From Allobosea sp. (lineage in GTDB: Bacteria > Pseudomonadota > Alphaproteobacteria > Rhizobiales > Beijerinckiaceae), in the NCBI RefSeq assembly GCF_017308075.1, contig NZ_JAFKFX010000024.1, positions 248,001 through 312,000 of the forward strand: a stretch of 64,000 nucleotides of DNA, read 5' to 3'. Position 1 is the stretch's first letter; each line of letters begins with the position of its first letter. Of this stretch, positions 1 through 64,000 are shown piece after piece. A program made the translations under genes and the position numbers. Under the pieces are notes generated by a model, which did not search any database, had not been told where the DNA came from, and saw nothing but the letters and a program-made list of their open reading frames with translations.

Positions 1-22
1 TGAGAATGTTACCCGTCGGCAT
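1..22 (-). CDS. ntrC: Nitrogen regulator NtrC, first 7 codons (partial)
   Basis: Only the first seven codons lie in the window (MPTGNIL on the minus strand). They begin at an ATG at 20-22, preceded by an AGGAAG ribosome-binding site. This N-terminus matches the usual start of rhizobial NtrC, whose receiver domain opens with a short lead and then ILVADDD. The position 23 nt after the ntrB stop, in the same direction, is where ntrC belongs. The assignment rests mainly on operon position because so little sequence is visible. Confidence 0.7.
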
Positions 23-45
23 GCAGCTCTGCTTCCTGGTGGCGC

Positions 46-1188
46 TTAGCCTGCCTGACGCTCGCGCGCTTCGTGCAGGGGCAGTCGGATCCGAAATGTC
101 GTACGTCGCGGCACGGACTCGCACTCGACGATTCCGCCGTGATCGCCGATCACCTTGGCGACGAGTGCAAGTCCAAGGCCACTGCCCTGAGCCTTGGTGG
201 TGACGAAGGGATCGAACAGATGGGCGTGCAGATCGGCAGGGACGCCCGGGCCGTTGTCGCGCACGCCGATCTCCAGCGGCAGAGCAAGCCGCGCATGCGA
301 TCCCGGCGCCTGCATGCGGATGCCCGGCCGATAGGCTGTGGTCAGCGTGATCTCGCCGTCGATCGCATCGGAGCCGATCGCTTCGGCGGCGTTCTTGACC
401 AGATTGAGCAGCACCTGGACGAGCTGATCGCGGCTGCCGGAGACCGGCGGCAGAGACGGGTCATAGGCCTCACTGAAACGGATATGCCGTGCGAAGCCCG
501 ACTGCGCCAGCCGCTTCACATGGTCGAGCACGTCATGGACGTTGACCGGGCCGCGCTCGCTCGGCCGCTCGTCGCCGAACAATTCGACGCGCTCGACCAG
601 CTTCACGATCCGGTCGGCCTCGTCGCAGATCAGCTGCGTCAGCAACCGGTCTTCATCCGGCACCGAGGTCTCGAGGAGTTGCGCTGCGCCGCGAATGCCG
701 GAGAGCGGGTTCTTGATCTCATGCGCCAGCATCGCGCCGAGCGCGGTGATCGAGCGGGCTGCTCCGCGATGCGTCAACTGCCTGTCCATTTTTTCGGCAA
801 TTGTCCGTTCTTGCAGCAGAAGCACCACCGCTTCCGGCTGCCCCGGCAGCGGCGAGGCGAAGACATCGACGATCCGGTCGAGCCCGAGCCGGGGCGAGCC
901 GAGTTCGAGCCGATACTCGCTGACGCCGGCGCCGCGCCGCTGAACCTCGTCGACGAGGGCCAGGACCGGCGAACCGAAGGCGATCAGATCCTGGAGCCGC
1001 TGGCGCTTCAGCACCACGGCGCTGGCCTGGAAGAAATCCTCGGCTGCCGTATTGGCATAGAGCACGGCATGCTCCTCCCCGACCACGACGACCGGCATCG
1101 GCAGCACATTGAGCGCCTGGATCTCGAGAGAATCGAACAATGCGCCGCCCGGCGTCTCTCTGCTTTCGCCGAATATCGCCATGGTCAT
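46..1188 (-). CDS. ntrB: Nitrogen regulation sensor histidine kinase NtrB
   Basis: Cytoplasmic two-component kinase that phosphorylates NtrC under nitrogen limitation and is controlled by PII. The 380-residue protein has an N-terminal PAS-like region (about 20-125). The dimerisation/phosphoacceptor helix contains LAHEIKNPL with His156. The C-terminal HATPase shows an N-box ([10 protein letters not shown]), G1 (DNGPGVP) and G2 (GSGLGLALV). No membrane segment is present, as expected for NtrB. The start is preceded by AGGGGA about 9 nt upstream. It lies between dusB (19 nt upstream) and ntrC (downstream), the classic nifR3-ntrB-ntrC operon of alphaproteobacteria. Confidence 0.95.
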
Positions 1189-1207
1189 ACGCGGTTTCCC
1201 CTGTGGT

Positions 1208-2230
1208 TCAGGCGGCTGCGCCGAGGCGCTCGGTCGAAAACAGACGGCCGAGCGCCGCGAGCGCGCGGGACGGCTCGACCGTGGTCAGGAGCTCGCGCCG
1301 GGCCTGCTCATCGGGCTCGAGCCCGCAGGCCAGCGCCTCGTCGGCATAGGCGGCCAGATGCTTGCGGGCATGGCGGACGCCGACCTCCCGCCCCATCAGC
1401 GACAGCAGGCCCTCATAATGCTCGCGCGCCAATTCGGCCTTGGTCTCGACGGCGATCGCCTCGGGCTCGCGTCCGGCGAGCATCGCGCCGATCTGGCCGG
1501 GCAGCCAGGGACGTCCCAGCGCGGCACGGCCGATCATCACATAATCGGCGCCGGACTGTTCGAGGCAGTCGCGCGCCTGCGCCGCGGTCGCGATGTCTCC
1601 ATTGGCCACCAGCGGAAAGGCACCTGCGGCGCGTACCGGCGCGATCGCCGCCCAATCGGCGACGCCCTTGTAGAATTGCTGGCGCGTGCGGCCATGCACG
1701 GTGATCGCCGCAGCCCCGGCCGCGACGGCACGCCGTGCGAGCTCAGGCGCATTGCGCGAGGCATCGTCCCAACCCAGCCGCATCTTGACGGTGACGGGCA
1801 CCTTCACGGCCGCGACCACGGCCTCGACCAACCCGATCGCATGGTCGAGATCGCGCATCAGCGCCGAGCCGGCCCAGCCTCCGACGACCTTCTTGGCCGG
1901 GCAGCCCATATTGATGTCGACGATCTCGGCTCCCGAGGCTTCGGCGACCTGCGCCGCTTCGGCGAGCCAGCGCGCCTCGCAGCCGGCGAGCTGCACCACA
2001 TGCGGCGTCACGCCCGAGCCCTCGGCCCGCAGGCGCGCTTCCTCGCTGCCCCGCACCAGCTCGTCCGAGGCGATCATCTCTGAAACGACCAGGCCGGCGC
2101 CGAAGCGCGCGCTGATCCGGCGCATGACCACATCGGTCACGCCCGACATCGGCGCGAGGAAGGCACGGGCGGTCGGCATCAGCCCGCCGATGGCCGCAAC
2201 CGCATCGCCTGATTTTGAGGCAGATTCCAT
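1208..2230 (-). CDS. dusB: tRNA-dihydrouridine synthase DusB (NifR3)
   Basis: FMN-dependent reductase that makes dihydrouridine in the tRNA D-loop. The 340-residue protein is full length. It shows the TIM-barrel Dus signatures: LAPMSGVTD near the N-terminus, [10 protein letters not shown] with the catalytic Cys, VKMRLGWDD, and the FMN phosphate loops LVANGDI and [11 protein letters not shown]. It heads the dusB-ntrB-ntrC operon, which explains its older name nifR3. A divergent 208-bp region separates it from ispDF. The first ATG is used; an internal Met (GLMPTARAF) is possible but less likely. Confidence 0.94.
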
Positions 2231-2438
2231 TATGGTGATTTATTGGACATCTGCTGCGCTGCGCAAGGGAATTCTCGACAATGCTGCATTGCACCATGGT
2301 CGCACGCCGATGGCCGCGACTGCATTTTCGATGTGCAGCAAGGTCGGCACAGACCATCGGACCGGCAGGCCGCTTGGCTATCGGCGCTGCGCGGCCTATC
2401 ACCCAGCACCAGCAGAATCCGGAGCTTCCGACGCATTC

Positions 2439-3632
2439 ATGACCATGGCCGTAGCCGCCCTGATCGTCGCCGCCGGCCGCGGCCTGCGCGCCGGCGCCGA
2501 AGCGCCCAAGCAATACCGCCGTCTCGGCGGCCAGCCCGTGCTCTGCCGTGCGCTCGCGCCCTTCCTGGCCGAAGCCCGCATCGGCCCCGTTCTGGTGGTG
2601 ATCGGCGCCAGGGATGATGCGCGCTATCGCAATGCCGTAGCGGAACTGGGCGAAGCCGAGCGCGCGCGCCTGCTGCCGCCGACCCATGGCGGCGAAACCC
2701 GCCAGGCTTCGGTCCGGGCCGGGCTGAAGGCGCTGTCCGAGGCAGGCTTCGCCGGAGCCGTGCTGGTGCACGACGCCGCCCGCGCCCTCGTCTCGCCCGA
2801 ACTGGTCCACAGGGCACTCATCGCCGCCCGCAAGACGCAGGCTGCCGTCCCCGCCCTCGCCCTGACCGATACGGTGAAGCGGCTCGATGCCGACGGCCGC
2901 ATCGTCGAGACCCCGCCGCGCGATCGCCTCGTCTCGGTGCAAACGCCGCAGGCCTTCGCCTTCGCGCCCCTGCTCGCCGCGCACGAAGCGGCCTTCGCGG
3001 CAGGCGCTCACGGCTTCACAGACGATTCCGCCCTGATGGAATGGGCCGGCCACGAGGTCGCGACCTTCGCTGGAGACCCGATGAACCTGAAGCTCACCCA
3101 TCCCGAAGACTTCACTGCCGCCGAGCTGCGGCTGGGGCGCAATCTCGTGCCCCGAATCGGAACCGGCTACGATGTGCACGCCTTCGCCGATGGCGACCAT
3201 GTCTGGATCGGCGGCGTCAGCATTCCTCATTCGCGTGGCGTCACCGCGCATTCCGACGGCGATGTCGGCCTGCATGCCCTGACCGATGCGCTGCTCGGCG
3301 CCCTTGCCGATGGCGATATCGGCAGCCATTTCCCGCCGAGCGACCCGCAATGGCGCGGCGCCTCCTCCGACCGCTTCCTCGCCTTCGCGGCAGAGCGCGT
3401 CGCAGCGCGCGGCGGGAAGATCGACCATCTCGATCTGACGATCATCTGCGAGGCGCCGAAGCTCGGCCCGCATCGCGATGCGATCCGTGCCCGCATCGCC
3501 GCGATCGCCGGCCTGCGGCTCGACCAGGTCGGGGTCAAGGCCACGACCTCGGAGCGCCTGGGCTTCACCGGGCGCGGCGAGGGACTCGCGGCACAGGCCT
3601 GCGCCAGCATCCGTCTGCCGGAACCGGAGTGA
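2439..3632 (+). CDS. ispDF: Bifunctional IspD/IspF of the MEP isoprenoid pathway
   Basis: Fusion of 2-C-methyl-D-erythritol 4-phosphate cytidylyltransferase (IspD, about residues 1-230) and MECDP synthase (IspF, about 238-397). IspD signatures are the N-terminal glycine-rich loop with APKQY and the VHDAAR motif. IspF shows TGYDVHAF and [18 protein letters not shown], which carry the metal-binding Asp/His residues. The reading frame is open far upstream, but that part is antisense to dusB. The ATG at 2439 begins the recognisable IspD and gives 397 aa, the usual length of the fused alphaproteobacterial enzyme. A second ATG at 2445 is an alternative. The cinA-type gene follows 4 nt later. Confidence 0.94.
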
Positions 3633-3636
3633 GAGC

Positions 3637-4134
3637 ATGTTCGACCTCGAGACCCGTTCGCTGGCTGCCGAGCTCCTGAACATCTCGCGCGAGCGCGGCA
3701 TCACTGTCGCGACGGTGGAATCCTGCACCGGCGGGCTCGTCTGCGGCGCCCTGACCGCGATCGCCGGCTCGTCGAGCGTGGTCCTGGGAGGCCTCGTCAC
3801 CTATTCGAACGAGGCCAAGACCACGCTTGCCAACGTCCCTGCCGAGCTGATCCTGCGACATGGCGCGGTCAGCGAGCCGGTGGCGCGGGCGATGGCCGAA
3901 GGTGGAAGGGAACGGCTCTCCGCCCGCCTCGCCGTCTCCATCACCGGCGTCGCCGGCCCCGATGGCGGCAGCGAGGAGAAGCCGGTCGGACTCGTCCATT
4001 TCGCCTGCGCCGGCGCCGGCCAAACCCTGCACCGCGAAAAGCGCTTCGGCGCGCTCGGGCGCGACGAAATCCGCCGCCTCAGCGTGCTTGAGGCGCTCGA
4101 CCTGCTGCGCGAGGCCTCGCTGACCTCAGCCTGA
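3637..4134 (+). CDS. Short CinA-family protein (nicotinamide-nucleotide amidase PncC type)
   Basis: 165-residue stand-alone version of the CinA C-terminal domain, which deamidates NMN in the pyridine nucleotide salvage pathway. Family motifs ESCTGGLVCGALTAIAGSS near residue 30 and GVAGPDGGSEEKPVGLV near 110 are intact. The N-terminal MoCF-like domain of full CinA is absent, as is common in alphaproteobacteria. It starts 4 nt after the ispDF stop, so it is probably cotranscribed with it. Its last 9 nt overlap the 3' end of the convergent RatA-like gene. Enzymatic activity is inferred from the family. Confidence 0.88.
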   Translation: MFDLETRSLAAELLNISRERGITVATVESCTGGLVCGALTAIAGSSSVVLGGLVTYSNEAKTTLANVPAELILRHGAVSEPVARAMAEGGRERLSARLAVSITGVAGPDGGSEEKPVGLVHFACAGAGQTLHREKRFGALGRDEIRRLSVLEALDLLREASLTSA

Positions 4135-4596
4135 AGCGAGAGGCACCCCGGCACCATAGACGGCGTCGGCCCGGCGCTCGAACGCCTCGGCGAATTTGCG
4201 GAAGGCCTTGTCGAACATCGCGCCCATCAGCAGGCCGAGCATGCGGCTGGCGAATTCGTAGGAGATGAAGAACACCACCTCCGAGCCCTTCTCGGCCGGT
4301 CGGAAGCTCCAGCGGTTCTCGAGATAACGGAACGGCCCGTCGACATATTCGACCAGGATCTTCAGATTGGCCGGATCGAGCGTCACCCGGCTGGTGAAGG
4401 TCTCGCGGATCGCCTTGTAGCCGACGGTCATGTCGGCGAGCAGCACCTCGCCTCCGCCCTCGCGCGGCGTTCGCCGACGCACCACCAGCCCCTCGCAGAG
4501 CGGCAGGAATTGCGGATACTTCTCGACGTCGGCGACGAGAGCGAACATCTCGGCGGGCGAGTGCTTCACCCGCCTGGTGCTGTTGAACATCGGCAT
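4126..4596 (-). CDS. RatA/Coq10-type START-domain protein
   Basis: 156-residue member of the polyketide cyclase/START family that includes bacterial RatA and mitochondrial Coq10 (ubiquinone-binding). The fold-defining segments are visible: N-terminal FNSTRRVKHSPAEMFALVADV, then EKYPQFLPLC, and the long C-terminal helix with MFDKAFRKFAEAFERRAD. It lies 13 nt downstream of lipA on the same strand, the usual lipA-coq10-like pairing in Rhizobiales. The ubiquinone-chaperone role is more likely than the ribosome anti-association role reported for E. coli RatA, but the sequence alone does not decide. Confidence 0.85.
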   Translation of the reverse strand: MPMFNSTRRVKHSPAEMFALVADVEKYPQFLPLCEGLVVRRRTPREGGGEVLLADMTVGYKAIRETFTSRVTLDPANLKILVEYVDGPFRYLENRWSFRPAEKGSEVVFFISYEFASRMLGLLMGAMFDKAFRKFAEAFERRADAVYGAGVPLASG

Positions 4597-4609
4597 CGGA
4601 GAGCCGCTC

Positions 4610-5611
4610 TCAGGCGCCCGTCTTCGCGGCGCGCGCCGCCCGCAATTTGGCGAAATCCTCGCCCGCGTGATGCGAAGAGCGGGTCAGCGGCGTCGCGGAG
4701 ACCATCAGGAAGCCTTTCACATAGGCGATGGTCTCGAAGCTCTTGAATTCGTCGGGGGTGACGAAGCGGATCACAGCATGGTGCTTGCGCGACGGCGCCA
4801 GATACTGGCCGATGGTGATGAAGTCGACCTCGGCGGAGCGGAGATCGTCCATCAGCTGGAGAACCTCGTTCCGCTCCTCTCCGAGGCCGACCATGATGCC
4901 GGACTTGGTGAAGATGGTCGGGTCGAGCTCCTTCACCCGCTGCAGCAGCCGCAGCGAATGGAAATAGCGGGCGCCGGGGCGCACCGTCAGATACCTGCCC
5001 GGAACCGTTTCTAGATTGTGGTTGAAGACGTCGGGCTTGGCCGCGACCACGACTTCGAGCGCGCCGGGCTTGCGTAGGAAATCGGGCGTCAGGATCTCGA
5101 TGGTCGTCGTCGGCGAGGTCTCGCGGATCGCGCGGATCACGCGAGCGAAATGCTCGGCGCCGCCATCATTGAGATCGTCGCGGTCGACCGAGGTGATGAC
5201 GACATGCTCGAGCCCGAGCTTGGCGACGGCCTCGGCAATCTTGCGCGGCTCCTCATGGTCGAGCGCCTCGGGTACGCCGGTCTTGACGTTGCAGAAGGCG
5301 CAGGCCCGCGTGCAGGTGTCGCCCATGATCATGAAGGTGGCGTGCTTCTTTTCCCAGCACTCGCCGATATTGGGGCAGCCGGCCTCCTCGCAGACGGTGA
5401 CGAGCTTCTCGGCCTTCACGATCTTCTGGGTCTCGGCCCATTTCGGCGAGCCCGGCGCCTTGACCCGGATCCAGTCCGGCTTGCGCAGGATCGGATTCTC
5501 CGCGCGCTTCTGCTTTTCGGGATGGCGGACTTCGCCCGGCTTCGCCTCGGCCTTCGGATTGCCGATATTGGGACGCGGGTCGCGGTTCAGAAGGTCGAGC
5601 ACGACGGCCAT
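4610..5611 (-). CDS. lipA: Lipoyl synthase
   Basis: Radical-SAM enzyme that inserts two sulfurs into protein-bound octanoyl groups to make the lipoyl cofactor of PDH, OGDH and GcvH. The auxiliary cluster cysteines are C74, C79 and C85 ([12 protein letters not shown]). The radical-SAM cluster is C100-x3-C104-x2-C107. The C-terminal Arg-Ser-Ser motif is present as [10 protein letters not shown], where most homologues have Tyr after RSS. At 333 aa it has family length. Its product serves the lipoyl domains of the pdhB and pdhC products encoded a few kilobases upstream. In related genomes lipA usually follows lpd directly; here a pocket of small genes separates them. Confidence 0.96.
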
Positions 5612-5705
5612 GGATGGGTCCGTTTCCTGCGGCCGCAGGAGAAGGCGGCCTCGCCGTCTAGCTAATCCCGATGGCGCGCGCGGGCAACCCGCCCCGCCGC
5701 GTGAC

Positions 5706-5981
5706 TCAGTTGCGCAGGGCGCGCCAGACCACGATCAGCAGGCAGGCGCCGGCGATCGCGGCGGTCAGCGTGCGCCAGAAGCCGTAGACCGGGATCTCCA
5801 GCAGATCCGCAAGCCGGCTGCCGACGAAGGAGCCGGCGACTCCGACGATCATGTTGGTGAAGAGCCCATGATCGGAAGAGGTGACGCGCTCGGCGATCCA
5901 GCCGGCGACGATGCCGATCAGCAACGTCATGAAGAAGCCGTAGCCCGGCGTGCCGAGCGCGGCGACGATCTCGTTGTTCAT
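5706..5981 (-). CDS. YeaQ/YmgE/GlsB-family small membrane protein (copy 1)
   Basis: 91-residue inner-membrane protein with about three hydrophobic segments and the family pattern [12 protein letters not shown], then [18 protein letters not shown]. The family is called transglycosylase-associated by homology and is often stress-induced; its molecular role is unknown. The start at MNNEIV was chosen because a GGGGGGAC ribosome-binding site lies 5 nt upstream; a longer frame to 6011 lacks one. An exact EcfG-type promoter lies upstream. It is the first of three tandem members of this family. Confidence 0.82.
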
Positions 5982-6031
5982 GCTAGTCCCCCCTGCCCTC
6001 GCCGGTCGCAATCCCCCGCGACCGAGCGAAC

Positions 6032-6056
6032 AACGCCGGCGGCGCCGGCCGGTTCC
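6032..6056 (-). promoter_or_regulatory. EcfG-type general stress promoter
   Basis: On the minus strand GGAAC (6052-6056) is followed after exactly 16 nt by CGTT (6032-6035). This matches the -35/-10 consensus of the alphaproteobacterial general stress sigma factor EcfG. It is correctly oriented, with the ATG of the YeaQ-like gene about 50 nt downstream. YeaQ/YmgE-type genes are frequent members of stress regulons, which supports the assignment. Confidence 0.6.
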
Positions 6057-6059
6057 GCC

Positions 6060-6401
6060 TCAGGCGATGAAGCGCGCCAGCAGCACCACCAGGATCGCCC
6101 CGATCACCGCCGTGGCCATGTCGTCGGCGAAGCGGGAACCCGTCGAGATCCGCCAGGCGGTGACGCGCACGATACCCTGCCCGACCAGCATGCCGAGCAG
6201 GCCGACCACGGCATGGCGCAGGAAGCCGCCGCCACCGACCACCAGGCTGGCGATGAAGCCGGCCGCCGTACCGAAGGCGACGGGCGGCAAAAGCCGGCGC
6301 CAGTCGACCGCAAGGCCCCGCTTCGGCGGCAGGATCTCGACCTTGTCGTCCTCGATGATCCGGCCGGGACCGCGGGGTTTGCGCGTGCGTGTCGTCGTCA
6401 T
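6060..6401 (-). CDS. YeaQ/YmgE-related membrane protein with basic N-terminus (copy 2)
   Basis: 113-residue protein. It starts with a basic, charged cytoplasmic tail of about 35 residues (MTTTRTRKPRGPGR). Three hydrophobic segments follow, with the glycine patch VVGGGGFLRHAVVGLLGMLVG that resembles the YeaQ/YmgE/GlsB fold, ending LVVLLARFIA. The C-terminus is nearly the same as that of the next gene (VVVLLARLIA), so the two are probably paralogues. The N-terminal extension is not typical of the family. Function is unknown. Confidence 0.7.
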   Translation of the reverse strand: MTTTRTRKPRGPGRIIEDDKVEILPPKRGLAVDWRRLLPPVAFGTAAGFIASLVVGGGGFLRHAVVGLLGMLVGQGIVRVTAWRISTGSRFADDMATAVIGAILVVLLARFIA

Positions 6402-6447
6402 CGCAGCGATATGCCCATCGCGCTCGCCGGTTTCCAGAGGAAAGCGC

Positions 6448-6696
6448 TCAGGCGATCAGCCGGGCCAGCAGCACGACGACGATCGCGCCGATCGTCGCGG
6501 TGACGATCTGCGAGATCAGCGGATTGCCGATGCCGAGATTGATGCCGAGGGCGCCGAGCAGGAAGCTGCCGACGAAGGCACCGATCAGGCCGGTGACGAT
6601 GTAGCGGATAAGGCCTCCGCCGCCGACCACGATACTGGCGAGCCATCCGGCGACGAGGCCGATGACGATGGCGACGAGGATTGCACGCATATCCAT
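6448..6696 (-). CDS. YeaQ/YmgE/GlsB-family small membrane protein (copy 3)
   Basis: 82-residue, three-segment membrane protein with the family pattern IGLVAGWLASIVVGGGGLIRYIVTGLIGAFVG. The ATG at 6694-6696 was chosen because TCCGGAGG lies 6 nt upstream; the frame is open further but that part runs into the repeat element at 6876. It is the first-transcribed of the three tandem paralogues. Role unknown; the family is linked to envelope stress. Confidence 0.82.
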   Translation of the reverse strand: MDMRAILVAIVIGLVAGWLASIVVGGGGLIRYIVTGLIGAFVGSFLLGALGINLGIGNPLISQIVTATIGAIVVVLLARLIA

Positions 6697-6875
6697 CGGA
6701 AACCTCCGGAAGCGATCGACCTTGTACCCGTTCGACGCAGATCCCCCGGAAATGCGTCGCGGCCATGGAGAATAGACGGGAGCAGCCGGGAAACAACCGC
6801 CCGCGCGCCAAAGACGCTTCCAAACCAGGCCTTTCGGGCGGCTGCGGTTGACGGAGCAGTGTTTTGGGAGTTCGC

Positions 6876-6981
6876 TATGGCATCGGGCCGAAAAGTGGAA
6901 TCCACTTTTCGGAAAATTCCGATTCGATAACAATGGCATAGATCACCGTGACCGCGTCCGAACGGACGCGCGGTGATCTAG
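6876..6981. repeat. Composite double-hairpin extragenic repeat, copy A
   Basis: A 106-nt element with a second copy at 56845-56950; I count 8 mismatches by hand alignment. The first hairpin has 12-nt arms (CCGAAAAGTGGA and its complement) around one central base, inside weaker outer arms GCATCGG...CCGAT. A linker with AACAATG follows. The second hairpin nests CGCGTCCG-AA-CGGACGCG inside GATCACCG...CGGTGATC. It lies between the YeaQ-type gene and the exported protein at 7035, within a 338-nt stretch (6697-7034) with no other gene. Such double palindromes resemble REP/BIME-type elements. Confidence 0.85.
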
Positions 6982-7034
6982 CCGCTTGGACTGGAGGCTC
7001 TGGCTCTGCGGCAGCGTGGAGGACGACGCCGGCC

Positions 7035-7724
7035 ATGCCCTGTTGCGAAGGCGCTCTCGCACCTGAAGGCAGAACCCGTCCACGCCGTTCGGGCGTGCTG
7101 ATGACGGGGGGCTTCCTTGCTGCCGCCTTCGGCGGCGCCCCTGTATCAATCGCCTCGGAGCGCGAAACGGAGCGGCGCTGGCATGCGACCGGATATGTCA
7201 GTCGCTGGGTCAACACCGATCTTCTCGACGTGCCCAGCCGCGCCGTCACCGGCAATCTGAGCTTCTCGGACACGAATTTCGCCGGCGTCGGACTGTCGCG
7301 GGTGATCGTGCCCTCTTTCTCGATCCCGCTGCCCTTCACCGATTTCGCTTTCCGCGGCAACCGCATCGAGCTGGAAGGGCAGGTTCTCAAGCATTTCGGC
7401 GGCCAGAGCCATTGGGAGGGCACGCTGGCACTGATGTTCCGCACCGGGCAAATCCCGCTCGGCGGCGGGCTCGAAGCCAATCTCGCCATCGCCGAAGGCC
7501 TGTCGGTCGCATCCGAGCGGCCGCGCTTCGAGGGGGCCGTCGACGTCCGGCCGTCGCGGGTGCTGAACTATCTCGCCTTCGAGGCGGAGTTCTCGCACGC
7601 CTCTGCGCCGGGCGTCTCCTTCGTCACCCGGCTGCATCACCGGTCCGGTGTCTTCGGCCTGATCGCGCCGAAGAAGTCCGGTTCGAACTTCATCGGCGTC
7701 GGGATCAGGATCGAGCTGCGTTAG
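7035..7724 (+). CDS. Putative exported outer-membrane beta-barrel protein
   Basis: 229-residue protein of unknown function. Residues about 8-38 look like a signal peptide: an Arg-rich n-region, then VLMTGGFLAAAFGGAPVSIA. The rest alternates polar and aromatic residues in short strands, with a C-terminal block SGVFGLIAPKKSGSNFIGVGI that resembles lipid-A-deacylase/PagL-like barrels. No catalytic residues can be assigned with confidence. The ATG at 7035 gives the full signal; the frame is open to 6948, inside the repeat. It is convergent with lpd, ending 9 nt from that gene's stop. Confidence 0.6.
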   Translation: MPCCEGALAPEGRTRPRRSGVLMTGGFLAAAFGGAPVSIASERETERRWHATGYVSRWVNTDLLDVPSRAVTGNLSFSDTNFAGVGLSRVIVPSFSIPLPFTDFAFRGNRIELEGQVLKHFGGQSHWEGTLALMFRTGQIPLGGGLEANLAIAEGLSVASERPRFEGAVDVRPSRVLNYLAFEAEFSHASAPGVSFVTRLHHRSGVFGLIAPKKSGSNFIGVGIRIELR

Positions 7725-7733
7725 CCCCGCCGC

Positions 7734-9173
7734 TCAGGCGTTGAGCACCTTGCCATAGGCGTCGAGCACGGCCTCCTTCATCGTCTCCGACAGGGTCGGA
7801 TGCGGGAAGATGGTGTGCATCAGCTCTTCCTCGGTGGTCTCGAGGTTCATCGCGACGACGAAGCCCTGGATCAGTTCGGTGACCTCGGGCCCGACCATAT
7901 GAGCGCCGAGCAGCTTGCCGGTCTTGGCGTCGAAGATCGTCTTGACCATGCCCGAGTCCTCGCCGAGCGCCACCGCTTTGCCGTTGGCGACGAAGTTGAA
8001 GCGGCCGACCTTGAGCTGGTGCCCGGCTTCCTTCGCCTTGGCCTCGGTCAGGCCGACGCTGGCGATCTGCGGGTGGCAATAGGTGCAGCCCGGGATCATC
8101 GTCTTGTCCATCGGGTGCGGATGCAGGCCCTTGATCGCTTCGACGCAGATCACCGCCTCATGCTCCGCCTTGTGCGCCAACATCGGCGGGCCGGCGACGT
8201 CGCCGATCGCATAGACGCCCTTCACATTGGTCCGGCAGAGCCCGTCGATCGCGATCACGCCGCGATCGAGCTTCACGCCGAGCGCTTCCAGCCCGAGATT
8301 CTCGACATTGGCGACGACGCCGACGGCCGAGATCATCCGCTCGGCGGTGATCGTCTGCTTATTGCCCTTGTCGTCCTCGATATGGGCGGTGACGGAGTTC
8401 GCCCCCTTCTCGACCTTGGTGACCTTGGTCGAGGTCAGGATCTTCATGCCCTGCTTCTCGAAGGCTTTCCGCGCGAAGGCGCCGATCTCGGCATCCTCGA
8501 CCGGGACGACCTGCGGCATCACCTCGACGACCGTCACCTCGGCGCCGAGCGTGCGATAGAACGAAGCGAACTCGATGCCGATCGCGCCCGAGCCCATCAC
8601 GACCAGCGATTTTGGCATGGTCGGCGGCACCAGCGCCTCGAAATAGGTCCAGATCAGCTTGCCGTCCGGCTCCAGCCCCGGCAGCACGCGCGGCCGGGCG
8701 CCGGTCGCGACGATGATGTGGTCGGCGGTGTAGGTGCCCTCGCCCTTGGCGTTCTTCGGCGGCGGCACCTGCGGCTGCATCGCCGGCTTCTTGGTCGGCG
8801 CGACCACGATGGTGTTGGCCTTGGTGAGCTTGGCCTCGCCCCAGATCACGTCGACCTTGTTCTTCTTCATCAGGAACTGGACGCCGTTGTTCATCCGGGC
8901 GGCGATGCCGCGCGAACGCTTCACCACGGCTTCGAGATCGGCCTTGAACGTGCCTTCCAGCGTCAGCCCGTAATCCTTGGCGTGCTGGCCGTAATGCAGG
9001 ATCTCGGCCGAGCGCAGCAGCGCCTTGGTCGGGATGCAGCCCCAGTTCGAGCAGATGCCGGCGAGATGCTCGCGCTCGACGATCGCCGTCTTGAAGCCGA
9101 GCTGCGCCGCGCGGATCGCCGCGATGTAGCCGCCCGGGCCGGAGCCGATGATGATGATGTCGTAGTCAGCCAT
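7734..9173 (-). CDS. lpdA: Dihydrolipoyl dehydrogenase (E3)
   Basis: Flavoprotein that reoxidises dihydrolipoamide, with NAD+ as acceptor, in the pyruvate dehydrogenase complex. The 479-residue protein has the FAD-binding IIGSGPGG, redox disulfide C41/C46 (CSNWGC), NAD-binding MGSGAIGIEF, the second FAD motif YAIGDVAG, and C-terminal HPTLSE with the catalytic His-Glu. The insertion AMQPQVPPPKNAKGEG around residue 135 is typical of the alphaproteobacterial PDH-associated E3. The start was set at MADYD, with GAGG about 9 nt upstream, rather than the longer frame to 9230. It is last in the pdh operon. Confidence 0.95.
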   Translation of the reverse strand: MADYDIIIIGSGPGGYIAAIRAAQLGFKTAIVEREHLAGICSNWGCIPTKALLRSAEILHYGQHAKDYGLTLEGTFKADLEAVVKRSRGIAARMNNGVQFLMKKNKVDVIWGEAKLTKANTIVVAPTKKPAMQPQVPPPKNAKGEGTYTADHIIVATGARPRVLPGLEPDGKLIWTYFEALVPPTMPKSLVVMGSGAIGIEFASFYRTLGAEVTVVEVMPQVVPVEDAEIGAFARKAFEKQGMKILTSTKVTKVEKGANSVTAHIEDDKGNKQTITAERMISAVGVVANVENLGLEALGVKLDRGVIAIDGLCRTNVKGVYAIGDVAGPPMLAHKAEHEAVICVEAIKGLHPHPMDKTMIPGCTYCHPQIASVGLTEAKAKEAGHQLKVGRFNFVANGKAVALGEDSGMVKTIFDAKTGKLLGAHMVGPEVTELIQGFVVAMNLETTEEELMHTIFPHPTLSETMKEAVLDAYGKVLNA

Positions 9174-9247
9174 GGAAGGCACCTCGGCTCTGTCCTCCCA
9201 TTTTCGGGAGGCGTTGACGTTGCGGGGCAAGGCCCCGGTAATTCCCT

Positions 9248-9940
9248 TTACGGACCGGTGATCCGCAGCGCCGGCCCACGCGCCGGCAGCGGCAGGCCGA
9301 GCAGCCCGTCGACGACCGGCGCAAGCGCCTGTCCGATGGCGCGGGTGTTGTCGGCGTCAAGATGGATGCCGTCTTCGCCGGTCACGCTCGCGACCACCGC
9401 CGCGTCGAAGAAATGAGCACCGATCTCATCGGCGATGCGCCGATAATATTTCGCCAGCAGCGCCATCTTCTCCGGAGCGCCCTCCATGAAGAAGTTGGCT
9501 TCATGCTCGGGATCGTCGGGCATACGCACCACCGGCGGCGAGACGATCAGCACCTCCGGCACCGGCATGCCGGGCTCGACCGGCGGGCGCTGCGCCACCT
9601 GGGCCAGCATCCGCATCGAGCGGGCCACGTCATAGGGCGCCAGCGAATGCTGGCGCTGGCAGTCATTGGTGCCGAGCATCAGGATGACGAGATCGAGCGG
9701 CGCATGGCACTCGATGAACAGCGGCAGCAGCGAGATGCCCGAGCGATAGGGCCGCAGCGGGTCTTCCAATGCGATCCGCCGCCCGTTCAGCCCCTCCTCG
9801 ATCACCGTGGCGTAGCCGCCGAGCGCCTTCTCCAGCACGCGCGGCCAGCGCACATCGTCGCCATGCCGCTCCGGCCGGTTGGCGATGCGCCCCCAGGTCA
9901 GGGAGTCGCCGAAGGCGAGGATGCGCGCCTGACGGGTCAT
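9248..9940 (-). CDS. SGNH/GDSL hydrolase (arylesterase-like)
   Basis: 230-residue serine esterase of the SGNH superfamily. Block I is FGDSLTWG (nucleophile Ser), block III is LGTND, and block V is DGIHLD with the catalytic Asp and His. No signal peptide is visible, so it is probably cytoplasmic. It sits inside the pdh operon, 7 nt after the pdhC stop and 74 nt before lpd. This placement recurs in some Rhizobiales, but no metabolic link to pyruvate dehydrogenase is established. The substrate is unknown; arylesterase or carbohydrate esterase activity is typical of close families. Confidence 0.85.
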   Translation of the reverse strand: MTRQARILAFGDSLTWGRIANRPERHGDDVRWPRVLEKALGGYATVIEEGLNGRRIALEDPLRPYRSGISLLPLFIECHAPLDLVILMLGTNDCQRQHSLAPYDVARSMRMLAQVAQRPPVEPGMPVPEVLIVSPPVVRMPDDPEHEANFFMEGAPEKMALLAKYYRRIADEIGAHFFDAAVVASVTGEDGIHLDADNTRAIGQALAPVVDGLLGLPLPARGPALRITGP

Positions 9941-9947
9941 GGCTACC

Positions 9948-11312
9948 TCACACCAGCATCGCCATCGGCTTCTCGATATAGCCCTTGAAGGCCTGGAGCA
10001 GCTCGGCGCCGAGCGCGCCGTCGACGGCGCGGTGATCGGTCGAGAGCGTCACCGACATGATCGTCGCGACCGCGAGCTGGCCGCCCTTGACCACGGCGCG
10101 CTGTTCGCCGGCGCCGACCGCCAGGATCGTCGCATGCGGCGGGTTCACCACCGCGGCGAAGTCCTTGACGCCGAACATGCCGAGATTGGAGACCGCCGTC
10201 GTGCCGCCCTGATACTCCTCCGGCTTCAGCTTGCGTGCCTTGGCCCGTGCCGCCATGTCCTTCATCTCGTTGGAGATCTGGGAGAGCGTCTTGTGGCAGG
10301 CGTCTCGGATGATCGGCGTGATCAGACCGCCCGGGATCGAAACCGCGACGCCGACATCGGTATGCTTGTGCTTGAGCATCGTGCCTTCGGTCCAGGAGAC
10401 GTTGGCGTCCGGCACCGCCTTGAGCGCCAGCGCCAGGGCCTTGATCACCATATCGTTGACCGAGAGCTTATAGGCCGGCTTGCCGTCCTTCTCCGGCGCC
10501 GCCGCATTGAGCTCGGCCCGCAGCTTCAGGAGCGCGTCGAGCTCGCAGTCGAGGGTCACGTAGAAATGCGGGATGGTCTGCTTGGCCTCGGTCAGGCGGC
10601 GCGCGATCGTCTTGCGCATGCCGTCATGCGGGATCTCCTCATAGGAGCCCGGCGCGAACAGCTTCTTGACCTGATCGTCCGACGGACCGGCCGCGAGCGG
10701 CGCGGAAGCGGGCTTCGCTGCGGCAGGCGCAGCGGCGGCTGCGGCCGGGGCGGCCTTAGCCCCGCCTTGCTTGGCGGCTTCGATATCCTTCTCGACGATG
10801 CGGCCATGCGGGCCGGAGCCCTGGACCTTGCCGAGATCGATCCCTGCTTCCTTGGCGAGGCGGCGCGCCAGCGGCGAGGCGAAGGCCCGCTCGCCTGAGG
10901 CCGCTGCCTGGGCCTGAGCGGCAGGCGCCGCAGCCGGAGCGGGGGCAGCCGCAGCTGCGGCCGGAGCGGACACTGCCGGAGCCGGCGTGGCCGCCTTGGC
11001 CTCGGCCTTCGGAGCCGGCTCGGCCTTGGCCGGAGCGGCGCTCGGCGCCGAGACGCTCTTGGCATCCTCGCCCTCGCCGGCGATCACGCCGATGACCTCG
11101 TTCACCGCGACATCCGCGGTGCCTTCCGGCACGACGATCTTCGCCAGCACGCCCTCGTCGACCGCCTCGACCTCCATGGTCGCCTTGTCGGTCTCGATCT
11201 CGGCGATGATGTCGCCGGCCTTGATCTTGTCGCCCTCCTTCTTGAGCCACTTGGCGAGGTTGCCCTTCTCCATGGTCGGAGACAGCGCGGGCATCAGGAT
11301 GTTCACGGGCAT
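9948..11312 (-). CDS. pdhC: PDH E2: dihydrolipoamide acetyltransferase
   Basis: Core of the pyruvate dehydrogenase complex, which transfers acetyl from lipoamide to CoA. The 454-residue protein has an N-terminal lipoyl domain with lipoylated K43 ([10 protein letters not shown]). A long Ala/Pro-rich hinge (about 85-140) and a peripheral subunit-binding domain ([16 protein letters not shown]) follow. The C-terminal catalytic domain carries H427 in DHRAVDG. The hinge is strongly alanine-rich, as in related E2 proteins. Its start overlaps the upstream small membrane ORF by 10 nt. Confidence 0.96.
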
Positions 11313-11686
11313 GGCTGGAGGCTCGCTTTTTCCAATGCGATGAGCAGCATACGGCGGACGGTGCCCATGCCGAAGCTGAGGGAGACGAGAACGAAGGCGA
11401 TATAGTCGAGACGTTCGAGCGCGGTGCCGGCGAGTGTCCGTCCCCCTATCAGCTCGGGCGCGAAGGCCTGAACCGATTCAGGGATGAGTGTCAGGACGCC
11501 GGCCGCCGCCAGCACGAAAGAAATAAGGTCGACGCGATGCAGGCTGAGCCTCGCCAGAGCGAGATCACGGGCAACCAGCGGGCGTGGCGCCAGCCGGCGC
11601 TTGGGCTGGACATAGGCATAGGCCGCCAGCCCCCCGAGCAAAGCGAGGGCGACCGAAGCGATCATGGCTCCGATCGTCAGCTGCAC
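11303..11686 (-). CDS. Small membrane protein inside the pdh operon
   Basis: 127-residue protein of unknown function. It has three apparent hydrophobic segments (about residues 6-26, 52-70 and 92-112) separated by basic stretches. It begins 3 nt after the pdhB stop and overlaps the pdhC start by 10 nt, so it is tightly embedded and probably translationally coupled. I do not recognise the family. Tight spacing supports it being a real gene, but no homologue can be named from sequence alone. Confidence 0.6.
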
Positions 11687-11689
11687 GCG

Positions 11690-13093
<1,404 letters not shown>

Positions 13094-13158
13094 GAACGCA
13101 CCTGGATTTCTGGAAAGCCCGTTGGGCTGAAAAATGCGATTTGGGAGCGCAGCGCCGG

Positions 13159-14250
13159 TCAGGCCTGCGCCGGCTCCAGCAGAATGTCGGTGAAGAGCTC
13201 CGAGACGTCCGGCTCGGGATCATGCGTCGCGAACTCGGCCGCGTCGTTGACGATCTCGCGCACCTTGGCGTCGATCGCCTTGAACTCATCCTCGCCGACC
13301 TTGTGCTCACGCGTCAGGCGGCCGCGCACCTGCTCGATCGGATCGTGCTCCTCGCGCATGCGCTGGACTTCGTCCTTGGAGCGGTACTTCGCCGGGTCGG
13401 ACATCGAATGGCCGCGATAGCGGTAGGTCTGCATTTCGAGGATGTAGGGCCCCTTTCCGGAGCGGGCATGATCGATGGCGCGCTGGCCGGCGGCGCGCAC
13501 CGCCCGGACGTCCATACCGTCGACCTGCTCGCCGGGAATGCCGAAGGAGACACCGCGGCGCGAGAAATCGGTCTGGGCCGAAGCACGATTGACCGAGGTG
13601 CCCATGGCGTAGCGGTTGTTCTCGATCACGAAGACGACCGGCAGCTTCCAGAGCTGCGCCATGTTGAAGCTCTCGTAGACCTGGCCCTGATTGGCGGCGC
13701 CGTCGCCGAAATAGGCCATCGATACTCGCCCGTCCTGCCGGTACCAGTTGGCGAAGCCGAGACCGGCGCCGAGCGAGACCTGGGCGCCGACGATGCCGTG
13801 GCCGCCATAGAAGTTCTTCTCGCGGCTGAACATGTGCATCGAGCCGCCCTTGCCGCGCGAATAGCCGCCGCGCCGGCCGGTCAGCTCCGCCATCACACCG
13901 CGCGATTCCATGCCGCAGGCCAGCATATGGCCGTGGTCGCGATAGCCGGTGATGATCTGGTCACCCTCTTTCGAGGCCATCTGCATGCCGATCACCACGG
14001 CTTCCTGGCCGATATAGAGATGGCAGAAGCCGCCGATCAGGCCCATGCCGTACATCTGGCCGGCCTTCTCCTCGAAGCGGCGGATCAGCAGCATCTCGCG
14101 ATAGGCGTGCAGCTCTTCTTCCTTGTCGAAGACAGGGATGTTGGAGATCGCCTTGCTCTCGCTTTTGCCCCGCGTGGCGGTCTTCGCCGGGGTCTTTCCG
14201 GCCACCTTGGCAGAATCGCCTGCCTTCGTCTTACGCGCGGCAATGGCCAT
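13159..14250 (-). CDS. pdhA: PDH E1 alpha subunit
   Basis: Thiamine-diphosphate-binding subunit that decarboxylates pyruvate. The 363-residue protein has the core E1 signatures [23 protein letters not shown], the TPP/Mg motif GDGAANQG and [11 protein letters not shown]. The N-terminus is a Lys/Ala-rich tail of about 35 residues, typical of alphaproteobacterial forms. The ATG at 14248-14250 was chosen because GGAGGAC precedes it by 7 nt; a longer frame to 14271 has no such site. It is the first gene of the pdhA-pdhB-x-pdhC-SGNH-lpd operon. Confidence 0.95.
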
Positions 14251-14364
14251 AAGCAGTCCTCCGAAGCTCAACTGCTTCGGTTGTAGAGGAACGCAAAAGC
14301 CTTGGCGAGATGGACATCTCGCACTGCAACATGAGCTAGTGTGTTGATATATTTTGAGTATCGA

Positions 14365-14389
14365 CGATTAACTTGATATCGGTTAATCG
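14365..14389. promoter_or_regulatory. Operator-like palindrome upstream of pdhA
   Basis: Perfect 8-nt arms CGATTAAC and GTTAATCG are separated by 9 nt, about 115 nt upstream of the pdhA start. They sit in an AT-rich island that stands out from the GC-rich surroundings. The dyad has no T-run beside it on the pdhA-sense strand, so an operator for a dimeric regulator is more likely than a terminator. The regulator is not identifiable. Confidence 0.4.
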
Positions 14390-14424
14390 ATCTTTTTGCG
14401 ACTATCGCTACCCTCTGAGCCGGC

Positions 14425-14736
14425 TCAACGCCCCATCACCACGACATCGTTACGGTGGATGCGGCCGAGCACAGCGCGCCCACGCTCCTCCAGAAGATCG
14501 CGATCGACGGCTTGGTCGCGCATCAGGCTGAGGCGCTTTTCCCAGCCTTGCCTCTCGGCCGTCAGGGCGGCGATCTCGACCTCCATCTCGCCGAGCTTCT
14601 CGCGCAGGCCGCCGAGCGCCTCGAGGCCGCGCGCGCCATGCTGGGCGTGGAACAGGAAATAGCCGACGACCGCGCCCGACACGAGGTAGAGCGCCAGAGC
14701 GATCAGGATGGAGCGGACGCCGCGACGAATGACCAT
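14425..14736 (-). CDS. FtsB/DivIC-type septum formation initiator
   Basis: 103-residue bitopic division protein. A short cytoplasmic N-terminus (MVIRRGVR) and one transmembrane helix (about 9-29) precede a periplasmic coiled coil (about 40-75, GLREKLGEMEVEIAALTAER). This is the layout of the FtsB/DivIC family that joins FtsL and FtsQ in the divisome. Its place just upstream of pdhA is the usual Rhizobiales arrangement (enolase-ftsB-pdhA region), although enolase is not in this window. It is not tightly linked to pdhA (about 175 nt apart). Confidence 0.85.
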   Translation of the reverse strand: MVIRRGVRSILIALALYLVSGAVVGYFLFHAQHGARGLEALGGLREKLGEMEVEIAALTAERQGWEKRLSLMRDQAVDRDLLEERGRAVLGRIHRNDVVVMGR

Positions 14737-14770
14737 GGCGTGACGCTAGAACGGCTTGGTTTATGGCGCG

Positions 14771-15850
14771 TTAACGAATGGGCGCCGACACCCGCAAGGC
14801 CGGATCCTCCGGCGCAGGCTCACCCTTGCCGAGTGCGATCAGATCGGCCTCGATCCGGCGGGCGATCGGCAGTCGGTAATGTGCCGGATCCCAGTAATTG
14901 GCATCCTCGCGGGTCAGGGGCGAGACATGGGCGTAGTCGGCGACGACCGCCCCGTGCCGGGCCGCGATCGCGCCGATCTGCGCCTTGCAGGCGAGTTCCC
15001 GCTGATGGGCGGCAGTGCCCTCGCGAGGCAATGCGCCGCCATGGATCGGAGGCAGGACAAGGATGCGCCTGGTCTGCGACGGAAAGACCGCCAGGGCCTG
15101 ATCGAGCCAGGCCAGCGCCGGAAAACGCCATGTCGCCCGCTGTTCCGGCGTGACCGCCTCGGGCGGCGTCAGCGGCGCAATCTCGGGCGCCTTGCCCTGG
15201 CTGCCGCGGTAGAGGTGGAAGCGGGCGCGGTCGAGATCATAGCTCGCCTCCGGCGGCGTGAAGACCTCGTAGCCGTCGCCGCGGATCCGCGGCGGTACCA
15301 GGCCGAAACGATTCCCGGCGAGCCTGACGGCGATCTCGAGCGTGGTGAAATTGAGCTGCTTTGCCCAGTCGTTCCAGCCGCTGTCGTCATAGAGCCAGGG
15401 CGGAAACGGCCGCGGTGTCAGCTTGCGCGCCTCGCTCGTCGCATCGGCCTCGCACCAGGGCAGGTCGATGCCCCAGATCACGAGCTTGGGCGCCGCGGTC
15501 TTGCGCGCGAACAGTGCGGCGATCTGCACCTGCTCCCATGGGGTCGCCGCGTTCATGCCGAGATTGACGAACCGTGCCTGCAGGCCCTGCGACAGAATCG
15601 CCGGGTCGAGCAGCCGGATGGTCGAGGTTCCGATGATCGCGGAATCGAAGGCGCCGGACCGCACCAGCTGCGGGTACATGAAGCGCTGATTGAGATCCAT
15701 CAGCGGGCGCGGCGACTCGCCTGCCTCGACTCGCACGCCATAAGGATCGAGCAGGGCGACGAAGCCGAAAAGCGCGCCGGAAACTCCGAGCGCAGCCAGC
15801 GAAAACGCCTTGATCCAGCCCGTCCAGCGGCGGCTATCGCGATTTTCCAT
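14771..15850 (-). CDS. Membrane-anchored SGNH-like protein of unknown function
   Basis: 359-residue protein with one N-terminal transmembrane helix (about 13-33) and a large, probably periplasmic domain. The pattern SAIIGTSTIRLLDP near residue 68 and NYWDPAHYRLP near 320 resembles the Ser and Asp-x-x-His blocks of SGNH-like (AlgX/DltD-type) hydrolases that act on cell-surface polymers. Residues between are not diagnostic. It is monocistronic as far as visible, between ftsB and the tRNA. Enzymatic role is inference only. Confidence 0.65.
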   Translation of the reverse strand: MENRDSRRWTGWIKAFSLAALGVSGALFGFVALLDPYGVRVEAGESPRPLMDLNQRFMYPQLVRSGAFDSAIIGTSTIRLLDPAILSQGLQARFVNLGMNAATPWEQVQIAALFARKTAAPKLVIWGIDLPWCEADATSEARKLTPRPFPPWLYDDSGWNDWAKQLNFTTLEIAVRLAGNRFGLVPPRIRGDGYEVFTPPEASYDLDRARFHLYRGSQGKAPEIAPLTPPEAVTPEQRATWRFPALAWLDQALAVFPSQTRRILVLPPIHGGALPREGTAAHQRELACKAQIGAIAARHGAVVADYAHVSPLTREDANYWDPAHYRLPIARRIEADLIALGKGEPAPEDPALRVSAPIR

Positions 15851-16044
15851 AACTTCAGGCGCTCCGGGCGCATCTCGTCCGCAAGGGCCGCGGGGACGCG
15901 GTTGCGGCCGGAAAATGCGTGGACTGGGACGTCTGGAACATGCGCGATGGCGACCTCGAAAATCTCTGCGGCGCTTCTGCCATGAGGAAAGCCTGCGAAC
16001 AATGTTGACCGGAAAGCCGTCGCTCCCTATTCAGCGCCCGGTGA

Positions 16045-16119
16045 GGGCGGGTAGCTCAGTGGTAGAGCACGTGACTTTTAATCATGTGGTCGAGGGTTCG
16101 ATCCCCTCCCCGCTCACCA
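16045..16119 (+). tRNA. tRNA-Lys (anticodon UUU)
   Basis: Folds as a complete 75-nt cloverleaf including an encoded CCA. The acceptor stem GGGCGGG pairs with CCCGCTC (one G-U pair). The D-arm has GCTC/GAGC. The anticodon stem-loop is CGTGA-CTTTTAA-TCATG with anticodon TTT. The T-arm is GAGGG-TTCGATC-CCCTC, followed by discriminator A. A recombinase remnant lies downstream, consistent with past use of this tRNA as an integration site. Confidence 0.97.
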
Positions 16120-16389
16120 CGGCCCAGGTCGTTTATTATCAAAGCTTGGGTCGTTCGAGAGGTCTCCAGAGCCCTCCTGCCGAGGCTGAGAAGCCGGCTC
16201 CTGCCCTGAACAGGCCGGGAACATACAGCCTCTGCCTGCGCCGCGCCTGTACGAAACTTGTACAAAGCCCCCCGCATTTGTTCGCCGATGGCCAGATTCG
16301 CCCCGCAGGAATCCGGGGCTAATACGGGCTCCAGTCGGCTTTGATCTCCGCGACGCGATAATCGCAATCAGCTTCAAGCAGCCATATCG

Positions 16390-16641
16390 GCGAGAGCATT
16401 TTCTAGGCAGCTCCGAAAGCTCGCAGACGCGACCGGCTGGCCGAAGGGTCTGTGGAATATGGACCGTCGGGCGGGAGCCATATCCGAATCTTTCGGAGCC
16501 GGCGCGGATCCAGCCGATGTGCTGAAGGCTGCGGCCCGCACGCAGATCAGCACGACAATGGGCTACGATCATAAAGGCACTGTGCAGTCGATCAGAGTTG
16601 CCGGCCTATGGAGTCGGCTCCTCGAGCGACACGTCGAGTGA
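16390..16641 (+). pseudogene. 3' remnant of a tyrosine recombinase (phage-type integrase)
   Basis: About 80 codons in one frame read as the end of a tyrosine recombinase. LRKLADATGWPKGLWNMDRR is followed by AGAISESFGAGADPADVLKA, then AARTQISTTMGYDHKG with the presumed nucleophile Tyr. This is the conserved C-terminal layout of rhizobial phage integrases. Everything upstream of about codon 1 of this block is missing: an in-frame stop lies at 16342-16344 and the core domain is not found in the 225 nt back to the tRNA. The remnant lies 270 nt past tRNA-Lys, the usual integrase position. The rest of 16120-16800 shows no other gene. Confidence 0.75.
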
Positions 16642-16800
16642 GACAAGGGGTCAGGTCTTGGGCTTTCCGCGCTCGCTAAAGCCGCCGGCAAGCTGGAAGA
16701 ACGCGGCAAGCGCGCAGCGTGCAGAACTGTTCTTGACGGATCGGGGGAAGATACGCCCTACCAATGAGGATTTTCGACTGATGCCGAAAAGGAACGGCGC

Positions 16801-17700
16801 ATGATCTCGCACAAGCAGATGGAGGCGATCTACTGGGTCAACAAGCTCGGGACGTTCCATGCCGCAGCCCGCCATCTGAACATCTCGCAATCGACCGCCT
16901 CGAAGCGTGTCCAGGAATGCGAGACGATCCTCGGACGCGAGATCTTCGACCGTACCACGCGGCATGTCGAACTCACGCCCACCGGCCGCAGCATCATCGG
17001 CCTCGTCGATCAGAGCCTTCATCTTCAGGACGAGATCCGGCAGCTGGCGCGGAGCCCCGATCAGTTCGCCGGGCGCTTCAAGTTCGGAGCTACCGAGATG
17101 ATCGCGGTGAGCTGGCTGCCCAAGCTGGTTTCGGCGATCAAGGAAGCCTATCCGAAGGTGGTCCTCGAGCCGGTGATCGACGACGCCTGGACCTTGTTCA
17201 GCGGTCTGCGGGACCGAAGCCTCGACCTTGTCTTGACCCCGCGCCTTCGCGGGGAGCTCGACCTCCCCTATGTCCCGCTCGGCGACGTCGCGACGTCATG
17301 GATGTGCAGCCATTCCCTCTATGCTGGACCCGACATGCTGCCGATCGAGCGGATCGTCGAGTTTCCGGTGCTGATCCAGTCGGAGAAGTCGTCGATCTAC
17401 GATCTGCTGGCGGCCTGGTTCAACGAGCACAACGTTTCGATCAACCGCACGATCATCTGCAATCACACCTCAGCCGTGGCCGAGCTCGCCAAGGCGGGCT
17501 TCGGCATGGCCTGCCTGCCGACGAATTATTTCCTGCCGCAGGTCGCCAGCGGCGCGCTCAGGATCATCTGGACCACGCCGCCTCCGCCTTCGCTGCGCTT
17601 CGTCGCCGCCTATCGCAACGACCGGATGGCGCCAATCTGCGCGCGCATCGCCGAGATGGCGCGGCAACAGCATGATTTTGCGCCCCCTGCGGAAGGCTAA
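16801..17700 (+). CDS. LysR-family transcriptional regulator
   Basis: 299-residue regulator with an N-terminal winged helix-turn-helix (about 5-63; FHAAARHLNISQSTASKRVQECE) and the substrate-binding periplasmic-protein-like effector domain (about 90-290). It lies 239 nt upstream of, and in the same direction as, the FAD dehydrogenase/SelA-like/RidA/ABC operon, so it is the likely local regulator. The ligand is probably an amino-acid-like compound by context. LysR genes are usually divergent from their targets; here the orientation is codirectional. Confidence 0.9.
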   Translation: MISHKQMEAIYWVNKLGTFHAAARHLNISQSTASKRVQECETILGREIFDRTTRHVELTPTGRSIIGLVDQSLHLQDEIRQLARSPDQFAGRFKFGATEMIAVSWLPKLVSAIKEAYPKVVLEPVIDDAWTLFSGLRDRSLDLVLTPRLRGELDLPYVPLGDVATSWMCSHSLYAGPDMLPIERIVEFPVLIQSEKSSIYDLLAAWFNEHNVSINRTIICNHTSAVAELAKAGFGMACLPTNYFLPQVASGALRIIWTTPPPPSLRFVAAYRNDRMAPICARIAEMARQQHDFAPPAEG

Positions 17701-17939
17701 TTGATTACTTTAATGCATCAGTCAGGCGTCAAAAATATCGCTTTTTTAGGAGAGTGCATCACGGTCTAATCCTCGGGCAAGCTGGCCTGGAGGATCGTCT
17801 TGAGCCCATTCGAAGGACGCCGATGCAGCGTGGGGATGCCGGGCCGGGCCCCGTCCGGCTGGCCACCGCGTATCCGATTGGGCTGGATTCGCCGGCCGTC
17901 TCGCGACGGCGGTAGAGCGCTCCGCACCGAGGACCGGCC

Positions 17940-19199
17940 ATGACGCATCGCGGCACGATTGCGGTGCTGGGGGCCGGGGCGATCGGCGTGTCGGTGGCGC
18001 TCTATCTCCAGCGTGACGGCCGTGACGTCGTCCTGATCGACCAGGACGAACCCGGAAGCGGATGTTCCTATGGCAATGCGGGGCTGATCCAATGCGCCAG
18101 CGTCGTGCCGGTCGCGACCCCCGGCATCGTCGGCGCAGTGCCGCGCATGCTGCTCGACAAGAACCAGCCATTGCATATCCGCTGGCGCCATCTCGGCTCG
18201 CTGGCGCCCTATCTGCTGCGCTTCCTGCGGGAGGCGCAGCCTGCACGGGTCGAGGCGAATGCCCGCGCGCTCTCCAGCCTGGTTCCGCGCGCCTATGAGG
18301 ACTACCGCCCCCTGATCGAAGCCGCCGGCATCCAGTCGATGGTGCGGCCGAGCGGCGAGCTCCACGTCTTCGAAACCGACGCGACCTTCGAGAACGCCAA
18401 GGCTGCGAACTTCGCCATCAGACGGGCCCATGGCGTACGGGTCGACGAACTCGATGCGGACGCAGTCCGGCAAATGGAGCCTGGCCTCGCGCGCAGCGTC
18501 CGGCACGGTCTGTTCCTGCCGGACTGCTACCAGACCGTGAATCCGCAGCGCTTCGTCGCCGCGCTCGCGCGAAACTTCACTGATAATGGCGGCCACTTCA
18601 TCAAGGCGAAAGTCACCGATATCGCCCTGCACCCGGGCGGCCCGGTCGCGATCACGACGGAGGGCGGGGAAATCGTCTCCGAGATGGTCGTCCTCGCCTT
18701 CGGCGCCTTCTCGAAGCCCTGGGCGAGAAAGCTCGGCATCGCGGTGCAGCTCGATTCCGAGCGCGGCTATCATGTCATGTTGCCGGAGCCGGGCGTTGCG
18801 CTGAACCGGACCGTCGTGTCGGGCGAGTACAAGTTCGCGCTGTCGCCGATTGACGGCAAGGTCCGGATCGTCGGCTCCTCCGAGCTGGCCCGGGTCGGCG
18901 CGCCTCCGAATTACGAGCGCGCGATGCGCTTGCTGCCGCTCGCGAGGCATTTGCTGCCGGGGTTGAACGAGGCCGGGCACAGCCTGTGGATGGGGCACCG
19001 GCCGTCGACGCCGGACAGCCTGCCCCTGCTCGGTCCCGTGCCAGCCAATCCGAACATCATCTTCGCCTTCGGCCACAACCATTCCGGCCTCACGCTCGGT
19101 GGCACCACCGGAAAGCTGATCGCCGACCTCCTGGCGAAGCGCATCCAGCCGAGCGACCTTTCCCCCTTCAGCCCGACCCGCTTTGCGCGGGCGGCCTAG
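17940..19199 (+). CDS. DadA-like FAD-dependent amino acid dehydrogenase/oxidase
   Basis: 419-residue flavoprotein of the DAO/DadA family, which oxidises (often D-) amino acids or secondary amines to imino acids. The FAD dinucleotide motif is AVLGAGAIGVSVALYL at residues 8-23. The ATG motif region is SGCSYGNAGLIQ, and the C-terminal FAD loop is FAFGHNHSGLTLGGTTGKLI. A GAGG ribosome-binding site precedes the ATG by 7 nt. It is first in an operon with a SelA-like PLP enzyme, RidA and a polar amino acid ABC transporter, pointing to catabolism of an imported amino acid. D-amino acid or N-substituted amino acid substrates cannot be distinguished. Confidence 0.85.
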   Translation: MTHRGTIAVLGAGAIGVSVALYLQRDGRDVVLIDQDEPGSGCSYGNAGLIQCASVVPVATPGIVGAVPRMLLDKNQPLHIRWRHLGSLAPYLLRFLREAQPARVEANARALSSLVPRAYEDYRPLIEAAGIQSMVRPSGELHVFETDATFENAKAANFAIRRAHGVRVDELDADAVRQMEPGLARSVRHGLFLPDCYQTVNPQRFVAALARNFTDNGGHFIKAKVTDIALHPGGPVAITTEGGEIVSEMVVLAFGAFSKPWARKLGIAVQLDSERGYHVMLPEPGVALNRTVVSGEYKFALSPIDGKVRIVGSSELARVGAPPNYERAMRLLPLARHLLPGLNEAGHSLWMGHRPSTPDSLPLLGPVPANPNIIFAFGHNHSGLTLGGTTGKLIADLLAKRIQPSDLSPFSPTRFARAA

Positions 19200-19224
19200 A
19201 CCTGTGCCGCGGAACGAGACAGCC

Positions 19225-20697
19225 ATGTCGGTATTTCAGAAGCTCGGAATCGAACCGGTCGTGAACTGCGGCGCGTCGCGCTCGTTCTACGGCAGCAGCA
19301 TCATGAGCGACCCGGTGCGCGAGGCTATCGACAGCGCCTCGCGCGACTATGTCCTGATGTCGGAGCTAGGCGACGCCGTCGGCCGCCGTCTCTCCGAACT
19401 CACCGGCGCCGAATGGGGAGTCGTCTCGGCCGGGTCGGCCGGTGGTCTGGCCCTCGGCACGGCAGCCTGCATCGCCGCCAATGACCCGCTGCGGATGCTG
19501 CGGCTGCCGCAACCCTTCCATAACGAGGAGCGGGTGGTGCTGACGCCGAAGGGCCAGCGCTTCGCCTATGATCAGAGCGTGCGCCTCGCCGGCGCGCGCA
19601 TCATCGAAGTTTCGGATGTGGCGGAACTCGCCGAGGCGTTGGGAAGGCGCCATGTCGTCATGATCCTGCTCTTCGGCGAGCGCGACGCCAGTTCCTCCCT
19701 GAAATTCGACGAGATTTTACCGCTGGCCCGAAAGGCCGGAGTGCCGATCCTCGTCGACGCCGCGTCGGAGCCGCTCGCCTGCCCGGAACACTGGACGTCG
19801 CGCGGGGCCGATCTGGCCGTCTACAGCATCGGCAAGCTGATCCGCGGCCCTGCTGCGGCCGGCCTGCTGCTCGGGCGCAAGCCGCTCGTGCAGGCGGCAT
19901 GGTTCAACGGCCCGCCCCATCAGAGCTTCGGCCGCGCGATGAAGATCGCCAAGGAAGAGATGGTAGGCGCGGTCGCGGCGGTGGAGCAGTGGTTCGCACG
20001 CGACCTCGAGGCCGAGCGCCGGCAATGGCGGCTGCGCGTCCAGACGCTGCGCGATCGGCTCGCAGCGATCCCCGGGCTCAAGCTCGACATTTCCGCGCTG
20101 GCCGGCGGCATTCCGCGGCTGAAGATCGACTGGAGCGAAGCGCAGCCGAACCTGACCTTCCGCGAGCTGCGACGCGAGCTGCTCGAACGGCGCCCGCGCA
20201 TCCTGATCGACGATTACGGCGGCAGCGAGCACTCGACCATGATCAGCCCGTTCGCCCTGGGCGACGAGCAGATCGATCTGGTCGGCGACGCGCTGCAGGT
20301 TGCGCTGACGGCAGCACGGCAGCCGGCGGCCGCCCCGCCGCCGATCGAGGTCGAGATCTCCGGCCAATGGACCGTCACGCTGGACTTCGCCGTCCGGCCC
20401 GCCGTCCATCAGCTGAGGCTGCGGCGCGAAGGTGGCAGGCTGGAGGGCCAGCACCTCACGCCCTTCGGCGAGGTCGCGGCCAGCGGCGTCATGACCGAGA
20501 ACGGCTTCGAGCTTCAGGCCTTCCACATGGTCGAGGGCAATACGGTGAGCTTCCGTTTCGTCGCCGAGAACTGTGCGAGCGATGCGATGTCAGGCTTCGT
20601 CGAACTCGGTGCAGCGGCGAGCCATACCAAGGGACCGACGACCTTCGGCCAGTTCGGTCGGATCGCCTTCTCTGCGGTGCCTGCTACCGAAACCTAG
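19225..20697 (+). CDS. SelA-like PLP-dependent enzyme with C-terminal beta-rich domain
   Basis: 490-residue protein. Residues 1-370 form a fold-type I PLP enzyme of the SelA-like/D-glucosaminate-6-phosphate ammonia-lyase (DgaE) type: ILVDAASE supplies the PLP-binding Asp and SIGKLIRGP holds the presumed Schiff-base K204. Residues about 385-490 form a separate beta-rich module (EISGQWTVTLDF, then LRREGGRLEGQH and SDAMSGFVELG) resembling a small calycin-like barrel. Such lyases give enamine/imine products, the substrates of RidA, which is encoded next (24 nt gap). The start at 19225 excludes an upstream open frame that overlaps the previous gene. Substrate unknown. Confidence 0.75.
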   Translation: MSVFQKLGIEPVVNCGASRSFYGSSIMSDPVREAIDSASRDYVLMSELGDAVGRRLSELTGAEWGVVSAGSAGGLALGTAACIAANDPLRMLRLPQPFHNEERVVLTPKGQRFAYDQSVRLAGARIIEVSDVAELAEALGRRHVVMILLFGERDASSSLKFDEILPLARKAGVPILVDAASEPLACPEHWTSRGADLAVYSIGKLIRGPAAAGLLLGRKPLVQAAWFNGPPHQSFGRAMKIAKEEMVGAVAAVEQWFARDLEAERRQWRLRVQTLRDRLAAIPGLKLDISALAGGIPRLKIDWSEAQPNLTFRELRRELLERRPRILIDDYGGSEHSTMISPFALGDEQIDLVGDALQVALTAARQPAAAPPPIEVEISGQWTVTLDFAVRPAVHQLRLRREGGRLEGQHLTPFGEVAASGVMTENGFELQAFHMVEGNTVSFRFVAENCASDAMSGFVELGAAASHTKGPTTFGQFGRIAFSAVPATET

Positions 20698-20721
20698 CGC
20701 ATCCAACCGAGCGGAGCTCCC

Positions 20722-21084
20722 ATGGAACCGACCTATCTCAACCCCAAGGGCCTCAAGCATCGGTCCGACACGGTCGTCTTCAACGGCGTCGCCTATGTTT
20801 CCGGCGTGGTTCCGGCCGACAACAGCGTGACGATCGCCGATCAGACCCGGCAGGCGCTGACGCAGATCGACGAGCGGCTCGCGGCGGCCGGCACCGACAA
20901 GAGCCGGCTGCTCTCGGCGACCATCTGGATGCACGACGTCAATCGCGACGTCGCCGCATTCAACGAGGCGTGGAACAGCTGGCTCGTCGCCAGGTGCGAG
21001 CCGGCCCGCGCCTGCGTCCAGGCTACGCTGCAGGGCGGCGCCCAGCTCGAGATCTCCATCATCGCCGCGATGCCGTCGCGATGA
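20722..21084 (+). CDS. RidA-family (YjgF) imine/enamine deaminase
   Basis: 120-residue member of the Rid superfamily. Expected features are the N-terminal strand pairs (VVFNGVAYVSGVVP), QTRQALTQIDERLAAAG, and the conserved Arg in EPARACVQA that orients the substrate carboxylate. RidA enzymes hydrolyse reactive imino acids and 2-aminoacrylate. Its position right after a flavin amine dehydrogenase and a PLP lyase fits removal of their imine/enamine products. A GGAG site precedes the ATG. Which Rid subfamily it belongs to cannot be told by eye. Confidence 0.9.
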   Translation: MEPTYLNPKGLKHRSDTVVFNGVAYVSGVVPADNSVTIADQTRQALTQIDERLAAAGTDKSRLLSATIWMHDVNRDVAAFNEAWNSWLVARCEPARACVQATLQGGAQLEISIIAAMPSR

Positions 21085-21208
21085 TCTTCCGCAAGCCCCG
21101 AAGGCCGGAGAAGGGCTGCCGGCCGGCGGCCTGGAGCCGTCGGGCCACCGCCGCGCGGCCCTGGTTCTGTCCCCTCCGGCGCGATGCGAAAGCGACGAGG
21201 CCCTCGCG

Positions 21209-21892
21209 ATGAGCGGCTTTGCGACCATCCTGTCCTCGCCCTATCTGGAGCAGTTCGCCAGCGGCCTCGTGCTCACCCTGCTGATGACGGTCGCCTTCGT
21301 GCTGATCGGCGGGCTGTGGGGAATCGTTCTCACTATGCTGCGGGCAGTGCCGGGCCTCGATCCCGTCATCGCCTTCTACATTTCCTGCCACCGCAACGTG
21401 CCGCTGCTCGTCCAGCTGATGTTCTGGTATTTCGGCGCGCCGGAGCTGCTGCCCTCGGCCATCGTCGACTGGGTCAACCAACGCTCGAGCGAAGTCTATT
21501 TCGCGGTCTGGGCGATCAGCCTGGCGTTCGGCGCCTATGTCTCGGAGGATTTGCGGAGCGGCATTCGCGCCTTGCCGCCGGTTCAGTACGAGGCGGCGCG
21601 CGCCGTCGGGTTGAGCTACATCCAGGCGATGCGGCTGGTGATCATCCCGCAGGCCGCACGCATCTCGCTGCCGGCACTGACGAACCAGTTCCTGCTCTAT
21701 TTCAAGGCGACGAGCATCGCCTCGGCGATCGGCGCCGCCGAGCTCACCCACGCCGCCTACTCCATCAACAACGCCACCTATCTTACCTACCAGACCTTCG
21801 CGGTCGCCACCGCACTCTATCTGGCGATCTCGCTGCTGATCATGTCGGGCAGCGAATGGCTGCGCCGCCGCGAGGGGGTGCCTGCGCGATGA
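21209..21892 (+). CDS. Polar amino acid ABC transporter permease (HisM/GlnP type)
   Basis: 227-residue inner-membrane permease with about five hydrophobic segments. The family EAA loop reads YEAARAVGLSYIQAMRLVIIPQA, the site that docks the ATPase. It is one of two permeases that would form a heterodimer. Its stop overlaps the start of the second permease (ATGA). A 124-nt gap separates it from ridA; no terminator is evident there. Confidence 0.92.
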   Translation: MSGFATILSSPYLEQFASGLVLTLLMTVAFVLIGGLWGIVLTMLRAVPGLDPVIAFYISCHRNVPLLVQLMFWYFGAPELLPSAIVDWVNQRSSEVYFAVWAISLAFGAYVSEDLRSGIRALPPVQYEAARAVGLSYIQAMRLVIIPQAARISLPALTNQFLLYFKATSIASAIGAAELTHAAYSINNATYLTYQTFAVATALYLAISLLIMSGSEWLRRREGVPAR

Positions 21893-22620
21893 TCGAGATC
21901 ATCCAGAAATACTGGCTGCTGCTCCTGATCGGGCAATATCCGCACGGTCCGCTCGGCGGCCTCGCTATGACGCTGATCATCGCGTTGACGGTGCTGGTGA
22001 TCTCGATGCCGCTGGCGATCGCGATCGCACTCGCCCGCACGAGCGGCATCGCCTGGCTCGGCCGGCCGCTGGCGCTGCTGGTCTCACTGGTGCGCGGCCT
22101 GCCGTTCCTGATGTTCGTCTTCTGGGTCTATTTCGGCGTTCCCGCGCTGTTCGGCATTTCCCTCGGCGGCACGACGACGATGATCGTCGCCCTGACGATC
22201 TATGAGGCGGCCTATATCTCGGAGATCGTCCGCGCGGGCATCGAGGCGATTCCGAAGGGCCAGATCGAGGCCGCGCACGCGCTGGGGGTGCGCTATGGGG
22301 TGCGCACGCTGCGGATCGTGTTGCCGCAGGCGCTGTTCAACATGCTGCCGAGCCTGATCACGCAGTTTGCGTCGATCGTGAAGGAAACCTCGATCGGCTA
22401 CATCATCAGCGCCCAGGAACTGACCTTCGCCGCGACACAGGCGAACAATCTCGAGATCACCAAGCCGGCCGCGGTCTTCGGCGTTCTGGCGGCGGGTTAC
22501 TACATCCTGTGCGGCGGCATCGCGGGAATCGCGAAGATGCTCGAACGACGGATCCTGCAGCAGCGCCAGCGGGCGGCGGCTGCGGAGTTCGTACCGCTCG
22601 CCGCGGCGGTGCGAACATGA
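21889..22620 (+). CDS. Polar amino acid ABC transporter permease (HisQ/GlnP type)
   Basis: 243-residue partner permease with the same architecture: TM segments around 26-50, 55-75, 85-110, 160-180 and 205-225. Its EAA loop is IEAAHALGVRYGVRTLRIVL. It overlaps the previous permease and the following ATPase gene by ATGA junctions, so all three are translationally coupled. The C-terminal tail is Gln/Arg/Ala-rich. Confidence 0.92.
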   Translation: MIEIIQKYWLLLLIGQYPHGPLGGLAMTLIIALTVLVISMPLAIAIALARTSGIAWLGRPLALLVSLVRGLPFLMFVFWVYFGVPALFGISLGGTTTMIVALTIYEAAYISEIVRAGIEAIPKGQIEAAHALGVRYGVRTLRIVLPQALFNMLPSLITQFASIVKETSIGYIISAQELTFAATQANNLEITKPAAVFGVLAAGYYILCGGIAGIAKMLERRILQQRQRAAAAEFVPLAAAVRT

Positions 22621-23336
22621 TCCGCTTCTCCGAGGTCTCGAAATTCTATGGCGCCTTGCCCGCCCTGCGCGGGGTCAGCGGCGAGGTCGGCGCTGGCGAG
22701 GTTACGGTCGTCTGCGGCCCGTCGGGATCGGGCAAGTCTACTCTGATCCGCACGGTCAACCGGCTCGAGCCGATCAATAGCGGCCAGATCCTCATCGGCG
22801 GCCGCGACATTCATGAGCGCGGCTGGTCCGTCAATGCGCTGAGGAGCGGGGTCGGCTTCGTCTTTCAGTCTTTCGGGCTCTTTCAGCACCTGAACGCTCT
22901 GGACAATGTCACACTCGCCCTGCGGCATGTCCGCGGCCTGCCGCGCAAGGAGGCTGAGGCCCTCGGCCTGGCGCAGCTCGAACGCCTCGGCCTGGCCGAA
23001 AGGGCCCGACAAATGCCGAGCGCACTCTCCGGCGGGCAGCAGCAGCGCGTCGCGATCGCGCGCGCGCTGGTGATGAAACCCGCCGTCCTGCTGCTCGACG
23101 AGCCCACATCGGCGCTGGATCCGGAAATGGTCGGCGAGGTCCTGCGTGCGATCGAGGCGCTCGCGGCGGATGGGCTGACCATGATGTGCGTGACCCATGA
23201 AATGGGCTTCGCGCAGCGCGTCGCCGACCGGATCTGGTTCATGGAAAGGGGGGAACTCAAGGCGGACGCGACGACTGAACAGTTTTTCAAGGGAGAGGCA
23301 GGTGCTCGCGCTCGCGAGTTCCTCAAGCAAATCTGA
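22617..23336 (+). CDS. Polar amino acid ABC transporter ATP-binding protein (GlnQ type)
   Basis: 239-residue ATPase. Walker A is GPSGSGKST, the Q-loop is FVFQSFGLFQHL, the signature is LSGGQQQR, Walker B is VLLLDEPTSALDPEMV and the H-loop is VTHEMG. All catalytic motifs are intact. It energises import of the operon's amino acid substrate with the two permeases before it and the binding protein after it. The start codon overlaps the permease stop. Confidence 0.95.
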   Translation: MIRFSEVSKFYGALPALRGVSGEVGAGEVTVVCGPSGSGKSTLIRTVNRLEPINSGQILIGGRDIHERGWSVNALRSGVGFVFQSFGLFQHLNALDNVTLALRHVRGLPRKEAEALGLAQLERLGLAERARQMPSALSGGQQQRVAIARALVMKPAVLLLDEPTSALDPEMVGEVLRAIEALAADGLTMMCVTHEMGFAQRVADRIWFMERGELKADATTEQFFKGEAGARAREFLKQI

Positions 23337-23361
23337 CAAGTGCAATAACGGGGAATGTACA

Positions 23362-24186
23362 ATGACCAGGATACCCAGGAATATCGCGGCCATCGGCTTG
23401 TTCTTTCTGGCGGCTACCGCTCCGGCCGCGGCCGACCAACTGGCCGACATCCAGGCGAAGGGCGAGATCGTCTGCGGGACCATCGGCACGGTTCCCCCGT
23501 TCAGTTTCCAGGATCCGGCAACCAGAACGACCTTCGGCTATGATGCCGATATCTGTCAGCTCATTGCCAAGGCGTTGGGCGTCCAGCCGAAACTGGCGCT
23601 GGTCGCGGGTGCGGCGCGCATCCCCGAGCTCAACCAGCGCCGGCTCGACGTGATCACCGGAACGCTCGGCTGGACGCCGGAACGCGCCAAGCAGGTCGAC
23701 TACAGCTATGCCTATTTCAATTCGAACCAGATGATCGGCGTATTGGCCAAGACCGGGCTCCGCTCCATGAAGGAGCTCGACGGCAAGCGCGTCTCCGCCC
23801 AGACCGCCTCGACCTCGGAAGCGGTCGCCAAGCAGAAGCTGCCGACGACCGAGGTGATATCCTTCCAGGATGTTCCGCAGGCATTGCTTGCCCTCAATCA
23901 GGGCAAGGTCTCCGGGCTCGTCTTGTCGGAGCTGATGCTGCGCGACTTCGCGGTGACCAGCAAGGACACCAACACCGCGCTGACGGTCCTCGACGACTCC
24001 ACCTTGATGATCGAGAAGGTCGGCGTCGGCGTGCGCAAGGGCGAGGACAAGCTCCTCGCCAAGATCAACGAGACTTTGGTCGCGGCCGACAAGAACGGTG
24101 AGATCGATCGAATTTACGACAAATGGTTTGGCAAGAGCTCGAAATTCAACATGCCACGCAGCTTCAAGGTCGAGTTGATCCAGTAG
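23362..24186 (+). CDS. Amino acid ABC transporter substrate-binding protein
   Basis: 274-residue periplasmic binding protein of the family-3 (GlnH/HisJ) type. The signal peptide spans about residues 1-24 (IGLFFLAATAPAAA, cleavage before DQ). The mature part has VCGTIGTVPPFSFQD, FGYDADICQLIAKALG and RLDVITGTLGWTPERAKQVDYS. The start at 23362 was chosen because it begins the signal peptide; the frame is open upstream within the ATPase gene. It is the last gene of the operon, followed by a hairpin at 24202. Confidence 0.93.
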   Translation: MTRIPRNIAAIGLFFLAATAPAAADQLADIQAKGEIVCGTIGTVPPFSFQDPATRTTFGYDADICQLIAKALGVQPKLALVAGAARIPELNQRRLDVITGTLGWTPERAKQVDYSYAYFNSNQMIGVLAKTGLRSMKELDGKRVSAQTASTSEAVAKQKLPTTEVISFQDVPQALLALNQGKVSGLVLSELMLRDFAVTSKDTNTALTVLDDSTLMIEKVGVGVRKGEDKLLAKINETLVAADKNGEIDRIYDKWFGKSSKFNMPRSFKVELIQ

Positions 24187-24201
24187 CCCATCCGTGGCCG
24201 G

Positions 24202-24223
24202 GGGAGCGCGGCTCCGCGCTCCC
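24202..24223 (+). terminator. Hairpin after the ABC operon
   Basis: Perfect 10-nt arms GGGAGCGCGG and CCGCGCTCCC around a 2-nt loop, 15 nt after the stop of the binding-protein gene. No clear T-run follows, so it may be a transcript-end stabiliser or a weak intrinsic terminator. The 236 nt beyond it, up to 24460, show only two copies of the 11-mer GGGACAGCTCA and no gene. Confidence 0.55.
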
Positions 24224-24459
24224 TACCGGACGCCGTACAATAGAATCGCACAGGCGGGACAGCTCAGAGCGACGTCGCCCGCCAAGGGACAGCTCACCCC
24301 CTTCTTGCCAAGGCGAGCCTCAGGCGAATCCAGTAGCAATTCCTTTTCGCCAAGTGCGCGCTACCCATTTGGGGAAGGCGTCATGCCTTGCAATGTGCAC
24401 TTCTGCGCCCGACCGAGGCATTGCCGCCGACGGCTTTCTCCCGCGGAGAGGAGTTGGCC

Positions 24460-24681
24460 ATGCGCTCTCTAGCCGTACTTGTTCTTATACCCTTGACGTT
24501 CTCGGCCGGGCCTGCAGCGGCCAGGCAGGGCGGCAGAGGTGACGACGAGAGTGCCCGCGAGACTTGTCGTGAAGAAGCCCGGCGAGCCATACAGAAGTCC
24601 CGAACGTCTCGACAGGGTATAGAGCAGATCAGGGAACTGCGTCGCGAATACGTGCGCAGTTGCATGCAGAAGGGGCGATGA
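24460..24681 (+). CDS. Small exported basic protein
   Basis: 73-residue protein with a signal peptide (MRSLAVLVLIPLTFSAGPAAA, cleavage near residue 21). The mature part is highly charged, basic and helical, with two cysteines (ETCREEARRA and YVRSCMQKGR) that could pair in the periplasm. The ATG is preceded by GAGAGGAG at good spacing. I do not recognise a family; proteins of this size and pattern are common in Rhizobiales genomes. Confidence 0.65.
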   Translation: MRSLAVLVLIPLTFSAGPAAARQGGRGDDESARETCREEARRAIQKSRTSRQGIEQIRELRREYVRSCMQKGR

Positions 24682-24900
24682 GGCGCCGATCGCCGGACGG
24701 CCTCAATAGCGCTTCAGCCCGGTCCACACCCTGATCATCGCAATGTGATCCACCCAGTTCCTGTCAGCGTTCATCGCCGAGCCATTCGCGATAGATTTAG
24801 ACGACGCTTGCGCCAAACCGCGAGCCACCCTCATGATCGCCGCGAAGATCGATGCCTGAAATCGTCGATCGACTTATCCTGCTGCATCGGATGTCTGTCG

Positions 24901-25839
24901 ATGACTGATCTTAAAGGCCAACATATCTCCGCCATCGCCCTGGGATTTCTACTCCTCGCCTCGACGGCAAAATCGGCAAACGCCCAGATCCGAATTGACA
25001 AGGACCAGACCGGCCGGATCGTCGCGATGGCGAACCTCTCCACGGCCAGCGGCTGTTCCAGAGCCAGCGGCCGCGGCCGGGTGGTCGACCATCATTTCGA
25101 AAACGGCCAGATGAAGGGCGTGACCTTCAAGGACGCGAAGTATGGCGAGCGCTATCTCAACCTGCCCTTGCTCGCCATGATCAGCCCCGCATCGGCACGG
25201 GCACGTGTCGCCGAAGGCTTCGCAACGCTGCTGGTCAAAGGACAGGACCTGAAGGTCGTGACACTGGGTTGCGGCGCCGCCGGCCGGATCGAGAAACTCG
25301 CCTCCGTGGAACTGGTCGGCCCGCCAGTGCGCTCAGGCTCTGGCGCCGCCGCGGCGAACAGCCTCGCCCGCCCGCCGATGGTGGCCGCAGCCCCACTCTC
25401 CGACACAGGCGTCAGGTCGCAGGACGGCGACGACAGCGTGCTGCGGGCACAGGACGGGCAGGCGGTAGCTGCGGCGACCTCCTCAGGTCCTCAAGCCGCA
25501 CCGGCGACCATTACCGGCGAACTCACCTACCCTGGTGAATGGCTGCCGAAGGACCTCAAAGTCTGCGCGGATGAGGTCGTTTCGAAGAAGAGAACCTGCA
25601 CCAACCGCCAGCAAAAGCGCGGTAAATCCATCCGCTATGAGCTGAAGGTGCCCGCTGGAACCTATCTCGTATTTGCCGAGAGCCGAAGCCAGCCGCAGGG
25701 TTCTCCTGCCTATTACTCCGAGTTCGTCATCTGCGGGTACGATAATAGCTGCCCGTCCCATAGGCCGATCCCTGTCACCGTATCTCCCGGCGAGCGTCGG
25801 GCCAAAGTCGACCCTGGCGATTGGTACGCCAACAACTAA
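24901..25839 (+). CDS. Exported hypothetical protein with C-terminal beta domain
   Basis: 312-residue protein. A signal peptide (ISAIALGFLLLASTAKSANA) is followed by an N-terminal domain (about 30-140) and an Ala/Ser/Gly-rich linker (about 145-210). The C-terminal beta-sandwich-like region (about 215-312) begins ITGELTYPGEWLPKDLKVCA and contains the phrase KVPAGTYLVFAES, as in carboxypeptidase-regulatory-like domains. Cysteines in the last domain suggest disulfides. The start at 24901 places the signal at the N-terminus; the open frame back to 24745 has no signal. Function unknown. Confidence 0.65.
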   Translation: MTDLKGQHISAIALGFLLLASTAKSANAQIRIDKDQTGRIVAMANLSTASGCSRASGRGRVVDHHFENGQMKGVTFKDAKYGERYLNLPLLAMISPASARARVAEGFATLLVKGQDLKVVTLGCGAAGRIEKLASVELVGPPVRSGSGAAAANSLARPPMVAAAPLSDTGVRSQDGDDSVLRAQDGQAVAAATSSGPQAAPATITGELTYPGEWLPKDLKVCADEVVSKKRTCTNRQQKRGKSIRYELKVPAGTYLVFAESRSQPQGSPAYYSEFVICGYDNSCPSHRPIPVTVSPGERRAKVDPGDWYANN

Positions 25840-25956
25840 GCAGTAGGCGGAGCCGGCGTTCGTCGAGGGCCGGCGCCTCGTAGCACCGCGGCTCGGCTCT
25901 GAAGAGCAACCTCCATTTGACGGACTAACCCGTTTGCGCCGTTGCGGAACTGCCGC

Positions 25957-26106
25957 ATGGCAGACACCTTGAAGGCTATGGATGACGACGACATTTCATA
26001 TCGCCTTCCAGAGATCATCGAGGCGATCCAGCGCCGGGTCCGAATTGCCGGTTACTTCACGCTCGCCATCATCGGCGCCTTCATCGTCTGGCGCATCTCG
26101 CACTGA
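25957..26106 (+). CDS. 49-residue single-span membrane protein
   Basis: Short ORF whose product has an acidic N-terminus (MADTLKAMDDDD) and an amphipathic helix with RLPEIIEAIQRR. One transmembrane helix follows (about residues 30-47, FTLAIIGAFIVW). An alternative start is the ATG 21 nt downstream. A strong intrinsic terminator 34 nt after the stop supports it as an expressed gene. Function unknown. Confidence 0.55.
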   Translation: MADTLKAMDDDDISYRLPEIIEAIQRRVRIAGYFTLAIIGAFIVWRISH

Positions 26107-26139
26107 CGACGGCCCAGGCCATTTCTCGATGAGCCGCAC

Positions 26140-26166
26140 CCCGCCCTGGCCGGCGGGTTTTTCTTT
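26140..26166 (+). terminator. Intrinsic terminator
   Basis: Stem CCCGCC/GGCGGG with a 6-nt loop (40-57 of this block) is followed at once by TTTTTCTTT. It closes the 49-residue ORF transcript. From here to 26413 I see no supportable gene on either strand. Confidence 0.75.
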
Positions 26167-26413
26167 GCCGCCTCGGGACGGCTTTTCTCTGCCTGGAGCG
26201 ATCTGATGAGGAAGGCTGGCGCTCGGCCAACTCGCATGCTTTGCACGAAAGCCAGCATTGCTCAAACTACCGCGCATCGATCCGGCGCGGCCCGGCGATC
26301 AGCAAGGCGACCGGCCACGATCAATGCGCTGCCAAGGCTCGTCTGTCCGTCGACCTCCGCAAGGACGAAGCCGGGAGGCTGGTCCGAGCGGAAAAACAGA
26401 GTTTTCGCGATTT

Positions 26414-26674
26414 CTATGCCGCGCCCGGTTCGGCAAGCGCTTCGATCTTCTCGATGACGAAATCGAAGGTCTTGGTTTCCTCCATCAGCGCCATGTTGAG
26501 GTCGCCGCTCTTCAGCGCCGATAGCAGCTCTCCCTTGAAGCCGGTCGCCGCGTCGGCGCCCTCATGTGTGGCGATGTGCTTCATCGCAAAATCGATGCAC
26601 AGATAGAGCGTATTCAGAACGATCTTTATCTGCTCCATGTCGGTTCCGTCGGTGCTCACGCCGTCATCTGACAT
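26414..26674 (-). CDS. Small hypothetical cytoplasmic protein
   Basis: 86-residue acidic, helical protein (MEQIKIVLNTLYLCIDFAMK; ALMEETKTFDFVIEKIEAL). No signal peptide or membrane segment is seen. A GGAGG ribosome-binding site 7 nt before the ATG at 26674 fixes the start; the longer frame to 26716 lacks one. No family recognised. The 264 nt between it and the next gene hold nothing supportable. Confidence 0.6.
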   Translation of the reverse strand: MSDDGVSTDGTDMEQIKIVLNTLYLCIDFAMKHIATHEGADAATGFKGELLSALKSGDLNMALMEETKTFDFVIEKIEALAEPGAA

Positions 26675-26938
26675 GTCGTGCCTCCAGGTTCTGATCGGCC
26701 TAGGCGCGCGATCCAATCGCGGCGCACACCGAACCTAACCCGGCATCGCCAGAGCTGTTCCCGCTGGCGGCCGACGATCGCCATTTCGAACATCGGCCCC
26801 AGCCCGGCGCAGGCATCGCGCCGGGTCATCACGCCAGCGCGCGCGAGCGCGTTGGCCATGTGCCCCTGCCCGCCACATCCATCCTCGAAGACGGCGGGAT
26901 CGTGCTCCGAGTTCGCCGCTCGAGGAATGGCCGTCGGC

Positions 26939-27178
26939 TCAGTTACCGGACAATGCCTGGCTGATGGCGTCCTTGATCCGCAGACGCTCCTTGCGCAACT
27001 CGGTTTCGGTGAGCTGATCCACGGGAGCGATGTTCGTCTCGGCCAGATGGACCTGATCGTTGACCTCGTCATAGCGGGCCAGCAGACGCGCGAAATCGGG
27101 ATCCGCGACCTTCAGCTTGCTGATCGTCTCTCCCGCTCCCGGGAATTCATCGGCGAGAGTATGCGGTGTATTGGACAT
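26939..27178 (-). CDS. YdcH/DUF465-like small protein
   Basis: 79-residue protein. A central helical pair with LARYDEVNDQVHLAETNIAP and LRKERLRIKDAISQAL matches the DUF465/YdcH pattern, in which two short helices are joined by a turn and a conserved LKKERLxLKDEI motif. The family is of unknown function. It is monocistronic, with AGGA 8 nt before the start codon. Confidence 0.75.
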   Translation of the reverse strand: MSNTPHTLADEFPGAGETISKLKVADPDFARLLARYDEVNDQVHLAETNIAPVDQLTETELRKERLRIKDAISQALSGN

Positions 27179-27382
27179 AGCTGCATCCTAAGTGGAGGAA
27201 TCTTCCGCAGTCGATGCTACGGGCTCGAGACAGCGCCGGACTTGATTCAACGCAATCGTCCGCGATCGGCGGTTGCGAGCCCGTCGGAGAGTGGCGATCG
27301 CTCGCCATCTCGGCAGCGGCACCGCCTGCCCTCGCCCGGTCGCCCCTCAGCATCGTTGCGCTTGCGGACAGGCACTGTTTCA

Positions 27383-27398
27383 CCCCCCATTTGGGGGG
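27383..27398. repeat. Perfect CCCCCC-ATTT-GGGGGG hairpin
   Basis: Six C and six G separated by ATTT form a very stable short stem-loop about 50 nt upstream of a possible small ORF. It is not followed by a T-run. It could be a stability element or a weak terminator; no function can be assigned. Confidence 0.4.
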
Positions 27399-27448
27399 CG
27401 TTCTCTCGCAGAAAAATCGGCAAACTCCCGGAAAAATGGGAGGCTGGC

Positions 27449-27577
27449 GTGCTGGAGTGCGAGTACGAGTGCGAGCGGTGCTTTCAGGCGCAGATCGTCG
27501 CCGCAATGCCGCATTGGCTGACGGCGCTGGTGAACATCGCCGGCGCTGCGACCCTGCTTCTCATCTGTCGACTATAG
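27449..27577 (+). CDS. Possible 42-residue Cys-rich/TM small protein
   Basis: GTG-started ORF with GGGAGG 5-6 nt upstream. The product opens with a Cys-containing acidic motif (ECEYECERC) and ends in a hydrophobic helix (LVNIAGAATLLLICRL). The good ribosome-binding site and TM-like tail are the only support. The longer open frame upstream shows no coding character. Uncertain. Confidence 0.3.
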   Translation: MLECEYECERCFQAQIVAAMPHWLTALVNIAGAATLLLICRL

Positions 27578-27833
27578 GCTCTGGCCGAGAATCTGCTTCG
27601 TTGATGACCGAATACCGGCCACCGCTGAACCTGCGCGCATGACGGCCGCGAGCTTCGGCGAGGGATTATGCCGAGATCATCCACTGCACTCGCCCTTGAC
27701 GGAAGCAGCGAAAGCCATCCGGCGGTTGATCAGCGCATGCCTCGCCATCAGGGCGGATTTCAAGAATAATTGCGGGGTTTGATATCCGCGCAGGTCAGGC
27801 CCCTCGAAACCGCGGAAAGAGAAAGCTCCAATC

Positions 27834-28637
27834 ATGCACGCAACTCGGCTCGGCGGCCTCCTCGCCGCATCGCTTTTGATCGCCGCGTCGCTCCTCCACC
27901 CCTCATTCGCGCAGACCCCATCACAGCCGGATCCTGCCTTGAATGACAAGGCGATCGCCATGCTGCGAAGCACCTCCGACGTGGCCCGGCAGCGGCAGGC
28001 CTTTGCCATGCTCGAGGAGGCGGAGAAGGCGGGAGATCTGCGAGCCCGCGCCAATCTCGGTCTCGGCTCTCTGCTGGGCGTCGGAACGCCGCGTGATCCA
28101 ATGCTGGGCGGCCGGCTGCTGCGGTCCGCCGCCGAAGCCGGCGATCCCTTCGCCGCCCTCGCAGTCGCCACGACGCTGGCCGGCGGCAATGGCAGTCTCT
28201 TCCTGCATGACAGCGCCGCCGCCTGCCGCATGCTCGAGGCCCTGTTCCAGGGCCCGGCCGCCCCCGAAGCGCAATATCGCTATTTCGAGCTCTGCAGCAG
28301 CGATCCCAATCTGCAGCAGAGCTTCGCACTGCTCGAGCAAGCCTGCCACGCCTCGGCGCAGCGCCGGCACCGGGTGGCGCTCTATGCCTGCGGAGACCCG
28401 AAATCGGGGTCGATCAACAGCCTGAAGAAGTACAAGGCCGCCATCGACCGCGCGATCGGGCTGAAGCCCTGGCAACAGGGCTCGGCCTATGAGGCCTCCT
28501 ACATGCCGCTGTTCTTCTCGGACCGCGACGAATTCCTCGTCTACACGATCCGTCTGCTCGACCATAACGGCCCGGCCTGGAAATTCGACGTTCAGAAATA
28601 TCTCGAAGAGCGCGGAATCGTGCTGGCAAACTGGTAG
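27834..28637 (+). CDS. Exported Sel1-like repeat protein
   Basis: 267-residue protein with a signal peptide (LLAASLLIAASLLHPSFA, cleavage near residue 26). Helical repeats follow that resemble Sel1/TPR units, such as AFAMLEEAEKAGDLRARANLGLGSLLGVG and GGRLLRSAAEAGDPFAALAV read as separate blocks. Cysteines at four places in the second half suggest disulfides. A periplasmic protein-interaction role is likely from repeat type; nothing more specific is supported. Confidence 0.65.
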   Translation: MHATRLGGLLAASLLIAASLLHPSFAQTPSQPDPALNDKAIAMLRSTSDVARQRQAFAMLEEAEKAGDLRARANLGLGSLLGVGTPRDPMLGGRLLRSAAEAGDPFAALAVATTLAGGNGSLFLHDSAAACRMLEALFQGPAAPEAQYRYFELCSSDPNLQQSFALLEQACHASAQRRHRVALYACGDPKSGSINSLKKYKAAIDRAIGLKPWQQGSAYEASYMPLFFSDRDEFLVYTIRLLDHNGPAWKFDVQKYLEERGIVLANW

Positions 28638-28682
28638 CGGGCGAAGGCCGGCTCGGATGAATCGGCCAAGGCTGGAGCCGCT

Positions 28683-28955
28683 TCAGCCCAGACGCCTGAC
28701 GACTACGCCTTGTCGCGGCTCCGTCCATGGCCGCCCCTTCGCCGGCGCACCGGCATAGGGCGCGGTGGCCGGGCCGAAGGACATCGGCACCTGCACCCGC
28801 CCTTCGAGTTCCCAGCAACGCAAGCGCTGAAAATCCGCCTCGCTGGCGGCCTCGGAGCAGGCCATGAGTTGTGAGCGCGGCCAGAAGGCCCCGGCCGGCG
28901 CGGCCACGGCGCTCGCGACGATTGCGAGCGCGACGACGGCAAAGCTCCTCTGCAT
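28683..28955 (-). CDS. Small exported hypothetical protein
   Basis: 90-residue protein with a signal peptide (FAVVALAIVASAVAAPAGA, cleavage near residue 24). The mature part is short and Pro/Gly-rich with two cysteines (LMACSEAAS and RLRCWELEG). The start was placed at MQRSF; another Met lies 7 codons upstream. It is convergent with the preceding gene, 45 nt apart. No family recognised. Confidence 0.5.
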   Translation of the reverse strand: MQRSFAVVALAIVASAVAAPAGAFWPRSQLMACSEAASEADFQRLRCWELEGRVQVPMSFGPATAPYAGAPAKGRPWTEPRQGVVVRRLG

Positions 28956-29151
28956 TCCGGCAGCCTTTCGCAACACTGTCAGGGCTCGTCCCTGCCCCTC
29001 CCAGCAGACAGCAGCAATCCCTAGCGAAGCCTGAACTCAGCTCGATCCTGGCCGTCTGCGAAGGCTTCCGTTCAAGAAGGCGTGAACAAAACCCTGCTTC
29101 GGGGGTTGTTCGGGCATCCCGCTTGATGCGGAAGCCGATAGGAGGAACACG

Positions 29152-29694
29152 ATGTACAAGCGTCACGTTGCACTGACGGCGATTGGCGGCGTCATGCTTG
29201 CCGCGGCGGCCGTCGCCCAGACGACCGCGCCGAATACCCCACCGAGCCCGCAGCCTGCCGCGCCTGCCACGACAGCGCCGGCAGCCCCGGCCCCTGCAAC
29301 GGCCAAGGTCCCCGAGAACAACCTCGCGGGCCAGGGCAAATGGCGGGCTTCGAAGCTGATGGGCGTCGACATCTACGGCCCCGACAACAAGAAGGTCGGC
29401 GATGTCACCGAGGTCGTCTTCGACAAGACCGGCAAGATCGAGCTCGTCACCGTCGGCGTCGGCGGCTTCCTGGGCATCGGCTCCAAGGATGTCGCGATTC
29501 CCTTCGATCAGGTCACCTGGAGCGACCAGCCCATGGCCGCCTCGGCCCCGGCTCCGTCCGGCAGTGCCGGTGGTGCCATGAGTCAGCCGGCGCCCACGCC
29601 GCGCGCTCCGGAAATGTATCCGGACCACGGCAAGATCAACATGAGCAAGGAGCAGCTCACCAGCGCTCCGGCTGTGACCTACGCCGCCCGCTGA
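29152..29694 (+). CDS. Exported PRC-barrel domain protein
   Basis: 180-residue protein with a signal peptide (VALTAIGGVMLAAAAVA) and a Pro/Ala/Thr-rich linker (about 24-55). A PRC-barrel domain (about 62-125) includes KLMGVDIYGPDNKKVGDV, FDKTGKIELVTVGVGGFLG and VAIPFDQVTW. Rhizobial proteins of this layout are periplasmic and often stress-associated. AGGAGG lies 7-8 nt before the ATG. Upstream there is only a degraded EcfG-like match (TGAAC-N17-GTT), not enough to call a promoter. Confidence 0.85.
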   Translation: MYKRHVALTAIGGVMLAAAAVAQTTAPNTPPSPQPAAPATTAPAAPAPATAKVPENNLAGQGKWRASKLMGVDIYGPDNKKVGDVTEVVFDKTGKIELVTVGVGGFLGIGSKDVAIPFDQVTWSDQPMAASAPAPSGSAGGAMSQPAPTPRAPEMYPDHGKINMSKEQLTSAPAVTYAAR

Positions 29695-29726
29695 GGTCTT
29701 CCCTGAAGGCCTGATAGCCTGACAAC

Positions 29727-29755
29727 GAGCCCGCTCCCGGGAAGGGGGCGGGCTC
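29727..29755. terminator. Bidirectional hairpin between PRC-barrel gene and nnrDE
   Basis: Arms GAGCCCGC and GCGGGCTC flank a 13-nt loop, centred between two convergent genes. There is no long T-run on either side. The position suggests shared transcript ends. Confidence 0.5.
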
Positions 29756-29788
29756 TACCTTGCCAGCGGCCCTCGCCCGAACGCCGGT

Positions 29789-31306
29789 TCAGCCGGCAAC
29801 CAGCCGCAGCGCGCCGGGCAATGCCTCGGGCAGGTCGTCGGCTATCAGGCCGAAGCCCAGCGCCTCGCCGGCCTTGCCATGCAGCCAGACGGCGGCGCAG
29901 GCCGCTTCGAAGCCGGGCATGCCCTGCGCCAGCAATCCCGCAATAACCCCGCCCAGCACATCGCCCGAGCCGGCCGTCGCCAGCGCCGGCGAGCCCGTAG
30001 CATTGATGGCGGCGCGCCCGTCCGGCGCCGCGATCACGCTGTCCGGCCCCTTCAGCACGACCACCGCTCCGGTCGCGGCCGCCGCGGCCCGCGCGCGGAA
30101 GAGCCGGGAGCGCTCAGGAGAAAAGGCGCCCTGCCTACCGAACACGCGCTCGAACTCACCCTCATGCGGCGTCAGCACCGTCGAGGCGCTGCGCCGGCCG
30201 AGGCGCTCCGCCAGCAGGGCTGGGCTGCCGGCCAGAAGCGTCAGTGCGTCGGCATCGAGCACCAGAGGCGCGGCGGAGCCAAGGGCCGCCATCACGATGC
30301 TCTCCGCCATCGCGTCCAGGCCGAGCGCCGGGCCGGCGAGCAGCGCCGCCACCTTCCGTTTCGCGAGCAACACCTCGAAGGCGGCGCTGTCCGTGGCAGC
30401 AACCTGCATCAGCGCGTCGGGACCGCGCCCGGCATGCGCCGCGAGTGCCTCCGGCCGGCAGATGATCGTCGCCAGCCCGGCGCCGATGCGCAGCGCCGCC
30501 CGGGCCCCCAGGCGCGGCGCCCCGACCCCGGCGAGCCCGCCGGCGGCGACCGCGACCGCGCCGCGGCGGAATTTGTGGGTCCCGGCCTCGTGCCGGGGAA
30601 GCCAGGCCTGCCAGAGCAGCGGCTCGTTGCTGAAGGTCTTGGGCTCCGATTTGCCGGGACCGAACACCATCTCGGCGGCGATCCCGATATCGGCGAGGGT
30701 GACGACGCCGCAGAGCGCCTTGCCCGGGTAGAGCAGATGTCCCGGCTTGAGCCGGAAGAAGGTGACGGTTTCACCGGCCCTGATCGCCGGGCCACCCACC
30801 ATGCCGCTGTCGCCGGAGACGCCGCTCGGCACATCGACGGCGACGACCGGGCGGCCGCTGGCGTTCACTCGCTCGACCAGCGCGGCGATGGAGCCTTCGA
30901 GCGGCCGGTTGAGCCCTGCCCCGAACAGGGCGTCGACGATAATGTCGTGATCTTCCGGCCGAGCCTGCGCAATGGCCAGGACCGGCGCCCGCCAGCCCGA
31001 GGCCGCCTCGCCGGCATCCCCCGTGAGCAGTTCGCGCTCGCCCGCCAGCGCAAGCGTGACGGCAAAGCCGCGCGCTTCGAGCAACCTCGCCGCGACGAAG
31101 CCGTCTCCACCGTTCTTGCCGGGGCCGCACAGCACCAGCACGCGCTCCCCTGGCCGGCCGCGCCGCGAGACCGCATCGGCCACGGCCCGCCCGGCGCGCT
31201 CCATCAGGGCGGAGCCGGCAATGCCGCTGGCGATCGCAGCCTCGTCGGCGGCCGTCATCTCGGCAACGTCGAGCAAGGCGAGTGAATCCGGCGCGGCTAG
31301 GATCAT
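29789..31306 (-). CDS. nnrD: Bifunctional NAD(P)H-hydrate epimerase/dehydratase
   Basis: Repairs hydrated NAD(P)H. The 505-residue protein has the N-terminal epimerase (YjeF-N, about 1-210; GPGKNGGDGFVAARLL, VDALFGAGLNRP, VDVPSGVSGDSG). The C-terminal ADP-dependent dehydratase (about 225-500) shows LTPHEGEFERVFG, VVLKGPDSVIA and the catalytic GSGDVLGGVIAGLLAQG. The start was set at MILAAPDSLALL, where the family N-terminus begins; the frame continues upstream to 31369. It is divergent from glnB, the arrangement seen in many Rhizobiales. Fused nnrE+nnrD is the common bacterial form. Confidence 0.92.
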   Translation of the reverse strand: MILAAPDSLALLDVAEMTAADEAAIASGIAGSALMERAGRAVADAVSRRGRPGERVLVLCGPGKNGGDGFVAARLLEARGFAVTLALAGERELLTGDAGEAASGWRAPVLAIAQARPEDHDIIVDALFGAGLNRPLEGSIAALVERVNASGRPVVAVDVPSGVSGDSGMVGGPAIRAGETVTFFRLKPGHLLYPGKALCGVVTLADIGIAAEMVFGPGKSEPKTFSNEPLLWQAWLPRHEAGTHKFRRGAVAVAAGGLAGVGAPRLGARAALRIGAGLATIICRPEALAAHAGRGPDALMQVAATDSAAFEVLLAKRKVAALLAGPALGLDAMAESIVMAALGSAAPLVLDADALTLLAGSPALLAERLGRRSASTVLTPHEGEFERVFGRQGAFSPERSRLFRARAAAAATGAVVVLKGPDSVIAAPDGRAAINATGSPALATAGSGDVLGGVIAGLLAQGMPGFEAACAAVWLHGKAGEALGFGLIADDLPEALPGALRLVAG

Positions 31307-31559
31307 GTGTCGATCATCTAGGAAGGGCGCCCGCCCGGCAACAAGGAGCCGCCGGCGGTCATTGTCCAATCATTTGGCATATGCACAAATTTTAGCCGGT
31401 TTTCTGCCGCGGGAACGAGCGCTTTTGCGGGGATGCCGACATGGCGAGCGGGCCGCGCCGATGCTATGAGCAAGACAGGCGGGGCCAAGCTGCCCCGGCA
31501 CGGTCGATACTGGGCCGTCGCCGGGGCGAGAACCGGGCCTGGGACTGCGAATTCGGTAA

Positions 31560-31925
<366 letters not shown>

Positions 31926-32020
31926 AGGAATTTTTCCGGAACCCGGCAGGCGTGCACCGGCGGCAGGAAAGCCGCGGACGACGCCGGTCGTGAGAAATGC
32001 AGTCGAGAGGAATGTCGAAA

Positions 32021-33430
32021 ATGAAGAACGCCAAGGATGTGCTGAAGGCCATCAAGGACAATGACGTCAAATACGTCGACTTCCGCTTTACCGACCCGCG
32101 CGGCAAGTGGCAGCACGTCACCTTCGACATCTCCATGATCGACGAGGAGATCTTCGCCGAGGGCACGATGTTCGACGGCTCCTCGATCGCCGGCTGGAAG
32201 GCGATCAACGAGTCCGACATGCTCCTGATGCCCGACCCGACCACGGCTTGCATCGACCCGTTCTTCTCGGCCTCGACCATGGTCATTACCTGCGACGTGC
32301 TCGAGCCGGCGACCGGCGAGCCCTATGGCCGCGACCCGCGCGGCATGGCCAAGAAGGCCGAGGCGTATCTGAAGTCGACCGGGATCGGCGACACCATCTA
32401 TGTCGGTCCCGAGGCCGAGTTCTTCGTCTTCGACGACGTCAAGATCGCTGCCGACCCCTACAACACCGGTTTCAAGCTGGACAATGTCGAGCTGCCGATC
32501 AACGGCATGACCGACTACGAGGGCGGCAATCTCGGCCACCGCATCGCCACCAAGGGCGGCTACTTCCCGGTTCCGCCGCAGGACTCGGCGCAGGACATGC
32601 GCGGCGAGATGCTCGCCGCCATGGCGGCGATGGGCGCCAAGGTCGAGAAGCACCACCACGAGGTCGCCTCGGCCCAGCATGAGCTCGGCCTGAAGTTCGA
32701 CACGCTGACCCACATGGCCGACACCATGCAGGTCTATAAGTACGCGATCCACAACGTCGCCCAGAGCTACGGCAAGACCGCGACCTTCATGCCGAAGCCC
32801 GTCTATGGCGACAACGGCTCGGGCATGCATGTGCACCAGTCGATCTGGAAGAATGGCAAGCCGCTCTTCGCCGGCAACAAATATGCCGACCTGTCGCAGG
32901 AGTGCCTCTGGTATATCGGCGGCATCATCAAGCACGCCAAGGCCCTGAACGCCTTCACCAACCCGTCGACCAACTCCTACAAGCGCCTGGTCCCGGGCTA
33001 TGAGGCTCCGGTGCTGCTCGCCTATTCGGCCCGCAACCGCTCGGCTTCCTGCCGTATTCCGTGGACGACCTCGCCGAAGGCCAAGCGCGTCGAAGTCCGC
33101 TTCCCGGACCCGATGGCGAACCCCTATCTCGCCTTCGCCGCGCTCACCATGGCCGGCCTCGACGGCATCATGAACAAGATCGACCCCGGCCCGGCGATGG
33201 ACAAGGATCTCTACGACCTGCCGCCGCGCGAGCTGAAGAAGATCCCGACCGTCTGCGGCTCGCTGCGCGAGGCGCTCGACGCCCTGAAGAAGGACAACGC
33301 CTTCCTCAAGGCCGGCGGCGTCTTCACCGACGACTTCATCGAGAGCTATATCGAGCTCAAGATGCAGGATGTGGCGCGCTACGAGATGACGCCGCACCCG
33401 GTCGAGTTCGCGATGTACTACTCCTACTGA
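32021..33430 (+). CDS. glnA: Glutamine synthetase type I
   Basis: 469-residue dodecameric enzyme making glutamine from glutamate, ammonium and ATP. Motifs present are [41 protein letters not shown] and the adenylylation site Tyr398 in [10 protein letters not shown]. The start at 32021 gives the family length; GAGAGGA lies at correct spacing for it, whereas two earlier in-frame ATGs sit too close or upstream of that site. It is controlled post-translationally through PII and GlnE. A strong terminator follows. Confidence 0.97.
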
Positions 33431-33486
33431 GCCCAGGGCTCGGTAGCTTTCCGTCGGCTGCGGCCAGTTCGCAGCCCGCCGCAAGG

Positions 33487-33513
33487 ACCGGGGCGCAAGC
33501 GCCCCGGTTTTTT
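33487..33513 (+). terminator. Intrinsic terminator of glnBA
   Basis: Stem ACCGGGGC/GCCCCGGT closed by a GCAAGC loop is followed by a run of six T. It lies about 55 nt after the glnA stop and fits transcript termination before the convergent beta-helix gene. Confidence 0.9.
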
Positions 33514-33535
33514 GTTGTTGGAGGCGACCGACAGG

Positions 33536-34942
33536 TCAGGACGCGCGATTATGCGCGATCAAGATCTGGGAACCGGCACCGACGGTCTGCGACAGCAGAT
33601 TGGCATTGTAGGTGACGAGCGGCGGCGTCAGGCCGATCGAAGGCGCCGAGACGATCGCGTTGCCGCCGGATCCCGAGATCACGTTGTTCACGATCACCAT
33701 CTTGCCGGCCGCAGCATTGGCGGAGAAGGCGATACCGACGCCGCATTGCCGCAGCAGGTTGCCGTCGCAGACGAGGTCGCGAGCGCCCTGCGCGACACCC
33801 AGCTTGACGCCGCCGAGCGCGTTCTCGACGATGTTGCTCGAGACGACGCAATCCTGTTCGACAGTCACGCCGATCGCCATCGTCGAATACGGCCCGATGC
33901 CCCCCGAAGCTGGAATGGCATTCGAGGACAGATTGCTGATCTGGTTACCCTGAATGATGGCCCTGCGCGCGGTTCCGTCACCGAAATAGCCGGAGTTGGT
34001 GACGTAGACACCGTCCCCGGCAGTATCGACCTTGTTGTTGACGATCGTGACGCCCGTACCGTTCTGTCCGGAAGCGGGAGCCTCGTAGTAAAGGCAACCC
34101 TCGCGGATGTTCCAGCAGGTGTTGTCGGCGACCACGCAGCGCGAGCCGCCATTGATGCGTACCGCCGAGAAATCACAATTCATGATGACGTTGCCTGTGA
34201 CCGAGACGTCATTGGCCAGGTAGACGGCGACGCCGTTACCATTGGCCCCGGTTCCATAGTCACTCGCGACGAAATTGATCGTGTTGTTGCGGATGACCGA
34301 GAGGTTGCCGCCGCTGCCGATTGTTCCCCAGACCGCAATGCCGTTGTTCCTGGCACCGGTGACCTTGCAGCCATCCACGACGATCTCGGAGCTGAACGCC
34401 CAGATCGCGATGTCGACGTTGTTGAAGGCGCACCCGGCGATGCTGGGCTGTGAGTCGTTGACGAAGAGCAGGCCTGCCTTGTAGGCGCCAGTCGACGGCT
34501 CGCCCGCCGTCTTCACGGTATTTCGAAACGAGCAGTCCCGGAACACCGTGTCCTTCGCGTTGTCGAGGATGACCAAGCCAGCAGCGGCGGTGATGACATT
34601 GGGAGCGCTATAGGCCGGCAACGCGATATTCTGCCCGTCGAAGATCACGTTGCGAAAGCTCATTCCGGACTGGCCTGCGATCCGCAGCCCGTAGCTGCCG
34701 CCCGTCAAGGCGAGGATCGCCGTTCCAGCCTGGCAGAAGACCTCGACACCGCGCCCCGCCCCGTTCGTTGTCAGAATATCAACATTGGAGAGGCTATAGC
34801 TGCCTGGCCGAACCTGAAGCGGCTTGCCGGCAACCCGCGCGGCCTCGATCGCACCGCCGATCGAAGCACTGGTGAATCCGGTCGGCGGCGGCGTCGCGGG
34901 GTCGGCGATGACGAGATCGTCAAAGACGCGATATCCGGGCAT
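33536..34942 (-). CDS. Right-handed parallel beta-helix protein
   Basis: 468-residue repetitive protein. From about residue 60 to the end it consists of short strand-turn repeats rich in Asn, Val, Ile and Gly (for example VIRNNTINFV, VSVTGNVIMNCDF, VTIVNNKVDTAGDGVYV), the hallmark of pectate-lyase-like beta-helices. The N-terminus (VIADPATPPP, IGGAIEAARVAGKPLQVRPGSY) looks like the capping region of such proteins. No signal peptide is visible at the chosen start, which has GAGGA 7 nt upstream. It is divergent from an FkbM methyltransferase and close to a glycosyltransferase, hinting at a surface-polysaccharide role. Enzyme activity cannot be inferred. Confidence 0.75.
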   Translation of the reverse strand: MPGYRVFDDLVIADPATPPPTGFTSASIGGAIEAARVAGKPLQVRPGSYSLSNVDILTTNGAGRGVEVFCQAGTAILALTGGSYGLRIAGQSGMSFRNVIFDGQNIALPAYSAPNVITAAAGLVILDNAKDTVFRDCSFRNTVKTAGEPSTGAYKAGLLFVNDSQPSIAGCAFNNVDIAIWAFSSEIVVDGCKVTGARNNGIAVWGTIGSGGNLSVIRNNTINFVASDYGTGANGNGVAVYLANDVSVTGNVIMNCDFSAVRINGGSRCVVADNTCWNIREGCLYYEAPASGQNGTGVTIVNNKVDTAGDGVYVTNSGYFGDGTARRAIIQGNQISNLSSNAIPASGGIGPYSTMAIGVTVEQDCVVSSNIVENALGGVKLGVAQGARDLVCDGNLLRQCGVGIAFSANAAAGKMVIVNNVISGSGGNAIVSAPSIGLTPPLVTYNANLLSQTVGAGSQILIAHNRAS

Positions 34943-35015
34943 CTGGTGTTCCTCGTTGTTGGAATATTTCAGGGACGCATCGGTATAACGGCGCCGGAAG
35001 CAACGGGGATAAGTT

Positions 35016-35846
35016 GTGGGTATAGTGCTTCGAATCCGGGATCTGGCGATCAAAGCTCTGGTCAAGCGCCAATGGGCGGAGCTGCGCCGCAGCTCTCCAC
35101 GGCTCGCCGTGATCCCATACGAGCATATCGGGCTCGCCGTTTTGACCAACGGCCTGTACGAGCGCGAGGAGCTTTCCTGCCTGACGGATCTCATTCGCGA
35201 GCAGGCGCTAGGTGGCGGAATCTGCCTCGATATCGGCGCCAATATCGGTAATCATGCGGTCATTTGGTCAGGGCTGTTCGACAGCGTCGTCTGCTTCGAA
35301 CCCAACCCGCATATGAGCGCCCTTCTGCGCGCCAACCTTGCCCTCAACGGCTGCACCAATGTCCGCCCCGTCGAGGCCGGCTTGGGCCCGGAGGACGCCG
35401 AGCTCCCCTTCTCCTTTTATGAGGAAGGCAATGACGGCTCCGGCACCTTCGCCAAGGGCACTGGCGACCGAACACTGCCGGTGCGCCATGGAGATCACCT
35501 CATCGCCGAACTGGGTCTCGCTGGGAAAGCAATCACCTTCGTGAAATGCGATGTCGAAGGCTTCGAGCACTCTGTGTTTCAGGGCCTCTCCGAAACCCTG
35601 GCTCGGCACAAGCCTGTAATCGTATTCGAAAGCAACTCGGCGGAGCTCGGCGCGTCGAGCTGGAACGTCCTGCACGGCCTCGGCTACGATCGCTTGTACA
35701 TGCTCAGGCACACCGCACACACGGCCTCACCGCTCAAGCGCGAGCTTGTCCGGCTCTTTCAGGGACATGCGTGCCGGATCGAGCCTATCGATGCGCCTCC
35801 CGCATATTCCGCCAATCTGCTCGCGGCCGCTCGCCCCCTCGCTTGA
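35016..35846 (+). CDS. FkbM-family SAM-dependent methyltransferase
   Basis: 276-residue cytoplasmic methyltransferase. The SAM-binding motif I is CLDIGANIGNHAVIW near residue 70, followed by VVCFEPNPHMSALLRANL and the family phrase FVKCDVEGFEHSVFQGL. FkbM enzymes often methylate sugars or surface glycans. It starts at a GTG with GGGGA upstream; a second GTG 9 nt on is possible. It is convergent with the glycosyltransferase gene, ending 6 nt apart. Confidence 0.88.
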   Translation: MGIVLRIRDLAIKALVKRQWAELRRSSPRLAVIPYEHIGLAVLTNGLYEREELSCLTDLIREQALGGGICLDIGANIGNHAVIWSGLFDSVVCFEPNPHMSALLRANLALNGCTNVRPVEAGLGPEDAELPFSFYEEGNDGSGTFAKGTGDRTLPVRHGDHLIAELGLAGKAITFVKCDVEGFEHSVFQGLSETLARHKPVIVFESNSAELGASSWNVLHGLGYDRLYMLRHTAHTASPLKRELVRLFQGHACRIEPIDAPPAYSANLLAAARPLA

Positions 35847-35852
35847 ACCGCC

Positions 35853-37076
35853 TCACGCAGCCGCAGCAAGAGCACTCCCGTAGCTATTAAGCAAGGCTTC
35901 GACATGGCGGCGCAACGTTGGCGGCTCCGTCCAGTACGCCTGATAGGCAGCACTTCCCAGTCGAGCCGCAAAAGCATCGTCGTGCAACGCAGTGAGAGCC
36001 TCGCAGAGAGCCTCCGGCTCGACCGCCGGCAGAACCATGCCGTCGATGCCATCACGCACCCGGCCGGCGGCGCCGATCGTGCGCGGCACGATCGGCGGAA
36101 CGCCCTGCGCCATCGCCTCGCCGACGGTCAATGGCCCCGTCTCGTACCAGAGCGACGGGGCGACCAGGCAACGCGCGGCACGTAGTTCGGCGAGCACTTC
36201 TTCAGAAGCGAGCCAACCGGTGATCTGCGCATCAGGATTGAGCCGGCAGACCTCGGCCTTGATCTCGTCGTCGCCATCGCCCACGAACCGCAGGGCACGA
36301 CCGGCCTCGCGGGCCGCTTGCGCCAGAACCAGCACGCCCTTCTCGCGCGTGAGCCGGCCGACGAACACAGCATGGCTGTTGCCCGCGACATCGGCCGGCT
36401 CACGCCTTTCCGTCTCCATCATGTTCTCGACTAGGACATGGCGAGCCGATTTCGGCAGGAACGGCTCGGCGAAGCCGCGGGCGAAGTCGCTGACATGGAT
36501 GAAGAGCGGCGCCTTCAGGCTGCGTATCGCCTCGTCAGAGCGCCACTGCCTGGCGACGCGAACCAGCTTGTGGACATAGGAGGCGCGGTCGCAATTGGCG
36601 GTGACGCAGCCGGCCGACATCGGTGCTCTGCTGCAGGCGGCGCCGGCTCGGAAGTCGAAATAGCCGCCGGTCGGGCAGAAGGAGAAGTAGTCGTGCATGG
36701 TGATCGCGACCGGAAGACCGCTGGCGCCGGCCGCCGCGATCGCAGCCGGACTGAAGGCCTTGGTCCATTGATGCAGATGCACGAGCGTCGCATGGCGTGG
36801 CTGGCGGGCCAGCAGGACCCTCAGGAACTCATGAGCCTCGGCATTCCAGACCCCCTGGCGGGCCGCGGCGATCCTGTTGCCGACCTGCCAGATCTCCTCG
36901 CCCTCGAAGCGCGCGACCTCGATCCTGGGATGATCCAGCCGGTCGGAAACCGGGCCGATGGCACAGGCATAGACAACCTCGACGCCCGCTTCGGCCAGGC
37001 CGCGCGCGCTCTCGATCGCAACCTTGGCGGCGCCGCCATTTACCGAGCCGAAATCACTGACGATGACTACGCGCAT
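35853..37076 (-). CDS. GT-B glycosyltransferase (family 4-like)
   Basis: 407-residue glycosyltransferase with two Rossmann halves. The N-terminal half contains GGAAKVAIESARGLAEAG and VHLHQWTKAF. The C-terminal half has the GT4 signatures FVGRLTREKGVLVLAQA, FVGDGDDEIKAEV and SLWYETGPLTVGEAMAQGVP (donor binding). A Cys-rich insert near residues 145-165 resembles zinc-binding inserts of some GT4 enzymes. It probably builds a surface polysaccharide or glycoconjugate. The neighbouring FkbM and beta-helix genes fit that reading. Confidence 0.88.
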   Translation of the reverse strand: MRVVIVSDFGSVNGGAAKVAIESARGLAEAGVEVVYACAIGPVSDRLDHPRIEVARFEGEEIWQVGNRIAAARQGVWNAEAHEFLRVLLARQPRHATLVHLHQWTKAFSPAAIAAAGASGLPVAITMHDYFSFCPTGGYFDFRAGAACSRAPMSAGCVTANCDRASYVHKLVRVARQWRSDEAIRSLKAPLFIHVSDFARGFAEPFLPKSARHVLVENMMETERREPADVAGNSHAVFVGRLTREKGVLVLAQAAREAGRALRFVGDGDDEIKAEVCRLNPDAQITGWLASEEVLAELRAARCLVAPSLWYETGPLTVGEAMAQGVPPIVPRTIGAAGRVRDGIDGMVLPAVEPEALCEALTALHDDAFAARLGSAAYQAYWTEPPTLRRHVEALLNSYGSALAAAA

Positions 37077-37132
37077 GCCGACCTCCGCAGAGGCCTTCTA
37101 GCGGCGAAAGATTGAGGAAGGCTGACGAGGCC

Positions 37133-37360
37133 TCAGCGCAGCGCGAGCATCACCAGCCCGACCAGGGCGATCGCCGCGGCCACCCACCAGAGACGGCGCA
37201 GTTGAGCTGCCTCGACCTCGCGGGCGTCGGGATGACCGGAGAGCTCCTCATAGGCGAAAGCCTCACCGGCATGGCGAGCCGCACGCTCGAGTCCGGCAAG
37301 CCTGATCTTCGGCACAACGGCACGCGACGCCACGGCATTCCTCCCCTTGAGTACCAGCAT
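37133..37360 (-). CDS. Small C-terminally anchored protein
   Basis: 75-residue protein with a basic/charged N-terminal part (LAGLERAARHAGEAFAYEEL) and one C-terminal transmembrane helix (LWWVAAAIALVGLVMLAL). The start at MLVLKG is a judgement; the frame is open to 37579 but that part has no coding character. It follows the glycosyltransferase gene upstream on the same strand. Function unknown. Confidence 0.5.
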   Translation of the reverse strand: MLVLKGRNAVASRAVVPKIRLAGLERAARHAGEAFAYEELSGHPDAREVEAAQLRRLWWVAAAIALVGLVMLALR

Positions 37361-37636
37361 ATCCCAACCACCGGTCAGGCCAAGCCCGAGCTGGACGAGA
37401 ACGATGATCGGGTCGGCATGGTTAACGATGCCTGAACCGCGCGGGAGCGGTCGAAGTTCCCTTAGCTCTTGACAACGGAGCCTGACGGCGCCGTGACATT
37501 CACTCCCCCCGCTCGCCATCCGGCCTTCCGGCCGAGGCGATATCGGTCTATTGCGGGCGGGTAGCGCCCTGCCTGCCACTCCCGGGCAGCGAATGCGCTA
37601 TATTTTCTCGTTACGAATCACCTGGGCGCAAAAGCG

Positions 37637-39694
37637 ATGGCTGACGATCTTTTCGGCGATGACGAAGGCAGGCTGGAAGGCGCCGAAACGCGCGCCCCTG
37701 CCGCCGCGCCGCCGAAGCCGGCGCGCGCCCCTGCCCGCTCCGGCACGCTGTCGGAAACCGGCTACGACGCCTCGGCGATCGAGGTACTGGAAGGGCTCGA
37801 GCCGGTGCGCCGGCGCCCCGGCATGTATATTGGCGGCACCGACGAGCGGGCGCTGCACCATCTCTTCGCCGAGGTGATCGACAACGCCATGGACGAGGCG
37901 GTGGCCGGCCACGCCACCTTCATCGATGTCGAACTCTTCGAGGACGGCTCGCTCGCCGTAACCGATAATGGCCGCGGCATCCCGATCGATCCGCACCCGA
38001 AATTCCCGGACAAATCGGCGCTGGAAGTGATCATGACGATCCTGCACGCCGGCGGGAAGTTCGACTCCCGCGCCTATGAGACCTCCGGCGGCCTGCACGG
38101 CGTCGGTGTCTCCGTCGTCAACGCACTGTCCGACCGGCTCGAGGTCGAGGTCGCGCGCGGCCAGGTGCTGTACCGGCAGATTTTCTCCCGCGGTATTCCG
38201 CAGGGCCCGCTGGAGACGGTCGGCCGCGTCGCCAACCGGCGCGGCACCCGCGTCCGTTTCCACCCCGACGCCCAGATCTTCGGCGAGGCCGCTCATTTCG
38301 TGCCGGCCCGCCTGTTCCGGATGGCGCGCTCAAAAGCCTATCTCTTCGGCGGCGTCGAGATCCGCTGGCGCTGCGCGCCCAGCCTGCTCAAGCCCGAGGG
38401 CGACGTCGCGGCCGAGGCGGTATTCAAGTTCCCTGGCGGCCTGCGGGACTATCTCGCCGGCGAGATCGAGGGCAAGGACCTGGTCGCCGAGCCGATCTTC
38501 AGCGGCAAGGTCACCAAGGAGGGTGGCCACGGCTCGCTCGAATGGGCCATCGCCTGGCTCGCCACCGGCGAGGATGGCTTCAGCTCCTCCTACTGCAACA
38601 CCATCCCGACGCCGGAAGGGGGCACGCATGAGCAGGGCCTGCGCATCGCCTTGCTGCGTGGCCTGCGCGACCATGCCGAGCGCATCGGCCAGAGCAAGCG
38701 CATGGCCCAGGTCACCTCCGACGACGTGATGGCGACCTGCACCGCCATGCTCTCGGTCTTCATCCGCGAGCCGGAATTCCAGGGGCAGACCAAGGACAAG
38801 CTGGCGACGCTCGAGGCGGCGCGCATCGTCGAGAACGCGGTGCGCGACGCTTTCGACCACTGGCTCGCCGCCTCGCCGCAGCAAGCGCTGAGGCTGCTGG
38901 ACTGGTCGGTCGACCGCGCCGACGAGCGCCTGCGCCGCCGGCTCGAAAAGGAGGTGTCGCGCAAGACCGCGACGCGCAAGCTGCGCCTGCCCGGCAAGCT
39001 CGCCGATTGCAGCAATGCCGGCGCCGCCGGCTCCGAGCTCTTCATCGTCGAGGGCGACTCGGCCGGCGGTTCGGCGAAACAGGCCCGCAACCGCAAGACC
39101 CAGGCGATCCTGCCGCTGCGCGGCAAGATCCTCAACGTCGCCAATGCGACCCGCGACAAGCTCAACGCCAATCAGCAGCTCGCCGACCTGATCCTGGCGC
39201 TGGGCTGCGGCATCGGCACCCAGTTCCGCGAGGACGACCTGCGCTACGAGAAGGTCATCGTGATGACCGACGCCGATGTCGACGGCGCCCATATCGCTTC
39301 GCTGCTCGTCACCTTCTTCTGGCGCCAGATGCCGCGGCTGATCGAAAAGGGACATCTCTACCTCTCGGTACCGCCGCTCTACCGGCTGCGCCACGGCAGC
39401 AAATCGGTCTATGCCCGCGACGACGCCCACAAGAACGAGCTGCTGGAGACGGTGTTCAAGGGCAAGAAGCCCGAGATCGGCCGCTTCAAGGGCCTCGGCG
39501 AGATGATGCCGGCCGAGCTCAAGGAAACGACCATGGATCCGGCCAAGCGCATGCTGCTCAAGGTCATGGTCGATCACGAGAGCAAGCAGGAGACCTCGGA
39601 CACGGTCGAGCGGCTGATGGGCAACAAGCCCGAAGCCCGCTTCGTCTTCATCCAGGAGCGGGCCGCCTTCGCCGGCGAGTTGATCGACCTGTGA
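37637..39694 (+). CDS. parE: DNA topoisomerase IV subunit B
   Basis: 685-residue ATPase subunit that decatenates chromosomes with ParC. GHKL ATPase motifs are EVIDNAMDEAVAGH, VTDNGRGIPID and the ATP lid GGLHGVGVSVVNALS. The TOPRIM domain has ELFIVEGDSAGGSAKQARNR and DADVDGAHIASLL, and the C-terminal RFKGLGEMMP motif is present. The Ala/Pro-rich N-terminal tail (about 1-40) is typical of alphaproteobacterial ParE. Motif pattern and length favour ParE over GyrB, which carries an extra C-terminal insert in most of this group. Confidence 0.93.
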   Translation: MADDLFGDDEGRLEGAETRAPAAAPPKPARAPARSGTLSETGYDASAIEVLEGLEPVRRRPGMYIGGTDERALHHLFAEVIDNAMDEAVAGHATFIDVELFEDGSLAVTDNGRGIPIDPHPKFPDKSALEVIMTILHAGGKFDSRAYETSGGLHGVGVSVVNALSDRLEVEVARGQVLYRQIFSRGIPQGPLETVGRVANRRGTRVRFHPDAQIFGEAAHFVPARLFRMARSKAYLFGGVEIRWRCAPSLLKPEGDVAAEAVFKFPGGLRDYLAGEIEGKDLVAEPIFSGKVTKEGGHGSLEWAIAWLATGEDGFSSSYCNTIPTPEGGTHEQGLRIALLRGLRDHAERIGQSKRMAQVTSDDVMATCTAMLSVFIREPEFQGQTKDKLATLEAARIVENAVRDAFDHWLAASPQQALRLLDWSVDRADERLRRRLEKEVSRKTATRKLRLPGKLADCSNAGAAGSELFIVEGDSAGGSAKQARNRKTQAILPLRGKILNVANATRDKLNANQQLADLILALGCGIGTQFREDDLRYEKVIVMTDADVDGAHIASLLVTFFWRQMPRLIEKGHLYLSVPPLYRLRHGSKSVYARDDAHKNELLETVFKGKKPEIGRFKGLGEMMPAELKETTMDPAKRMLLKVMVDHESKQETSDTVERLMGNKPEARFVFIQERAAFAGELIDL

Positions 39695-39841
39695 GAACCG
39701 GGCCCGGCCGCTGCAGTCGCGCCGGGCTCCCCGGCATTCCTGCCGGGCTGCGGGAAGGCCGCGTGATGGACATCCTGTCCGCATGCAGCCCTCCTCGCCC
39801 TGCCCCTGTCATGCTCATCCGGATCGCCCCACCCCCACGCC

Positions 39842-40771
39842 ATGCCGCTGGCAGCTGATCGCATGGGGCAGCCTGCTTCCCCTCCATCTCGACGCGATGG
39901 CCAGCCTGCGGCCCTGCCCTGGGAAGATATCGAGATCTTCCATGCCGTCGCCACCGAAGGCGCACTCGCCTTGGCGGCCGTGGCGCTCGGGCTGAGCGAA
40001 ACCACGGTCGCAAGACGGCTGCGGAGCTTCGAGACCAGGCTCGGTTTCCCTTTGTTCCGCCGCGGCGCCAACCGCCTGATCCCGACCGAGATCGGCGCGG
40101 CTCTGGCACAGGAAGCGTCGGCGGTCGCGACGGCCGCCGCGCGCTTCGCCAATCGGGCGCGGGCAGCACTGCCGGCCGACGACGCCCCGGTACGGATTAC
40201 CGCCACCACCTCGATCAGCCTGCTCCTCACCATGAACGCGACCCGGCTCTCGGCGGCCGCTGGCGGCGTCGAGATCGTCATCCTCAGCACGCGCGAGCGG
40301 CTCGACCTCGCCCGTGGTGAGGCGGAGATCGCGATCCGCATGCGCAAGCCTCCGGAGGGCACCGGCTATTACGGCCAGAAGGTCGGCCGCCTCGTACAGG
40401 CGCTCTATGCGAGGCGCGACACCGACCCCGCCACCGCCCCGATCATCTCGGTCAGCCGCGAGGTGTCCTCGCGAATCGACGAGCATATCGTCGCCTGGGC
40501 CGCCGGGCGCCCGATCGCGGCACGGGTCGCCGATTCCGCCGCGCGCTATGAGAGCATCCGCTCCTCGGGGGCGGTCTCGATGGCGCCCTGCTTCATGGCC
40601 GACACCGACGCCAACCTGCTGCGGCTCGAGGAACCGCCCGAGGCGACGGCCGATGCCATCTTTCTCGTTTCGCACGAGATCGCCCGCCAGCGCCCGGCCG
40701 TATTGGCGGTGCTGGCGGAACTGCGCCGCATGTTCCGGGAGAACCGGGCGAAGCTTGAGGGGCATGGCTGA
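39842..40771 (+). CDS. LysR-family transcriptional regulator
   Basis: 309-residue regulator. The winged helix (about 27-85; ALALAAVALGLSETTVARRLRSFE) is followed by an effector domain. Compared with most LysR proteins the effector domain is short and the linker Ala-rich. The target is unknown because both flanking genes (parE upstream, a small ORF downstream) are codirectional. Starts at MGQPAS (codon 8) are also possible. Confidence 0.85.
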   Translation: MPLAADRMGQPASPPSRRDGQPAALPWEDIEIFHAVATEGALALAAVALGLSETTVARRLRSFETRLGFPLFRRGANRLIPTEIGAALAQEASAVATAAARFANRARAALPADDAPVRITATTSISLLLTMNATRLSAAAGGVEIVILSTRERLDLARGEAEIAIRMRKPPEGTGYYGQKVGRLVQALYARRDTDPATAPIISVSREVSSRIDEHIVAWAAGRPIAARVADSAARYESIRSSGAVSMAPCFMADTDANLLRLEEPPEATADAIFLVSHEIARQRPAVLAVLAELRRMFRENRAKLEGHG

Positions 40772-40911
40772 TCCGCGCCGCCCTGCCGCCTTGTGCGCCG
40801 GCACGCCCGGCTATCGCAGCCGAAGACGTTTCGCTAACCAAGTTTTTACAGGACGGATTGCATTCTTCGCGAACCGGCGTCCTACGCCATGCCTTCTTTC
40901 AGGAGAGCGCG

Positions 40912-41172
40912 ATGCGCCTCATCATGGCATTCCTGCGCAATCAGCGCGGCAGCATGGTCGCCGATGTCGCCAAGGCCGGCGCGGCGATCGCCTTTATCTC
41001 CGTGGTCGCCGCCAATCTGATTTCCTACAAGGCCGCGCAGCTCGACAGAGACGGCTTGCACCAGGCCGCCTCCGCTGCGGCGAAGGGGCAGCCGATCGAT
41101 CCGCTCGTCACCGGCTCGCTCGCAAAACGCGCCGGCGAGGTCAAGCTCGACCCCTGCGTCGTCCAGCGCTGA
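40912..41172 (+). CDS. Small single-span membrane protein
   Basis: 86-residue protein with the N-terminal phrase FLRNQRGSMVADVAKAGAAIAFISVVAANL, read here in two parts. This is reminiscent of Flp/Tad pilin-like leaders, where a short basic segment precedes a hydrophobic helix. AGGAG lies 6 nt before the ATG. The C-terminal half is hydrophilic and ends in a Cys. No pilus genes are nearby, so the resemblance may be superficial. Confidence 0.6.
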   Translation: MRLIMAFLRNQRGSMVADVAKAGAAIAFISVVAANLISYKAAQLDRDGLHQAASAAAKGQPIDPLVTGSLAKRAGEVKLDPCVVQR

Positions 41173-41176
41173 GGCC

Positions 41177-41896
41177 TCAACCGAGCCAGTCGATCAGCGC
41201 CCTGTTCACGACCTCGGGCGCTTCCAGTGTCGAAAGATGGCCGCAGCCCGGAACCTCCAGATAGCGCGCCGCAGCGCCGATCCCGGCGGCGATCGCCCTC
41301 GCTTCGGCGGGTGGTGTGATCACGTCCTCGGCACCGACCAGGACCAGACTCGGCACGCTGATCGCAGGTAGCCACGGCCGGGCATCGACACGCCCCATGA
41401 TCGCTCGCTGCTGGCGCACGAATCCGGCGGCGCCGACCTCCTCCGCCATTTGGCGCACGGTGAGCCTGAGAGCTTCATCGGCGAGCCTCTCGGGAGCCAC
41501 GAGCTTCTGCCACAGCAGGGTGGTGACGTTGTCGAAGGCCCCTTTCTCGGCGAGCGCTATCATCTGCTCGCGGGGCTGGTTGGTTTCCGGCGTCGCGGGC
41601 TGCGCGGTGGTGTCGAGGAGGGCCAGCCGCGTCACGCGCTCCGGCGCCCGGCGCATCACCTCGAATGCGACGTACCCCCCCATGGACAGCCCGCAGAGCG
41701 CGAAACGCGCCGGAGCAGCCGCCAGCAAACGCTCGGCGATCGCCCCGATATTCTCGTCAAAGGTGGTTTCGGCGACGAGAATCTGGCGTCCGGCCGCCAA
41801 AATCCGCCATTGCGGCGCATAGAGCGCCGCGGTGCAATTCAGGCCCGGAACCAGCACCAGCGGCTCGGGAACCGCCATGCTTCTCGCGCTCATCAT
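41177..41896 (-). CDS. Alpha/beta-fold hydrolase
   Basis: 239-residue hydrolase. The nucleophile elbow is CGLSMGGYVAFE, the acid is in VLVGAEDVITPP, and the catalytic His is in VPGCGHLSTLEAP. Lid region is about residues 115-175. The oxyanion strand is LVLVPGLNCTAALY. Esterase or enol-lactonase-like activity is plausible; the substrate is unknown. GAGG 7 nt upstream supports the first of two adjacent ATGs. It is convergent with the small membrane protein, 4 nt apart. Confidence 0.85.
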   Translation of the reverse strand: MMSARSMAVPEPLVLVPGLNCTAALYAPQWRILAAGRQILVAETTFDENIGAIAERLLAAAPARFALCGLSMGGYVAFEVMRRAPERVTRLALLDTTAQPATPETNQPREQMIALAEKGAFDNVTTLLWQKLVAPERLADEALRLTVRQMAEEVGAAGFVRQQRAIMGRVDARPWLPAISVPSLVLVGAEDVITPPAEARAIAAGIGAAARYLEVPGCGHLSTLEAPEVVNRALIDWLG

Positions 41897-42046
41897 CGCC
41901 TAACCTCGCTAGAATGTTGACTTTGCCCTGCTTTTTCTGCATTCCACGGACGTCCGAAGGCGCGCAGGCAAGCAAAGTCGCGCCACCGTGGTGGTCGATC
42001 GGTCATCCCGCCACGTGTCACCGACCCAGAAGAAGCGCAACCCTCG

Positions 42047-43501
<1,455 letters not shown>

Positions 43502-43726
43502 GATCTGAGCCGGGGGCGCCCTCGCCGCCTCCGGGAAATCTGCGAAGAAACTTTACCTTAACATCATCCGCCTAAGGTCCGTCCCCGGGGTTGAGTGTCG
43601 CCAAGCAGGCTGGCATTCGGCGGGAAGCTTGTTCCAGCCAGACCAGGACAGGATGTCCCGTTTCGGTTGATGCAGGGCCGACCTTCGTCGTGCGACGAGG
43701 AGTCGCCCGGCGAGGGAACAAGCGTG

Positions 43727-44785
43727 ATGAGTCTCGACCAGCCAGCTTCGCCGCAACCACATGATCTCGCGGAACGCGTCGTCGCAGCGATGCGCCAGCA
43801 TTATTCGCCGGGCTACCCCCGGGCCTTCGAGGTCTGGTACGCTCATCTCAGTGGCGAGCTGCCCGCTCTCAGCATGGCGATGAACGCGATCATCGCCAGC
43901 AGCAATGGCGAGGTCGGCGTCGCCGACATCGACACCCTATACGACCGCTTCATCGGCACCGAGCGCCTGTCGCGCCAGGCCGAGCGTACCAGCCTGCAGG
44001 TCCTGGGCGAGATCGACGCGATGATGGCCCTGGTCGACCAGACCCTGGCCTCGAGCCAGACCTATCACGGCCGGCTCTGCCAGATGTCCGACGAGGTCCC
44101 GCCCTCCGCCGACAGGCAGCGGCTGCGCGAATGGGTCGAAGCGCTCGTGCTCTCGACCCGCGAGGAAGTCGCGCGCAAGACCCAGCTCGAAACGCAGCTT
44201 CGCGAGAGCGCCCATGAAATCCGCAATCTGCGCGAGGCGCTGGAGTCGACTCGTGCCGAGGCCCTGACCGATCCGCTGACCGGGCTCGCCAACCGCCGCC
44301 ATTTCGAGGAGATGCTGCAGAAGGCGATCGACCAGGCCACGCTGCGGCGCGAGCCCTTCGCGCTTGTCATGGCCGATATCGACTTCTTCAAGCATTTCAA
44401 TGATGCGCACGGCCACCTCACCGGCGACCAGGTGCTGCGCCTCGTGGCACGGACCATGAAGGACAAGTTCAAGGACAAGGCGGTGATCACGCGCTTCGGC
44501 GGCGAGGAGTTCGCGATCATCCTGCCCGATGCCGACGTCACCGCCGGCAAGTTCGGCGCCGAGACCGTGCGTCAGGCTCTGCTGACCCGCGAGCTCGTCA
44601 AGCGCTCGACCAATGAGAATCTCGGCCGCATCACGATCTCGCTCGGGGTCGCCGTCTACCATCGCGGCGATACTCTCAACTCGATCGTCGAGCGCGCCGA
44701 CAGCGCTTTGATGCAGGCCAAGCGCGACGGCCGCAACCGCACCGTCACCGAAGAGGCCGTCCTGGACGCGAACAAGGTCGCCTGA
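43727..44785 (+). CDS. GGDEF-domain diguanylate cyclase
   Basis: 352-residue protein that should make cyclic-di-GMP. The C-terminal GGDEF domain (about 190-340) has DPLTGLANRRHFEEML and the active-site GGEEF in TRFGGEEFAI. A c-di-GMP inhibitory I-site (RxxD five residues before) is not visible. The N-terminal half is a helical region (about 20-185) with no recognised sensor fold and no membrane segment. The ATG at 43727 follows GAGGG; the frame extends upstream to 43595. Confidence 0.9.
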   Translation: MSLDQPASPQPHDLAERVVAAMRQHYSPGYPRAFEVWYAHLSGELPALSMAMNAIIASSNGEVGVADIDTLYDRFIGTERLSRQAERTSLQVLGEIDAMMALVDQTLASSQTYHGRLCQMSDEVPPSADRQRLREWVEALVLSTREEVARKTQLETQLRESAHEIRNLREALESTRAEALTDPLTGLANRRHFEEMLQKAIDQATLRREPFALVMADIDFFKHFNDAHGHLTGDQVLRLVARTMKDKFKDKAVITRFGGEEFAIILPDADVTAGKFGAETVRQALLTRELVKRSTNENLGRITISLGVAVYHRGDTLNSIVERADSALMQAKRDGRNRTVTEEAVLDANKVA

Positions 44786-44804
44786 ACGGCGGCCTCCGGC
44801 GGTG

Positions 44805-45200
44805 CTATTGCGCGGCGATCGCGCTCTCGGCCCGTGGCTTGATCTCGACCGACTCGCCACACCCGCAGGCCGAAACCTGGTTCGGGTTGTTGAAGACGAA
44901 GGTCGAGGAAAAGCGGTCCGTCCGGAAATCGAGTTCGGTTCCGAGCAGGAACAGCACAGCTTTGCCGTCGACGATGACGGTCGCCCCCTTCTCGGTCACG
45001 ACCTCGTCGCCCTTCCTGGCCTCGCGCGCCACCTCGAAGGTGTATTCCATGCCAGCGCAGCCGCCCTTCTTGACGCCGACGCGCAGCCCGAGCACCGGAG
45101 TGCCCGTATCGTCATTGGCCGACTGCGCCATGATCTCGCGAATGCGCGCTGCGGCGGCATCGGATAGCGAGACGACTTTCAGGCCTGGTATCGAGAACAT
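44805..45200 (-). CDS. A-type iron-sulfur carrier (SufA/IscA/HesB family)
   Basis: 131-residue Fe-S assembly carrier. The three ligand cysteines are present in KKGGCAGMEY (C48) and SACGCGES (C112, C114), within the usual HesB fold. The start at MFSIPG is preceded by GAGGAGGGA. Length is slightly above the 107-125 of most members because of the C-terminal tail. It lies alone, convergent with the diguanylate cyclase gene. Confidence 0.92.
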   Translation of the reverse strand: MFSIPGLKVVSLSDAAAARIREIMAQSANDDTGTPVLGLRVGVKKGGCAGMEYTFEVAREARKGDEVVTEKGATVIVDGKAVLFLLGTELDFRTDRFSSTFVFNNPNQVSACGCGESVEIKPRAESAIAAQ

Positions 45201-45392
45201 CCCTCGTCCCTCCTCGACCGGATTCAAGGTCCGGTGAAAACAGGATTGCATTCTGCAACATAAGGATTGGTGAGCGCAGCGTCGAGATGCGACGGCGCAG
45301 CACGGCCATTTCGCCGGGCACATTGCGCCGCGCGCCGCACCGTGCACTGTGGCGCTCCGCACCTTTTCGAGTTCCCCGATCAAGAAGCCGCC

Positions 45393-46466
45393 ATGACCTA
45401 CCGCCTGCACCGGCCCGAAGCGCTCCAAGCGCTCACTATCGCCATGATCACCGCCGCCGGCTGGAGCGAGGCCGAGGCCCGGGAGACCGCCGAACATCTC
45501 GTGCTCGCCAATCTCAGCGGCCATGACAGTCATGGTGTCGGCATGCTGCCGCTCTATTTCAACTCGCTCGCCGACGGCAATCTGAAACCCGCTTCGAAAC
45601 TGTCGATCCGCATCGAGGCCGGGCCGTTCCTGATCGCCGACGGCAATGTCGCGCTCGGCCAGCCCACCGCCCGCGACGCCGTCGACCGCGGCATCATTAT
45701 CGCCCAGGCCGGTGGCGTCGCCATCCTCAACCTGCTCGACGCCCATCACATCGGCCGTATCGGCCATTACGCCGAGGTTGCGGCGGCCGCGGGGCTGATC
45801 TCGCTGTTCTGGGTCAATGTCGCCGGCCGCCCGCCGATCGTCGCGCCCTATGCTGCGAAGGAAGCGCGCTTCGGCACCAACCCGCATGCGATCGGCATCC
45901 CGGTGCCCGAGAACGATCCGATCATCCTAGACTTCGCCACCAGCCGCATGGCGCATGGCAAGGCCCGCGTCGCGCTCAACAAGGGCGTGCCGGTGCCGGA
46001 GGGCTACATCATCGACGGCGAGGGCCGCCCGACGACAGACCCCAAGCACGTCTTCCAGCACGCCATTCCTGATCTGCCGCTCGGCGCTCTGCTGCCCTTC
46101 GGCGACCATAAGGGCGCCGGTCTCTCGCTGATCGCCGAATTGCTCTCGGCCGGGCTGATGGGCGCAGCCCGCATCGACGAGAAGCCGCATCGCAGCTGGA
46201 TCATCAACTCGCTCTTCGGTGTGCTGATCGATCCCGCCCGTCTGGAGCCAGACGCCAATCTGCGCCGCAAGCGTATCGAGAGCTATCTTGCCTTCGTGCG
46301 CGCCGCCGCGCCGCAGGATCCCGCCGAGCCGGTGCTGGCGCCGGGTGACAAGGAGCGTACGACCCGGATCGAGCGCCAGCGCGACGGCATCCCGCTCGAC
46401 GACGAAACCTGGTCGCAGATCGTCGCCGCCGCCAAGCGCCACGGCATCGACGCCGAGAGCTTCTGA
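45393..46466 (+). CDS. Ldh2-family NAD(P)-dependent 2-hydroxyacid dehydrogenase
   Basis: 357-residue oxidoreductase of the malate/L-lactate (LDH2/MDH2, YbiC) family. Family patterns are LSGHDSHGVGMLPLY, NLLDAHHIGRIGHYAE with the catalytic His, RFGTNPHAIGIPVP and GDHKGAGLSLIAELLSAGLMG. A start at 45393 gives the normal length; the frame is open upstream. The substrate may be a hydroxycarboxylate such as malate, lactate or ureidoglycolate. It is a distant paralogue of the comC-type gene at 53091. The next gene follows 6 nt later. Confidence 0.88.
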   Translation: MTYRLHRPEALQALTIAMITAAGWSEAEARETAEHLVLANLSGHDSHGVGMLPLYFNSLADGNLKPASKLSIRIEAGPFLIADGNVALGQPTARDAVDRGIIIAQAGGVAILNLLDAHHIGRIGHYAEVAAAAGLISLFWVNVAGRPPIVAPYAAKEARFGTNPHAIGIPVPENDPIILDFATSRMAHGKARVALNKGVPVPEGYIIDGEGRPTTDPKHVFQHAIPDLPLGALLPFGDHKGAGLSLIAELLSAGLMGAARIDEKPHRSWIINSLFGVLIDPARLEPDANLRRKRIESYLAFVRAAAPQDPAEPVLAPGDKERTTRIERQRDGIPLDDETWSQIVAAAKRHGIDAESF

Positions 46467-46472
46467 AGCGGC

Positions 46473-46835
46473 ATGACGCTCGCCGAGTACAACGCCTTCT
46501 GCGCCGACCTGCCAGCGACCACCCATGTCGTGCAATGGGGCGGCGCCGATGTCTGGAAGGTCGGCGGCAAGGTCTTCGCCCTCGGCCGTGACGAGGTCGA
46601 CGGGACACTCTTCGTCTCGTTCAAGTGCTCGCCGATCGCCTATGAGATGCTGCGCGATGCGCCAGGGTGCCGCCCGGCGCCCTATCTCGCCTCACGCGGC
46701 ATGAAGTGGATCCAGCGCTTCTCCGAGGAGAGCCTGCCGGACGACGCCTTTCGCGATTATCTGCGCGAAAGCCACCGGCTCGTTGCGGCCGGGTTGACGA
46801 AGAAGCTGCGCGTGGAGCTGGGCTTGAGCGGCTGA
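46473..46835 (+). CDS. MmcQ/YjbR-family protein
   Basis: 120-residue protein of the MmcQ/YjbR (CyaY-like fold) family. Patterns are the N-terminal FCADLPATTHVVQW, DVWKVGGKVFALG and the C-terminal ESHRLVAAGLTKKLR. The family is described as DNA-binding by fold but its function is unsettled. It probably shares a transcript with the preceding dehydrogenase. Confidence 0.85.
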   Translation: MTLAEYNAFCADLPATTHVVQWGGADVWKVGGKVFALGRDEVDGTLFVSFKCSPIAYEMLRDAPGCRPAPYLASRGMKWIQRFSEESLPDDAFRDYLRESHRLVAAGLTKKLRVELGLSG

Positions 46836-46921
46836 GGCGTGCGTCGTTCTCGGGCGAAGCGCAGGCCCGAGAATCTCATAACGAGAAGGTGCGTTTCAGA
46901 GCCTCTTTCGGCCTGAGATGC

Positions 46922-47809
46922 TCACAAGGTCGCTTCGCCGCGCAGCACCGGCACGCAGCCACCGCCTACCGTCGCACGGATCTCGCCGTCCATGCGCCGC
47001 GCTGCGACATGCAGCAGGCTGGGCCGCCCCATCTCGACGCCCTGGGTGATCTCGAAGGCGACGCTGTCTTCGCTACCGAGCGACAATGTCAGCGCAGCCA
47101 GCGTCGCGCTGGCGCTGCCGGTCGCCGGGTCTTCCCAGGTACCGGCCAGCGGCGCGAACATGCGGGCGCGGGCGTTGCCGCCATCCAAGGCATAGAAGAA
47201 GATCGAAAGGCGGCCTTCCAGGGCCGGATTGGCCTCGGCCAGCCGGCGATAGGCGGCGATGTCGGGGGTCGCTCGCCTCAGCGCCTCCGGCGTGACCTCG
47301 ACCAGCACGAATTTGACGCCGACCGAGGCCTGCTGCGGCCGGTGGCGGCCGACGACGATATCCTCCGGCACGAGCCCGGCGCAGGCCGAGATCGCCTCCG
47401 CCGGCAGCTGGAGGCCCAGCGAGAGCGGCTGCGGCGCGGCGATGGTCGCGCCGGTCACCCGGCCCTCGCCATCACGCGAGACCTTGACCTCGACAAGCCC
47501 GGCCAGCTCCTCGAACCGCAGCACGCCGTCGCGATCGCGGCCATGGACCGCGAGCACGCAGGCCGTTCCGACATTGGGATGGCCGGCAAAGGGCATCTCG
47601 GCCGTACGATGGAAGATGCGGACGCGCGCCGTGTTCGCCGGGTCGCTTGGTGGCAGGACGAAGGTCGTCTCGCTGTAGTTCATCTCCGCCGCCAGCGCCT
47701 GCATCTCGGCATCCGACATGCCGCGCGCATCAGTGAAGACCGCGAGCTGGTTGCCGCCGAAGCGGCGGTCCGTGAAAACGTCGACTGTCTCGTAGGGATA
47801 GTTCGGCAT
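46922..47809 (-). CDS. PhzF-family isomerase
   Basis: 295-residue protein of the PhzF/YddE family, with a diaminopimelate-epimerase-like double domain. The N-terminal VDVFTDRRFGGNQLAVF and the presumed catalytic Glu in NYSETTFVLPP are present. MPFAGHPNVGTACVL and the second-domain ATGSASATLAAL also fit the family. No phenazine genes are nearby, so a primary-metabolism or detoxification role is more likely. Substrate unknown. Confidence 0.9.
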   Translation of the reverse strand: MPNYPYETVDVFTDRRFGGNQLAVFTDARGMSDAEMQALAAEMNYSETTFVLPPSDPANTARVRIFHRTAEMPFAGHPNVGTACVLAVHGRDRDGVLRFEELAGLVEVKVSRDGEGRVTGATIAAPQPLSLGLQLPAEAISACAGLVPEDIVVGRHRPQQASVGVKFVLVEVTPEALRRATPDIAAYRRLAEANPALEGRLSIFFYALDGGNARARMFAPLAGTWEDPATGSASATLAALTLSLGSEDSVAFEITQGVEMGRPSLLHVAARRMDGEIRATVGGGCVPVLRGEATL

Positions 47810-47997
47810 GACGGTTCTCCGGCGGCCTAGTCAGCTGCGGAGACTGCCACCCGGCGCGGCGCCGGAGAAATCAGGAATCGGAATACGATCGATCAAGCTG
47901 CGCCGGTCGATCTTCAGATTGGTTTCCGGTGCCATCCCGGAGCTCCCTGCGGTCGCCCCGGATGACAAAAAATCGACGAACGGCGCGGGATACCCGA

Positions 47998-49512
47998 TCA
48001 GGCCCACCAGCGCTCGCCGATGGCGAAGCGCCCGGCTGCCTGCTCGATCACCTCGCCCAGCGAGAACAGCGTCTCCTCGTCGAAAGGCCGGCCGATCAGC
48101 TGCAGCCCGAGCGGCAGGCCCTGGCTGTCGAGACCGGCCGGGACCGCGATACCCGGCAGACCCGCCATGTTCACCGTCACCGTGAAGATGTCGTTGAGAT
48201 ACATCTCGACCGGATCGGCCGAGCCCTTCTCGCCGATCCCGAAGGCGGCCGACGGCGTCGCCGGCGTCAGAACCGCATCGATGCCCGCGGCATAGGCCTC
48301 CTCGAAGTCGCGCTTGATCAGCGTGCGCACCTTCTGGGCGCGCAGATAATACGCGTCGTAATAGCCGGAGGAGAGCACATAGGTGCCGATCATGATGCGG
48401 CGCTTGACTTCGGCGCCGAAGCCGGCGGCCCGGGTCTTCTCATACATCTCGACGATGTCGCGGCCGGGCTCGCGCAGGCCGTAGCGCACGCCGTCATAGC
48501 GGGCGAGGTTGGACGAGGCCTCGGCCGGCGCGACGATGTAGTAGGCCGGCAGTGCGTATTTGGTGTGCGGCAGCGAGATCTCGACGATCTCGGCGCCGGC
48601 GGCCTTCAGCCAGGCGATGCCCTGCTGCCAGAGCGCCTCGATCTCAGGCGAGATGCCGTCGATGCGGTACTCCCTGGGAATGCCGATCTTCATGCCCTTG
48701 ACCGAGCGGCCGACGGAGGCCTCGTAATCCGGCACCGGCTGGTCGACCGAGGTGGTGTCCTTCGGATCATGTCCGGCCATCGAGCGCAGCATCACGGCGC
48801 AGTCGCGCACCGTCTTGCCGATCGGCCCGGCCTGGTCGAGCGAGGACGCGAAGGCGACGACGCCCCAGCGCGAGCAGCGGCCATAGGTCGGCTTGATGCC
48901 GACCGTGCCGGTGAAGGCGGCCGGCTGGCGGATCGAACCGCCGGTGTCGGTCGCGGTCGCGGCAAGGCAGAGATGCGCGGCGACGGCCGCCGCCGAGCCA
49001 CCCGACGAGCCGCCGGGAACGAGGTGATTGCCCTCGACGCTGCCGGCTGCGGCCGCGCCGACATTCGAGCCCTCACGGCGCCAGGGATTGACCACCGGGC
49101 CGAAAGCCGAGGTCTCGTTCGACGAGCCCATGGCGAACTCGTCATTATTGAGCTTGCCGAGCATCACCGCGCCATCGCGCCAGAGCTGGCTCGAGACGGT
49201 CGATTCATAGGCCGGCACGAAATTGCCGAGAATCTTCGAGCAGGCGGTGGTGCGCACGCCTTCAGTCGCGAACAGGTCCTTGATGCCGAGCGGCAGGCCT
49301 TCGAGCGGCCCGGCCTCGCCCTTGGCCAGCCGCGCATCGGAGGCTTCTGCCTGCTTCAGCGCGTGCTCGGGCGTCTCCAGCACATAGGCGTTGAGCGCCC
49401 GCGCCTGCTCGACGGCGGCGACATGCGCCTTGGTGAGCTCGGTGGCGGAGAAACTCTTGGCCTTCAGCCCGTCGCGGGCTTCGGTGAGGGTCAGGCGGGT
49501 GAGATCGGTCAC
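47998..49512 (-). CDS. gatA: Asp-tRNA(Asn)/Glu-tRNA(Gln) amidotransferase subunit A
   Basis: 504-residue amidase subunit of GatCAB, which releases ammonia from glutamine to amidate mischarged Glu-tRNA(Gln) or Asp-tRNA(Asn). The amidase signature is [16 protein letters not shown] with the Ser triad, and the catalytic Lys is in LPLGIKDLF. It lies 99 nt downstream of gatC on the same strand; gatB is not in the window. Length is normal. Confidence 0.95.
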
Positions 49513-49611
49513 GATGGCAAATCCGAAAAACTGGGCTGTCGGGCGTTTCGTCAGTACGCGCGCGAGGGCTGGTCCGCCTCGCAGGGCTCGCCGCGACGGC
49601 GAGCGCGCGCC

Positions 49612-49899
49612 TTACTCGATGACCTTCGGCACCATGAAGTAATCGTCCTCCGAGGCCGGGGCGTTGGCGACGATCGCCTTGGCGATCTCGCCATCGTTGA
49701 CGACGTCCTGGCGCTTCTTCATCGCCATCGGCGTCACCGAGGTCATCGGCTCGACGCCGGCGACATCGACCTCGTTGAGCTGCTCGACAAAGCCGAGGAT
49801 GGCGTTGAGCTCACCTTGCAGCTTCGCGACATCAGCGTCCTCGACGGCGATGCGCGAGAGATGCGCGACGCGTTTGACGGTGGCGGCGTCGACCGACAT
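49612..49899 (-). CDS. gatC: Asp-tRNA(Asn)/Glu-tRNA(Gln) amidotransferase subunit C
   Basis: 95-residue GatC, which wraps around GatA and GatB to stabilise the complex. Family motifs are [20 protein letters not shown] near the N-terminus and [19 protein letters not shown] in the middle, ending [14 protein letters not shown]. It is upstream of gatA in the expected gatC-gatA order. Confidence 0.94.
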
Positions 49900-49992
49900 G
49901 GGCGGGCTCCTGAAAGGGACGGGTGCGCGCGCACCGCAAATTCGTTGCCAGCCCTATAGCGTGCCGGCCTCCGAACCTTCAATCAATCAATG

Positions 49993-50034
49993 CCACCATT
50001 CCGGCCGATGCACGACTTTCGGCCGGAATGGTGG
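49993..50034. terminator. 16-bp perfect inverted repeat between gatC and the UPF0173 gene
   Basis: Arms CCACCATTCCGGCCGA and TCGGCCGGAATGGTGG with a 10-nt loop, 20 nt past the stop of the UPF0173 gene on its strand. No strong T-run follows. The length and perfection suit a terminator or transcript-end element. Confidence 0.6.
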
Positions 50035-50054
50035 TTCTCGTCGAGAAAAGGGCG

Positions 50055-50753
50055 TCAGACCGCGACGGCCTTGCCCTTCTGCGGAACCAGTACCTCGATG
50101 CCGCTGCCAGCCATCGCCGAAACGAAGGCCGAGGCGTTCTGATCGATGATCGGGAACGTGCCGTAATGGCAGGGAATCGCCAGCTTCGGCTTGACGAAGC
50201 GGGTCATCGCCAGCGCGGCGGCCTTGCCGCCCATGGTGAAGCGGTCGCCGATCGGGCAGATGCAGATTTCGACGCCGTGCATCTCGGAGATCAGCGCCAT
50301 GTCCGAGAAGATGTCGGTGTCGCCCATATGCCAGAGCGTCTTCTCGCCGGCCGCCTTGATGATCGCGCCGTTGGGGCTGCCGAGCGGCACGGCGACGCCG
50401 GCATCGCCCATGCCGGCCGAGTGGTCGGCGCGGACGAGGCTGACCGCGAAGGCGCCGAGATCGATCGTGCCGCCGGTGTTCATCGGCTCGAACTTCTTCA
50501 GCCCCTTGGACACCAGGTGCATGCACAGATCGTAATTGCTGATCACCGTGGCATCGTTCGCCTCGGCGATGCTGAGCGCGTCGCCGACATGGTCGCCATG
50601 GCCATGGGTGATCACGATGTGGCTGACGCCTTTGGCCGCAGCTGCCGCATCGCCCTCGAAGGACGGATTGCCGGTGAAGAACGGGTCGATCAGGATCGAG
50701 GTCTGAGGCAAATCGAGACGAAAGGCCGAGTGACCGAACCAGGTGAGCTGCAT
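50055..50753 (-). CDS. UPF0173-family metal-dependent hydrolase
   Basis: 232-residue metallo-beta-lactamase-fold protein (YtkL-like). The N-terminal [14 protein letters not shown] and the metal motif [11 protein letters not shown] are intact, with a later RADHSAGMG and PCHYGTFPI. Substrate unknown. It is normally found next to ruvX and gatC in this order of bacteria; here ruvX is about 10 kb away. Confidence 0.9.
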
Positions 50754-50804
50754 GACGATCTCCGCAAATGTCTGGAACGGGCGGGTATAGCGGCTGCCGC
50801 CCGC

Positions 50805-51087
50805 TCAATCGAGATGGACGGTGGGATACAGATCGTTCCAGTCGGGATTTGAACGCTCGATCAGCGCGATTTTCCAGGATCGACGCCAGTGCTTGACGCG
50901 CTTTTTCCCGGGCGACTGCGTCCAGCGCATCATCGAACCGGTCTGCATGAACCAGACGCAAGGCACCGTGGCGGCTGGCAAATTCCGAACCACATCCTTC
51001 GCGATGCTCATGGATGCGGCGAGACAACGAGTTGGCAACGCCGACATAGAGCGCGCCCTTCTTGCTCGCGAGAAGTTACATCCACAT
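50805..51087 (-). pseudogene. GIY-YIG endonuclease-like gene, broken twice
   Basis: Reading from an ATG at 51087, the frame gives MWM, then a TAA where related proteins have the first Tyr of the GIY-YIG core, then LLASKKGALYVGVANSL, RRIHEHREG and AVAREKA. After AVAREKA one extra base shifts the frame; the family C-terminus resumes in another frame as KHWRRSWKIALIERSNPDWN and DLYPT. Both lesions are visible directly. The intact family is a single-domain protein of about 95 residues. It was a recent loss, judging by the well-preserved remainder. Confidence 0.8.
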
Positions 51088-51329
51088 CTCAGGACCATAG
51101 CGCGCCGTCGTCCCGGCGAAGCAGAGTGTAGACCCGTGACCCATTCTGGAGCGTTCCCAGGACAGACACGGAAACCTGCCGCAGTCCTGGGCCGTTCCGG
51201 AATGGGTCCCGCATCGGCGCGGCGGCGCAGCTTGCCCGCAAGGGCACCGCGAAACTCATGCATCGCCAAGTCGACATCCCGGCAAGGCGCGTGCAATTTC
51301 CTTCGATCGACGCCATGGAGGGCTCAGCC

Positions 51330-53030
51330 ATGACCGACGCAGCCACCCTCGCCCGCCGGATCGCGCAAGGCCGCGGCGACGAGCCCGCCGATCTCGTCAT
51401 CCGCGGCGCGAAATTGCTCGACCTCGTCTCCGGTGACCTCGTCGAGACCGACATCGCGCTCTGCGGGGACTCGATCGTCGGCACCTATGGCCACTATGAA
51501 GGCAAGGTGCTCTTCGATGCCAAGGGGCTGATCGCCGTCCCCGGCTTCATCGACACGCATCTGCATGTCGAATCCTCGCTGGTGACGCCGCTCGAATTCG
51601 AGCGCTGCGTGCTACCGCACGGCGTCACCACCGCGATCTGCGACCCGCACGAGATCGCCAATGTGCTCGGCGCCGAGGGCATCCGCTATTTCCTCGCCTG
51701 CGCCCAGGCGATGCGGATGGATCTGCGCGTCCAGCTATCGAGCTGCGTGCCGGCGACACATCTGGAAACCGCCGGGGCCGCGCTCGAAGCCGGCGACCTG
51801 ATACCCTTCATGAACCACCCGAAGGTGATCGGCCTCGCCGAGTTCATGAACTTTCCCGGCGTGCTGCATCGCGACCCCGGCTGCCTCGCCAAGCTCGCGG
51901 CCTTCGCGGAGCGCCATATCGACGGACATGCGCCGCTGGTCCGGGGCATGGATCTCAACGGCTATCTTTCCGCCGGTATCCGCACCGACCATGAGACGAC
52001 GACGCTCGACGAAGCCCGAGAGAAGCTCGCCAAGGGCATGGCGATCCTGATCCGCGAAGGCTCGGTCTCCAAGGACCTGCATGCGCTGATCCCGCTGATC
52101 ACCCGCGACGCCTCGCCCTTCCTCGCCTTCTGCACCGACGACCGTAATCCGCTCGACATCGCCGAGGAGGGTCATCTCGATTTCATGATCCGCACCGCGA
52201 TCGCCCACGGCGCCGACATTCTTGCGACCTACCGCACCGCCAGCCTGTCGGCCGCGCGCAATTTCGGCCTGTTCGACCGCGGCTTTATCGGCGCCGGCAA
52301 GCGCGCCGACATCGTGCTGGTCGAGGACCTCGCCGCCTGCCGCGTCGCCCGGGTCTTCGCCGGGGGCAGGCTGGTCGAGGAGGCGCTCTTCAGCGACCGC
52401 CGGGCGGTCGCGCCGGTCGGCCTCGCCAGCGTGAAGAGCCGGCATTTGACGCCGGACGATTTCACGGTCCGCGCCCGCCCCGGCGAGACGCCGGTGATCG
52501 GCGTCGTGCCCGGCCGGATCATCACCGAGCGACTGTCCATGCGCCTGCCGGAGCAGGACGAGGCCGCCCTGCCCGACCTCGCCCAGGATGCGATCAAGGT
52601 CACGGTGATCGAGCGCCATGGCCGCAATGGCGGTGTCGCCACCGGCTTCGTCCACGGCTTCGGCATGAGGCACGGCGCCATCGCCTCCTCCGTCGGCCAT
52701 GACAGCCATAATCTCTGCGTCGTCGGCGTCGACGAGCCGTCGATGGCGGCAGCGGCGAACCGGCTGATCGCGCTCGGCGGCGGCTTCGCCGTGGCGGAGG
52801 CCGGCGAGATCACGGCCGAGCTCGCACTCCCCGTCGCCGGGCTGATGAGCGATCGCCCCTTCGAGGAGGTCCGCCATGGGCTCGAGGCCCTGCGCGCCGC
52901 AGCCAAGGCGCTCGGCGTGGTTCTCGCCGAGCCCTTCCTGCAGGTCGCTTTCCTGACCCTGCCAGTGATTCCGCATCTGAAGATCACCGACAAAGGCCTT
53001 GTCGATGTTGATCGTTTCGATTTCGTCTGA
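51330..53030 (+). CDS. ade: Adenine deaminase
   Basis: 566-residue amidohydrolase converting adenine to hypoxanthine for purine salvage. Metal-binding DTHLHVESS near residue 93, the family motif [26 protein letters not shown], and [18 protein letters not shown] are all present. The C-terminal adenine-deaminase-specific domain (about 400-560) is intact with [20 protein letters not shown]. The start at 51330 has GGAGGG upstream; the open frame to 51258 has not. It is convergent with the sulfolactate operon, 60 nt away, and no functional link is evident. Confidence 0.93.
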
Positions 53031-53090
53031 ACACCTGCGCATGCCTCGGCCAGAGAGGCTCGGCTCAGGCCCGGGCGAGACGCGGCAATG

Positions 53091-54056
53091 TCAGAGCTCG
53101 ACCTCGATCCCTTCGGCTCGCGCCTTGGCCCGCAATCCATAGCGCCTCATGCCCGGCAAGCGCGTTCCCGGCTGCTCCTCGATCATATGCGCCAGCAGCT
53201 TCATGCGCTCATCGAACCAGTGGCCGCCCATGCTCGTCGGATCGATGGCGAGGATGAGCTGGCCCGTATCGGGCGGGCCGCCCTTGTCGTCGAGGAAGGA
53301 GGAGGCCTGGAAGGCGAAATGGGTACCGACCAGAGCGGCGGCGAGGATCTCGACCATCATGGCGAGCGTCGCGCCCTTGGCCTCGCCGAGCGGCACCATC
53401 GTGCCGGCGAGCGCAGCGGCGGGGTCGGTCGTCGGCTTGCCGTCGGCATCGAGCGCCCAGCCCTCGGGAATGGCCAGCCCCTTCTGCCTGGCGGCGACGA
53501 TCGGCCCGCGGGCGACCCTGGACAGCGCCATGTCGATGACGACAGGCTCACGGCCGGCGAGCGGCGCAGCGAAGGCGATCGGGTTGGTGCCGAAGACCGG
53601 CTTCGAGCCGCCCCAGGGCGCGATCGCACCAGGCGTGTTCGCAAAGAGCAAGGCGACCAGACCCTGCTCCGCCAGTCGCTCGACATGGTGCCCCGCGGCC
53701 CCGCAATGATTGGAGCGGCGGATCGGTGCCGCGACGATGCCCTGCCAGCGCGCCATCTCCGGCAACTCGACGATGGCGAGGTCGATCGCCGGATAGGCGA
53801 AGCCATGGGCGGCGTCGATGGCCAGCACGCCGGGTCTCGGCTGGCGCGCCGTCGGCACGGCCTGTCCATCGATCTTGCCGGATTTCAGCATGGCGAGATA
53901 GGTCGGCACGCGCGACAGGCCGTGGCCTTTGAGCCCGTCAGCCTCCGCCGCGACCAGGGCCTGCGCCACCGAGGCGGCATTGGCGGCCGACGCACCGGCC
54001 GCGACGAACAGCGCCGCGACCTTCTCCTCCGCTTCTGCGAGCGACAGCCGCGTCAT
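53091..54056 (-). CDS. comC: (R)-sulfolactate dehydrogenase (ComC type, Ldh2 family)
   Basis: 321-residue NAD(P)-dependent dehydrogenase. The LDH2/MDH2 signatures are AEADGLKGHGLSRV, RRSNHCGAAGHHVERLA (catalytic His), VFGTNPIAFAAP and LGEAKGATLAMMVEIL. In sulfolactate degraders ComC reduces sulfopyruvate to (R)-sulfolactate, the enantiomer used by SuyAB. Its start overlaps the slcC stop by 4 nt (ATGA). The assignment rests on the complete suy/slc context; by itself it could be any Ldh2-type hydroxyacid dehydrogenase. Confidence 0.8.
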   Translation of the reverse strand: MTRLSLAEAEEKVAALFVAAGASAANAASVAQALVAAEADGLKGHGLSRVPTYLAMLKSGKIDGQAVPTARQPRPGVLAIDAAHGFAYPAIDLAIVELPEMARWQGIVAAPIRRSNHCGAAGHHVERLAEQGLVALLFANTPGAIAPWGGSKPVFGTNPIAFAAPLAGREPVVIDMALSRVARGPIVAARQKGLAIPEGWALDADGKPTTDPAAALAGTMVPLGEAKGATLAMMVEILAAALVGTHFAFQASSFLDDKGGPPDTGQLILAIDPTSMGGHWFDERMKLLAHMIEEQPGTRLPGMRRYGLRAKARAEGIEVEL

Positions 54057-54985
54057 GCCCGGCCCTCCAGGGCAGCGATCACCCGCTCGGCGACGAGCCC
54101 GGAAACCCGGCCGTTCGATTCGATCGTATTGCCGGCGATATGCGGGGTCAGGATCAGGTTCGGCGTGCCGGCGAACAGCTTGGCGCCGTCCGCCTTGAGC
54201 GGCTCCTGCTCGAAGACGTCGAGCGCCGCTCCTGCGAGCCTGCCGCCCTTCAGCGCCGCGACCAGCTCGGCCTCGTCCATCACGCCGCCGCGCGCCGCAT
54301 TGATCAGGATCGCATCCGGCTTCATCCGGGCGAAAGCCGCCGCACCGATCACGCCACGCGTCTCGGGCGTCAGCGGCAGATGGATCGAGATCACGTCAGA
54401 GGTCGAAAGCAGGGCATCGAGCTCGAGCTTCTCGACGCCCTGCCAGGCCGGCGCGTCGGCCGGCACATAGGGATCATAGGCGGCGACGCTCATGCCGAGC
54501 GCCTGGGCATGCCGGGCGACGTCGCGCGCGATCGCGCCGAAGCCGACCAGCCCCATGCGCTTGCCGGCGATCTCCCGGCCGATCAGCTTCGTCTTCGGAA
54601 ATTCGCCGGCGAGCATCGCCGCATTGGCGAAATAGGCCCCGCGCAGCAGCGTCATCGCCGTGCCGATCACATACTCGACCACGGAGAGAGAATTGGCACC
54701 GGTCGCCGGGAAGACCTTGATCTCGCGCGCCGCGCAGGCTGCCATGTCGATATTGTCGAGGCCGACGCCGAGCCGGCCGACGACCTTGAGGTTCTTCGCA
54801 ACGGCGAGCAGATCGCCCCGCACCTGCGTCTGGTTGCGCACGATCAGGGCCGGAACCGTGGCGACCAGCCGCGCCAACTCTTCCGGTTTGCCGAACAGCT
54901 CGGGATCGTGATGCACGGCGTAGCGCTCGCGCAGCGACGCCACCGCCGCCTCGTCCATGAATTCGGTGATGACGATGTCGGTCAT
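54053..54985 (-). CDS. slcC: (S)-sulfolactate dehydrogenase (SlcC type, D-2-hydroxyacid family)
   Basis: 310-residue dehydrogenase of the D-isomer-specific 2-hydroxyacid family. It has GRLGVGLDNIDM, the NAD-binding GLVGFGAIARDVARHAQ, HLPLTPETRGVIG, NAARGGVMDEAELV, and the catalytic His in TPHIAGNT. SlcC oxidises (S)-sulfolactate to sulfopyruvate. With ComC it interconverts the enantiomers so that both reach SuyAB. The gene is 24 nt downstream of suyZ and overlaps comC. Substrate is inferred from context; the fold is certain. Confidence 0.8.
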   Translation of the reverse strand: MTDIVITEFMDEAAVASLRERYAVHHDPELFGKPEELARLVATVPALIVRNQTQVRGDLLAVAKNLKVVGRLGVGLDNIDMAACAAREIKVFPATGANSLSVVEYVIGTAMTLLRGAYFANAAMLAGEFPKTKLIGREIAGKRMGLVGFGAIARDVARHAQALGMSVAAYDPYVPADAPAWQGVEKLELDALLSTSDVISIHLPLTPETRGVIGAAAFARMKPDAILINAARGGVMDEAELVAALKGGRLAGAALDVFEQEPLKADGAKLFAGTPNLILTPHIAGNTIESNGRVSGLVAERVIAALEGRA

Positions 54986-55009
54986 GGCTTCCTGCTCGGT
55001 TGGCCGTGT

Positions 55010-56062
55010 TCAGCCCATGAGGATCAGGCCGCTCGTGGCGACCAGGAGGATGACGAGGCTGGTGCCCGTGACCAGGGCGATATGGCGCCAGCCGAGCCGC
55101 GCCATCGCCGCGATCGAGGTGCCGAGGCCCAGCGCCGCGATGGCGATCAGCAGCCCCCAGCGCGAGGCCTCCAGCAGCACGTCGCGGATCGGGCCGTAGA
55201 CACCGGCAAAGGCAGGCTGGGTGGCAAGGATGCTGTTCACCAGGCACAGAAGCAGGAAGACGATGGCGAAGACCGGCACAGGCACCTTGGCCTCGCCATG
55301 CTCGCCGCCATGGCGCGTCAGCCACCAGCCGACGATCAGAACCGCCGGCAGCAGCATGAAGACGCGGAAGAGTTTGACGATGACGGCTGCGTTGGCCGCC
55401 TCGTCCGAGACCGACTGGCCGGCACCGACGACCTGCGCAACGTCATGGATGGTCGAGCCCAGCATGACGCCTGTCTGCTGCTCACTCAGGCCGAGCCAGA
55501 CGCAGATCAGCGGATAGGCCAGCATCGCGACCGTCGAAAGCGCGTTCATCGCGATCACGGTGAAGGCGATGTCGGCGGCCTTGTTGCGGTAATCGGGCAC
55601 GACCGTCGCCGTGGCGAGCGCCGCCGAGGCGCCGCAGACGGCGGTGGCGACGCCGCCGAGCGCGCCCATGCCGGTTTCACGGCCGAGCAGGCGCGCCAGC
55701 ACGAAGCCGGAGACGATGGTGGCGGCCATCGAGACCACGACCAGCACGGCCGTGCCGAGGCCGAGCGCGACGATGTCGCCGAGCGCGATGCGCAGTCCGA
55801 GCAGCGCGATCGCCCAGCGCAGCAGCTTCTTGACGCAGAAGGTCATGCCCGGAACGAAGCGCTGATTGTTAGCGACGAGATGCAGCGACATGCCGATCAG
55901 CAGCGCGATGACGACGGCGGGGACGCCGATCCTGCCGCCGGCCATCTGCTTCAGCACCGGCTCGGCCAGCACCGAGACGATGGCCACGACCGTCGAGAGC
56001 ACGATGCCCGGCAGGAGCGGGCCGAGCCCTTTCGCCAGACGCGGGATGGCAGCTTCGGTCAT
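55010..56062 (-). CDS. suyZ: SuyZ, YeiH-family sulfite/sulfate exporter
   Basis: 350-residue inner-membrane protein with about 9-10 hydrophobic helices, of the YeiH/UPF0324 family. Motifs are AIALLGLRIALGDI, AVCGASAALATATVV and STIHDVAQVVGAG. In sulfonate degraders this family (SuyZ) is proposed to export sulfite or sulfate released by the lyase. Its ATG overlaps the stop of the GNAT gene before it (ATGA), and slcC follows 24 nt later. Confidence 0.88.
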   Translation of the reverse strand: MTEAAIPRLAKGLGPLLPGIVLSTVVAIVSVLAEPVLKQMAGGRIGVPAVVIALLIGMSLHLVANNQRFVPGMTFCVKKLLRWAIALLGLRIALGDIVALGLGTAVLVVVSMAATIVSGFVLARLLGRETGMGALGGVATAVCGASAALATATVVPDYRNKAADIAFTVIAMNALSTVAMLAYPLICVWLGLSEQQTGVMLGSTIHDVAQVVGAGQSVSDEAANAAVIVKLFRVFMLLPAVLIVGWWLTRHGGEHGEAKVPVPVFAIVFLLLCLVNSILATQPAFAGVYGPIRDVLLEASRWGLLIAIAALGLGTSIAAMARLGWRHIALVTGTSLVILLVATSGLILMG

Positions 56063-56646
56063 GATTGCAAATCGATCCGGTACATCAGGCGCTCCTCGGG
56101 GCCGTAGAATGGAGCGACGAAATTCTCGACGAAAAGCCCGCCATTCTTCTCGATGATCCGCCGCGAGGCCGCATTCTCGGCGTCGCAGGTGATCTTGACG
56201 AAGCGCAGGCCGATTGCGCGGGCTTCGGCGAGCACCGCCGCCAAGGCGGCGCTGGCATAGCCTCGCCCGGCATGGCCCGGCAGGATCGTATAGCCGACAT
56301 GGCCGAGGACATGCGGCGGCAGCGTCGTGACCGGCCGGCCGGCGGCATCCTCCTGCCAGCGCAGGTTGATCGAGCCGACGAAGGGGCGCTCAGGCTGATC
56401 GATGGCGATGATCCAGCGGATGATATCAGGCAAGCGCTCGACTTCGCTGCCGTCATGCAGACGAATCTTGCCACCCCGTCCGTTCAGCCCGGCCAGGAAC
56501 ATGGCGGGATCGGCCGCGATCGCCGCGAGTTGCTCGGGCGCGACGTCGCGCATCGTGTTCGGGGACCAGCCCGCTTCCAAGGCATGGACATAGGCGGGCA
56601 ACACGTCCCGCCCTGGCGCATGCAGTGAAACGATCCTGTCCGACAC
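56059..56646 (-). CDS. GNAT-family N-acetyltransferase inside the sulfolactate operon
   Basis: 195-residue acetyltransferase. The acetyl-CoA pyrophosphate loop is LPGHAGRGYASAALAAVL and the following helix IGLRFVKITCDAENAASRRI is typical of RimJ-type GNATs. The start at GTG 56646 was chosen because GAGG precedes it by 5 nt and the family N-terminus begins there. The frame is open to 56874, through a repeat element, without coding character. Its stop overlaps the suyZ start, so the two are translationally coupled. No GNAT is a known member of sulfolactate loci that I recall; substrate unknown. Confidence 0.8.
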   Translation of the reverse strand: MSDRIVSLHAPGRDVLPAYVHALEAGWSPNTMRDVAPEQLAAIAADPAMFLAGLNGRGGKIRLHDGSEVERLPDIIRWIIAIDQPERPFVGSINLRWQEDAAGRPVTTLPPHVLGHVGYTILPGHAGRGYASAALAAVLAEARAIGLRFVKITCDAENAASRRIIEKNGGLFVENFVAPFYGPEERLMYRIDLQS

Positions 56647-56711
56647 TCTTGCCTCGTCGCCCCTGGAGATCTTGCTCCTTAAAGCCCGCAGATCTCGCCG
56701 GAAACCACCGT

Positions 56712-56815
56712 CGTCATCCTGGCGAGCCAGGCTCGGCCCGGGATCCATCGTAGTGCGCGAGGGCCTTACAATGGTTTCCGGATCTGCACGGCTGCGCCGC
56801 CTATCCGGGATGACG
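56712..56815. repeat. Extragenic element with CGTCATCC...GGATGACG ends
   Basis: About 104 nt bounded by inverted 8-nt ends CGTCATCC and GGATGACG, with internal CCCGGGATCCA and TATCCGGGATGA. Such elements are frequent extragenic repeats in Hyphomicrobiales as far as I recall. Together with the next repeat it fills the 300-nt gap (56647-56946) between suyB and the GNAT gene. Confidence 0.55.
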
Positions 56816-56844
56816 ACGTGGCTCCGGAGAACACCCGCATGCTC

Positions 56845-56950
56845 TATAGCATCGGACCGAAAAGTGGACTCCACTTTTCGGAAAACTCCGATGCGATAAC
56901 AATGAGATAGATCACCGTGACCGCGTCCGAACGGACGCGCGGCGATCTAG
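56845..56950. repeat. Composite double-hairpin extragenic repeat, copy B
   Basis: Second copy of the 106-nt element described at 6876, same orientation. Its first hairpin has perfect outer arms GCATCGG and CCGATGC around CCGAAAAGTGGA and its complement; the second nests CGCGTCCG-AA-CGGACGCG. The end of the repeat supplies the TAG stop of suyB (56947-56949), so the element abuts or trimmed the coding region. It may act as a transcript-end or processing site between suyAB and the downstream genes. Confidence 0.85.
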
Positions 56951-58230
56951 GCGCTGCGGTATAGCTTGGTCATCGAGAATTCGCGATGGCCCAGCGCCTC
57001 GGCTGCCGTGAGGCGGCCATTCGCTGTGCGCACGATGTTCTCGATCAGCGCGTCGCCGGCCTGCGGAATCGTCATATCGCGGCGCAGGATACCGGAGACG
57101 TCGACGTCGATATGCTCCGGCATGGTCCGCATCGTCTTCGGGTTGCCGGTGATCTTGATCACCGGGACGATCGGGTTGCCGATGACGTTGCCCTGCCCGG
57201 TCGGGAAGGTGTGCACGACAAAACCGCCAGCCGCCATCAGGGTCACGCACTCGGCCGCAGCCGAGGAGGTGTCCATGTAGTAGAGCCCCGGCCCGTTCGC
57301 CGGCGTCTGCGCCGGCTCCAGGATGTCGATGAACTTGCACTCGCGGCCGATCTTCTCGAGATTGCCGAGCGCCTTTTCCTCGATCGTCGTCAGGCCGCCG
57401 GCGATATTGCCCTTGGTCGGCTGCGAATCCGAGAGGTCGTCGGTCTTGTGGGCCTCGATCACGTCGTCCTGATAGGCCTTCCACATCTTGTACCAGCGCT
57501 CGCCGACCTCCGGCGTCGCGGCGCGCGCCTTGCAGAGATGCTCGGCGCCGGTGATCTCGGAGGTCTCGCCGAAGACGCCATGGACCCCGCGCGGAATCCA
57601 TTTGTCGTACATGTTGCCGACCGTCGGGCAGGAGGACAGGCCGGTCGTCGTGTCCGACTCGCCGCACTTGGTCGAGACCCAGAGCTCCTCGATGCCGCAT
57701 TTCACGCGCTGCAGCTCGGTCGCCCACTGCACGAACTCCTTCGCGACATAGGAGGCGCGGGCGATGGTCGAGATGTCGCCATGACCCTCGATGCCGAAGC
57801 CGACCACCGGCTTGCCGGTCTTGGCGATGCCGTCGACGACGCGCTTGGTCCAGCCATCCTCGATGCCGATCACGACCACGGCCGCGACGTTCGGGTTCGC
57901 GCCGGTGCCGATCAGTGTGCGGAAATGGATTTCGAGGTCCTCGCCGAACTGCAGCCGGCCATAGGCATGCGGGATCGCCAGCGTGCCCTTGACGTTGTTG
58001 GCGACGGCCTCGCAGGCGGCATTGGAGAGATCGTCGAGCGGCAGCAACAGGACATGATTGCGCACGCCGACGCGGCCGTTCTCGCGGCGCCAGCCCATGA
58101 AGGAATCGAGCGAGCGGCCGCTCGGGCGCTTGATCTGCGGAACCTTGAACTCTGGCGCCTCGATCTTGCGGCCTTTGATGCGGCCCAGCTTGCCCTTCAC
58201 GAGATCGAAATTGGCGACGATGGAAGACAT
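56947..58230 (-). CDS. suyB: (2R)-sulfolactate sulfo-lyase subunit beta
   Basis: 427-residue large subunit that with SuyA cleaves (R)-sulfolactate to pyruvate and sulfite. It belongs to the UxaA (altronate/galactarate dehydratase) family, with [14 protein letters not shown] near residue 52, [13 protein letters not shown], the metal/substrate Cys region [20 protein letters not shown] (C189, C201) and [20 protein letters not shown]. SuyB is preferred over altronate dehydratase because suyA-type, suyZ, slcC, comC and suyR surround it and no uronate genes are near. GAGGGA lies 6 nt before the start; suyA is 70 nt upstream. Confidence 0.9.
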
Positions 58231-58300
58231 GGAAAAATCCCTCGGCTGAGGGCTCGACCCGCTCGGGGAGCCCGATTTCAGGAATCGCGGCGGGCGAAAT

Positions 58301-58588
58301 TCACCAGCGCTTGGTCTTCACATTGTGGATGTGGAGATGCTCGCCCTGGCGGATGTCACCGATGGCCTTGCCGATGTCCTGGCCGTATTTCCAGATCGTG
58401 TCGCCCTTCTTGATATCCTTCAACGCGACCTTGTGGCCGATCGGGATATCCATCTTGGCGGTCAGGCGGAAATCGGAATTGTCGTGAGTTACGACGCCGA
58501 GCATGTCGGTCCCGGCCTTGAGGCCCTCGACGACGACGACGCCGACGGTGTCCTTCTTCTCGTGCACCAAGAGATGCGGCTTGCTCAT
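58301..58588 (-). CDS. suyA: (2R)-sulfolactate sulfo-lyase subunit alpha
   Basis: 95-residue small subunit homologous to the SAF domain at the N-terminus of altronate dehydratase. It has [42 protein letters not shown] read as family SAF motifs, and a C-terminal [11 protein letters not shown]. It works with SuyB. GGAGG lies 6 nt upstream of the ATG. It is the first gene of the operon suyA-suyB-GNAT-suyZ-slcC-comC and diverges from suyR over a palindromic operator-like site. Confidence 0.9.
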
Positions 58589-58660
58589 TGCGGCCTCCTT
58601 GCAGCTTCCTCGGATCGGTCGTCGCTCTCCGAAATCGGGGCTCGACCTTGCTTATCTCAA

Positions 58661-58674
58661 GTCTTATATAAGAC
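58661..58674. promoter_or_regulatory. Perfect palindrome between suyA and suyR, probable SuyR operator
   Basis: GTCTTATATAAGAC is a perfect 14-nt dyad with GT...AC ends, the usual form of GntR-family operators. It overlaps likely -10 boxes in both directions: TATATA (58665-58670) for suyR with TCGACC 17 nt upstream, and TATAAG on the minus strand for suyA with TTGTGC 16 nt upstream. It would let one regulator control both transcripts. Confidence 0.6.
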
Positions 58675-58724
58675 ACATGAGTGTGCACAAGCTCGAAAAT
58701 GCAGCGCGGCCCGGCGAGGCCGGA

Positions 58725-59441
58725 ATGCCGGAGGCGCTGGGCTTCCGTCCGCTCTATCGGCAAGTGAAGGCCATCTTCGTGCGCCGGCTCGTCGATGGTG
58801 TCTGGGCACCCGGCGCCGTCCTGCCGAGCGAAGGCCAGCTCGCCGCCGAGATCGGCGTCAGCCAGGGCACGGTGCGCAAGGCGCTGGACGAACTCGCAGC
58901 GGAGAATCTGGTCGTGCGGCGCCAGGGGCGCGGCACCTTCGTCGCCGAGCATGACGAGCGGCGAATCCTCTTCCAGTTCTTCAAGCTCGCACCCGATCAG
59001 GGCGCGCCGCGCTTTCCCGACAGTGTCGTCCTCAGCACCAAGACGGCCTTCGCCGATGCTGGCGAACGCGAGGCGCTCGACCTCGCAGACAGCGAGACCG
59101 TCATCCGCATCCGGCGACTGCGCTCACTCGGCGAGCGGCCGCTGATCGTCGAGACCCTGAGCCTGCCGCAGCGACTCTTTCCGGGGCTCGAGACCGGGCC
59201 CGTTCCGAACAATCTCTACAGCCTCTATGCCGGCCATTACGGCATCACCATCGCCCATGCCCGGGAACGCCTCAAGGCTGTGGCGCTCGGCAGCGAGGAC
59301 GCAACCGCGCTCGGCGTCGCAGCCGGCGATCCCGCATTACAGATCGACAGGCTCGCCCTTTCGCTCGACGGCATGCCCGTCGAGCGCCGGCTCAGCCTGT
59401 GCCTGACACAGGAGGTCCACTACCTCTCCGACCTGCGCTGA
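58725..59441 (+). CDS. suyR: SuyR, GntR-family (HutC subfamily) regulator
   Basis: 238-residue regulator. The winged helix (about 5-70; VLPSEGQLAAEIGVSQGTVR) is followed by a UTRA effector domain (about 85-238; ETVIRIRRLRSLGERPLI, ALQIDRLALSLDGMPVE). It diverges from suyA and is the likely local repressor, with a sulfolactate-type inducer. The start at 58725 has GAGG 5 nt upstream; an in-frame ATG at 58677 would add 16 residues but lies 2 nt after the palindrome and lacks a ribosome-binding site. The name follows sulfolactate loci and is by context. Confidence 0.82.
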   Translation: MPEALGFRPLYRQVKAIFVRRLVDGVWAPGAVLPSEGQLAAEIGVSQGTVRKALDELAAENLVVRRQGRGTFVAEHDERRILFQFFKLAPDQGAPRFPDSVVLSTKTAFADAGEREALDLADSETVIRIRRLRSLGERPLIVETLSLPQRLFPGLETGPVPNNLYSLYAGHYGITIAHARERLKAVALGSEDATALGVAAGDPALQIDRLALSLDGMPVERRLSLCLTQEVHYLSDLR

Positions 59442-59517
59442 GGGGCGCAAGGTCGGCAGAGACCGCACTTTTCCAAGCAAGCCGCCGCAGAGCGGTCAGC
59501 CCAACCGGAGGAAGTGA

Positions 59518-60522
59518 ATGATTGCAGGTCTCAGACGCTTGCTGGCGACGCGCCGTAGCGCCCTCGCCGGCTTGATGGCATTCGCGCTTTGCGCGCCCGC
59601 CGCAGCCCAGAACTTTCCGACCAAGCCCATCACCCTGATCGTGCCCTTCGCAGCCGGCGGCCCCAGCGACGTGATCGCGCGGCTTCTCGGCGAGCATATG
59701 GGCCGGACGCTCGGCCAGCAGGTCGTGGTCGAGAATGTCGCCGGAGCCGGCGGCACCGCCGGAGCCAAACGCCTCGCCAGCGCCGACGCCGATGGACACA
59801 CGCTGCTGATCCACCACCTGGCCCTGGCCGCCGCGCCATCGCTCTACAGCAATCTCGGCTATGACACGCAAACCGCCTTCGCCCCGGTCGGCCTGGTCAA
59901 TACCGGCCCGATGGTCATCGCCGGCAAGCTCGCTTTGCCACCGGTCGACGGCAAGGCCTTCTTCCCCTTCGCCAAGCAGCAGGCCGACAAGCTGACCATC
60001 GCCCATGCCGGCGTCGGCTCGAACGCGCATCTTTGCGCCGTTCTGCTCTCCCAGGCTCTCGGGGTGAAATTCGCCCAGGTCGCCTATCGCGGCACAGGCC
60101 CGGCGATGAACGATCTCGTCGCTGGCCAGGTCGACGTGCTCTGCGATCAGTCGACCACCGCCGTCCCGCAGATCCAGGGCGACAAGATCCGCGCCTATGC
60201 GGTGACCTCGGCCGAGCGCCTCGACGTCCTGCCCAATGTCCCGACCGCGGAGCAGGCCGGCACCAGGATCGACATGACGATCTGGCACGGGCTCTACGCC
60301 CCGAAAGGCACGCCTACGGCGGCGCTCGACAAGCTCAACACGGCTCTCGCCGGTGCGCTGAAGCAGCCGACCGTGCTCGAACGCTTCAAGGCCGTCGGCA
60401 CCAGCGCCTTCCCACAGGCCGAATGGAGCCGCGAGGCGCATGCAAAGCGCTTCGCAGCCGAGATCGCCAAATGGGCGGCCTCGCTCAAGGCGGCCGGCGT
60501 CACCCAGCAGACCGTCAACTGA
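59518..60522 (+). CDS. Bug/TctC-family periplasmic binding protein
   Basis: 334-residue tripartite tricarboxylate transporter-type receptor. The signal peptide ([16 protein letters not shown], cleavage near residue 30) is followed by [35 protein letters not shown] and the mid-protein [20 protein letters not shown]. In sulfolactate loci such a protein (SlcH type) delivers sulfolactate to membrane partners. Here no TctA/TctB permease genes adjoin, so it is an orphan in this window. It is 76 nt downstream of suyR in the same direction. Ligand not proven. Confidence 0.88.
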
Positions 60523-60574
60523 CGAAACCAACGCGCCGCTCGCAACTGCGGGCGGCGCATGGTACCGGCGGAAC

Positions 60575-61057
60575 ATGTCCAGCAATCTCGTTCCGCTCGA
60601 AACCTATCTCGACCTGCCGGCACATGCCCGGCTGCTCGGACTCGACCTCGGAACCAAGACGATCGGTCTTGCGCTCTCCGATGTCGAGCGGCGGATCGCC
60701 AGCCCGCTGGAAACGATCCAGCGCGTCAAATTCGGGCTCGACGCAGCGGCCCTGCTGAAGATCGCCGAAAAGCACGCCATCGCCGGGCTCGTCATCGGCT
60801 TGCCGCTCAACATGGACGGAAGCGAAGGCCCGCGCGCCCAGTCGACGCGTGCCTTCATCCGCAACCTCGCGCCTCTCACGGCGCTGCCGATCGTCTTCTG
60901 GGACGAGCGCCTCTCGACGCTCGCCGTTACGCGCACCCTGCTCGACGCCGACGCCTCTCGCGCCAGGCGCGCCGCCGTCGTCGACAAGATGGCGGCAGCC
61001 TATATCCTCCAGGGCGCGCTGGACCGGCTGGCCCGGCTGACACCCGAGGAGGAATGA
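60575..61057 (+). CDS. ruvX: RuvX/YqgF pre-16S rRNA nuclease (Holliday resolvase-like)
   Basis: 160-residue RNase H-fold nuclease involved in 16S rRNA end maturation. Conserved [43 protein letters not shown] and the C-terminal [14 protein letters not shown] carry the catalytic Asp/Glu/Asp. The start at 60575 yields normal length. In related genomes this gene lies by gatC and the UPF0173 gene, which supports an insertion upstream. Confidence 0.92.
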
Positions 61058-61066
61058 CCGCGCCGA

Positions 61067-61426
61067 TCAGGGCAGCACATAGCCGCGCTTGATCGCCTTC
61101 TTCTGGGCCTCGCGATGGTTCTTCAGGGCCCGCTTCTGTTCCTCGATCGTCATCCGGTTCGCCGGAGTGTCGCGACCGCGACCATAGCCCTGCTCGCGCT
61201 GCGCCCGCTCATAGCCGCGATCATAGCCTCGATCATAGCCGCGCTGGTTACGCTGATCGTAGCCGCGCTCGTTGCGGCGGTCATATCCCCGCTCATAGCC
61301 ACGCCGCTCGTAACCGGGGCGCTGATAACCCTCATTGTAGTATTGCGCCGATGCGGCCGCGGACCAGAAAGCTGCGACGGCAAGCGCGCCGCAGCCGGCC
61401 AGCAGGGTCTTCAGCGGGGATTTCAT
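61067..61426 (-). CDS. Exported Arg/Gly/Tyr-rich repetitive protein
   Basis: 119-residue protein. A signal peptide (MKSPLKTLLAGCGALAVAAF, cleavage near residue 27) precedes a low-complexity region (about 30-85) of short units such as RGYDRGYDRGYE and RRGYERGYDRRNERGYD. A charged C-terminal helix (MTIEEQKRALKNHREAQKKA) follows. GGAGA lies before the ATG. Tyr/Gly/Arg repeats suggest a surface-associated or RNA/polymer-binding disordered protein; nothing more is supportable. No EcfG box is seen here. Confidence 0.65.
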   Translation of the reverse strand: MKSPLKTLLAGCGALAVAAFWSAAASAQYYNEGYQRPGYERRGYERGYDRRNERGYDQRNQRGYDRGYDRGYERAQREQGYGRGRDTPANRMTIEEQKRALKNHREAQKKAIKRGYVLP

Positions 61427-61575
61427 CGTCGTTCTCCAAGTCTGCAGGGCCTTCCCCTGCCGAAACGGCATGTCGGCCGCAAAGGAACGCCACCGCCGCA
61501 AGGCGATGGCGATCGTGAATCACTAGGTCCGGCCGGTTCAGAATTGCTTAAGGCTACCGGATCGCAGCACTTGGC

Positions 61576-61989
61576 TCAGCGATAGCTGCCGCCGGCCGGG
61601 TCGCGGATATTCTCCGGCACATAGCCATAGTAACGCGGCGCATAGTAGCGGCGCGGCGCGACATAGACCGGCTCCTCATAGACATAGCGCGGCTCGTAGC
61701 CGTACTCGTATCCGTAGACCGGTTCGGCATAGGCCGGCCGGCTGGCCGCAATGGCCGCCGCGCCCAGGACACCGAGGCCGACGCCAGCAGCCACGGCCGC
61801 ACCGCGGTTGGCACGCCAGCCGCGCCGGTAATAATACTGCGAATAGTCCGCCTGAGCCTTGTCGAGCCTGCCCTTGTCGAAGGACACCGAACGGCCCGGA
61901 TCGGCCGATGCCGGCGTCATGGTGACGGCCAGTAAGCCACCGGCCAGTGCAGCGGCTATGGTGAGGCGGCTCTTTCCGAAATCAAGCAT
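61576..61989 (-). CDS. Exported Tyr-rich small protein
   Basis: 137-residue protein. A signal peptide (LTIAAALAGGLLAVTMTPASA) is followed by a short charged stretch, one hydrophobic segment (VAAGVGLGVLGAAAIAAS) and a Tyr/Pro/Glu/Arg-rich tail (YEYGYEPRYVYEEPVYVAPR). The architecture is common in rhizobial stress-associated envelope proteins of unknown function. GAGAGGAGGG precedes the ATG. An exact EcfG-type promoter lies about 100 nt upstream. Confidence 0.7.
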   Translation of the reverse strand: MLDFGKSRLTIAAALAGGLLAVTMTPASADPGRSVSFDKGRLDKAQADYSQYYYRRGWRANRGAAVAAGVGLGVLGAAAIAASRPAYAEPVYGYEYGYEPRYVYEEPVYVAPRRYYAPRYYGYVPENIRDPAGGSYR

Positions 61990-62090
61990 GGCACCCTCCT
62001 CTCGGCGGCATTGCCGCCATGCCGCGGAATCTGGAGAACGGCGGTTGAATGGCTGCTGAACCAATCGCGGCCGAAATGCGGCTGGGAAGA

Positions 62091-62115
62091 AACGCGCCCG
62101 GCGGCGGCAGGTTCC
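62091..62115 (-). promoter_or_regulatory. EcfG-type general stress promoter
   Basis: Minus-strand GGAAC (62111-62115), 16-nt spacer, CGTT (62091-62094), in correct orientation about 100 nt upstream of the Tyr-rich exported protein gene. Match and spacing are exact. The region up to 62280 otherwise holds only the dyad at 62242-62263. Confidence 0.6.
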
Positions 62116-62280
62116 CGGCTCAAGGTGCCAGCGCCTTGATATACACGCAAAGATTGCATTTCTGTTCACTGTTGGGCAATGATCCGTCTTGGCAACCAAC
62201 CTTACGGTGACCGGAATGGGGTGGCCATCGATGAGAAAAGCAGATTCACTGCTTCGTGAATCTCTCTTAATAGGCCAAAC

Positions 62281-62547
62281 ATGACCGAATCCGATGAGAG
62301 AAACCGAGATTCCGGCAGAGAAACACCCTCTCCGACGCCAGCTCCAACCGAACCCGGATCCTTTGCAGAAAACCAACTACAGGTTGCATTTTACATCGAG
62401 GAAATCAGCCTGGAGCTCCGCGCTCTGGCACGTTCGGCACGGCTCGAGAGCCTCGCCTATTTCATCGACATGGCCCATGTCGAAGCGGAGAGCACGCGAC
62501 GCCGTTGCGAAGCGCAGATGAGAAGGCCGGCACGTCCCCTGGAATGA
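62281..62547 (+). CDS. Small hypothetical protein
   Basis: 88-residue soluble protein with a Pro/Ser/Thr-rich N-terminus (about 1-30) and a helical core with QVAFYIEEISLELRALARSA and LAYFIDMAHVEAES. No signal peptide, no membrane segment. An 8-nt-arm dyad (AGATTCAC/GTGAATCT, 62242-62263) precedes the start. Its stop directly abuts the convergent dprA stop. No family recognised. Confidence 0.6.
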   Translation: MTESDERNRDSGRETPSPTPAPTEPGSFAENQLQVAFYIEEISLELRALARSARLESLAYFIDMAHVEAESTRRRCEAQMRRPARPLE

Positions 62548-63756
62548 TCAGAACCGGCGCGAGAGCGCGCCTCCCGCATGACGCTGCACGACGCCGTCCA
62601 GTTCCAGCTCGAACACCGCCTGACTGACTTCGCGAGCCGGTGCGCCGCTGGCCCGGACGAGATCGTCGAGCCCGATCGGCGCCGCCCCGATCAGGGTGAG
62701 CAGCCGGGCCTTGCGGTCGCAGGCCTCCGCAGCCGGGAGGATCGAAGCTGCTGGGATCATGGCGAGCGCGAGCTCGGGCGCTGCCGCGATGTCCGGCAGA
62801 TCGAGTTCGTCCCAGAGCGCCTGCGAGGCTGCCGCGCCCTCTCCCTCCTCGCGCGCCAGCATTGGCGGCGGCGCGAACTGATCCCTGCGCTGCAACATCG
62901 GTGCGAGCACCTCGATCACATGCGCCGCTTCGGCGCACAGGATCGCCCCCTCCCGGATCAGGTGATTGCCACCCTCGGCCCGCGGATCGAGCGGGGAGCC
63001 GGGAACGGCGAAGACCTGCCGCCCCTGCTCATTGGCGAATCGTGCCGTGATCAGGGAGCCGGATTTGCGCGCGGCCTCGACCACGACCGTGCCGAGCGCC
63101 AGCCCTGAGACCAAACGGTTGCGGCGCGGAAAGTCGCGCCCCCTTGGTGCCCAGCCGATCGGCATCTCGCTGATCGCCGCGCCGCGCTCGCACAGGCGGC
63201 GCAGCAGCGGCAGGTTCTGCGGCGGATAGATCTCGTCTAGCCCGCCGGCCAGCACCGCGACCGTGCCGTTTTCAAGACTGGCCTCGTGCGCCGCGGTATC
63301 GATGCCGCGAGCCAGGCCGGAGACAATGACGAACCCCGCCTCACCGAACTCCCGCGCCAGCACCGCCGTGAGCTTCAGCCCGGCGGCCGAGGCGTTGCGC
63401 GAGCCGACCATGGCGATGCAAGGACGGTTGAGGACGGTCGGATCGCCCTCGACTGCGAGCAAAGGCGGCGCCGAGTCGATCGCCTGCAAAGGGAGCGGAT
63501 AGCTCGCCTCTCCCAGCGCGATCAGCCGCGCGCCTCGCCGCAGCAGCATCTCAAATTCGCGCTCGGCCTCGACCAGCGGGCAGATCTTCAGGGTTTTGCC
63601 GGCTTGGCGCGCTAGCTCGGGCAAGGCGTCGAGCGCTGCGGCGGCTCCGCCGAACCGATTGAGCAGCGCGCGGAAGGTGCGCGGGCCGATGCTCTCGCTA
63701 CGGATCAGACGCAGCCATTCGAGGCGCTGTCGATCATCGAGAGCCGGAGCCGGCAT
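62548..63756 (-). CDS. dprA: DNA processing protein DprA
   Basis: 402-residue protein that loads RecA onto incoming single-stranded DNA. The Rossmann domain carries MVGSRNASAAGLKLTAVLAR, VSGLARGIDTAAHEASL and AVLAGGLDEIYPPQN. A C-terminal winged-helix (DprA-WH, about 335-395, LTLIGAAPIGLDDLVRASGA) is present. The N-terminal SAM-like domain (about 1-70) is also there. It follows plsY by 6 nt on the same strand, the usual plsY-dprA pair. Confidence 0.93.
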   Translation of the reverse strand: MPAPALDDRQRLEWLRLIRSESIGPRTFRALLNRFGGAAAALDALPELARQAGKTLKICPLVEAEREFEMLLRRGARLIALGEASYPLPLQAIDSAPPLLAVEGDPTVLNRPCIAMVGSRNASAAGLKLTAVLAREFGEAGFVIVSGLARGIDTAAHEASLENGTVAVLAGGLDEIYPPQNLPLLRRLCERGAAISEMPIGWAPRGRDFPRRNRLVSGLALGTVVVEAARKSGSLITARFANEQGRQVFAVPGSPLDPRAEGGNHLIREGAILCAEAAHVIEVLAPMLQRRDQFAPPPMLAREEGEGAAASQALWDELDLPDIAAAPELALAMIPAASILPAAEACDRKARLLTLIGAAPIGLDDLVRASGAPAREVSQAVFELELDGVVQRHAGGALSRRF

Positions 63757-63762
63757 GAGATC

Positions 63763-64000
63763 CTATCCCTTCTGGCCGATCTTGCCTTCGTTGCCGGCCA
63801 GCAGGCGCGCAATGTTCTCGCGGTGCATGAACCAGAGCAGCACGGTCAGGATCGCCATCAGGCCGGCCGCCTGCGGGTCGCGCACCCAGAACCAGAACAG
63901 CAGCGGCGTCAGCAGCGTCGCGACCAGCGCCGACAGCGAGGAATAGCGGCTGAGATAGGCGAGGCTGAGCCAGATCGCGGCGAAGGTCACGGCAAGCGGC
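63763..64000 (-). CDS. plsY: Glycerol-3-phosphate acyltransferase PlsY (3' part)
   Basis: The C-terminal ~79 residues of PlsY, which acylates glycerol-3-phosphate from acyl-phosphate in the inner membrane. Visible are two or three TM segments and the family phrase [15 protein letters not shown], then [18 protein letters not shown]. The 5' part lies beyond the window edge. It would be the gene upstream of dprA. Confidence 0.88.

Follow-up and report, generated by a model that had tools for sequence, protein, structure and literature searches.

A probable SlcC-ComC-SuyAB-type operon for sulfolactate catabolism in Allobosea sp., with a predicted SuyR operator and a conserved acetyltransferase gene

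Introduction

Sulfolactate is a sulfur compound that arises as one product of the breakdown of sulfoquinovose, the plant sulfosugar, and bacteria able to cleave it recycle it. The sulfolactate pathway that comprises SlcC, ComC and SuyAB was reportedly described by Denger and Cook in 2010. In the excerpts available to us, this route is published with expression evidence in other bacteria (PMC10507020, PMC12421959, PMC9594981), and its hosts include Chromohalobacter salexigens, Taurinivorans muris and Paracoccus (PMC10507020, PMC12421959, PMC9594981, PMC5812351). In Cupriavidus pinatubonensis JMP134, the cluster order is given as hpsRNOUPsuyAB (PMC11382572, in the part available).

The locus described here lies in a 64,000-nucleotide stretch of DNA from Allobosea sp., the whole of which is termed the window. 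We consider it highly likely that the genes at this locus form an operon for sulfolactate catabolism by the SlcC-ComC-SuyAB route, and, judged from their sequences, they would very probably enable growth on either enantiomer of sulfolactate. The pathway is already known from other bacteria, and the locus constitutes a well-supported further case, and a clear one in a family in which SuyB occurs in 36 of 119 sampled genomes. The extras beyond the known pathway are modest, namely a predicted SuyR operator and a conserved acetyltransferase gene.

Results and Discussion

Gene content of the locus

The genes for ComC, SlcC, SuyZ, SuyB and SuyA are located on the minus strand of positions 53091-60522, while the plus strand carries those for SuyR and a TctC-type binding protein. 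The names suyR and suyZ are labels that we take to apply to this locus. All seven genes were listed in the initial annotation, and all proved to be intact open reading frames at the coordinates given there, with families backed by Pfam; the list omitted, however, a gene for a GNAT acetyltransferase (56059-56646). Overlaps of four bases, between comC and slcC and between suyZ and the gene that precedes it, point to an operon-like arrangement. The gap that separates suyB from the GNAT gene holds a palindromic repeat (56857-56884), which has 37 genomic matches, itself included, when no more than two mismatches are allowed.

SuyAB and its assignment to the sulfo-lyases

The candidate large subunit of the sulfo-lyase is encoded by suyB (56947-58230, minus strand; 427 aa; PF20629/PF04295, GD_AH_C + GD_AH_second). 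It is directly preceded by suyA (58301-58588, minus strand), the gene of the candidate small subunit, whose 95 residues carry a SAF domain (PF08666, 24.7 bits against a cut-off of 21). SuyB is 68.6% identical to its counterpart from the C. pinatubonensis suyAB cluster, in comparison with which it has an N-terminal extension of about 42 residues in the alignment, 79% identical to that of Paracoccus versutus and 86% to that of Methylobacterium oryzae. For SuyA, the corresponding values are 72% (P. versutus) and 49% (C. pinatubonensis). None of the records names its protein SuyB, and the C. pinatubonensis HN-2 reference was picked by gene order. Its gene row consists of hpsN, hpsO, an MFS gene, an alcohol-dehydrogenase-type gene and two genes annotated as "UxaA family hydrolase", an order that fits hpsRNOUPsuyAB as given for strain JMP134 in the available part of PMC11382572, and the hydrolase genes are thus read as suyAB.

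The domain models leave room for a different enzyme, a sugar-acid dehydratase of the altronate/galactarate type accompanied by dehydrogenases that act on ordinary 2-hydroxyacids. The Pfam and NCBIfam models offered for SuyB, and the NCBIfam models offered for SuyA, are of the galactarate/altronate dehydratase type only, and galactarate dehydratase 6u7l is the sole PDB relative at an E-value of 0.01. The galactarate dehydratase model, however, scores 124.7, against a cut-off of 730.85. In the plasmid search, 13 of 314 matching records were 60-86% identical to SuyB, the nearest named ones being Methylobacterium plasmids, while the other 301 all fell below 60%; the best record not of the SuyB type reached 38.7%, among the 60 of the 314 records that were listed. 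A similar gap is seen in the family, where identities in the 36 genomes are no lower than 74% and then drop to 39% for the nearest other match. Moreover, the SuyB tree, which contains the sequence of the window's own genome twice (from the window and as L041), separates sulfo-lyases from UxaA/GarD-type proteins with support of 100/100, with a long-branch warning among the six outgroup rows. The initial annotation had named a closer affinity of SuyAB to altronate/galactarate dehydratases as the finding that would speak against it; for SuyB, both the identity gap and the tree came out against the dehydratases, and such an assignment was rejected. We therefore regard the dehydratase reading as exceedingly improbable, and the comparisons support the placement of SuyB with the sulfo-lyases, apart from the UxaA/GarD dehydratases.

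The two dehydrogenases

Two dehydrogenases of the expected kinds had been claimed alongside suyAB, and Pfam bears this out, with one D-2-hydroxyacid type and one Ldh_2 type in a single operon. The candidate (S)-sulfolactate dehydrogenase, SlcC (54053-54985, minus strand; 310 aa), belongs to the D-2-hydroxyacid dehydrogenase family (PF02826, 2-Hacid_dh_C, 195 bits; PF00389), and the candidate (R)-sulfolactate dehydrogenase, ComC (53091-54056, minus strand; 321 aa), to the Ldh_2 family (PF02615, 334.6 bits). The best NCBIfam model for ComC is NF040650, L-sulfolactate dehydrogenase (192.1 bits, cut-off 500); its best PDB relative is 1wtj, and the L-sulfolactate dehydrogenase 2x06 was matched too. 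The nearest NCBIfam model for SlcC is phosphoglycerate dehydrogenase, which scores under its cut-off. Since ComC and SuyZ also fall under their NCBIfam cut-offs, the substrates proposed for SlcC, ComC and SuyZ rest on context. ComC is 64% identical to the copy in the suy cluster of Methylobacterium radiotolerans, and SlcC is 61% and 41% identical to the copies in the suyAB clusters of M. radiotolerans and Rhodococcus koreensis, respectively.

SlcC would oxidise (S)-sulfolactate to sulfopyruvate and ComC would reduce sulfopyruvate to (R)-sulfolactate, so that the pair, as candidate enzymes of opposite stereospecificity, would work as a sulfolactate racemase; SuyAB would then split (R)-sulfolactate into pyruvate and sulfite. 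This is the route that had been proposed for the locus, and it draws support from the grouping of SuyB and from the published SlcC-ComC-SuyAB route.

From sulfopyruvate onward, the same enzymes would also suffice for cysteate, which could be the main substrate if it were transaminated to sulfopyruvate, reduced to (R)-sulfolactate and cleaved by SuyAB; P. pantotrophus NKNCYSA is reported, in the title of Rein et al. 2005 (a reference of PMC12421959), to dissimilate cysteate via sulfolactate sulfo-lyase. No aminotransferase was detected by Pfam, however, among the ten genes scanned in and next to the block, and two dehydrogenases of different families suit the racemisation of sulfolactate better. 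Cysteate as the main substrate is accordingly considered unlikely.

Conservation among relatives

The stretches fetched from the 35 relatives with SuyB, some of which end at contig ends, contained a ComC-type gene in 29 cases (one of them, in L075, on the other strand), an SlcC-type gene in 23 (one match, in L070, at just 41% identity) and a SuyZ-type gene in 16. A block with slcC, comC, suyZ, suyR and tctC recurs in relatives, and plasmids of Methylobacterium and Rhodococcus carry both dehydrogenases. The linkage of the suy genes is not due to chance.

Transport and sulfite oxidation

SuyZ (55010-56062, minus strand; 350 aa; PF03601, 216.9 bits) is a candidate sulfite or sulfate exporter of the YeiH type, which in this pathway would export sulfite. 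It scores 126 bits with TIGR00698 (cut-off 232.6) and is 40% identical to the product of a gene annotated as "putative sulfate exporter" that follows suyAB in P. versutus; no PDB relative was found at an E-value of 0.01.

The TctC-type protein (59518-60522, plus strand; 334 aa; PF03401, 172.6 bits) represents an orphan TTT-type solute-binding protein, whose best PDB relative is BugD (2f5x, E 1.2e-83). No TctA permease gene adjoining tctC was found at the locus. The absence of TctA/B-type permeases, as originally claimed, is therefore true of the neighbourhood but not of the genome, in which ten TctA loci occur elsewhere, all of them with a TctC-like gene of their own; the closest of these TctC proteins, at 48% identity, belongs to the C12 TctA locus. 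Sulfolactate would perhaps bind first to TctC and then enter the cell through a TctAB permease whose genes lie outside this locus. In the stretches of three relatives (L068, L069 and L071), clusters c10 and c11 were read by eye as TctA/TctB.

Similarly, a sulfite dehydrogenase is missing from the neighbourhood, as had been noted, but SorAB-like genes are present on another contig (region of G000:C37:39323-40591), where a SorA-like molybdenum protein is followed by a SorB-like c-type cytochrome, with fitting domains and order. The NCBIfam scores are 232 bits for the SorA-like protein (cut-off 600) and 29.6 for the SorB-like one (cut-off 93). The SorA-like protein is 53% identical to a "sulfite oxidase" encoded near the suy cluster of P. 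versutus and has, as judged by eye, a Tat-like leader. This dehydrogenase may oxidise the exported sulfite outside the inner membrane.

SuyR and its predicted operator

SuyR is a HutC-type regulator (PF00392, GntR; PF07702, UTRA), encoded on the plus strand from an ATG at 58677, or at 58725 as judged by where its domain begins, to 59441. Between suyR and suyA lies a palindrome, GTCTTATATAAGAC (58661-58674), which overlaps a putative -10 box of suyA (58663-58668, read by eye) and represents the predicted SuyR operator. It is the sole site in the genome at no more than two mismatches; its backwards-read control also scored one forward and one reverse match, and the single site is thus not remarkable by itself. 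Of 43 loci, 33 have the core TCTTATATAAGA, at no more than one mismatch, ahead of suyA, where 0.005 would be expected. The motif was found (again at up to one mismatch) in all 31 loci with a SuyR-like match, as opposed to 2 of the 12 without; a match qualified if it reached 40% identity at any place in the stretch, whatever its coverage, and the loci were counted by hand. Because the loci are related to one another, the p-value of the Fisher test on this table does not represent a true probability. These counts support the view that the core before suyA tracks the presence of SuyR.

SdhR, also of the HutC subfamily, has the published motif TCTTATGTCTTATATAAGACATAAGA, whose 14-base core is identical to GTCTTATATAAGAC (PMC4494728, in the part available); the present palindrome differs in its position between suyR and suyA, as a single genome site at no more than two mismatches. 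The same core being already published for SdhR in that part of PMC4494728, the idea of a new motif was dropped. By binding the palindrome over the likely suyA promoter, SuyR would repress the operon, and a ligand, perhaps sulfolactate, would release it.

A second copy of the motif (up to one mismatch) is present in 10 of the 43 loci (L034, L035, L053, L057, L058, L059, L061, L062, L064 and L068), and is exact in L034, L035 and L053. In the congener that carries L053 (G084), the second operator precedes a run of genes near the suy block for a PfkB kinase, a LacD-type aldolase, a sulfoquinovose-isomerase-like protein and a Gfo/Idh/MocA protein, and the isomerase-like gene occurs in 7 of the 119 family genomes, all seven of which are among the 36 with SuyB. 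Such an arrangement would suit a locus whose enzymes complete, as its lower half, a sulfosugar pathway present in full in the organism, with sulfoquinovose or a relative as the growth substrate. In the window's genome, however, there is neither an isomerase match at 1e-30, nor a GH31 match over threshold, nor a second operator at up to two mismatches. The use of sulfoquinovose by the strain was set aside for lack of GH31 and isomerase matches, and a complete sulfosugar pathway in this organism is deemed very unlikely.

Two further branches were rejected. For the use of DHPS via HpsN, the only relative in the genome is a HisD-like match of 38% identity, which has neither the GRY(A/S)H motif of HpsN nor the GSAPL motif of HisD, as these are spelled in the available part of PMC11382572, and reads GGTASYPSS at the place of the latter. 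For the Xsc (sulfoacetaldehyde acetyltransferase) branch, the best match in the genome scores 274.3 bits, against the TIGR03457 cut-off of 676.4. Since HpsN, Xsc, GH31 and sulfoquinovose isomerase all gave no match over threshold, the strain probably scavenges sulfolactate.

An acetyltransferase gene within the operon

The GNAT N-acetyltransferase gene (56059-56646, minus strand) sits between suyB and suyZ and encodes 195 residues from a GTG start, which was read in the same way, by eye, in two congeners. The stop-to-stop frame extends to 56946, and the Pfam domains (PF13302/PF00583) were found on this 271-aa frame. The gene occurs in 12 of the 119 family genomes and adjoins suyB in six of the 12. 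In the tree, the suy-adjacent copies form one group with support of 94/94, just under the usual line, within which L053 is a long branch. The dN/dS values are 0.18 and 0.23 to two congeners and 0.47 to a third, the frame used for these and for the family search being five residues shorter than that from the GTG start. Among solved structures, only weak matches to YycN were obtained (PDB; E 0.0028 and 0.0038).

No role for a GNAT protein was found in the available parts of the literature on the sulfolactate pathway. Tentatively, the acetyltransferase may be a dedicated and long-standing component of sulfolactate breakdown in the family, serving an undescribed step or control, and SuyR with its palindrome may be a shared switch, which in relatives unites the splitting of sulfosugars, the export of sulfite and cleavage by SuyAB in a single regulon, of which the window's organism keeps the last part only. 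We regard this combined proposal as possible but doubtful.

Comparison with known systems

A scan for similar loci, led by the C. pinatubonensis SuyB, returned mostly betaproteobacteria by title, with no Chromohalobacter among the best 80 loci listed. The C. pinatubonensis cluster has SuyB (68.6% identity) and SuyA (49%) in common with the present locus, as well as a tctC gene, which follows suyB in HN-2; in contrast, no HpsN was found in the window's genome. The stretch on plasmid pTAV3 of P. versutus has the same order of regulator, suyA, suyB and PF03601-type exporter (SuyB 79%, SuyA 72%). It adds hpsNOP-like genes, an ABC transporter, pyruvate carboxylase, transhydrogenase and sulfite oxidase and, unlike the window's locus, gave no slcC or comC match. 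With the SlcC-ComC-SuyAB systems, the locus shares the joint occurrence of genes for SuyA, SuyB, an SlcC-type and a ComC-type enzyme and a TctC-type protein. It differs from them in that no more than a lone TctC stands for the SlcHFG transporter and in that the operon also encodes a GNAT acetyltransferase and an exporter of the YeiH type.

Organization of the suy locus

The seven genes that the initial annotation had placed together at 53091-60522 (suyA, suyB, slcC, comC, suyZ, suyR and a TctC-type gene) are all intact and belong to the expected Pfam families, and the reading of the region as a sulfolactate degradation locus appears sound. On the minus strand, suyA (58588-58301) is followed by suyB (58230-56947), a GNAT acetyltransferase gene (56646-56059) absent from the earlier list, suyZ (56062-55010), slcC (54985-54053) and comC (54056-53091), with four-base overlaps between the GNAT gene and suyZ and between slcC and comC. 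The plus strand carries suyR, with an ATG at 58677 or 58725 and its end at 59441, and then, 76 bases further on, tctC (59518-60522). The names suyR and suyZ are those we presume for the regulator and exporter genes. The flanks carry an adenine deaminase gene and, as read from the ORF list, ruvX- and dprA-like genes.

Grouping of SuyB with sulfo-lyases

Matches to SuyB of at least 74% identity occurred in 36 of the 119 family genomes (its own included), the next best being 39%. Of 314 matching plasmid records, 13 reach 60% identity; the other 301 stay below that value, and the best of these among the 60 listed is at 38.7%. SuyB is 79% identical to a Paracoccus versutus protein and 68.6% identical to one from Cupriavidus pinatubonensis HN-2, in which the gene order (hpsN, hpsO, an MFS gene, an alcohol-dehydrogenase-type gene and two "UxaA family hydrolase" genes) is consistent with the strain JMP134 cluster in the accessible part of PMC11382572. 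In a tree of 58 rows, six UxaA/GarD-type rows stood apart from the others with support of 100/100 (with a long-branch warning among those six). The sulfo-lyase reading survived comparison with altronate/galactarate dehydratases, and a UxaA/GarD-type dehydratase is made very unlikely by the identity gap and the tree split.

In the alignment, SuyB extends at its N-terminus (58105-58230) by ∼42 residues beyond the C. pinatubonensis and Paracoccus proteins. In 16 family genomes, including its own, the match begins as early as residue 1-3.

SlcC and ComC

The two dehydrogenases, which would act together as a racemase, fall into the two expected superfamilies. Compared with their counterparts in the suy cluster of Methylobacterium radiotolerans, SlcC is 61% and ComC 64% identical; for those in the Rhodococcus koreensis suyAB cluster the values are 41% and 38%. 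Among the fetched stretches of 35 relatives with SuyB, 29 contained a gene of the ComC type and 23 one of the SlcC type (E 1e-10 or better, 40% coverage; some stretches end at contig ends), including one SlcC match of only 41% and one ComC on the opposite strand. The top NCBIfam models were L-sulfolactate dehydrogenase for ComC, far under its cut-off, and phosphoglycerate dehydrogenase for SlcC, also under cut-off. We infer sulfolactate and sulfopyruvate as their substrates.

Candidate genes for sulfite oxidation and for sulfolactate uptake

The initial annotation had reported permeases and a sulfite dehydrogenase as missing from the window; tctC is indeed an orphan without its own permease, and the genome carries SorAB-like genes and ten TctA matches elsewhere. 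The SorA-like protein (contig C37, 39323-40591) is 53% identical to the sulfite oxidase encoded close to suyAB in P. versutus, and its gene is followed by one for a small c-type cytochrome matching SorB; both proteins score under the NCBIfam cut-offs. Since the SorA-like leader resembles a Tat signal by eye, sulfite would first have to exit the cytoplasm, and its export is a possible role of SuyZ. Upstream of the SorAB-like genes (6870-8139 of the fetched stretch L178) are, by eye, an ECF-sigma-like gene and one resembling its anti-sigma factor.

All ten TctA loci have a TctC-like gene of their own, and the TctC of the window is therefore considered an orphan. Of these TctC-like proteins, the one at the C12 contig locus comes nearest to it, with 48% identity. 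In three stretches from one genus (L068, L069 and L071), TctC and apparent TctB and TctA genes adjoin suyA by reading.

The GNAT gene

The GNAT gene was detected (E 1e-15) in 12 of 119 family genomes, adjoining suyB in six, from two genera, and lying elsewhere in the other six. The six suyB-adjacent copies fall on one side of a tree branch, with support (94/94) slightly below the customary line. Compared with two congeners, its dN/dS was 0.18 and 0.23; with a more distant congener it was 0.47. Congener G110 has the suy block and lacks the GNAT gene, which is therefore not essential everywhere.

The gap separating suyB from the GNAT gene contains a 28-base palindromic repeat, TTTCCGAAAAGTGGANTCCACTTTTCGG (56857-56884), of which another copy is at 6888-6915; at up to two mismatches it has 37 genome matches (two overlapping at one place), against none for a backwards-read control. 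At the suyB/GNAT junction of congener G084, the inverted repeat is, by eye, a different one.

A conserved palindrome upstream of suyA

The predicted operator is a perfect palindrome, GTCTTATATAAGAC, at 58661-58674 between suyR and suyA. At up to two mismatches it is a single site in the 5.55 Mb assembly, where the backwards-read control also scored one match pair. With up to one mismatch allowed, its 12-base core occurred in the 300 bases preceding suyA at 33 of 43 loci; 200 dinucleotide shuffles per locus predict 0.005. By hand count of these related loci, the core was present at 31/31 with a SuyR-like match and at 2/12 without. Conservation across loci is stronger evidence for the palindrome than its uniqueness in the genome. 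A putative promoter (-35 TTGTGC, -10 TATAAG, 16 bases apart, by eye) overlaps the palindrome, and repression by SuyR would therefore be the simplest reading. Among the papers listed (20 of 155 in one case) from the literature searched, with most subscription papers outside it, none was seen to link such a site to SuyR; PMC6018796 mentions suyR once.

A second core copy (up to one mismatch) was present at 10 of the 43 loci, and three exact ones were inspected. That on the M. radiotolerans plasmid (L034:9107) precedes a TauE-type exporter gene; that on the Sinorhizobium mexicanum plasmid (L035:6984) is beside genes for an ABC binding protein, an HpaI-type aldolase and a lactonase-family protein; and that in G084 (region L053:1984-6756) precedes PfkB kinase, LacD-type aldolase, sulfoquinovose-isomerase-like and Gfo/Idh/MocA genes. 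In G084 this run lies near the suy block, and the two together may make up a complete sulfosugar-to-sulfite route in one organism. The isomerase-like gene occurs in 7 of 119 family genomes, all among the 36 with SuyB, and in five of them suyAB lies with it on one 20 kb stretch; it scores 270 bits versus the cut-off of 700 of the named sulfoquinovose isomerase model. One-mismatch second cores occur in stretches L057, L058, L059, L061, L062, L064 and L068.

Source of sulfolactate

Searches of the window's genome gave no Xsc match above cut-off, no GH31 match, no sulfoquinovose isomerase match at 1e-30 and no HpsN, the sole relative being 38% identical and lacking the GRY(A/S)H motif given for HpsN in the accessible part of PMC11382572. 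With these absences, the organism would most likely be a user of sulfolactate set free by others; cysteate is also conceivable as a substrate.

Relation to known systems

As far as the accessible parts of the sources go, TctC orphans have been described, and SlcHFG is the TTT system named for sulfolactate (PMC5812351); SuyAB belongs to extended pathways in Thermotogae and Chloroflexi (PMC9594981) and to a sulfofucose pathway in Paracoccus (PMC12421959); and SdhR, another HutC-type regulator, has the motif TCTTATGTCTTATATAAGACATAAGA (PMC4494728), so that the type of palindrome is not new. Other bacteria likewise have a published route that turns (S)-sulfolactate, via sulfopyruvate and (R)-sulfolactate, into pyruvate and sulfite (PMC10507020, PMC12421959, PMC9594981, in part). 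Judged from its sequence, the suy locus is a further instance of this known pathway, with one additional gene in the operon and a candidate operator that is well conserved.
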